Positions 1-30,042 of a stretch of 30,042 nt of DNA are shown here, piece after piece. The DNA is from a virus, in IMG/VR virus record IMGVR_UViG_3300020731_000058, positions 1 through 30,042 of that record. One strand, written 5' to 3'. The notes under the pieces are model-generated. The model worked only from the letters and a program-made list of their open reading frames with translations. It had not been told where the DNA came from and did no database searches. Both the position numbers and the translations under genes were made by a program. Numbering within the stretch: position 1 is the stretch's first letter; the number at the start of each line of letters is the position of its first letter.

Positions 1-2051
1 ATCAAGTAGCCAAAGAGCTCTACGGAAAAATACAAACACGCTTCCCCGACATTAAAATCGCGGACGAAGAAGCTATGGTTTTAGGTAAGAAAAGCGACAT
101 TCCTAAAGCACGTTTCTTTGAATTTGAATACAAAGAGGGCGGTGAAGAACTAGGTGCGATTGCTATTGCACTTGATGAAGATGATGGCATAGTGATTCAA
201 GTTAGTGGCGATTTAATCGACAAAGACACAAACGAAACACATCATGGAGCATACAAATTTATTAGATCTTTTAGAGATTTTGCTAAAAGAAACTTGTTAA
301 ATTTTGAGATTAACAACTTAGGAAAAAGCAGTCTTGATAAAAGAGATTATGAATTCCACGCAAAAGATGGAGAAGAAAAAATGATGGAAAGTAAAATGTT
401 TGGTACAGCAAAAGTCAGTTACCAAGACCTGGGTGAGACTAGAATGATTGTCAAACACAGCCAACCTGTAAACCTTGATTTACCAGCTGGTCGAACAATG
501 CACATTGACGCAATTTATATTGAAAATGCACAAGGTGAACGTTTCCGTTATCCAATGCGTCATTTAAACGGCGCTCGTGCAATGGCTCAACATATTGCAC
601 ATGGCGGTAATCCATATGACCAAATCGGTCAACATGTAATTAGTCTAAGCGAAGAAATGGCTAAGTTACGTATGTTTAAAAATTATGTTGGCCGTAATGA
701 AACATTAAGTGAAGCAATGAGCGAAGTTAATAGCAAAGTTGCAGAACGTATTGAAGAAGTTAAAAAAGAAATTCATAACCTACAACGTAGTTCATACTAC
801 ACTGAATTTGCAGAAAGTTTTAAACCACGTGCAAATCAACAAATTCCCGAAACAGTAGTTAACGATTGGATTGATCGTTTAACAGTTCGTAGTTTTAAAG
901 AAGAATTAAAAGATGTGTTCCCTTACATTTATAGCCTAGTTGGTGAAAAGACTGACCTAGGTCCAGAAGATGTATTGGCAGAAAAACGCACAGAAGAAAA
1001 AAATGAAAAAGGCGAAGTTGTTAAATGGAAAGAAGAAACTCCATGGCGCAAAGCCTCCAATAAAGATGGTCGCGGCCGTGTAACTAATCTTAGTGACAAA
1101 GCACGTCGTGAAACTGAAAAGATGACTAAAGAAGCATCTGAGTTTGTTGACTACATTAATTCAATTGCCGAAGATGTAGATGGAGATGTTGAGCAAGATT
1201 TGCCACATTTAGACGATACAGAATTTAAAGAAAAATTAAAAGACTTAATGTCTGAACCATTAGTTGGTACACCAAACATTGTAGATTCAGTTAAAGCAAT
1301 TTATCCAGATGAAACATTATTAACTATGATGAATAATGCCATGACACGTAACGACAAGTTTGATGCTCGTGGCACTATTGCAGAATATTTTGAAAATCAT
1401 CATTCTGGTTGGTATCACAGCAATGAAGATTTATTTGCTAGTGCAGGAAGTGACGAAGATAAAGAACCTGAAGAAACTCCAGCACCTGAACCAGAAGCGA
1501 CACCTGCTCCTGCACCAGAAGCACCAGCAGAAGCACCAGCACCCGAAGCTGGCGCAGAAGCAGCCGCAGGCGGTGTTCCTCCAGTTGCTCCTCCAGCTCC
1601 AGTAGCAGAAAGTAAAATTAAGTCATTAATCCAACGTGCTATTCAAGCAGGCGCAAGTGCAGACACTGTAATCGGTAATAAGACATTAGGCGAGATGATT
1701 GCATCTGCTGGCCTTACTCTAGCAGAATTTGACATGGGTGGCGATATTCCTGTAGCAGAACCAACACAACCTCAAGGCCAAGGTGTTGAGGATATGATGA
1801 AATTTATTTCAGGTTTTTGGAATAGAGAAAAACGTAACTTCACCATTGGCGGTACAGGTGTCAAAACTAAATTAGAAAAACAATTCTCAGAAGCTAGTCC
1901 ACATGATTTACAACGTGTTAGCGAATTTATACAAAAATTAGATCCAAGCAGTCCACTTGCACAAAAGGATCGTGTATTAAAATTAGCCGGTATAAAACCT
2001 AAAATGGACACAGACGAAGCAATTCGTGTAATGGAATCATACTTAGGATAA
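1..2051 (+). CDS. large probable virion-associated protein, 5' end outside window
   Basis: The reading frame is open from base 3 with no stop before the ATG at 75, so that ATG is internal and the gene begins left of the window; at least 682 residues are visible. I do not recognise a catalytic domain. Numbering from Met75, residues 1-440 are mixed and charged. About residues 460-515 form a Pro/Ala/Glu-rich low-complexity linker of APAPE-type repeats, followed by a small helical C-terminal domain to residue 658. Such a linker between folded parts is common in phage structural or head-associated proteins, but that role is inference. The stop TAA is followed after 4 bases by the next gene, suggesting one transcript. 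Confidence 0.8.
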   Translation, partial: QVAKELYGKIQTRFPDIKIADEEAMVLGKKSDIPKARFFEFEYKEGGEELGAIAIALDEDDGIVIQVSGDLIDKDTNETHHGAYKFIRSFRDFAKRNLLNFEINNLGKSSLDKRDYEFHAKDGEEKMMESKMFGTAKVSYQDLGETRMIVKHSQPVNLDLPAGRTMHIDAIYIENAQGERFRYPMRHLNGARAMAQHIAHGGNPYDQIGQHVISLSEEMAKLRMFKNYVGRNETLSEAMSEVNSKVAERIEEVKKEIHNLQRSSYYTEFAESFKPRANQQIPETVVNDWIDRLTVRSFKEELKDVFPYIYSLVGEKTDLGPEDVLAEKRTEEKNEKGEVVKWKEETPWRKASNKDGRGRVTNLSDKARRETEKMTKEASEFVDYINSIAEDVDGDVEQDLPHLDDTEFKEKLKDLMSEPLVGTPNIVDSVKAIYPDETLLTMMNNAMTRNDKFDARGTIAEYFENHHSGWYHSNEDLFASAGSDEDKEPEETPAPEPEATPAPAPEAPAEAPAPEAGAEAAAGGVPPVAPPAPVAESKIKSLIQRAIQAGASADTVIGNKTLGEMIASAGLTLAEFDMGGDIPVAEPTQPQGQGVEDMMKFISGFWNREKRNFTIGGTGVKTKLEKQFSEASPHDLQRVSEFIQKLDPSSPLAQKDRVLKLAGIKPKMDTDEAIRVMESYLG

Positions 2052-2055
2052 TATC

Positions 2056-2742
2056 ATGGGAAAATTATTTGAATCATTAGTTAATTTAAGTGAAGGGCTA
2101 ACACCTGAAGAACAAAAGCAATATGATACGTTAAACACGCAACGTACTCAATTTGCCAATGCATTCACAGCATTACAAAAACAAAAACAAGCCGATCCAA
2201 CACAGACTTACTTAGATGCTCCTATCAAACAGATGCAAGATAAATTAAATCAGGTAGGAACTCAAATCGGCGCATTAGAAAAAAAACGTGATGGAGTAGA
2301 ACCCGGAACAGCCGCAAAAGATGATACTTCGAAAAGACCAGCTAGTCCAGCGGGCGGCCCTGTCAGAGTATACGGTAATGTCGGTGCTAACGATATCAAA
2401 GCATTACAAACAGCGTTGAAAAATAAAGGCGGAGACGTGGCAAAAGCACTAGGTACTACCGGGCCAGCTAAAGATGGAGTTGATGGATTTATCGGCAGAG
2501 CTACTATTGATGCTATTATGAAAGCTCTTAATGCTTCTGCAACGCCGGATGCTAAAACAGCTACACCAGGAGCAGATGCAGTGTTAGGTGCCGATGGAGT
2601 TAAAGACGGACAAAATCCAAATATTGATCAAACAACTCGAGATACTGCAACTGCCGGCGCCCCAAGTGCGGCAGTAAAAGTACAAGAGTCGATGTTATCA
2701 ACAGACCCAACACTAGCACGTATAATTCAACTAACAAGATAA
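2056..2742 (+). CDS. small secreted/virion-type protein with peptidoglycan-binding-like repeat
   Basis: 228 residues, started by ATG 2056 behind AGGA at 2045-2048. The N-terminal 80 residues are Gln/Lys-rich and helical. Residues about 110-165 resemble a PG_binding_1 fold: an LQTAL helix, then a DGVDGFIGRATIDAI stretch matching the usual DGxxGxxT motif. The rest is Ala/Thr/Asp-rich linker ending in a short Leu/Ile-rich helix. The N-terminus contains LSE before Gly (residues 12-15), which fits the (L/I)xE|(G/A) site of T4 gp21 prohead protease. A head-packaged or structural protein is therefore possible. The peptidoglycan-binding assignment rests on the motif only. Confidence 0.6.
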   Translation: MGKLFESLVNLSEGLTPEEQKQYDTLNTQRTQFANAFTALQKQKQADPTQTYLDAPIKQMQDKLNQVGTQIGALEKKRDGVEPGTAAKDDTSKRPASPAGGPVRVYGNVGANDIKALQTALKNKGGDVAKALGTTGPAKDGVDGFIGRATIDAIMKALNASATPDAKTATPGADAVLGADGVKDGQNPNIDQTTRDTATAGAPSAAVKVQESMLSTDPTLARIIQLTR

Positions 2743-2778
2743 TTGAGTAAAATACTCATATTTTAGACAAGATTTTAC

Positions 2779-2807
2779 TTGCTCTGCTAAATAAAAGCGT
2801 ATACAAT
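2779..2807 (+). promoter_or_regulatory. sigma70-type promoter for the SSB gene (TTGCTC-17-TACAAT)
   Basis: TTGCTC at 2779-2784 is separated by exactly 17 nt from TACAAT at 2802-2807, predicting transcription from about 2814 and an SSB leader of about 80 nt. The same hexamers with the same spacing occur on the minus strand before the AAA+ gene at 29300. A late-promoter-like CTAAATA lies inside the spacer at 2787-2793, so early and late transcription could start almost at the same place. Confidence 0.6.
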
Positions 2808-2825
2808 AACATGTATGCGCTTTTT
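2793..2825 (+). terminator. rho-independent-type hairpin overlapping the SSB promoter
   Basis: A 13-bp stem (2793-2805 with 2812-2824, one G-T wobble) closes a 6-nt loop and runs into a T-rich tract. It should end transcripts from the 1-2742 genes. Its left arm contains the -10 of the SSB promoter, so a transcript starting near 2814 carries only part of the right arm and escapes the hairpin. Confidence 0.65.
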
Positions 2826-2894
2826 GTTTTATCGGGTGATAAGACAAATACAGGCAAACGCAGTAAAAACAAAGGCTAATTTAGGAGAACAACT

Positions 2895-3884
2895 ATGGCA
2901 ACTTTGGCAGAAATTAGAGCAAAGCTCAAGGCAGCAGAATCAAAAGGTTCAGACAATCAACGTTCAGGTGGAGACAAATCAATTTATCCATTCTGGAATC
3001 TCAAAGAAGGCGGTGAGTCCGTACTTCGCTTTTTACCAGACGGTAACCAAGACAACACATTTTTCTGGGTAGAACGTGCAATGATTAAATTGCCATTCGC
3101 TGGAATCAAAGGTGAGTCAGAATCCAAACCAGTAACAGTACAAGTTCCATGCGTAGAAATGTATGGCGATACTTGCCCAATCTTGGCAGAAGTACGTGCA
3201 TGGTTTAAAGATCCAGCATTGGAAGATATGGGTCGTAAATACTGGAAAAAGCGTAGTTACATTTTCCAAGGTTTCGTTGCAGAAGACGGACTAGGTGAAA
3301 AAGCAGAAGACCGTCCAGAAAATCCAATTCGTCGTTTCATCATTGGTCCTCAAATCTTTACAAGTATCCGTGCGGCACTTGTTGATCCAGAATTAGAAGA
3401 TTTGCCAACTGATTATGTGCATGGTTTAGACTATCGCATGAAGAAAGGTTCAAAAGGTGGTTATGCTGACTACTCAACATCAAGCTGGGCACGTCGTGAG
3501 CGTCCACTAAGTGACGAAGAACAAGCGGCAATTAAAGAACATGGCTTGTTTAATTTGTCAGACTTCTTACCTAAGAAGCCAGGCGAAGTTGAGTTGAAGG
3601 TTATGAAAGAAATGTTCGAAGCATCAGTTGACGGCGAGCCATATGACATGGAACGTTGGGGTCAATATTTCAAACCAGCAGGTATGAGCCAAAACACTGG
3701 CGATCCTGTTAAACAAACTCCAAAAGCAAGTGCTCCAGTAAGCAATGACTCTTCAGATGATGAAGAATACAGCGCACCTGTAGCTACAGCATCAGCACCA
3801 AAAGCTGAAACTGCTAGTACAGCTGGCGGCGATTCACGTGCCCAAGACATCTTGGCAATGATTCGCAATCGTCAAAAAGCGTAA
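2895..3884 (+). CDS. gp32-like single-stranded DNA-binding protein
   Basis: 329 residues. ATG 2895 is preceded by GGAGA. The protein would coat ssDNA during replication and recombination and recruit the UvsY/UvsX and primosome partners encoded nearby. The N-terminus is a basic/helical arm; the core starts around residue 30 with YPFWNLKEGGESVLRFLPDG, typical of T4-like SSBs. The last 70 residues are an Ser/Ala/Asp/Glu-rich disordered tail ending in a short helix, like the protein-interaction tail of gp32. Only Cys86 and Cys94 remain near the position of the T4 zinc site (His-Cys3 in gp32), so zinc binding is probably lost. It is followed by UvsX, as in many T4-like genomes. Confidence 0.85.
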   Translation: MATLAEIRAKLKAAESKGSDNQRSGGDKSIYPFWNLKEGGESVLRFLPDGNQDNTFFWVERAMIKLPFAGIKGESESKPVTVQVPCVEMYGDTCPILAEVRAWFKDPALEDMGRKYWKKRSYIFQGFVAEDGLGEKAEDRPENPIRRFIIGPQIFTSIRAALVDPELEDLPTDYVHGLDYRMKKGSKGGYADYSTSSWARRERPLSDEEQAAIKEHGLFNLSDFLPKKPGEVELKVMKEMFEASVDGEPYDMERWGQYFKPAGMSQNTGDPVKQTPKASAPVSNDSSDDEEYSAPVATASAPKAETASTAGGDSRAQDILAMIRNRQKA

Positions 3885-3885
3885 T

Positions 3886-3907
3886 ATAAGGGGCTTCGGC
3901 CCCTTAT
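3886..3907 (+). terminator. UUCG-capped hairpin between SSB and uvsX
   Basis: A perfect 9-bp stem (3886-3894 with 3899-3907) is closed by a TTCG tetraloop right after the SSB stop codon. There is no T-tract afterwards, so it may act as an mRNA 3' stabiliser or processing stop that lowers uvsX expression relative to SSB, rather than as a full terminator. Confidence 0.6.
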
Positions 3908-3930
3908 CAATCATTTAGGAGAATTAACTT

Positions 3931-4983
3931 ATGGCCACAAAAGCCTTCGATTTATCAAAATTTAGAAAGACCTTGACCAAAAGCATTGATGGTCTTGGCG
4001 TAGGATTTAATGATCCTACAGATTGGGTTAGTACAGGTAATTACACACTTAACTACCTAATCAGTGGAGATTTCCACAAAGGTGTTCCGCTAGGTAAAGT
4101 CACTGTATTTGCCGGCGAGTCTGGCGCAGGTAAATCATTTATCTGTTCAGGCAATTTGATTCGTAATGCACAAGCACAGGGTATTTACGTAATCTTAATC
4201 GATAGTGAAAACGCACTAGATGAAAAATGGTTGCATGATTTAGGTGTAGATACAAGCGAAGAAAAATTGCTTAAACTTAACATGGCCATGATTGATGACG
4301 TTGCTAAAACTATCAACGAGTTCATGAAAGAATACAAGGAAATGACTGACCGTCCGAAGGTCCTCTTTGTCATAGACAGCCTTGGTATGCTTTTAACTCC
4401 AACTGACGTTAATCAGTTCGAAGCAGGTGATTTGAAAGGTGACATGGGTCGTAAACCTAAGGCATTGACAGCACTTGTTCGTAATTGTGTAAACATGTTT
4501 GGTAACTATAATGTTGGATTAGTAGCAACTAACCATACATACGCAAGCCAAGATATGTTTGACCCAGATGACAAAATTTCAGGTGGACAAGGATTCGTTT
4601 ATGCGTCATCTATTGTAGTTGCTATGAAGAAACTCAAGCTAAAAGAAGACGAAGATGGTAATAAGGTTTCAGAAGTCAACGGTATTCGTGCCGCTTGTAA
4701 AATTATGAAAACTCGTTACGCAAAACCTTTCGAAACTGTACAGATTAAAATTCCATACGAAACAGGTATGAATCCGTATTCAGGTATGGTTGATATGTTG
4801 GAAAAACAAGGTATACTTGTTCAGCAAGGCAATCGTTTAAAATACGTAGATCCAACTACAGGTGAAGAATTCTTATTCTACCGCAAAGAATGGAAAGATG
4901 ATAAATTAGATATGATAATGGCAAATTATCATATTAAACCTACAACTACCGTTCTTGAGGAGAAAGAAGAAAATGTTGAATGA
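3931..4983 (+). CDS. uvsX: UvsX, RecA-like recombinase
   Basis: 350 residues; ATG 3931 follows AGGAGA at 3917-3922. It is an ATP-dependent strand-exchange enzyme for recombination-dependent replication and repair, acting with the SSB and UvsY. Walker A is GESGAGKS (residues 62-69) and Walker B is VLFVID (144-149). A VATNH stretch (about 198-202) followed by SGGQG (217-221) matches the RecA/UvsX L2 region. T4 UvsX is slightly longer (391 residues). Its 3' end overlaps the next gene by 11 nt. Confidence 0.93.
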   Translation: MATKAFDLSKFRKTLTKSIDGLGVGFNDPTDWVSTGNYTLNYLISGDFHKGVPLGKVTVFAGESGAGKSFICSGNLIRNAQAQGIYVILIDSENALDEKWLHDLGVDTSEEKLLKLNMAMIDDVAKTINEFMKEYKEMTDRPKVLFVIDSLGMLLTPTDVNQFEAGDLKGDMGRKPKALTALVRNCVNMFGNYNVGLVATNHTYASQDMFDPDDKISGGQGFVYASSIVVAMKKLKLKEDEDGNKVSEVNGIRAACKIMKTRYAKPFETVQIKIPYETGMNPYSGMVDMLEKQGILVQQGNRLKYVDPTTGEEFLFYRKEWKDDKLDMIMANYHIKPTTTVLEEKEENVE

Positions 4984-5203
4984 AACACAAATTGGTGACA
5001 TCTGGTTGCTGTTTAGCGAATATGTTGATAAGAAAAATATAGAGCTAATAGCAGAACGTTATGTAGATCTACTAGCAGATTTTGGAACTAGTGATCGCGT
5101 ATTAGGCAACGCTACAGGTGTTGACGAAGTGTTAGACGCCGCCATCGAATATTACTTAGATGAAGATGGCGATGAGGACGATAATTACAAGGAATTGGAA
5201 TAG
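4973..5203 (+). CDS. small acidic protein between uvsX and uvsY, function unknown
   Basis: 76 residues. I chose ATG 4973 because GAGGAGA lies just upstream at 4957-4963; an ATG at 4955 in the same frame would begin before that ribosome site. It overlaps the uvsX stop, implying translational coupling. The protein is helical and strongly acidic, ending in a Glu/Asp-rich tail (LDEDGDEDD). No family recognised. Its position suggests a partner of the recombination proteins, which is inference only. Confidence 0.7.
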   Translation: MLNETQIGDIWLLFSEYVDKKNIELIAERYVDLLADFGTSDRVLGNATGVDEVLDAAIEYYLDEDGDEDDNYKELE

Positions 5204-5208
5204 TATAA

Positions 5209-5661
5209 ATGTGGTATAACAAGATTAGTAAAGACATTTCTTACATACCAGATGCTGTCGCTTATTTTGAAAGTGAATTGCAAGATGCAAGACAGGATGT
5301 AAAAATAAGTGGCAATATCGAACGTGCAAGTGCGGCTATGCCTGGCTTAGTCGAGCAAAGATTTGCACAGTTGCAAGAAATTGAAGCTATTCTTGAATAT
5401 CTTAACATTGAACTACGAAGATTAAAAAGCGGATTTTTCCGTAAATATCTTGAAAATTATCAACGTGCTCTTAGCAGTCGTGATTGTGAAAAATTTGTTG
5501 AAGGTGAGGCAGATGTTATTGATATGGAAAAAATTATCAATGAATTTGCCTTACTACGCAACAAATGGCTTGGCATTACAAAGGCATTAGATATCAAACA
5601 ATGGCAATTAAGTAACGTGATCAAACTACGTACTGCTGGTATGGAAGACGCTACCTTATGA
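5209..5661 (+). CDS. uvsY: UvsY-like recombination mediator
   Basis: 150 residues, close to T4 UvsY (137). UvsY helps UvsX displace SSB from ssDNA. The protein is almost wholly helical. The C-terminal half has the UvsY pattern: a short YxxNYQRAL region, then EGEADVIDMEKIINEF where T4 has a VLxVD stretch, then a final ALDIKxWQLSNVIKLR helix like the T4 C-terminus. The position after uvsX supports the call. Its stop overlaps the ATG of the next gene (ATGA at 5658-5661). Confidence 0.7.
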   Translation: MWYNKISKDISYIPDAVAYFESELQDARQDVKISGNIERASAAMPGLVEQRFAQLQEIEAILEYLNIELRRLKSGFFRKYLENYQRALSSRDCEKFVEGEADVIDMEKIINEFALLRNKWLGITKALDIKQWQLSNVIKLRTAGMEDATL

Positions 5662-6425
5662 GTGACAAATTAAAAATTGTAGTAGTATCAGGCGGCTTTG
5701 ACCCTATTCATTCTGGTCATTTAGACCTACTTTATAAAGCTCGCGACCTTGGAGATAGACTTATTGTTGGAGTCAATAGCGATGAGTGGCTCGAACGTAA
5801 AAAAGGTCGTGCATTTTTAGATCTACGCACTCGTGTGGATATTATCCAAAGTTTGCGTATGGTGTATGGAGTAGAAACATGGAATGATAGCGACGGGACT
5901 GCTATAAAGTTACTTGAAAAGGTTAAAGCAGAAAATCCCGATGCTACTATTATTTTTGCTAACGGCGGAGATAGAACTGCCGTTAATATTCCTGAATTAG
6001 TTGTACCGGATGTGATATTTAAATTTGGCATTGGCGGAGAAAATAAAAAAAATTCGTCTAGCTGGATCTTGGATGAGTGGAAAGCACCCAAAACTGAAAG
6101 ACCATGGGGATATTATCGTGTATTGCATGACGTTCCTGGAATGAAGGTTAAAGAATTAACTATTAATCCCGGAAAAAAATTGTCAATGCAACGACATAAA
6201 CTACGTGCAGAATATTGGATTGTCAGCGAAGGAACTGCAATAGTTAACAGCAAGATGCCCGGAGGTTATTCATTGCCTTCCTTGAAATTAATGAAACATG
6301 CCGACTATACAGTGCCCAAGACAGAGTGGCATCAACTAGACAATCCTTTCAACGAACCCGTAAAAATTGTAGAAATTCAATACGGCGAATCATGTGACGA
6401 ATCTGACATAGAACGTCAGGACTAA
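5658..6425 (+). CDS. cytidylyltransferase-like nucleotidyltransferase fused to a cupin (mannose-6-P isomerase-type) domain
   Basis: 255 residues. Residues 5-140 form a nucleotidyltransferase of the TagD/RfaE C-terminal/CoaD type: GGFDPIHSGHL at 12-22 holds the HxGH motif (18-21), and NSSSWIL near 132 stands in the place of the family's (I/S)SSTxL motif. Residues about 148-245 form a cupin: ERPWGYYRVL, then NPGKKLSMQRHKLRAEYWIVSEG and a later WHQLDNP, as in the C-terminal domain of type II phosphomannose isomerase / GDP-mannose pyrophosphorylase proteins. A role in making an activated sugar, sugar-phosphate or polyol is likely; substrate unknown. It starts by ATGA overlap with uvsY. Confidence 0.8.
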   Translation: MSDKLKIVVVSGGFDPIHSGHLDLLYKARDLGDRLIVGVNSDEWLERKKGRAFLDLRTRVDIIQSLRMVYGVETWNDSDGTAIKLLEKVKAENPDATIIFANGGDRTAVNIPELVVPDVIFKFGIGGENKKNSSSWILDEWKAPKTERPWGYYRVLHDVPGMKVKELTINPGKKLSMQRHKLRAEYWIVSEGTAIVNSKMPGGYSLPSLKLMKHADYTVPKTEWHQLDNPFNEPVKIVEIQYGESCDESDIERQD

Positions 6426-6433
6426 TTTGCTCA

Positions 6434-6453
6434 AAAGGCCTCTCTAGGCCTTT
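6434..6453 (+). terminator. terminator after the nucleotidyltransferase-cupin gene
   Basis: AAAGGCC (6434-6440), a 6-nt loop, then GGCCTTT (6447-6453) form a 7-bp stem just after the stop codon. The following sequence is AT-rich without a clean T run. It separates the SSB-UvsY transcript from the promoter at 6477. A TTAAATA late-promoter-like string overlaps its 3' edge (6452-6458). Confidence 0.55.
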
Positions 6454-6476
6454 AAATAATTATATACACAAAAGAG

Positions 6477-6505
6477 TTGACATTCTTAGACCAAGAGTGT
6501 ACACT
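6477..6505 (+). promoter_or_regulatory. consensus sigma70 promoter (TTGACA-17-TACACT)
   Basis: TTGACA at 6477-6482 and TACACT at 6500-6505 are 17 nt apart. The predicted start is about 6512-6513, which is the ATG of the next gene, so the transcript would be leaderless. No Shine-Dalgarno lies before that ATG. Confidence 0.75.
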
Positions 6506-6512
6506 TACTATT

Positions 6513-7712
6513 ATGACAACAATAGATAATTTACTAATTAAACTAAATCAACATGGTTTTGATAATTTTGACTCACATATTCCTAAAAAGGATATAAAAA
6601 TATTAAAGAGTCTTTCAACCAGTGTATGTTTACCAAGTTTTATCACAGAAAATCAAAGTAGACTATTAGTTAAAATTTTAGGAGAAAATTCTCTTCATTT
6701 TTTACCGATAGAACCAGAAATAAAAAATATCCTTTTAGAAAATAGTTGGTCGAAATCTTTTAGAAAATTAGATCAGATAAGAAAATTATACCTCACATAC
6801 GACGAACAGCAAAATCCAAGAATTACGGTGGAATTTACGCATTCTCCTAGTATACGCAAAACCTTATCATCGATTAATAAAAATATTCTCGGTGATTTAA
6901 TGTCAGTGAATGGCAAACTTTATCATGTTACACTGACCGAACAAAATTTAATTTCAGTATTAGATGCACTAAAATACCATAAATTTGAAATTGACGAAAA
7001 ACTGAAAAATTACCAAAAAATCATAAAAAATTGGGAAATTTCTGAGGTCAAAAAAGACTTCACATTTGAAGAAAATTTGTCAGACAAGATCAAACAGGCC
7101 TTGGTCAGTGAGTGTGGTCCGGTCGAAGACATCCCGGAAGCCATCGTTCAAGACCGTAGTTTCAAGTATCAGTATTTTACCAAAAAAACCTCAAAAAATC
7201 CAGAAAATTTGGTCGAAAAACTGATTTTTAGAAATCAACAAAAAGTGTGGATCAACAGCAATAACACTTCTCTCGCTGAAGTTTTTCAAGCATTGATGTC
7301 TATCGACCGTTTACCTGCATTGGTTGTGTTCGATACATGGAACAACGAAGAGTGCCTTAAAAAATTGGAATATTTTCATGAAAATTTGCAATCTTCCGGT
7401 ATTTTTGATAATGTTGGAATTTATTTCAGATTAGAAAATAATGAACTTGGCAAGAAATTTAATTCACTAGTTTCAGAAAAAAAATACAATTCTAAGTTGA
7501 CCGCCGACACAAAGTTTGCCGTAATACAGGCCACAAAATTACCTAAATTTTTCCTAAAAGATTGCGATTGGTCACCGAAAAGTGTTATTGTAGTAGGTAG
7601 TTCACTGAGACACAGTAAGGCATCTGTTTACGCTAATAGATGTGATTTAATAATTTCATATACTGAAAAAGAAGCATTAATGGAGAGGATTTCAAACTCG
7701 TGGCAGAAGTAA
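6513..7712 (+). CDS. AT-rich orphan protein upstream of uvsW, function unknown
   Basis: 399 residues from ATG 6513. A TTG at 6477 is in frame but lies inside the -35 element, so it cannot be the start if that promoter is used. No family recognised. The N-terminal half is Lys/Asn/Ile/Leu-rich and helical. The C-terminal part alternates beta strands and helices (ALVVFDTWNN, VGIYFRLENNE, KFAVIQATKL, SVIVVGSSLRHS, CDLIISYTEKEA), suggesting a Rossmann-like alpha/beta domain. The first half is visibly more AT-rich than its neighbours. It overlaps uvsW by 13 nt, so the two are co-translated; a role with UvsW in replication or repair is inference. Confidence 0.75.
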   Translation: MTTIDNLLIKLNQHGFDNFDSHIPKKDIKILKSLSTSVCLPSFITENQSRLLVKILGENSLHFLPIEPEIKNILLENSWSKSFRKLDQIRKLYLTYDEQQNPRITVEFTHSPSIRKTLSSINKNILGDLMSVNGKLYHVTLTEQNLISVLDALKYHKFEIDEKLKNYQKIIKNWEISEVKKDFTFEENLSDKIKQALVSECGPVEDIPEAIVQDRSFKYQYFTKKTSKNPENLVEKLIFRNQQKVWINSNNTSLAEVFQALMSIDRLPALVVFDTWNNEECLKKLEYFHENLQSSGIFDNVGIYFRLENNELGKKFNSLVSEKKYNSKLTADTKFAVIQATKLPKFFLKDCDWSPKSVIVVGSSLRHSKASVYANRCDLIISYTEKEALMERISNSWQK

Positions 7713-9169
7713 GATTAGTCATCAAAGATGAAGTTAATATCAAGCTAGAAGGGCTTGAGCTAGAAGCACGACGTAAGCTAGCAAATACTTTCAAATATTT
7801 TGCTCCTTATGCACGATATCATCCAGCATATAAATTAGGGCGTTGGGACGGCACTGTTAGTCTGTTTGGCCTAGGCGGTAACGGCTACATAAATCAACTA
7901 GAAAAAATACTAGAAATTCTCGGTGGAATGGGTATAGAGATTGGTAGTATCGATGATCAACGTCTCACTCATAATCTAGCATTTACTGAAGTAACCGAGA
8001 CATACTGGGCAGATCAAGGCAAGGTATGGCCAAAAGGTCATCAACAAGAAGGCCAACCTATCATGTTGCGTGACTACCAAGTAGAAGCTATCAATACATT
8101 CATTAAAAATCCACAATCTTTACAAGAAATTGCCACAGGTGCTGGTAAGACAATTACCACCGCAACATTGAGTCACTTGTCGGAAAAGATTGGAAGAAGT
8201 ATTATCATTGTTCCAAACAAATCATTAGTAGAACAAACAGAAGAAGATTTTATCAACGTGGGCTTAGATGTTGGAGTCTATTATGGAGACCGTAAAGACC
8301 TCAATAAAACCCACACAATCTGTACTTGGCAAAGTCTTAATATTTTAGATAAAAAATCAAAAAATCAAGAACATGATATTGTAACACTGGCAGAATTCCT
8401 TGATGGTGTTAAAACAGTTATCGTTGACGAAGTACATATGGCCAAAGCTGATGTATTAAAAAATCTGTTAACTCAGAACATCTGTAATGCACCTATACGC
8501 TGGGGATTAACAGGAACTGTGCCTAAAGAAGACCACGAGGCTCAGGCAATTTTTGCTAGTATTGGCCCAGTAGTTGGCAGGTTATCTGCTAAAGAATTAC
8601 AGGATAAAGGCGTACTTAGTAACTGTCATGTTAATGTTGTGCAAATGATAGATTTGCCAGAATTTAGCAGTTATTCAGAAGAATTGAAGTATCTTGTCAC
8701 CGACGAAGACAGGATGATTTATATCAGTAAACTAATAAAAACAATCTCACAATCAGGCAACACACTAGTCCTAGTTAATAGAATTGACTCAGGCAAATTT
8801 TTAATCAATGAAATACCAGATGCGGTATTCATATCAGGCGATGTTAAAACAACAAAAAGAAAAGAAGAATATGACGAAATTAAAACAAGTGACAACAAAG
8901 TTATTGTGGCGACTTTTGGTGTGGCCGCTGTGGGTATTAATATTCCAAGGATTTTTAATTTGGTTCTTCTTGAGCCCGGAAAGAGCTTTGTCCGCGTTAT
9001 ACAAAGTATTGGGCGAGGCATTAGAAAAGCAGAAGACAAAGACTTCGTCCAAATTTGGGACATCACGTCCACATGCAAATATGCCAAGCGTCATCTTACA
9101 GAACGCAAGAAATTTTACAAGGATGCCAAATATCCGTTTACGATCGAAAAAACGGATTGGCAAAAATAA
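7700..9169 (+). CDS. uvsW: UvsW-like superfamily 2 helicase
   Basis: 489 residues with a GTG start at 7700, preceded by GGAGAGGA (7682-7689). UvsW is an ATP-dependent branch-migrating helicase that clears recombination intermediates and R-loops and moves replication from origins to recombination forks. The N-terminal domain (1-115) carries the RWDGTVSLF signature of UvsW. Helicase motifs follow: RDYQ (124-127), Walker A ATGAGKT (145-151), DEVH (243-246; T4 has DECH), LTGT (270-273), and motif VI QSIGRGIRK (435-443). Length is close to T4 UvsW, and all core motifs look intact. Confidence 0.92.
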   Translation: MAEVRLVIKDEVNIKLEGLELEARRKLANTFKYFAPYARYHPAYKLGRWDGTVSLFGLGGNGYINQLEKILEILGGMGIEIGSIDDQRLTHNLAFTEVTETYWADQGKVWPKGHQQEGQPIMLRDYQVEAINTFIKNPQSLQEIATGAGKTITTATLSHLSEKIGRSIIIVPNKSLVEQTEEDFINVGLDVGVYYGDRKDLNKTHTICTWQSLNILDKKSKNQEHDIVTLAEFLDGVKTVIVDEVHMAKADVLKNLLTQNICNAPIRWGLTGTVPKEDHEAQAIFASIGPVVGRLSAKELQDKGVLSNCHVNVVQMIDLPEFSSYSEELKYLVTDEDRMIYISKLIKTISQSGNTLVLVNRIDSGKFLINEIPDAVFISGDVKTTKRKEEYDEIKTSDNKVIVATFGVAAVGINIPRIFNLVLLEPGKSFVRVIQSIGRGIRKAEDKDFVQIWDITSTCKYAKRHLTERKKFYKDAKYPFTIEKTDWQK

Positions 9170-9175
9170 GGAAAC

Positions 9176-9682
9176 ATGCAGATATTAACATTAGAAAACA
9201 AGACATTTTTATTAGACAATCTTCCAGAAGAAGTCGACGAGGATTGCAGATTTGCAGTGCTTGACAATAGCGATCCTAAAGATCCAGATTTTTTCTTTAT
9301 GCCATTAATTTTCTTGGAAAGTTTTAATGCACCGGCAATGGTATTAAAAATCGGCGAACATCAAGTAACAATGCCTATCGATTGGCATATAGCAGTAGGA
9401 GATAGTCAAAGCGGCTGTGATATTGAAATATTACCATTGACCAGTTTAAATGACAGAGGATTCGATGCGTTATGTTTTAATCCGTTGAGTAGTTTTAGAG
9501 TAGAATTTAAACCAATCGAAATTATAAATTTTTATAACGATGTTAAATGGTACTTTCCTAAAATGAAAAATAATCAGTTATTGGCTACACCTTTGCACAC
9601 TGGCGAAAAACCAATGTGCGCATACTTTGTCAAAGAGATCAGTAGACAAAGTGAAATTATAGATCTTAGTAAAATTTTGTAA
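9176..9682 (+). CDS. conserved-looking hypothetical protein after uvsW
   Basis: 168 residues; ATG 9176 with AGGA just upstream. No family recognised. It is rich in short beta strands and aromatic residues (FFFMPLIFLESF, then VTMPIDWHIAVGD), with no signal peptide or membrane helix. It lies in the tight rightward run (spacing 6 nt before, 1 nt after), so it belongs to the replication operon. Confidence 0.65.
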   Translation: MQILTLENKTFLLDNLPEEVDEDCRFAVLDNSDPKDPDFFFMPLIFLESFNAPAMVLKIGEHQVTMPIDWHIAVGDSQSGCDIEILPLTSLNDRGFDALCFNPLSSFRVEFKPIEIINFYNDVKWYFPKMKNNQLLATPLHTGEKPMCAYFVKEISRQSEIIDLSKIL

Positions 9683-9683
9683 T

Positions 9684-9965
9684 ATGGGACAACTTAAACC
9701 TGGTGCAACTTATATCTACGAGCGAGATGGTAAAACTGTCTACGCTAGAGAATTTGGAGCAGATCCTAGCACTCGTCAAGTAATTGGCTGGGACTATGAT
9801 AATAAAAATCCAAATTACGACCCTCGAGAAAATGGTCGCAAAGAATTGGCTGAACACAACCTTTGGATTAAAATCAGGTTAGCCGGAAAGGACAATCCGG
9901 CCTTGCGAAAAGCAATAGAAAATGTTATACTAATATATAAATTGAGTGAGGAAAAACTAGAATGA
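9684..9965 (+). CDS. small hypothetical protein
   Basis: 93 residues, from ATG 9684, one base after the previous stop. The N-terminal half is a small beta-rich domain (PGATYIYERDGKTVYAREFG), with an NxNYDPRENGRKE loop and a C-terminal helix. Function unknown. Its stop overlaps the next start (ATGA, 9962-9965). Confidence 0.65.
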   Translation: MGQLKPGATYIYERDGKTVYAREFGADPSTRQVIGWDYDNKNPNYDPRENGRKELAEHNLWIKIRLAGKDNPALRKAIENVILIYKLSEEKLE

Positions 9966-10597
9966 ATTTTGCATATTTTAACCCTATTGTTATGGGTCTA
10001 GATGATTTGCCCGAAGATACTTTTGCAAAGATTAAAGATCTTGCACAACAATTACATCAGCGTGATGATTTAAATGACGCTGACAATAATTTGTTGAGTA
10101 TTCGCGGAGGACAACAAATCCAAGTATTGCCAAACGATGCAAATATCGATGTAACATGGCTTGTAGAATTTTTAGAAGGTATTGCACAGCAGTATGTTGA
10201 CCAAATTAAAAAACAAAGTATGTTACCTGATATGGATTATGTAACTCCTAAGGTAACTAGCATTTGGACTATCAAACAAGGTCCTAATCAGTACCAAGCG
10301 ATGCATGCTCACCCAGGCGGACACATTTCAGGTAACATGTATATAGAAGTTCCTACACTAGACGAAGACAGTACAAATTTAGATAGCAACATTCTAGTTA
10401 AATTTCCTACAGATCGAGATGTAACTAAATTTGTATTGCAAGACGGCTGGTGTTATAGACCCGAAGCAGGCAAGATTATTGTCTTTCCTAGCTATTTGAG
10501 TCACTTAGTTTATCCTTGGCGTGGCACTGGAAATAGAATAGTTATGGCATGGGATGCTGTAATGATTCCTAAGGAAGAAAATGTCGGAAAAAGTTGA
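9962..10597 (+). CDS. 2-oxoglutarate/Fe(II)-dependent oxygenase-like protein
   Basis: 211 residues. The pattern matches the 2OG-Fe(II) oxygenase family found in many aquatic phages: IWTIKQGPNQYQAMHAHPGG then HISGNMYIEVP (residues 101-131), followed by GKIIVFPSYLSHLVYPW (170-186) and R192. Likely iron ligands are His115 or His117 and His181, and Arg192 probably binds 2-oxoglutarate; the acidic ligand is not obvious to me. Substrate unknown (protein, nucleic acid or sugar hydroxylation are all possible). Its 3' end overlaps the next gene by 17 nt. Confidence 0.72.
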   Translation: MNFAYFNPIVMGLDDLPEDTFAKIKDLAQQLHQRDDLNDADNNLLSIRGGQQIQVLPNDANIDVTWLVEFLEGIAQQYVDQIKKQSMLPDMDYVTPKVTSIWTIKQGPNQYQAMHAHPGGHISGNMYIEVPTLDEDSTNLDSNILVKFPTDRDVTKFVLQDGWCYRPEAGKIIVFPSYLSHLVYPWRGTGNRIVMAWDAVMIPKEENVGKS

Positions 10598-11063
10598 ACT
10601 TAAAGAAAAGATCTTAGCTGTCGACCAAAATGTTCGAGAGCTGTGGGATGCCATGGATGAAGATCAACGTAAGGCCTTAAAGAAAGAATACTTTATTCTT
10701 AACAGATATATCAGTAGTGCAAAGGCTAGTAAACGTGAAGTCCAAGAACATTTTGTAATCACAGTTAATGAATACTTTAACAAAAACTGGAATGATTTAC
10801 AAAAACATCCTAAGCTAATGTGGTTGTTGCTGTGTATGTGTAGCTATGATGGCAAAACGCCATTTTATCACGAATGGATTGGTTTTAAAAAGAAACCAGG
10901 TAACAGCAACAGTAAAAAAGTCAACTTTATAATGGACTTATATCCAACTAAAAAACAAGATGAGTGCGAATTACTAGCTGGATTAATGACTGATAAAGAA
11001 ATACTAGAGCTAGGCGTTAAGCATGGCATGGAAGATTCTGAAATTAAGAAAATACTAAAATGA
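10581..11063 (+). CDS. possible clamp-loader small subunit (gp62-like)
   Basis: 160 residues, start ATG 10581. It is all-helical, with an FILNRYIS stretch and later FYHEWIGFKKK...VNFIMDLYPTKKQDE, spaced roughly as in gp62 proteins of T4-like phages (an INRxLS stretch, then a KxxR/KF-W region). gp62 with gp44 loads the gp45 sliding clamp. Similarity is weak and judged by eye, and gp44, gp45 and gp43 are not in this window, so the name is tentative. It overlaps both neighbours, as expected for an operon gene. Confidence 0.4.
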   Translation: MSEKVELKEKILAVDQNVRELWDAMDEDQRKALKKEYFILNRYISSAKASKREVQEHFVITVNEYFNKNWNDLQKHPKLMWLLLCMCSYDGKTPFYHEWIGFKKKPGNSNSKKVNFIMDLYPTKKQDECELLAGLMTDKEILELGVKHGMEDSEIKKILK

Positions 11064-11749
11064 TAACAGATATTGCAACATATACATGTCAATATTGCAA
11101 TAATAAATTCCAGAAAGAAAAAACTCTGGCTATACATCTGTGCGAGCAAAAACGCAGAGCACTGGCTAAAACTGAAAAACATGTAGTATTAGGGTACGAC
11201 ACCTACAATAGATTTTATCGCAAAACTCAAAATAGTAAACACGATAAAACTTATGAAGAATTTGCAAAATCTCCCTATTATAACGCTTTTATTAAGTTTG
11301 GTAGTTTTGTCAGTAATGTTAATCCGTTGTACCCAGACAGATTTATCGATTATGTTGTAACTAGTGGAGTCAAATTAGACCATTGGTGCAGAGAAGAATT
11401 GTATGACAAATACGTACTAGACTTAATCAAAGTAGAAACTGTAGAAACTGCACTACAACGTACTATTAGTAATATGATGGCATGGGCTGACGAACATAAA
11501 GCACAATGGAATCATTATTTTAGATATGTAAGTTTGAGCAGAGCAACATTTGATATTAAAGACGGTAAGATAAGTCCGTGGTTAATATTAAATAGTTCGT
11601 CCGGAAAAGAAATGTTAGCTAAATTTAGCGATGAACAATTAGAAGCTATTGGATTAGTTATAGATCCAGCATTTTGGATGAAGAAATTTAAAACATTACC
11701 TGCTGATGTTGAACTAGTTAGACAGGTAATTAAGGAATCAAATATATGA
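11060..11749 (+). CDS. protein with N-terminal C2HC zinc finger, function unknown
   Basis: 229 residues. Cys10, Cys13, His26 and Cys28 form a CxxC-12-HxC zinc finger at the N-terminus; a DNA- or RNA-binding role is plausible. The remaining helical domain is rich in Tyr/Trp/Phe (YEEFAKSPYYNAFIKFG, then DKYVLDLIKVETVETAL) and not recognised. It starts by ATGA overlap with the preceding gene and ends by ATGA overlap with the next, so expression is coupled to its replication neighbours. Confidence 0.7.
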   Translation: MITDIATYTCQYCNNKFQKEKTLAIHLCEQKRRALAKTEKHVVLGYDTYNRFYRKTQNSKHDKTYEEFAKSPYYNAFIKFGSFVSNVNPLYPDRFIDYVVTSGVKLDHWCREELYDKYVLDLIKVETVETALQRTISNMMAWADEHKAQWNHYFRYVSLSRATFDIKDGKISPWLILNSSSGKEMLAKFSDEQLEAIGLVIDPAFWMKKFKTLPADVELVRQVIKESNI

Positions 11750-11946
11750 GAACGAGAGTATTACAAGACGGTCGCGTAGTTGATGAACTGCCTGAAGCTC
11801 GGAATTTTTCAATCAAAACAAGATGTCCTGATAAATGGATTTTAATTGATATGGAAACTGGAGAACAGTATAAGCCATATACAACTGAAGGTTCACTAGA
11901 TTGGGAACGTGTTAAAGCAGTTGAATGGAAGAGATTGGATTATTAA
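11746..11946 (+). CDS. small hypothetical protein
   Basis: 66 residues with AAGGA upstream of ATG 11746, overlapping the previous stop by 4 nt. Small beta-rich fold (MRTRVLQDGRVVDELPE; WILIDMETGEQYKPYT). Function unknown. It ends immediately before the start of the mini-polymerase gene. Confidence 0.65.
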   Translation: MRTRVLQDGRVVDELPEARNFSIKTRCPDKWILIDMETGEQYKPYTTEGSLDWERVKAVEWKRLDY

Positions 11947-12516
11947 ATGCCAGATATTGATATAGATTTTGCAGATAGAACCCAGGCTTTAAATATATTA
12001 AAGCATGTTGATGCACGAATTGACGATTCTAAAAAACACAATACTGGTGTCTACTGTACATCTATTCCGCATGATCCTATTACAAATATAAGTACTATAG
12101 AATATAAAGAAGCAGAAAAAAGAGGTTATTTTAAAATTGACCTTTTAAATGTTGGTATCTATAAAGATGTTAAAGATGAAGCACATCTAAAGCAATTAAT
12201 GGAGACTGAACCACTATGGGATTTACTCTTAGCAGACGACTTCGTGAACAATTTATTCCATGTGAATGGGCATGGACATATTCTAAGACAAATGAAACCC
12301 GAATCTATAGAGCAGTTGGCCGCAGTATTGGCGATGATTCGACCTGCCAAACGTTATCTGATTGGGAAAGACTGGAATACGGTGATGACGGAGATTTGGA
12401 CGAAACCCGAGAATGACGAGTACTATTTTAAGAAAGCACATGCAGTAGCGTATGCAATGGCTATAGTAGTGCAGATGAATTTAATATGTGAAGGAATTAG
12501 TTACGGGTTCAGTTAA
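11947..12516 (+). CDS. miniature DNA polymerase III alpha (C-family) catalytic-core-like protein
   Basis: 189 residues versus about 1160 in E. coli DnaE. Blocks occur in the same order as in DnaE: PDIDIDF at 2-8 (DnaE PDFDVDF); KHNTGVYCTSIP at 30-41 (KHAGGVVIAP); then GYFKIDLLNV at 60-69 (GLVKFDFLGL); LFHVNGHG...LAAVLAMIRPAK at about 103-135 (VFQLESRG...ALVALFRPGP); YYFKKAHAVAYAMA at 159-172 (GFNKSHSAAYAL). Asp3, Asp5 and Asp65 align with the three catalytic aspartates of Pol III alpha (401, 403, 555). There is no PHP, most of the fingers, no OB-fold and no clamp-binding tail. Activity is unknown. It is the last gene of the replication operon. Confidence 0.6.
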   Translation: MPDIDIDFADRTQALNILKHVDARIDDSKKHNTGVYCTSIPHDPITNISTIEYKEAEKRGYFKIDLLNVGIYKDVKDEAHLKQLMETEPLWDLLLADDFVNNLFHVNGHGHILRQMKPESIEQLAAVLAMIRPAKRYLIGKDWNTVMTEIWTKPENDEYYFKKAHAVAYAMAIVVQMNLICEGISYGFS

Positions 12517-12887
12517 CGTACTTTACGAACTAACTGTACATTTTTACGTTTTACACGTTTTAGTGTAAGATTCATTAAATTTACAACTGGGCCCAGTACA
12601 ATACGGGTATCTTTACTATTAAATGTTTTTACAGCATAGTGAAACGGAGCAATTTGTTCTCTGCAAAATATGTTAATAGGAAACTGTCTATTTGATTCCC
12701 ACCACCAAGTTTCGCCTATTTCCAAAAATACCGTCTTTTCTTCGTGTGTTCGTATAGCATTTAGGTCGTAAAAGCTGGTTACGTACTGATCTTGATTAAT
12801 AATGATACCCACATACTCCTCTTCACCGTAGTTTAAAACGCTGATAAATGGTAAGTTTTGTTCGATGTCGTCTCTTAGTTTTGCCAT
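12513..12887 (-). CDS. conserved-looking small hypothetical protein, convergent
   Basis: 124 residues starting at the ATG complementary to 12885-12887 (MAKLRDDIEQNLPFISV). A longer frame to 12977 would run across the divergent gene and is unlikely. Beta-rich with a WWWES motif and a basic C-terminus (LKRVKRKNVQLVRKVR), perhaps nucleic-acid binding. I believe similar proteins occur in aquatic T4-like phages, but function is unknown. No Shine-Dalgarno is visible. Its stop overlaps that of the mini-polymerase gene at the TTAA at 12513-12516. Confidence 0.7.
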   Translation of the reverse strand: MAKLRDDIEQNLPFISVLNYGEEEYVGIIINQDQYVTSFYDLNAIRTHEEKTVFLEIGETWWWESNRQFPINIFCREQIAPFHYAVKTFNSKDTRIVLGPVVNLMNLTLKRVKRKNVQLVRKVR

Positions 12888-12892
12888 AAATA
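12886..12892 (+). promoter_or_regulatory. late promoter (ATAAATA) for the 12910 structural gene
   Basis: ATAAATA matches the T4 late -10 element, 17 nt before ATG 12910. It overlaps the first codon of the leftward gene, so the divergent pair is only 22 nt apart. Confidence 0.6.
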
Positions 12893-12909
12893 TAGTAAAG
12901 GTTCTGCCA

Positions 12910-14019
12910 ATGCAAAAAATCTCAACATATTTATATCCAAATAGGATCCAACTATTAGCCGATTTGGCAGGCTTCAATGTGGAGTATACAAACGTGTATC
13001 AAAGAACAGTGAACATTTATAAGGGCATAAACAATACCCTAGAATTCGAATTTAAAAATGCGGACCAAAAGCGTATTGATATCAGTCCTTATACATTGAC
13101 TTTCACAGTCATGGATAACTCGGGTAACCAAGTTTTACAAGAAACGGTTACACAAGCTGATACAACACTGAATGGAATTAGCATTTCAAGAACCGGAGGA
13201 CTAGCTACTGTAACGCTAGATAAGGACTATGGGTTGGCAACTGGCGACTTAGTGTCCTTTACGCTAAGTGGCGGACTATCAAGTTTTAGTGTAAGTAATG
13301 CGCCTATAACCGTTGTAGATTATACCACATTTACCTATACAAATGCAGGTGCAAATGTTTCTACAACATCAACAACAAACGCAATAGATTGTGTACCAGC
13401 ATACTTAAAAGGTATTGGACGTACAACTATTTTAAGTACAGCACTTACTAATCTTGATCCTCAGACTTTTAGATATAGTGTAGCAGATCTAACCAACAAT
13501 GTATTATTCTACGGTGATACACGTTTTGGAGCAAGCGGTACTTGCCAACTATTTGACAATGCATTACCTGCCGTTAGAAAAAGTAGAGTATTTTCAAAAT
13601 TCTATGCCGACTTATCATACAGCTCACTTATTAACGAATATTTTCATAGTGATAGTATTCCTGTACGGTACTATGAAGCAGTTCCAACCGATACAGCAAC
13701 TTTAACTTTTGTATTTGCAAATTTACAAGGAACTGTGTTTATTGAAGGAACTAAAGACTCTAGCATTAGTACAGAATCTTGGCCCAATAATGGAAACCCA
13801 ACTACTAACCCGGATGGTACTCCAGCGGCTTATAGACGCGGTGTAGTTATTGATCAATTCAATGTAAGCACTACTGACGTATCAGCAACTAAGTCATATA
13901 CTGGACTTTCTCAATATACTTACATACGAGTTACCTATTTGAGATCCAGTGTTCCTGTAAATGGCGCTTGGATGCCTGGCACAGGTACAGTATCTAAGAT
14001 TACCGTTACTGCACCATAA
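12910..14019 (+). CDS. beta-rich virion structural protein (baseplate/tail type)
   Basis: 369 residues from ATG 12910 (MQKISTYLYPNR), with a modest AAAGG upstream. An in-frame ATG at 12865 lies before the late promoter and inside the opposite gene. Residues 30-75 look like an Ig-like beta domain (YKGINNTLEFEFKNADQKRIDISPYTLTF); the rest is Thr/Ser/Gly-rich beta structure with a C-terminal SYTGLSQYTYIRVTY region. No signal peptide or catalytic motif. A single late structural gene among replication genes. Exact tail position unknown. Confidence 0.7.
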   Translation: MQKISTYLYPNRIQLLADLAGFNVEYTNVYQRTVNIYKGINNTLEFEFKNADQKRIDISPYTLTFTVMDNSGNQVLQETVTQADTTLNGISISRTGGLATVTLDKDYGLATGDLVSFTLSGGLSSFSVSNAPITVVDYTTFTYTNAGANVSTTSTTNAIDCVPAYLKGIGRTTILSTALTNLDPQTFRYSVADLTNNVLFYGDTRFGASGTCQLFDNALPAVRKSRVFSKFYADLSYSSLINEYFHSDSIPVRYYEAVPTDTATLTFVFANLQGTVFIEGTKDSSISTESWPNNGNPTTNPDGTPAAYRRGVVIDQFNVSTTDVSATKSYTGLSQYTYIRVTYLRSSVPVNGAWMPGTGTVSKITVTAP

Positions 14020-14022
14020 TCG

Positions 14023-14051
14023 TTGACTTCCCCAATTTAATACTGTATACT
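14023..14051 (+). promoter_or_regulatory. sigma70 promoter for primase (TTGACT-17-TATACT)
   Basis: TTGACT (14023-14028) and TATACT (14046-14051) are exactly 17 nt apart. The predicted start, about 14058-14060, coincides with ATG 14060, so the message is probably leaderless. No terminator precedes it. Confidence 0.75.
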
Positions 14052-14059
14052 GCATGTAT

Positions 14060-15040
14060 ATGAGTATAATCACGGATACATTAAGAACTTGGTTACCTGC
14101 CAAAAAGAAGACAACACCCAGCGGGTGGATCAGCTTCAATGCGGTTTGTTGTAACGATGACAGAGGCCGTGGTGGGTTTATTATCAATGCAGGCGATGCC
14201 GTAAGCTATCATTGTTTCAATTGCGGATTCAAATGCAGTTGGCAACCAGGTCGTCATATCAGTCAAAAAATGAATAAGTTCATGAGGGATCTACACATCC
14301 CTGATGACGTTATTAATCAACTTAGATTAGAAGCTCTTAGATTAGAAACTAATAGTAATACAGAAATCCGCAGTGTTATTCCTAAATTTGACGAACGAGC
14401 ATTGCCTATGGACAGTGTGCTAATCACAGACGAGCTTGCTAAAGATCCTGTAGATCCTAAACTACTGGCAGTTTTAGAATACATGGTGAATAGAAAAATT
14501 TTTCCAGAAGATTTTCCTTTCTATTGGACTCCTAAGATAGGATTCAGCAACAGATTAATTATACCATTTTTATTTGATAATAAGATTGTAGGTTATACTG
14601 CTAGGACTATTAACTCTGATGCTAACCCAAAATATCTAAGTGAGCAACAGCCTGGGTATGTGTTTAATTTAGATAATCAACACGATAGCAAAGAATTCGT
14701 AATTGTTTGTGAAGGACCCTTTGATGCACTAAGTATTAACGGATGTGCTTTGTTGGGCGCAGAAATTAAAGATAGTCAAAACTGGTTGCTTAAACAATTA
14801 GGCAAAGAGCTTGTTCTAGTTCCAGACAGAGATAAAGCCGGCAAGGCAACACTAGCACAGGCAATAGAATACGGTTGGAGTGTCAGCATGCCTGACTGGC
14901 CCGACGGTGTTAAAGATGTAAATGATGCAGTAATTAAGTTAGGTAAGCTAGCTACTTTATGGTTGATAGCATCAGCAAAAGAATCTAACGAATTAAAAAT
15001 AAAATTAAGAGCAAAGACTTGGTTTAAGGAGACAACATGA
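14060..15040 (+). CDS. gp61-like DNA primase
   Basis: 326 residues from ATG 14060; an ATG at 14054 lies 2 nt past the -10, upstream of the likely transcript start. It would make RNA primers for lagging-strand synthesis with the helicase encoded at 16632. Residues 30-59 hold a zinc ribbon (Cys30/Cys31, Cys52, Cys55, Cys59, His51 nearby). The Toprim domain spans about 210-290: VIVCEGPFDAL with Glu218, VPDRDKAG with Asp256 and Asp258, and KDVNDA at 285-290. Length is near T4 gp61 (342). Stop overlaps the next start as ATGA. Confidence 0.88.
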   Translation: MSIITDTLRTWLPAKKKTTPSGWISFNAVCCNDDRGRGGFIINAGDAVSYHCFNCGFKCSWQPGRHISQKMNKFMRDLHIPDDVINQLRLEALRLETNSNTEIRSVIPKFDERALPMDSVLITDELAKDPVDPKLLAVLEYMVNRKIFPEDFPFYWTPKIGFSNRLIIPFLFDNKIVGYTARTINSDANPKYLSEQQPGYVFNLDNQHDSKEFVIVCEGPFDALSINGCALLGAEIKDSQNWLLKQLGKELVLVPDRDKAGKATLAQAIEYGWSVSMPDWPDGVKDVNDAVIKLGKLATLWLIASAKESNELKIKLRAKTWFKETT

Positions 15041-15150
15041 AATGGTTGATTAATTTTCTTTTACGTCCATGGCGAATGTGGCAAGAAAATCGACAGTTTA
15101 AAAAACGCCTAAAAGAATTAAGAGAACGTGATCCGTTCATTTACAAATGA
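15037..15150 (+). CDS. 37-residue basic/amphipathic small protein
   Basis: ATG 15037 with AAGGAGA just upstream encodes 37 residues: a hydrophobic start (MKWLINFLLRPW), a strongly basic helix (FKKRLKELRER) and the ending DPFIYK. ATGA overlaps join it to primase and to the carbamoyltransferase, which supports real translation. It may be a membrane-peripheral or partner peptide; function unknown. Confidence 0.7.
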   Translation: MKWLINFLLRPWRMWQENRQFKKRLKELRERDPFIYK

Positions 15151-16616
15151 TAGTTTGGGGCATATCGGCAAATAGTCACGATGCGGCAATAGCTGTATTT
15201 GTGGATGGCAAACTGGTTTTTGCCAGTCATAGCGAGCGTTATAGTGGCATAAAAAATGACAGAGACCTTTGCAAAGGTCTAGTTATGGCCGCAAAGCATT
15301 GGGGAAATCCTACTAAGGTATATTGGTACGAAAATCCATTTAAAAAATCATTAAGACAATTATTTGCTGGGCAAGGGTGGAAGGGACGAGATAACAATAT
15401 AGAAATTTATTTGGCTCGTTACGAAATTGATGCTCCTGTAGAATATGTTGATCATCATTTAAGTCATGCTGCCGGTGGATATTTTACCAGTGGTCTAGAA
15501 GAAGCGTGTGTAGTGGTTATAGATGCAATCGGAGAGTGGGATACCGCTACAATATGGGAAGCTAAAGGCAATCAACTTAAAAAGAAGTGGAGACTTCGTT
15601 ATCCACACAGCATTGGATTGTTTTATAGTGCAATGACTCAACGTGTAGGTTTAAAGCCAAATGAAGACGAATATATTCTAATGGGCATGGCCGCTTATGG
15701 TGATCCTAAAAAATTAAGTTTTGACATGAGTCACGATTTTATTGACAATTATGGAAATTTGAAATTTATTCGTAATTGTCATAGAGGAGTTCAAGATTGG
15801 CGTCCAGACTTAACAGTTAAAGATAGTTTTGAGATTGCGGCAACTACTCAAGACATATATGAAGAATATTTTCAACATCTACTACTAAAAGCTAAACGTC
15901 TAGTCAACAGTAAAAATCTAGTGTTAATGGGCGGATGTGCCTTAAATTGTAGTGCCAACAGACTAACAGGCAACTATTTTGACAACACATGGATCATGCC
16001 TAACCCAGGAGATGCAGGCAGTGCTGTTGGCGCAGTGCTAGCTAAACATCCAGAATGGAGGATCGATCCATCAAATTTTAATCCATTCTTAGGTCATGAT
16101 ATAGGATATCGTGCATCTAATAAAGAAATAATCGATTATTTGGAAGATAAAAAAATATGTGGATTAGCTAGAGGTCCAGCCGAATTTGGCCCACGTGCAT
16201 TAGGCAATAGAAGTTTAATAGCGGATCCTCGCGGAGAAGATATAAAGGACAAAGTAAATGCAATCAAACAAAGACAAGAATTTAGACCTTTTGCTCCGGC
16301 AATACTCGAGGAGCTTGTTGACGAGTACTTTGTTATGCCTCGTGGTTGGCATAATAGTAGGTATATGCAAGTCATCGCTACTTGTAGGTCTCCTGAGCTT
16401 TATCCTGCTATCATTCATCGTGATGGAAGTTCACGTGTACAAACTGTGCCAAAAGACGGAAGCCCTTTCAGAGAACTCCTAGAACTTTGGTACGCAAAAA
16501 CTGGATGCCCAATGTTACTGAATACTAGTTTAAACATTAAAGGGCAACCGATGGTTAATGATCACGCGGATGCAAAAAACTTTGAACGCCATTATGGTGT
16601 TAAAGTGTTTAATTAA
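15147..16616 (+). CDS. NodU/CmcH-family O-carbamoyltransferase
   Basis: 489 residues, starting inside the previous stop (ATGA). The family transfers carbamoyl from carbamoyl phosphate, via a carbamoyladenylate, to sugar or antibiotic hydroxyls. Seen: ASKHA-like N-terminus (WGISANSHDAAIAVF), HHLSHAA at 103-109, VVIDAIGEWDT around 123-133, GGCALNCSAN (262-271), and YrdC-like C-terminal region GPAEFGPRALGNRS (343-356), with later NTSLNIKGQPM. All key blocks look intact. Similar genes occur in cyanophages. The target here is unknown; lipopolysaccharide, a nucleotide sugar or modified DNA are options, and the nucleotidyltransferase-cupin at 5658 could be in the same pathway. Confidence 0.88.
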   Translation: MIVWGISANSHDAAIAVFVDGKLVFASHSERYSGIKNDRDLCKGLVMAAKHWGNPTKVYWYENPFKKSLRQLFAGQGWKGRDNNIEIYLARYEIDAPVEYVDHHLSHAAGGYFTSGLEEACVVVIDAIGEWDTATIWEAKGNQLKKKWRLRYPHSIGLFYSAMTQRVGLKPNEDEYILMGMAAYGDPKKLSFDMSHDFIDNYGNLKFIRNCHRGVQDWRPDLTVKDSFEIAATTQDIYEEYFQHLLLKAKRLVNSKNLVLMGGCALNCSANRLTGNYFDNTWIMPNPGDAGSAVGAVLAKHPEWRIDPSNFNPFLGHDIGYRASNKEIIDYLEDKKICGLARGPAEFGPRALGNRSLIADPRGEDIKDKVNAIKQRQEFRPFAPAILEELVDEYFVMPRGWHNSRYMQVIATCRSPELYPAIIHRDGSSRVQTVPKDGSPFRELLELWYAKTGCPMLLNTSLNIKGQPMVNDHADAKNFERHYGVKVFN

Positions 16617-16620
16617 AGTG

Positions 16621-16626
16621 TATAAT
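16621..16626 (+). promoter_or_regulatory. consensus -10 (TATAAT) for the helicase gene
   Basis: TATAAT lies 5 nt before ATG 16632, within 10 nt of the carbamoyltransferase stop. No good -35 is seen 16-18 nt upstream, so it may need an activator or phage-modified polymerase. It would give a leaderless helicase mRNA, and there is no Shine-Dalgarno. Confidence 0.5.
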
Positions 16627-16631
16627 ACAGT

Positions 16632-18095
16632 ATGAGTGAATATAACAAAGACAAAGATAAAGCAAGACAAAACGTTGATTATGGATACGATATTCAGCGT
16701 GTATATTTAGAATTGATGCTAGCAGATGCTGGTACGTTTGTGCGTTGCCAATCTATTTTTGACCCAACCCTATTTGATAGAAAATTACAAGATGCGGCAT
16801 CTTTCTTGAATAATTTTGTTACAGAAAATAACGCACTACCTACAGCAGATATTCTAAATGCGGCAACAGGTAGCAATTTAAAAGCGGCAACTGAAGTTAG
16901 AGAAGAACACTTTGAGTGGCTAATGAATGACTTTGAAACATTTACTAGACACAAGGGATTAGAAAGAGCAATCTTAGAAAGTGCTGACTTACTGGAAAAA
17001 GGTGAATACGGTCCTGTAGAAGAAAAGATTAAAAAAGCAGTACAAGTTGGTTTGCAACGAGATATGGGTACAGATTATTTTGCAGATCCACGTGGACGAC
17101 TAATGAGGATTAAAGATAAAAATGGACAAATATCGACAGGCTGGAAGAGTATCGATGACAAACTTTATGGTGGGTTTAATCGCGGTGAGCTCAATATTTG
17201 GGCTGGTGGAAGCGGCGCTGGTAAATCCTTATTTTTGGCCAACCTCGGTGTCAACTATGCTACAGCTGGGCTCAATGTTCTTTACCTTACGCTAGAACTT
17301 AGTGAAGAACTTGTGAGTATGCGTGTAGATAGTATGATCACAGGAATACCAAGCAGAGAGATTTTTAAAAGCATCGACGATGTTGAAATGAAAGTTAAAA
17401 TGATTGGCAAAAAATCTGGACAGTTCCAAGTCAAGTATATGCCAAGTGGTAAAACAGCCAATGACATTCGTGCTTACATGAAAGAATATGAAATTAAGAT
17501 GGGACGTAAAATCGATGTCTTACTCTTAGACTACATGGATTTAGTGATGCCACTAAGCAAGCGTATTAGTGCAGAAAATTTATTCGTTAAAGACAAATAT
17601 GTTTCTGAAGAATTGCGTAACTTAGCAGTTGAAAAACAATGTGTGTTTGTAACTGCGGCACAGTTGAACCGCGGAGCAGTTGAAGAAGTTGAGTTTGATC
17701 ATAGTCATATTTCAGGCGGACTTAGTAAGATTCAAACAGCTGATAACGTATTTGGTATCTTTACAAGTCGTGCTATGCGTGAACGTGGACGCTATCAAAT
17801 TCAGTTAATGAAGACACGTTCTAGTAGCGGTGTTGGTCAAAAGATTGACCTAGAATTTAACGTTGATACTTTGCGTATTAGTGATTTGAGTGAAGAGGAT
17901 TATAACAGCCCAGGACAAAGTGCAGGAAGCACACTACTTAACAGTATTAAACAAAGAACTATGGTTACTGCGGCTGGCGAGATTTTAACAGATCCAACAG
18001 CAGGAGCTCCGGCACCTAAAGTAACAGCTCATGTAGAAAGCAGTAAACTTCGCGAATTGCTGAATAAAATACCCGGAGATTCCGACGAGTTTTAA
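16632..18095 (+). CDS. gp41/DnaB-like replicative helicase
   Basis: 487 residues. A hexameric ATP-driven 5'-3' helicase that moves on the lagging strand and pairs with the gp61-like primase. N-terminal helical domain (1-140), then a RecA-type domain: STGWKSIDDKLYGGFNRGEL (168-187), Walker A GGSGAGKS (192-199), LELSEE (221-226), Walker B VLLLDYMD (296-303), and a FVTAAQLNRG block near 335-345 as in DnaB motif H4. The C-terminal 50 residues are a loose Ala/Pro/Ser tail ending in an acidic helix. Length close to T4 gp41 (475). Confidence 0.9.
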   Translation: MSEYNKDKDKARQNVDYGYDIQRVYLELMLADAGTFVRCQSIFDPTLFDRKLQDAASFLNNFVTENNALPTADILNAATGSNLKAATEVREEHFEWLMNDFETFTRHKGLERAILESADLLEKGEYGPVEEKIKKAVQVGLQRDMGTDYFADPRGRLMRIKDKNGQISTGWKSIDDKLYGGFNRGELNIWAGGSGAGKSLFLANLGVNYATAGLNVLYLTLELSEELVSMRVDSMITGIPSREIFKSIDDVEMKVKMIGKKSGQFQVKYMPSGKTANDIRAYMKEYEIKMGRKIDVLLLDYMDLVMPLSKRISAENLFVKDKYVSEELRNLAVEKQCVFVTAAQLNRGAVEEVEFDHSHISGGLSKIQTADNVFGIFTSRAMRERGRYQIQLMKTRSSSGVGQKIDLEFNVDTLRISDLSEEDYNSPGQSAGSTLLNSIKQRTMVTAAGEILTDPTAGAPAPKVTAHVESSKLRELLNKIPGDSDEF

Positions 18096-18120
18096 ATAAA
18101 TACATAATGTAAATTTTACC

Positions 18121-18141
18121 CGTATTTTTTGCATAAATACG
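18121..18141 (+). promoter_or_regulatory. late promoter ATAAATA within a small hairpin
   Basis: ATAAATA (18133-18139) stands 18 nt before ATG 18158, with AGAGAGA as ribosome site. It is part of an inverted repeat: CGTATTT (18121-18127) and AAATACG (18135-18141). Two more overlapping TAAATA strings lie at 18093-18102 over the helicase stop. Confidence 0.6.
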
Positions 18142-18157
18142 TAAAGAGAGATAAAAT

Positions 18158-18859
18158 ATGACCCAATCAGCAAACGACATACTACGCAAGTACTTAGACA
18201 TCCTAGGTGAAGAAACTACCAGTGCGGCACCTACAGATTCACAAATGACCAACCCAGGAACTACTGGACAGCAGTCAATGTCTAACCCAGGAATTACACT
18301 AGAACCTCATCAGATTCTTCCTCCAAAAGAAGGCGCTGGTAGTATTTTAGCTGTAAGCCAAACACTGAAAGCGTTCCAAGAACATGCGGGTGGTTTAAAA
18401 GCTACTGGGTTACCTGATCCAGAAACACTACAGAAATTAAAAGAACTTGCTGATAAGCCAGAAGCTCAAGCAGTTAAAAAAGCAGTTACAGAATATCAAC
18501 AAACTAAGCAATTACCTGTAAAAACTGGAGAATTTGATCCACGTACATTTGCAGAAATGTTAAGCGACAGCGGCAAGTTAGATGCTAAAGAAGAGCAAAA
18601 ATTACAATCTGGTTGGCAACAAGCTCAAGCTAAAGCTGGCGATACTGTAAACGAATCAGTCGGTGGTGTTGATGCTAGAACAGCTTTAGAACACAAAGCG
18701 GCATTACACGAAGGTTACGCACAAGGCCTAAAAGGTGCTGAATGTGCATGTATGCACGAAGTAGGTACTCCACATCATTCACATCATTCACATGGTTACA
18801 TGTTGGGTAAGAAAGAATACGACGAGTGTTGGAATCCAAATGCTGGCGTAGCTATGTAA
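18158..18859 (+). CDS. virion-associated protein with Cys/His-rich C-terminus, function unknown
   Basis: 233 residues. N-terminus MTQSANDILRKYLDILGEE, then a Pro/Thr/Ser-rich stretch to residue 60 and helical middle (Gln/Lys/Ala-rich). The C-terminal 40 residues are striking: CACMHEVGTPHHSHHSHGY, then KKEYDECW, with three Cys and many His that could bind metal. LGE at residues 16-18 fits a gp21-type (L/I)xE cleavage site. It has its own late promoter and ends at a strong bidirectional terminator. Not a family I recognise. Confidence 0.7.
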   Translation: MTQSANDILRKYLDILGEETTSAAPTDSQMTNPGTTGQQSMSNPGITLEPHQILPPKEGAGSILAVSQTLKAFQEHAGGLKATGLPDPETLQKLKELADKPEAQAVKKAVTEYQQTKQLPVKTGEFDPRTFAEMLSDSGKLDAKEEQKLQSGWQQAQAKAGDTVNESVGGVDARTALEHKAALHEGYAQGLKGAECACMHEVGTPHHSHHSHGYMLGKKEYDECWNPNAGVAM

Positions 18860-18872
18860 ATTAGCAATAGAT

Positions 18873-18898
18873 AAAAACCCGCTAAGGCGGGTTTTTTT
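18873..18898 (+). terminator. strong bidirectional terminator
   Basis: AAAAACCCGC (18873-18882), loop TAAG, then GCGGG and a run of seven T. A-tract on one side and T-tract on the other allow it to serve both the rightward gene and the convergent leftward gene whose stop is at 18897-18899. Confidence 0.9.
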
Positions 18899-19412
18899 AT
18901 GAGTAAAAAACTTGTAAAGAAACGTTATCGATTACAGCTTCATCGTTTCCAGGAAATGTTGGATGAGGCCCTACTTGTATTAAAACCCCAAAGTTTGGGT
19001 CTGCTATATTAGTGCCTGGAGGAATTCCCCACAATTCTGTACTAGATCCATATACCACTGTGTTAGGTGCGTTAGGGTCCTGTGTAGCAAGATTACTAGT
19101 AAAAGGAACACCGTTTAAATGCATTTGCACTAGATAATCAGTGATTCTAGCTTGTCTGCGTACAGTGACACTAACTTGTATACCCAACAAGGTTGTATAC
19201 GCTGGAATATTAAATCCTTTAAGAACAAGCGTATCTGCAAAAATTACAGTTTGTGCAGTGTCATGCAAAGCAATTCTTCGCATGTTCTTCTTAGTTAGTA
19301 CTGGAAAACTTAAATTATTTTGCTCGCTCAACCAATCTGTCCAGTCGCTATTTGTATGGTTAGGATCTGTGGTGTAAGTTATGCTAGTAGGTGATAGCCA
19401 ATTCGTATTCAT
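18897..19412 (-). CDS. beta-sandwich virion protein (tail/appendage type)
   Basis: 171 residues from the ATG complementary to 19410-19412. Beta-rich throughout: IPAYTTLLGIQVSVTVRRQARITDYLVQMHLNG, then GSSTELWGIPPGTNIADPNFGVLIQVG and AVIDNVSLQVFYS. The LWG...FGVxIxV...A-ID-VxLxVxY pattern recurs in phage structural proteins. It is encoded against its neighbours but under its own perfect late promoter, which supports a late virion role. Substrate or tail position unknown. Confidence 0.65.
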   Translation of the reverse strand: MNTNWLSPTSITYTTDPNHTNSDWTDWLSEQNNLSFPVLTKKNMRRIALHDTAQTVIFADTLVLKGFNIPAYTTLLGIQVSVTVRRQARITDYLVQMHLNGVPFTSNLATQDPNAPNTVVYGSSTELWGIPPGTNIADPNFGVLIQVGPHPTFPGNDEAVIDNVSLQVFYS

Positions 19413-19416
19413 ACAG

Positions 19417-19424
19417 TATTTATA
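19417..19424 (-). promoter_or_regulatory. perfect T4-type late promoter TATAAATA (minus strand)
   Basis: The complement of 19417-19424 reads TATAAATA, the T4 late consensus, with only 4 nt before the ATG of the leftward gene, so its mRNA has almost no leader. No Shine-Dalgarno is present. Confidence 0.75.
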
Positions 19425-19451
19425 GGCAAAGGTTTATTGACAGTATTTTTG

Positions 19452-19458
19452 GTAAATA
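19452..19458 (+). promoter_or_regulatory. late promoter (GTAAATA) for the first tail-fibre gene
   Basis: GTAAATA lies 20 nt before ATG 19479, with AAGGG in between as a ribosome site. A TTGACA string at 19437-19442 lies upstream, but no good -10 is placed 16-18 nt after it. Confidence 0.5.
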
Positions 19459-19478
19459 CTTAGCACAAGGGCGACTTC

Positions 19479-20189
19479 ATGAGTAAAACCGTACATTCTG
19501 TTAAATTAATACCCTACGATTCTGTTAATTTGAATTCATTGGCCTATGCGCCGGGCGAATTAGTATATGATTATACTGCACTAACTGTGCGTTTAATGGA
19601 CGGAGTCAATTTAGGTGGGCATTCTTTATTAAGAGCAGACTTTTCAAATGCATCAACCACTGCTACTTTAACAGTTAAATCAATTATTGCTACAACTGGA
19701 TTATCAGGTAATTTGACAGGCAATGTTACTGGAAACGTTACTGGTAATTTGACAGGAAACGTTACAGGTAATTTGACAGGAAACGTTACAGGTAATGTTA
19801 CTGGCAGTTCTGGATCTACTACAGGCAATGCGGCCACTGCTACGAAACTAGCTAACTCTGTGACAATTAACGGTGTAGCATTTGATGGTAGCACTAACAT
19901 CACAACACACGTTGCAGGTACAGGTATTAGTATATCTGGTACAACAATTACAAACAATGGATTACTTACATTAACAGGAACAGCCGGGAGCGGATCAGTT
20001 AACACAGGCAATGGTACTTTAACATTTTCCAGTGGTAACGGAGTTAGTGTAACAGCAAGTGGTTCTAGCCTAACAGTAAACACTTCACAAGATTTACGCA
20101 CAACAGCAACACCAACATTTACAAATTTAAAAATAGGTACAACACCTATACGTTCACTAGCCTTAGCCCTAGCGGCGGCAATGAGTTAA
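19479..20189 (+). CDS. tail-fibre-like protein with GN(L/V)T tandem repeats
   Basis: 236 residues. N-terminal attachment-like domain (1-65: SLAYAPGELVYDYTALTVRLMDG), then about eight 4-residue repeats GN(L/V)T (residues about 77-108), then GNAATATKLANSVTINGVAF, which matches the classic phage tail-fibre repeat, and Gly/Ser/Thr-rich beta sequence. It ends IRSLALALAAAMS, very like the end of the next protein. A trimeric beta fibre binding the host surface is the likely role. No enzyme motif or chaperone domain. Confidence 0.8.
   Translation: MSKTVHSVKLIPYDSVNLNSLAYAPGELVYDYTALTVRLMDGVNLGGHSLLRADFSNASTTATLTVKSIIATTGLSGNLTGNVTGNVTGNLTGNVTGNLTGNVTGNVTGSSGSTTGNAATATKLANSVTINGVAFDGSTNITTHVAGTGISISGTTITNNGLLTLTGTAGSGSVNTGNGTLTFSSGNGVSVTASGSSLTVNTSQDLRTTATPTFTNLKIGTTPIRSLALALAAAMS
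19708..19806 (+). repeat. 12-bp tandem repeats coding for GN(L/V)T
   Basis: About eight in-frame units of the form GG-AAT/AAC-(TTG/GTT)-AC(A/T) occur in a row. Copies vary at third positions and alternate Leu and Val, so they are old or diversified. Length variation by slippage could change fibre shaft length. Confidence 0.8.
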
Positions 20190-20198
20190 GGAAATAAA

Positions 20199-21134
20199 AT
20201 GCCAGTACAGATTAAACTAAGAAGAGATACCGCAGCAAATTGGGCATCAGCCAATCCTATATTAGCCTTAGGCGAACCAGGTCTTGAGATTGATACTGAT
20301 AAAATTAAGTTCGGCGACGGCGGAACATATTGGAATTCTTTAGCATATTTTGCCACTATTGCACAAGCTGGGTCAATTACAGGAACGACCTTAGCCAGTA
20401 ATGTAGTCAACTCTAGTCTTACATCGGTAGGTACCTTATCTAATCTTACAGTTACTAATCCTATTAACGGTAGTGTTACTGGTAGCGCGGCTTCTGCAAC
20501 AACCGCAGTAACAGCAAACAATTTAGCAGGCGGCCTAGCTGGCAGTATTCCCTATCAAGCAGGCAACGGCCTAACTAGTTTTATTAGTCAACCAGGATCA
20601 GGTGGAGCAAGTTACTTGCAATGGACTGGAACAACATTTAACTTTGTCACCGGCGCAAGTATTTCTGCAAACGCCAATTTATTGCAAGGAACAACACTAG
20701 CTACTAATGTAGTAACTAGCAGTTTGACCAGTGTTGGTACACTAACAGGACTAACTAGCTCAGGAGTTGTAAACATTACAAGTTCTACAGTTAGTAGTGA
20801 TACTACACACGGAGCATTAGTTGTAACAGGCGGAGTTGGTATTGGTGGCGGATTAAATGTCAGTGCAGGAACAAACATAGGTGGACAAGTAAGCATTACA
20901 AGTAATAGCGCAAGTTCAAGTTCAAGTAACGGCGGAGCATTAACTGTTACAGGCGGTGCTGGAATCGGCGGAACATTATATGTTGGCGGTAACTTAGTAG
21001 TAGCAGGTAATATCACAGATACAGCAGGTAACGTTATTGTACAATCAGGTAATTTAACTGTAGCTGGAAAAGAAACCATAGGCGGTGTGAATACTAGAAC
21101 GCTGTCTATCGCTATGGCAGCGGCATTAAGCTAA
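20199..21134 (+). CDS. tail-fibre protein with Mtd-like N-terminal domain
   Basis: 311 residues; AAGGA precedes ATG 20199. Residues 3-48 (QIKLRRDTAANWASANPIL, then GEPGLEIDTDKIKFGDGGTYWNSL) match the major tropism determinant N-terminal domain found at the base of many tail fibres. Then come two copies of SSLTSVGTL (about 72-80 and 173-181) and two of GAL(V/T)VTGG(V/A)GIGG (about 206 and 248). The C-terminus TRTLSIAMAAALS echoes the preceding protein. Likely a receptor-binding fibre or its adaptor. No reverse transcriptase or variable/template repeat was seen, so no diversity-generating retroelement. Confidence 0.8.
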   Translation: MPVQIKLRRDTAANWASANPILALGEPGLEIDTDKIKFGDGGTYWNSLAYFATIAQAGSITGTTLASNVVNSSLTSVGTLSNLTVTNPINGSVTGSAASATTAVTANNLAGGLAGSIPYQAGNGLTSFISQPGSGGASYLQWTGTTFNFVTGASISANANLLQGTTLATNVVTSSLTSVGTLTGLTSSGVVNITSSTVSSDTTHGALVVTGGVGIGGGLNVSAGTNIGGQVSITSNSASSSSSNGGALTVTGGAGIGGTLYVGGNLVVAGNITDTAGNVIVQSGNLTVAGKETIGGVNTRTLSIAMAAALS

Positions 21135-21135
21135 G

Positions 21136-21142
21136 ATAAATA
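21136..21142 (+). promoter_or_regulatory. late promoter (ATAAATA) for the giant protein
   Basis: ATAAATA begins 1 nt after the previous stop and 26 nt before ATG 21162, with GGAGA (21152-21156) as ribosome site. Confidence 0.6.
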
Positions 21143-21161
21143 AAGAATCACGGAGAATTAA

Positions 21162-24100
21162 ATGGCAAAGAGTCAAATAAGAGCATACGTTTTTACACCA
21201 GGTACTGCTGGCAACGGTACAATTATTGTTGGTGGTAAAGTCGATCTACAACAATTATTGGTTATAACAAACACCACAACAAACAGCATAATTTATAACT
21301 TTGCTGATCCAACATACAGCGGAACTACAGTTTCATTTACTAGAGGTTCTAACCAAGTAACTAACTTTACTTCAGTTTTAGATAACGCTGACGGATATAC
21401 AACAATTACACTAGCCGTTGACACTAGCTCGATGTCTTCGTCACATGTTTTACAAATTCTTAGTGAAAGTCCAGAACAAACAGTTCGCCCATGGCCAATG
21501 GGTACAGATGCGTTTGAACGTACTCGTGTTGCTAACCCGCAGTCATTATTAGACGCTGACTTTGAATATGGTATGCAACCAACTAAATGGTTGACTATTA
21601 GTCAGCAACGTGGGGTTCCTGCAATTTATGAAGTCCCAGGAACCGATATAGCAGTAACCGCCGCGACCACAGATGCTAGCTATCGTGCTGGTGGATTATC
21701 AACATCTGAATCAATTATTACAATTACCACAGCCATTGCTCATGGATACACACAAGGGCAAGCACTTACTATCCGTGGAATGAACTCAGCTATTACAGGT
21801 TTTGACCGTGCTGAAGGTTCATTTATTGTATATCAAATATTAAGTACAACTCAGTTTACCTACATTGCCAAAGGTAAAGTAGGTTATGTTAACGGTGATA
21901 ACATTTATACACCATTTATACAATTACGCCAAGGCGGATTTTATACAGGCTCACAAGTTAACGCTATTGTTAACACTATTGCAACAGGTACTGCTAGTAG
22001 CACTAATTATGTAACAGTAAGTACAACAACAGGTTTGAATCAAAACAGTGCTATTACTTTCAACACAGTAACAACTAACGCAGTTGCTACAAACGGAACT
22101 AATAACCAAATTACAGTAGGGTCATCGATCGGTATGGCTGTTGGCATGCCATTGGTATTCTCTGGAAACAGTTTTGGTGGTCTAGCATCAGGTGCAACTT
22201 ATTATGTTGCCAGTATTGTTGATACAAGAACTATTACTGTAGTGACAACCAGCGGCGGCGCGGCTAGCCCAACTTTAACTACGGCCATTGGTGGTAACAT
22301 GTATATCAGCGGTGGTGCAAGTTTTGGTGGATTAGTTGCTGGAACCCAATATTACGTTACTAACGTTATAGATTCTACACACATTACAGTTAGTACCAAC
22401 ATTGTATATAACACAACCATCGTCAGCACAGACTTGTTAACCAACAGTGTTCGTTTTGGCACAACAGTTAACATGACAGTTGGAGAGCAAATAACTATTA
22501 GTGGTACAACTATTGGTTTGTTGGGTGCTGGTACATATTATGTTAGCCAAATTTTAGACACCAACAACGTAGTATTATCAAGCACATTAGGCGGCGCAAT
22601 ATTAGCACAAACTAGTGCAACTGGTTCAATGACAGCGGTAGTTGGTGTTAATACTACATTAACAACTGCTTCAGGATTCTTAAGCGGTGTTGCTGTATGT
22701 TATCCTTCTTTTAGCTACACAACTCCAAGTACAACTGCATCATTTACAGGCAGTTTAACAGGTAGTACACTAACCGTTACTGCTATTGCTAGCGGAACAT
22801 TAGGAACAGGACAAGCTCTTTCAGGCCCAAGTACTATTCCAAGTACTACATCTATTACAGCACAATTAACACCTACAGGTGCAACAGCATTGGCTACACC
22901 CTCATTAACAGCTGGCGGTACAACTGGTACATATACTTTAACTGTCAGCACTAATACTGGTATTGTTGTTGGACAAATTGTAACTGGTACTGGTGTTCCA
23001 GTAACTACATTTGTTACCAACATTAATGGTAACGTGATTACATTAAGCAACACATTTACCACAACTGGTAGCGGTACATATAGTTTCTACACAGCATATG
23101 GTATTGGTACTTACTCAGTAAGTACAAGCGTTGGTAGTCCAATTTCTAGTACTCCTACATTTATTTCTGTGTCAGGACAAGCTACAGTAACAGTTAGTAC
23201 AATTACTAACCATGGATTTGTTCCTGGACAAACTGTTAACATCAGTGTATTGAGTGAAAGCGGTACTAACAATAACACATTAGTTAACGGTCCATTCTTT
23301 GTTGAAAGCGTAACTAGTGCAAGCACATTTACATTTACAGCTCGTGCGGCCGGTGTTATTTCAGGCACAATTACTGCTAACATTTATGCTCGTCCAGATA
23401 GTTTCTATCAACACAGACCATTCGACGGCGGTGTTCAATTAGGCACAGGCGGTCCTGCGTATGCGGCACAAGCTATACGTATGAGCAAGAAATATATTCG
23501 TTATCAATCAGGTAAAGGCATTAACTTTAACACTGGTTTGTTAATGGCTCCAAACTATTTTGTACGTAGTGTAACAGCTAACGGTACAGCAATTGGATCA
23601 ACAATTACCATTGTAACAGATGACGTGGATCATGGATGCCAAGTTGGTGCTGTAGTTACGTTAACCGGTGTTATTACCAGCGGATACAACGGAACTTACA
23701 CAGTATCAGGTATTGTAGATGAACGTACATTACAAGTAGTTGCTACTCAAGTTCTAGGCACTACTAGCGGCACAACTGGTGCAAGTATTAGCGATCCTGC
23801 ATTACTAAGTCTAGTTAACTGGTACGGTGCTAGTGTACGTTCAGGAACATATGATGAACAGAATGGTGTATTTTTCCAGTATGATGGTACAACTGTTAGT
23901 TGCGTAAAACGTTCAAGCACATTCCAACTAGCAGGTACAATCAGTGTAACAGTTGGCTCTGGACAAATTATAGGTCTTAACACACGTTTTAGTACTCAAC
24001 TAACAGTAGGTGATCGCGTTGTTATACGCGGTATGAGTCACGTGATTACTGCTATTACATCAGATACGCTAATGTATGTTAACCCACAATTCCGTGGCTA

Positions 24101-26270
24101 TGCTAACCTAAGCGGTATTAAATTTACCAAGACTATTGACTATGTAATTCCGCAAAGCAAGTGGAACGGAGACCGCATGGACGGTTCTAACGGCCCATTC
24201 AATCCTAGTGGATATCAAATCAACGTTAGTAAAATGCAAATGGTTGCAGTACAATGGACATGGTACGGTGCAGGATTTATTGATTGGATGATGCGTGGGC
24301 CGGAGGGTAAGTATGTATTCGTTCACCGTTTACGTAACAACAACTTAAACAACGAAGCATGGATGCGTACTGGTAACGGTCCAGTTCGTTATGAAGTACA
24401 AAACGAAGGTGCTCGTAGCTATATCGTTGGAACTGTAGCTATGAGTAACGTAGATACCGTAATGCCGTTAGCTGATGCTACATACCTCCCAATACCAACA
24501 AGCGGTGTGTGTACTGTATATGTAGACAACGAATTAATGAATTACACAGGTAAGATCAACACCTATGCAACTGCTACCAGTGCATCAGGTAATACAGTAA
24601 CAGTAGGATCTACTACTGGTATGGCAGTGGGTCAACCAATTGTGTTTGTAACCAGCAGTACTGCCGCTCAAACTATGGGCAACATCAGTGCTAACACCAC
24701 TTACTATATTGTTGGAACTATCACTGCTAATACAATTCAAGTTAGTGCTACTTATAATGGTTCAGTAGTTACACAAGTTAACGCTAGTGGATTCTACACT
24801 GTCAATGCATTAATAGGTATCACAAGATCACAAAGCATTACTCCATGGGCAACTGGTGGCTACAGAACATTTACAGCAGGTGGTGCCGCAAGTCACTCAA
24901 CAGGAACTGGTGTGTTATTGGTTAACGGTAGCTGTAGCCCAATCGTAAGTCACTGGGGTGCGGCGTTTATTGAAGACGGCGGATTTGACTCAGATCGTTC
25001 ATACATTTTCAACTATCAATCTACCAACATTACACTAACAACCAAGAAGACCACAGCGTTTGCTATTCGTCTATCACCTAGCGTAAGTAACGCTTTAACA
25101 GGTGACTTGGGTGCTCGTGAATTGATTAACCGTGCGAGCTTCTTGCTACAGGGTCTTGAATCATCATCAGGTACTGGTGGTACTAACGCGGCCATTGTGG
25201 TTGAAGGTGTTATTAACCCTAGCAACATGCCAGCAATCAGCAACATTCAGTTTGCCAGCATGAACTCTACAGTTAACCCAACTGGACAGCCTAGCTTTAG
25301 CCAAGTTGCTCCAGGTGCCAGCATGGTGTTCACTAACAGTGCATTAAACACTACAACAACTACCAGTGCTACCACAGTGGGCACAGCAGTTATTCCTGTA
25401 GCCAGCGTGGCCAATATTGCAGTGGGCGATGACGTTTTCTTCCCGAACCAAACTAATGCACTATACGGTTTAACCAAAGTGTCAGCATTTAGTTCCAGCA
25501 GTACTGTAATTGGTACAGGTGCTAGTGCTACAGTAGCACAGGGTTCAGCAGTTACATTTACCGGTAGTATTACTGGTAATACCTTAACAGTTACCACAGC
25601 ACCTAGCGGTAGTGGTATAACAGTGGGTATGACCCTAAGCAGTACTGGAACAGGTACTAACATTACTCCAGGCACTTATATTGTGTCTAACATATCAGGT
25701 AGCGGTACAGCTAGTTCTAGTACATGGACAGTTAGCCAAAGCCAAACAGTTACAAGTCGTACTATAAGTGCGCAGATCAACACGTTGACCATACCATTTG
25801 GTAACACATCAGGCGGTCCATTCAACGTGGGCTATGCAGTAACTGGTGGTACATTGCCTGGCGGTACAGTGGTTGTGGCACAGCAGACAGTGGCAGGTGA
25901 CTATTCAGGTACCTACACTATCAACGCTAACATTACCATTAGCTCGGGCTTTACAGTAACGTTTACGCAGTTGGGTTCAAGTATTACACTGAGCCAACCA
26001 GCACTACAGCCATTGAGTTCAGGACAGTACGTACAGATCAGTCGTGCTACCTATGCACTACCAGGTGAAACAGTATTCTCGTTCATTAACAGTCCAGCTA
26101 ACAAGGACAGTTTGGATTTGAGTAACTTGAAAGAATTGACCAACACACCAATCGGTGGACGTGGTACATATCCAAATGGCCCAGACGTACTGTTTGTCAA
26201 TGCTTATATTACACAAGGTAGTCCAATCAACGCTAACCTAGTTCTACGTTGGGGTGAAGCGCAAGCGTAA
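21162..26270 (+). CDS. giant repeat-rich virion/tail protein, 1702 residues
   Basis: Thr/Ser/Gly/Val-rich, with no signal peptide or membrane helix. Residues 1-160 form an N-terminal domain with WPMGTDAFERTRVANPQSLLDADFEYGMQPTKW. Repeated beta modules follow, in two styles: (V/A)G-x-(P/Q)-(L/I)-x-F...GGLxAGTxYYVxxIxD (four copies or so at about 320-480 and 1140-1200), and HG(Y/F)xxGQxVxIxG...NGxFxVxxxxSxTxFT. A conserved-looking core at about 745-1090 includes RMSKKYIRYQSGKGINF, GFIDWMMRGPEGKYVFVH and GNGPVRYEVQNEG, which I associate with structural proteins of aquatic T4-like phages. Probably a baseplate or fibre component contacting the host. Towards the 3' end the codon use becomes somewhat more GC-rich. 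Confidence 0.78.
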   Translation: MAKSQIRAYVFTPGTAGNGTIIVGGKVDLQQLLVITNTTTNSIIYNFADPTYSGTTVSFTRGSNQVTNFTSVLDNADGYTTITLAVDTSSMSSSHVLQILSESPEQTVRPWPMGTDAFERTRVANPQSLLDADFEYGMQPTKWLTISQQRGVPAIYEVPGTDIAVTAATTDASYRAGGLSTSESIITITTAIAHGYTQGQALTIRGMNSAITGFDRAEGSFIVYQILSTTQFTYIAKGKVGYVNGDNIYTPFIQLRQGGFYTGSQVNAIVNTIATGTASSTNYVTVSTTTGLNQNSAITFNTVTTNAVATNGTNNQITVGSSIGMAVGMPLVFSGNSFGGLASGATYYVASIVDTRTITVVTTSGGAASPTLTTAIGGNMYISGGASFGGLVAGTQYYVTNVIDSTHITVSTNIVYNTTIVSTDLLTNSVRFGTTVNMTVGEQITISGTTIGLLGAGTYYVSQILDTNNVVLSSTLGGAILAQTSATGSMTAVVGVNTTLTTASGFLSGVAVCYPSFSYTTPSTTASFTGSLTGSTLTVTAIASGTLGTGQALSGPSTIPSTTSITAQLTPTGATALATPSLTAGGTTGTYTLTVSTNTGIVVGQIVTGTGVPVTTFVTNINGNVITLSNTFTTTGSGTYSFYTAYGIGTYSVSTSVGSPISSTPTFISVSGQATVTVSTITNHGFVPGQTVNISVLSESGTNNNTLVNGPFFVESVTSASTFTFTARAAGVISGTITANIYARPDSFYQHRPFDGGVQLGTGGPAYAAQAIRMSKKYIRYQSGKGINFNTGLLMAPNYFVRSVTANGTAIGSTITIVTDDVDHGCQVGAVVTLTGVITSGYNGTYTVSGIVDERTLQVVATQVLGTTSGTTGASISDPALLSLVNWYGASVRSGTYDEQNGVFFQYDGTTVSCVKRSSTFQLAGTISVTVGSGQIIGLNTRFSTQLTVGDRVVIRGMSHVITAITSDTLMYVNPQFRGYANLSGIKFTKTIDYVIPQSKWNGDRMDGSNGPFNPSGYQINVSKMQMVAVQWTWYGAGFIDWMMRGPEGKYVFVHRLRNNNLNNEAWMRTGNGPVRYEVQNEGARSYIVGTVAMSNVDTVMPLADATYLPIPTSGVCTVYVDNELMNYTGKINTYATATSASGNTVTVGSTTGMAVGQPIVFVTSSTAAQTMGNISANTTYYIVGTITANTIQVSATYNGSVVTQVNASGFYTVNALIGITRSQSITPWATGGYRTFTAGGAASHSTGTGVLLVNGSCSPIVSHWGAAFIEDGGFDSDRSYIFNYQSTNITLTTKKTTAFAIRLSPSVSNALTGDLGARELINRASFLLQGLESSSGTGGTNAAIVVEGVINPSNMPAISNIQFASMNSTVNPTGQPSFSQVAPGASMVFTNSALNTTTTTSATTVGTAVIPVASVANIAVGDDVFFPNQTNALYGLTKVSAFSSSSTVIGTGASATVAQGSAVTFTGSITGNTLTVTTAPSGSGITVGMTLSSTGTGTNITPGTYIVSNISGSGTASSSTWTVSQSQTVTSRTISAQINTLTIPFGNTSGGPFNVGYAVTGGTLPGGTVVVAQQTVAGDYSGTYTINANITISSGFTVTFTQLGSSITLSQPALQPLSSGQYVQISRATYALPGETVFSFINSPANKDSLDLSNLKELTNTPIGGRGTYPNGPDVLFVNAYITQGSPINANLVLRWGEAQA

Positions 26271-26291
26271 CAGTTTCGTCGGCAGTAAAAC

Positions 26292-26315
26292 AAAGCCCCT
26301 TAATTGGGGCTTTTG
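26292..26315 (+). terminator. terminator after the giant gene
   Basis: AAAGCCCC (26292-26299), a 6-nt AT loop, GGGGCTTT (26306-26313) and a short T run, 22 nt after the stop. It ends the late fibre operon. Confidence 0.85.
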
Positions 26316-26320
26316 TTTGA

Positions 26321-26327
26321 ATAAATA
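26321..26327 (+). promoter_or_regulatory. late promoter ATAAATA, 5 nt from ATG
   Basis: ATAAATA is followed by TTTGT and ATG 26333, placing the expected T4-type late start (+1 six bases after the element) on the A of the start codon. Confidence 0.65.
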
Positions 26328-26332
26328 TTTGT

Positions 26333-26593
26333 ATGCCTCGTAGCAATTACTTGCCAGATTTACATAATTTTGAGTATATTGCCACTGCCGCTTGGCCCGT
26401 AATTTTAACAGACGATCAACAGTTGGATTGGGTAAGTAGCGTGGACTGTATGGAATTGTGGCTAAACACACATATAGGCAGTCATTGGAGCGAATGGGCA
26501 TGGCACAATGGCACTAGCTTAAACTTTTGGCAAGCCTGCGTGGCCTTTCGCAAACCCACTTATAAAACCCTATTCCTACTCAACTGGCACTAG
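26333..26593 (+). CDS. Trp-rich small protein, function unknown
   Basis: 86 residues, nine of them Trp (for example SHWSEWAWHNGTSLNFW), beginning MPRSNYLPDLHNFEYI. No family recognised and no membrane helix. It has its own late promoter and no Shine-Dalgarno. Its stop TAG shares the palindrome CTAG with the stop of the convergent gene. Confidence 0.6.
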   Translation: MPRSNYLPDLHNFEYIATAAWPVILTDDQQLDWVSSVDCMELWLNTHIGSHWSEWAWHNGTSLNFWQACVAFRKPTYKTLFLLNWH

Positions 26594-26778
26594 CTGTAGT
26601 GGTTAACATCCAACAACCAATCAACAGCATCTAAGCGTACAACACCATACCTACCCGTCCGCTCGTAGTAGGTACACATCCATAGCCAACTGTTATTGTG
26701 ATCCAGAACAGGCCACCAAGCCCAGTACTGACGGTATACTTGCCCATTACAGCGTCTAGTATGTATTAAAGGGTTCAT
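26590..26778 (-). CDS. Trp/Tyr-rich small protein, convergent
   Basis: 62 residues from the ATG complementary to 26776-26778 (MNPLIHTRRCNGQVYRQYWAWW). Trp/Tyr-rich, with a VVRLDAVDWLLDV helix. A GTAAATA late-type element lies 5 nt upstream and there is no Shine-Dalgarno. Function unknown. The exact end-to-end fit with the opposite gene supports both being real. Confidence 0.55.
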   Translation of the reverse strand: MNPLIHTRRCNGQVYRQYWAWWPVLDHNNSWLWMCTYYERTGRYGVVRLDAVDWLLDVNHYS

Positions 26779-26783
26779 GAGTG

Positions 26784-26790
26784 TATTTAC
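26784..26790 (-). promoter_or_regulatory. late promoter (GTAAATA) on minus strand
   Basis: The complement of 26784-26790 reads GTAAATA and is followed by 5 nt and the ATG at 26778. Same spacing as at 26321 and 27112. Confidence 0.55.
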
Positions 26791-26794
26791 CCGG

Positions 26795-26879
26795 AGGGCC
26801 GTAAGCCAGTTTTTACGCGAAGCGGAAAGCGCAAATTTTCACAGCCGCGAAGCGGTAACGGTAAAACGCAAGTTTCCAG
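26795..26879. repeat. GC-rich structured non-coding element with duplicated CGCGAAGCGG
   Basis: Between two leftward genes. CGCGAAGCGG occurs at 26816-26825 and 26846-26855, exactly 30 nt apart. The second copy, with the preceding C, folds as CCGC-GAA-GCGG. TTTTAC (26811-26816) and GTAAAA (26861-26866) flank the pair as an inverted repeat. It is clearly more GC-rich than its surroundings. Could be a terminator, RNA element or protein-binding site. Confidence 0.55.
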
Positions 26880-27098
26880 TTAGCCCTTACCACCTATTAA
26901 TCTCCCACATATATCCGCAATTAAACGTTCACGCTCCTCCACCGTAGCCTCACTAGCATTTATACGTGCTATATCCTCCAAGGCTAGCTCTAAGGTGTCT
27001 ACCCTATCCCTAGCCTCATATAGCCTGTTACGCAGATTACTAGCGTCTACAAGCGACATCAAGGCACTTAACAAGCGGGCTATAATAGTAGAATACAT
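26880..27098 (-). CDS. small coiled-coil protein, function unknown
   Basis: 72 residues from the ATG complementary to 27096-27098. Hydrophobic N-terminal helix (STIIARLLSALMSLV) followed by a charged heptad-like helix (NLRNRLYEARDRVDTLELALEDIARI). It could be membrane-anchored or oligomeric. Transcribed divergently from the MRATEFITE genes with 25 nt between start codons, from a TAGAAT -10 placed 5 nt before the ATG. No Shine-Dalgarno. Confidence 0.6.
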   Translation of the reverse strand: MYSTIIARLLSALMSLVDASNLRNRLYEARDRVDTLELALEDIARINASEATVEERERLIADICGRLIGGKG

Positions 27099-27103
27099 AG
27101 ACT

Positions 27104-27133
27104 ATTCTAACATAAATAATACTATGAGAGCAA
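27104..27133 (-). promoter_or_regulatory. sigma70-like promoter (TTGCTC-18-TAGAAT), minus strand
   Basis: Complement of 27128-27133 is TTGCTC and of 27104-27109 is TAGAAT, 18 nt apart. The -35 lies inside the first codons of the rightward gene, and a rightward late promoter sits in the spacer, so the two promoters must compete. Confidence 0.5.
27112..27118 (+). promoter_or_regulatory. late promoter ATAAATA, 5 nt from ATG 27124
   Basis: ATAAATA followed by ATACT and ATG. Predicts a leaderless late mRNA for the two MRATEFITE proteins. Confidence 0.65.
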
Positions 27134-27348
27134 CCGAATTTATCACCGAAATCAAAAAGGGTCAAAAGGACTCAAACGGATATACTAAGTGCTGGACTGG
27201 ATACCATGCCGCAGGTACCAAAAAAGGTAAACACGGTAGTGTACGTAACTGTGTAAAGAATGAAGGTGCTGCCGCAGTCCAAGCCGCTGTAGCTATAGCT
27301 AAGAAAGCATCTGGCAAATATACTAAAGATGGTGTGCGTAAGCGATGA
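27124..27348 (+). CDS. small basic MRATEFITE-tagged protein, probable packaged head protein
   Basis: 74 residues from ATG 27124; longer frames from 26995 would cross the divergent gene and promoter. N-terminus MRATEFITE is nearly identical to the next protein and resembles the T4 internal-protein capsid-targeting sequence MKTYQEFIAE, ending in an IxE prohead-protease site. The mature part is basic (KKGKHGSVRNCVKNEG, KKASGKYTKDGVRKR) with two Cys and a GYHAAGTKKGK stretch. An internal head protein binding DNA and injected with it is the inferred role. Its stop overlaps the next ATG. Confidence 0.7.
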   Translation: MRATEFITEIKKGQKDSNGYTKCWTGYHAAGTKKGKHGSVRNCVKNEGAAAVQAAVAIAKKASGKYTKDGVRKR

Positions 27349-27887
27349 GAGCAACAGAGTTCATAACTGAATCAGCCGCTTGGCAAAAATCCAGTGGTAA
27401 GAATAAAAATGGTGGATTAAACAAAAAGGGTGTTGCTAGCTATCGTGCAGAGCATCCTGGTAGCCATTTACAAACAGCAGTGACTACTAAGCCTAGTAAG
27501 CTAAAGAAAGGTAGTAAAGCTAGTAAGCGTAGAGCTAGCTTTTGTGCTCGTATGAAAGGTATGAAAAAGCATCGTACTGGCAGTAAAACAGCACATGACC
27601 CAAACAGTCGTATTAACAAGAGTCTACGTAAATGGCACTGCGAAAGCGTGGAAGAAATGGCAGAGTTGATTCAATTGGGTGAAAGCTATATAGCTACACT
27701 AAAGGAAAACTTTGCAGATGGTCGGCATCCTGGGCGCAAGGGACTAGCCAAGCGTAGTGGAGTTAATACTAAGGCTAGTGTAAGCAGTCTACGTAATACT
27801 GCTAAACACAGTAGTGGTGAGAAACAGCGTATGGCACACTGGCTAGCTAATATGAAAGCTGGCAAGGCCAAGCATAAGAAAGAATAA
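27345..27887 (+). CDS. basic MRATEFITE-tagged protein with DUF6321-like domain
   Basis: 180 residues, ATGA-coupled to the previous gene. After MRATEFITE come residues 12-94, WQKSSGKNKNGGLNKKGVASY...KASKRRASFCARMKGMKKH...DPNSRINKSLRKW, a domain seen in many T4-like aquatic phages (DUF6321 as I remember it). Then a short acidic helix (ESVEEMAELIQLGE) and another basic region (GRHPGRKGLAKRSG; GKAKHKKE). The high Lys/Arg content suits DNA binding inside the capsid. The LGE near residue 112 is another possible gp21-type site. Function inferred, not known. Confidence 0.75.
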   Translation: MRATEFITESAAWQKSSGKNKNGGLNKKGVASYRAEHPGSHLQTAVTTKPSKLKKGSKASKRRASFCARMKGMKKHRTGSKTAHDPNSRINKSLRKWHCESVEEMAELIQLGESYIATLKENFADGRHPGRKGLAKRSGVNTKASVSSLRNTAKHSSGEKQRMAHWLANMKAGKAKHKKE

Positions 27888-27908
27888 AGGGCCGTACTAC
27901 GTACAGCC

Positions 27909-27935
27909 AAAATGGGTCCTAGCGGCCCATTTTTT
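27909..27935 (+). terminator. terminator after the MRATEFITE operon
   Basis: AAAATGGGTC (27909-27918), loop CTAGC, GGCCCATTTT (27924-27933) with one T-G wobble, then T run. A clear intrinsic terminator. Confidence 0.88.
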
Positions 27936-27971
27936 ATTGCGCAAAAAAATTTTGGGAAGTACTTACAGTTC

Positions 27972-28097
27972 TTATGGGGTTAGTTTTAATAACTTTTGAA
28001 ACCATAAGCCAAGGATACAACACAGTAAACTGGCAATGGGAGTAGCTATGCATGTAAGCACAATCCAAAAGAGTTGTTCTAATAGTGTAGTTGTCAT
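27972..28097 (-). CDS. 41-residue single-pass membrane protein
   Basis: From the ATG complementary to 28095-28097, the minus strand encodes MTTTLLEQLFWIVL, then a hydrophobic stretch through residue 33, then FQKLLKLTP. One membrane helix at about 9-33 with two adjacent Cys (26-27), positive residues at the C-terminus (N-out or inner-membrane anchored). TATATA stands 5 nt upstream and there is no Shine-Dalgarno, as at other small genes here. Could be a lysis-related or membrane-stress peptide; no family recognised. Confidence 0.5.
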   Translation of the reverse strand: MTTTLLEQLFWIVLTCIATPIASLLCCILGLWFQKLLKLTP

Positions 28098-28307
28098 AGT
28101 AGTATATAGTGCCGAAAGGGTCCTACGGGGTCTAAACTTGATGCGCGAAAAAAATAATAATAAAGTACTTAAACTTTTCAGGTGGTGATTTCTTACCTAT
28201 ACCCACCAAAATTTGCATGCGCTGTTGTAAAAAAACAACAAAGAAAATAATATATACCCCGACCCCCTCTCATAATCTTTAAGCATGCTTACCCCGAGCC
28301 AAAAAAA
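28098..28307. other. non-coding interval, AT-rich with short hairpins
   Basis: No convincing gene on either strand. It contains GTTGT-A6/7-ACAAC (about 28223-28238), a GGTGG...CCACC inverted repeat (about 28182-28208), long A tracts, an AAGTACTTA string also found at about 27957, and a pyrimidine-rich C tract. The purpose is not clear; regulatory or origin use is possible. Confidence 0.5.
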
Positions 28308-28393
28308 ATCCCCACCTGCCGGGAGCGAATCGGACTTACGGGTGGGGATACACTGTCAATTGAACCTAGTGGGAGCGAATCACGTCAGTTCAA
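28308..28393 (-). ncRNA. twin nested hairpins with identical 9-nt loop; the distal one is a likely terminator of the AAA+ gene
   Basis: Two structures, exactly 50 nt apart. First: outer stem 28308-28316/28341-28349 (9 bp), inner stem CCG/CGG (28319-28321/28331-28333), loop GGAGCGAAT (28322-28330). Second: outer stem TTGAAC/GTTCAA (28360-28365/28388-28393), inner stem GTG/CAC (28369-28371/28381-28383), same loop (28372-28380). Inner stems differ but keep pairing. Read on the minus strand, after the AAA+ stop at 28425, the first structure is followed by eight T (28301-28308), so it can terminate that transcript. Sequences given are plus strand. Confidence 0.55.
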
Positions 28394-28424
28394 CCTTACT
28401 GCATTCAGAGCATATTCTAATAGT

Positions 28425-29300
28425 TTATCGTGTGCCCTTCATACAAGTAACCTCTACTACAGCTTGCCACTTAGCGGGCATGCTAACACGGATGTCAGCT
28501 ACCTTAAGCACCATACGCAAGCTGAGCTCACGCATACGTGCGGCATTACTATTAATAAACTCTACAACTTCCTGCTTGTCTGCATCCGTTAGCTCATAGC
28601 TGTCCAGCATGCCACTGTCACGGACTACCTGCCGGATGCGCAACAGCTTCTCACGTGTAGTATCAATAGTCAAGTCCAAGTAGTGGCAACGTGACTCCAA
28701 TGCTTCCAAGTGATCCTTAAGCTTCTTGCTCTTAACGTGATCGAACTTGATGTTGGTAATAAAGATAGCGCCGCCTTTGAATTCAAAGCTGTTGGGCACA
28801 CCCTGCTCCTTAAGCAAACGGCTATCAGTGTTCCAATGGATCATACGCTTCTTGCCACTATCCAAAGCAGCCTTTAAGATGTTCAAGCTCAAGTCATCAA
28901 GCAGGACACTATCACAGTCATCGAACACTAGGATACTCTTCTTGTCGCTGTACTCATAGAGCTTTGAGTATAGACCCAGAGCACTCATAGCACCTTTGAC
29001 TACTTCGTACTTCTTCAACTTGCCGTCCTGTGCTACATTGGCGAACACATCGTGTTTGGATAAGACTTTCTCTACACCAAAGGATTTGCCTACGCCTGGA
29101 GGCCCTGTTACGATCATGCTTCGTACATCGCCCTTCTTGACAGCACGAGTCATGTCCTCTAGGATCTCAAAACGATCAGCCAAACGAGCCATGATCTCTT
29201 CGTCTGTCTCTGTAAGTACTTTCTCCACTGCTGTAGTTTCTAAACTCTTAACTTCTGCCTGTGCATTCAGCAACATGGCTGATGTAACTACTCTACCCAT
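28425..29300 (-). CDS. AAA+ ATPase
   Basis: 291 residues from the ATG complementary to 29298-29300, chosen because AAGGAG (complement of 29308-29313) lies 7 nt upstream; an earlier in-frame Met lies before that site. Motifs: Walker A GPPGVGKS (66-73), Walker B ILVFDDCD (123-130), sensor-1-like IFITN (179-183), and a C-terminal lid with RMRELSLRM (255-263). The N-terminal 45 residues are helical. The exact AAA+ clade is unclear; a clamp-loader ATPase is unlikely because the motif order and DDCD box differ from gp44. Higher GC than the rightward genes, own promoter, leftward strand. Confidence 0.8.
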   Translation of the reverse strand: MGRVVTSAMLLNAQAEVKSLETTAVEKVLTETDEEIMARLADRFEILEDMTRAVKKGDVRSMIVTGPPGVGKSFGVEKVLSKHDVFANVAQDGKLKKYEVVKGAMSALGLYSKLYEYSDKKSILVFDDCDSVLLDDLSLNILKAALDSGKKRMIHWNTDSRLLKEQGVPNSFEFKGGAIFITNIKFDHVKSKKLKDHLEALESRCHYLDLTIDTTREKLLRIRQVVRDSGMLDSYELTDADKQEVVEFINSNAARMRELSLRMVLKVADIRVSMPAKWQAVVEVTCMKGTR

Positions 29301-29333
29301 CTTCACGCTCCTTGTGTTGATATTTAATGTAAT

Positions 29334-29362
29334 ATTGTACACTCAAGGGCTCGCTTGAGCAA
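29334..29362 (-). promoter_or_regulatory. sigma70 promoter for the AAA+ gene (TTGCTC-17-TACAAT)
   Basis: Complement of 29357-29362 is TTGCTC and of 29334-29339 is TACAAT, 17 nt apart; start about 29327, leader about 27 nt. Same hexamers and spacing as the SSB promoter at 2779. The -35 lies in the hairpin at 29345-29368. Confidence 0.65.
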
Positions 29363-29368
29363 GCCCTT
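29345..29368 (-). terminator. hairpin between the two leftward genes
   Basis: AAGGGCT pairs with AGCCCTT (29345-29351/29362-29368), with an inner GC/GC pair and TTGA loop. It lies just after the stop of the 106-residue gene and overlaps the promoter of the next, but has no long T-tract, so it is probably a partial terminator. Confidence 0.5.
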
Positions 29369-29379
29369 TGATGTACCTA

Positions 29380-29700
29380 TTAGTCCATCCTACTGCCTGC
29401 GTATGCACGGAGTCCTAGTTTGGTTAGGTACTCTGCGTAGGCATAGGCGCCTGCTTCTTTGACTGAAATGCTCTGTGTAGGCACTCCAGCTGGATCCCAC
29501 ATGCTGAGGCATTTTGGTTTGTAGCTCTTGCTGAAGCCTGCGGCTATAAGCTCTTTGGCCTGAGCTGAGTTTGTGCGATCCACATAGACGTCTACCCAAC
29601 CAAAACCACATGCATCACGCTCGCCAACCTTTGCGTACATCTCAAGGCCTGCTTGCTCTGCTACTCGCTTGCCTGCACGGATCAATTCTGCTGTAACCAT
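29380..29700 (-). CDS. small alpha/beta protein, function unknown
   Basis: 106 residues from the ATG complementary to 29698-29700, with AGGAG upstream. Begins with a helix (MVTAELIRAGKRVAEQAG), then a GFGWVDVYVDRTNSAQAKELIAAGFSKSYKPK alpha/beta unit, and a C-terminal helix (VKEAGAYAYAEYLTKLG). No membrane helix or catalytic motif recognised. Driven by a perfect consensus promoter, so likely expressed early and strongly. Confidence 0.7.
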   Translation of the reverse strand: MVTAELIRAGKRVAEQAGLEMYAKVGERDACGFGWVDVYVDRTNSAQAKELIAAGFSKSYKPKCLSMWDPAGVPTQSISVKEAGAYAYAEYLTKLGLRAYAGSRMD

Positions 29701-29733
29701 TTGTTCGCTCCTGTTTACGTTGTTGAAGTGTAT

Positions 29734-29762
29734 ATTATACTACCAAAGCGCAGGATTGTCAA
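29734..29762 (-). promoter_or_regulatory. perfect sigma70 consensus promoter (TTGACA-17-TATAAT)
   Basis: Complement of 29757-29762 is TTGACA and of 29734-29739 is TATAAT, spacer 17 nt. It overlaps the last codons of the 54-residue gene and fires into the 106-residue gene after a leader of about 28 nt. Confidence 0.85.
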
Positions 29763-29904
29763 TAACCCTGCTACGAATAAGGTCTCTGTCCTTTTTACGC
29801 TGATACGCTAGGACTCCAGCTTCAACGAATAGGGCCAAGCCTAAGATGCCTAAGAATGCCCACAGTTCCATAGTCATATAGAAGAAATATAAGATATCGT
29901 TCAT
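29740..29904 (-). CDS. 54-residue single-pass membrane protein
   Basis: From the ATG complementary to 29902-29904: MNDILYFFYMTMELWAFLGI, hydrophobic through about residue 34, then a basic cytoplasmic-like tail (YQRKKDRDLIRSR). AAGGAGA is about 10 nt upstream and the ATG overlaps the stop of the preceding gene (ATGA). One membrane helix at 13-34. Possible membrane-modifying or lysis-regulating peptide; no family recognised. Confidence 0.65.
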   Translation of the reverse strand: MNDILYFFYMTMELWAFLGILGLALFVEAGVLAYQRKKDRDLIRSRVIDNPALW

Positions 29905-30042
29905 TGGCAAAAGATCTCCTTAGACAGAATTTTGTCCTCAACCAGCTTGTTACAAGCGTTGAGGGTTAGCATTAGCACATTATACATCTGCGCCTTCTGC
30001 TCGGGCGGGAAGCCTTCGATCTGATCGCTGATCTGCTCCAGC
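29901..30042 (-). CDS. 3' end of a leftward gene, start outside window
   Basis: The last 46 residues are readable (LEQISDQIEGFPPEQKAQMY, then a helical NVLMLTLNACNKLVEDKIL and KEIFCQ). The stop overlaps the next ATG, so it is the upstream gene of the same leftward operon. Helical, no family recognised. Confidence 0.6.
   Translation of the reverse strand, partial: LEQISDQIEGFPPEQKAQMYNVLMLTLNACNKLVEDKILSKEIFCQ

Follow-up and report, generated by a model that had tools for sequence, protein, structure and literature searches.

Two adjacent genes of an uncultivated T4-like phage encode proteins that both begin with MRATEFITE and differ in the rest of their sequence. What does this shared start do? 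The question bears on the proteins that T4-like phages inject together with their DNA, of which detailed knowledge exists for a few phages only. With a tag readable from sequence, injected proteins could be predicted in many uncultivated marine and freshwater phages. Such a tag would also account for the recurrence of enzymes in the virion proteomes of cyanophages, and would direct attention to genes at present annotated as hypothetical that encode anti-defence and takeover proteins.

The reading retained here, which we hold to be very probable, is that the pair are internal head proteins of the T4 type, carrying a variant capsid-targeting sequence (CTS), which a gp21-type protease removes by cutting behind ITE. 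The kind of system, T4 capsid targeting combined with the prohead protease, is already known. No description of the tag variant, the cargo catalogue or the polyprotein layout was found in the open-licence papers searched, and one may exist elsewhere. No open-licence paper treating capsid targeting together with metagenomes was found; one review in this literature contains both 'capsid targeting sequence' and 'cyanophage'.

The two genes and their surroundings

The window, i.e. the whole stretch of DNA analysed, is listed in IMG/VR as a linear sequence of 30 kb and belongs to a T4-like phage. Among its products are a gp32-like single-stranded DNA-binding protein (SSB), a UvsX/RecA-like protein, a DnaB-type helicase and large virion structural proteins, and its replication proteins are about 60–82% identical to those of gp21-carrying records. 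No head-assembly genes were found in this 30 kb fragment. Two further genes, named by reading their sequences, lack the tag: the product of one, at 5658–6425 (+), seems to combine a cytidylyltransferase-like domain with a cupin-like domain of isomerase type in a single fusion, and the other, at 15147–16616, encodes a carbamoyltransferase-like protein.

Gene 1 (27124–27348, + strand) encodes a basic protein of 74 amino acids. Behind its tag (27124–27150, +) the protein continues with IKKGQKDSNGYTKCW, and its body is a module rich in Cys, Trp and Lys (IKKG..CWxGYHxxGTK..NCV). Protein 1 matched PHROG 10346/4359, and its module occurs in the large families of phage proteins in which protein 2 also falls. 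Gene 2 (27345–27887, +) overlaps gene 1 by four bases (ATGA) and encodes a basic protein of 180 amino acids, in which the tag (27345–27371, +) is followed by SAAWQKSSGKNKNGG. Directly behind the tag lies a DUF6321 module (residues 10–99; 27372–27641, +), delimited by Pfam and alignment; the PF19846 match covers residues 18–97 (E 4.2e-17, 63 bits against a curated cut-off of 28.5). A basic NFADGxxPGRKG module (residues 122–180; 27708–27884, +) was delimited by module comparison. From sequence comparison, both proteins are predicted to be cut after Glu9, with Ile behind the cut in protein 1 (ITE/I) and Ser in protein 2 (ITE/S). Pfam matches of protein 1 to DUF413 and of protein 2 to RGS12_usC were weak, fell under the cut-offs and were discarded.

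The initial annotation had described two neighbouring basic proteins with a common start and unrelated bodies, and had argued against a recent duplication. The open reading frames were located as described. The two tag DNAs are identical at 22 of 27 positions and differ in five of nine codons, and blastp finds no significant resemblance between the bodies (best E 0.37), which bears out both points. The mature proteins would have a net charge (K+R minus D+E) of +13 for protein 1 (16 vs 3) and +29 for protein 2 (40 vs 11), with pI values of 10.2 and 10.7. The AlphaFold model of protein 2 is mostly helical and of moderate overall confidence (mean pLDDT 71, pTM 0.37). Confidence is low at residues 1–8 and 124–127, as expected for flexible segments. 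A PDB search with protein 2, by fold and by sequence, gave no match, so the fold gives no function.

Gene 2 is followed by a terminator-like hairpin (27911–27935, +; AATGGG, a 9-nt loop, CCCATT and a T-run), which was read by eye; its loop exceeds the limit of the hairpin scan. Just 5′ of gene 1 lies a weak candidate for a T4 late-promoter-like element (ATAAATA, 27112–27118, +). The same element was found within 80 nt upstream of 9/43 tagged genes (21%) vs 308/2547 others (12%), and was not convincing as a feature of tagged genes. A sigma-70 promoter scan gave no more matches than chance.

Start specificity and boundaries of the tag

The motif [KR]x(1-3)EF[IVL]xE occurs 38 times in the proteins of eight related records and the window, and Met precedes it in 31 cases. 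As Met makes up only 2.4% of the residues in the same set, the tag is not a product of chance. The initial annotation had suggested a search of related genomes for such starts. A degenerate DNA pattern of the tag gave 51 matches in 26 related records vs none when reversed. Ten of these records had been fetched via the tag and sixteen via DUF6321 alone, and the latter gave 16 matches vs none reversed. No match was obtained in 50 T7-like genomes. With the relaxed motif M[KR]xx[ED][FLIV][ILV]xE, records chosen via the tag or DUF6321 gave 40 occurrences with Met (0.49 expected) and 20 without; four records chosen only by gp21 gave 4 with Met (0.18 expected) and 8 without. Of 40 records selected for a closely similar gp21, just 3 contained the strict tag, so the MRAxEF spelling is bound to a lineage and not general. 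Variants in close relatives include MKISELLIE, MKVTEIITE and MTKKSLDSIIME.

The end of the tag was located with 112 ORFs starting with MRAxEF, collected without a pattern that demands later residues. Position 7 was Ile, Leu or Val in 105 of them and position 9 was Glu in 103. The information content of position 9 is 3.71 bits; the next position has just 0.82 bits, a collapse of conservation. Among 76 nonredundant bodies, Glu9 was present in 67, and 39 had Ser, Ala, Thr or Gly at position 10. Judged by these residues, the tag ends in the form of the T4 gp21 site, (I/L)xE, and small residues are mildly favoured behind the predicted cut. Within the tag, synonymous codons replace one another freely, which indicates that selection acts on the peptide and not on the DNA. 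Computation thus gives a peptide that is specific to protein starts, ends sharply after (I/L/V)xE and is spread over unrelated bodies.

Relation to the T4 capsid-targeting sequence

In T4, IPI, IPII, IPIII and Alt carry a CTS that is cut by gp21 (Peptidase_S77). As here, it is a short N-terminal peptide, conserved while the often basic bodies behind it are unrelated, and it ends in (I/L)xE; the sites of Alt are of the same type (PMC3012670, PMC5694885). The consensus is MKTYQEFIAE there, whereas it is MRAxEFIxE here. The body families are far more numerous in the present set, modules are also fused with a Glu at each boundary, and cleavage is predicted only. The two spellings are bridged by DUF6321 proteins of cultured cyanophages. 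T4 IPII and IPIII start with MKTYQEFIAEA; a stand-alone DUF6321 protein of S-CREM1 (91 amino acids) starts with MKTYNDFITEVAAW, i.e. the tag MKTYNDFITE followed by VAAW, and the DUF6321 protein ORF192 of S-SZBM1 starts with MKTFKQYITEA. Proteins belonging to the family of window protein 2 thus bear an almost literal T4 CTS. A relative was found in 454 phage records, nearly all from cyanophages and pelagiphages, and PF19846 falls in the cyanophage cluster T4-GC119. In window protein 2, DUF6321 follows the targeting tag directly and does not form the C-terminus of a long protein. No paper naming DUF6321 was found in the open-licence literature; an earlier description elsewhere is possible.

The protease is encoded in related records. 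gp21/Peptidase_S77 (PF03420) was found in 13 of the 26, namely in 12 of the 13 records of at least 150 kb and in one shorter record. It is present in record G007, in which locus L049 is near-identical to L047, the locus syntenic with the window. Major capsid propeptide sites inferred from the motif are RKYLAE/SATAG in records G010 and G022, GLLTE/A in S-CREM2 and GILTE/A in S-SZBM1. T4 Alt, which according to its annotation resides in the capsid and accompanies the DNA into the host, is processed at two sites, ITE-6 and LTE-619 (PMC5694885). In the T4 sequence, the residue behind ITE-6 is Leu, so a cut before the Ile of protein 1 is plausible.

The head ejection proteins of the giant phages SPN3US and phiKZ also carry N-terminal propeptides cut after xxE by a related protease, and two diverged paralogues among them have an identical N-terminus (PMC5694885). 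Several of their propeptides exceed 100 residues, compared with 9 here, and the motifs are AXE and SXE.

Homologues in virion proteomes

Mass spectrometry of S-CREM2 virions lists ORF137 and ORF160 (PMC10665884, Table 3). In our sequence analysis of the published virion proteins, ORF137 contains DUF6321 and ORF160, a homologue of protein 1, contains its module. No obvious start tag is present in these module proteins or in P-SSM2 123. Other non-structural proteins detected in S-CREM2 virions are ORF6 (SAM hydrolase), ORF14 (kinase), ORF154 (cytidylyltransferase) and ORF13 (PMC10665884). They start with MKDFDSFLEE, VKRFDAFLTE (from a GTG codon), MKNFSSFLTEA and MKDLHSFLTE, respectively. The annotated genes of S-CREM2 that match the tag were all detected (4/4 vs 52/219 overall; hypergeometric P = 0.003), with a tag expression that was written after looking at the data. 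In S-SZBM1 virions, a cytidylyltransferase and ORF139 were detected (PMC9146016); the former starts with MRFRQFIIEA and the latter is a module-1 protein. Only 1 of the 3 tagged genes of S-SZBM1 was detected in virions. Virions of S-SM1 contain the cytidylyltransferase too (PMC3037559).

CTS-like starts were thus found here on the enzymes of cyanophage virions (NMNAT-like cytidylyltransferase, SAM hydrolase and APH-like kinase), whereas the published accounts, in the parts consulted, report no common targeting signal. The S-CREM2 authors allowed for contamination by free protein among such virion proteins (PMC10665884); a common targeting peptide raises the likelihood that these enzymes are packaged. 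Another virion-detected protein, S-CREM2 ORF12 (L273:7704–10313, −), annotated as a CRISPR-Cas9 nuclease, has a CTS-like LRFASFMAE/A at about residues 17–26.

Alternative explanations of the tag

The likeness to the T4 CTS proposed in the initial annotation is upheld by the (I/L/V)xE end of the tag, the S-CREM1 start MKTYNDFITE, gp21 in relatives, the capsid propeptide sites and the virion homologues, and on these the variant-CTS reading is founded. The shared start might instead be a mobile 5′ gene module, copied by recombination or recent duplication and devoid of targeting function, and it is true that adjacent genes carry it and that tagged genes are often clustered (record G026, for instance, has a run of seven). 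Synonymous tag codons nevertheless vary widely, the upstream sequences differ, the peptide stops sharply after Glu9 across unrelated bodies, and related phages keep the pattern with other residues (MKISELLIE, MKTYNDFITE). This explanation, already disfavoured, is hardly credible.

The two remaining alternatives concern what becomes of the proteins. Many tagged enzymes (GNAT, NUDIX, nucleotidyltransferase) could act in the cell after synthesis, as early or host-takeover proteins that are never packaged, with a tag serving stability or membrane contact. We regard this as very unlikely, given that purified virions contain tagged enzymes (cytidylyltransferase, SAM hydrolase and kinase) as well as homologues of protein 1 and protein 2, and that T4 itself packages the enzyme Alt. 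Targeting to the virion could also occur without cleavage, the tag staying on the mature protein as a docking peptide; the detection of homologues in virions says nothing about processing. An uncut tag is very unlikely in view of the near-invariant Glu at P1, the (I/L/V)xE form, the matching sites that these phages have in their capsid propeptides and the recurrence of the Glu where modules join within fusions. Packaging followed by a cut after ITE therefore remains the preferred reading.

Range of tagged proteins

The tagged proteins, from T4-like phages with gp21, fall into about 75 body families by coverage-based clustering. Single linkage gave 32 body clusters, a misleading figure, as shared modules chain proteins together. 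Pfam domains among the tagged bodies comprise GNAT, NUDIX, ADP-ribosyltransferase, GH19, LysM with transglycosylase, cytidylyltransferase, polymerase-beta-type nucleotidyltransferase and amidoligase, together with a weak match to a polyvalent-protein kinase. One tagged protein (L127:6640–7242, −; MRAKEFIPE/GIHK) carries the ADP-ribosyltransferase domain PF03496, as does T4 Alt. The tag therefore reaches beyond DNA-binding proteins. The DNA-binding character that the initial annotation had suggested for the two window proteins is in line with their basic composition but does not extend to the many enzymes elsewhere. Its suggestion that the tag could reveal all packaged proteins also holds in part: the tag marks some 75 body families, but close relatives use variants, and a start of this kind is missing from some relatives associated with virions.

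In two cell-wall hydrolases, the tag is followed by a twin-arginine (Tat) signal: a LysM+SLT protein (L150:413–1297, +; MRASEFIAE/DLSRRGFLRGLG) and a GH19 protein (L088:2992–3612, +; MRAVEFIAE/IDRRGFLGALG). As read from these sequences, a cut at the tag would leave the Tat signal near the N-terminus, as if the packaged enzyme were exported after entry. A 25 kb region of record G026 (L215–L216, 48–73 kb) is a candidate island of cargo genes: starts of the type MRxxEFIxE or MKIxxIIxE are present in twelve of its genes. Two adjacent genes of this region both start with MKIKDIISED and differ in their bodies.

Fused modules and possible polyproteins

The basic modules DUF6321, IKKG-CW, NFADG, KWSxKYK and LRKWFK are also found fused to one another. 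Glu stands directly before each module, whether it is Glu9 of a tag or lies inside a fusion. At nonredundant internal junctions, position −1 was Glu in 37/37 and position −3 was Ile, Leu, Val, Met or Phe in 30/37. In the syntenic locus L047, a single fusion of 391 amino acids with the boundary RIME/TAAW replaces the two window genes. Window protein 2 itself has a second candidate protease junction between DUF6321 and NFADG (27699–27713, +; LKE/NF, part of LKE/NFADG at residues 119–126), with a cut predicted after Glu121; the junction Glu is present in 21/21 nonredundant NFADG cases, and residues 124–127 have pLDDT < 50. The Ile behind the cut in protein 1 is unusual, yet it is kept in fusions (NLNE/IKKG).

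These junctions suggest that the prohead protease may cut the fusions at each module boundary, a slightly favoured reading with roughly an even chance of being right. For the fused relatives, the boundary Glu might rather be the first conserved residue of each domain, with the N-terminal tag alone being cut and no polyprotein being made; this has somewhat less than an even chance. The −3 position before NFADG is indeed less strict (Ile, Leu, Val, Met or Phe in 16/21), and the AlphaFold helix of protein 2 extends to residue 123. On the other hand, five unrelated modules all start right behind a Glu, a preceding tag puts its own Glu9 at that very place, and the L047 fusion has RIME/TAAW where the window has two tagged proteins.

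Proposed mechanism

MRATEFITE would be a lineage-specific form of the T4 CTS. It would attach to the prohead core, and closure of the shell would then enclose the protein. A gp21-type protease would then cut after Glu9, and the basic body (DUF6321/NFADG or IKKG-CW) would stay in the head with the DNA and enter the host from there. In relatives, Glu-ended sites between strung modules would perhaps allow long polypeptides to be cut into separate basic pieces. For the window proteins, core binding, cleavage, DNA binding and ejection are steps that we infer. A wider reading, tentative and rather doubtful as a whole, is that aquatic T4-like phages carry a programmable head cargo. One tag would then serve unrelated proteins by the dozen (ADP-ribosyltransferase, acetyltransferase, NUDIX, nucleotidyltransferase and cell-wall hydrolases in which a Tat signal follows the tag), and basic polyproteins would yield small DNA-packing pieces through prohead-protease cuts between all their modules.

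Two observations concern the head genes of related records. A small gene beside the portal gene (L227:8324–8572, −; L252:6277–6522, +; L245:2795–3046, −) starts with MFLREFIYF, MLLNEFIYF or MFVTELLTE; this tag-like start may be that of a prohead core protein. In record G021 (L242–L245, 55–67 kb), several homing-endonuclease-like ORFs lie between head genes.
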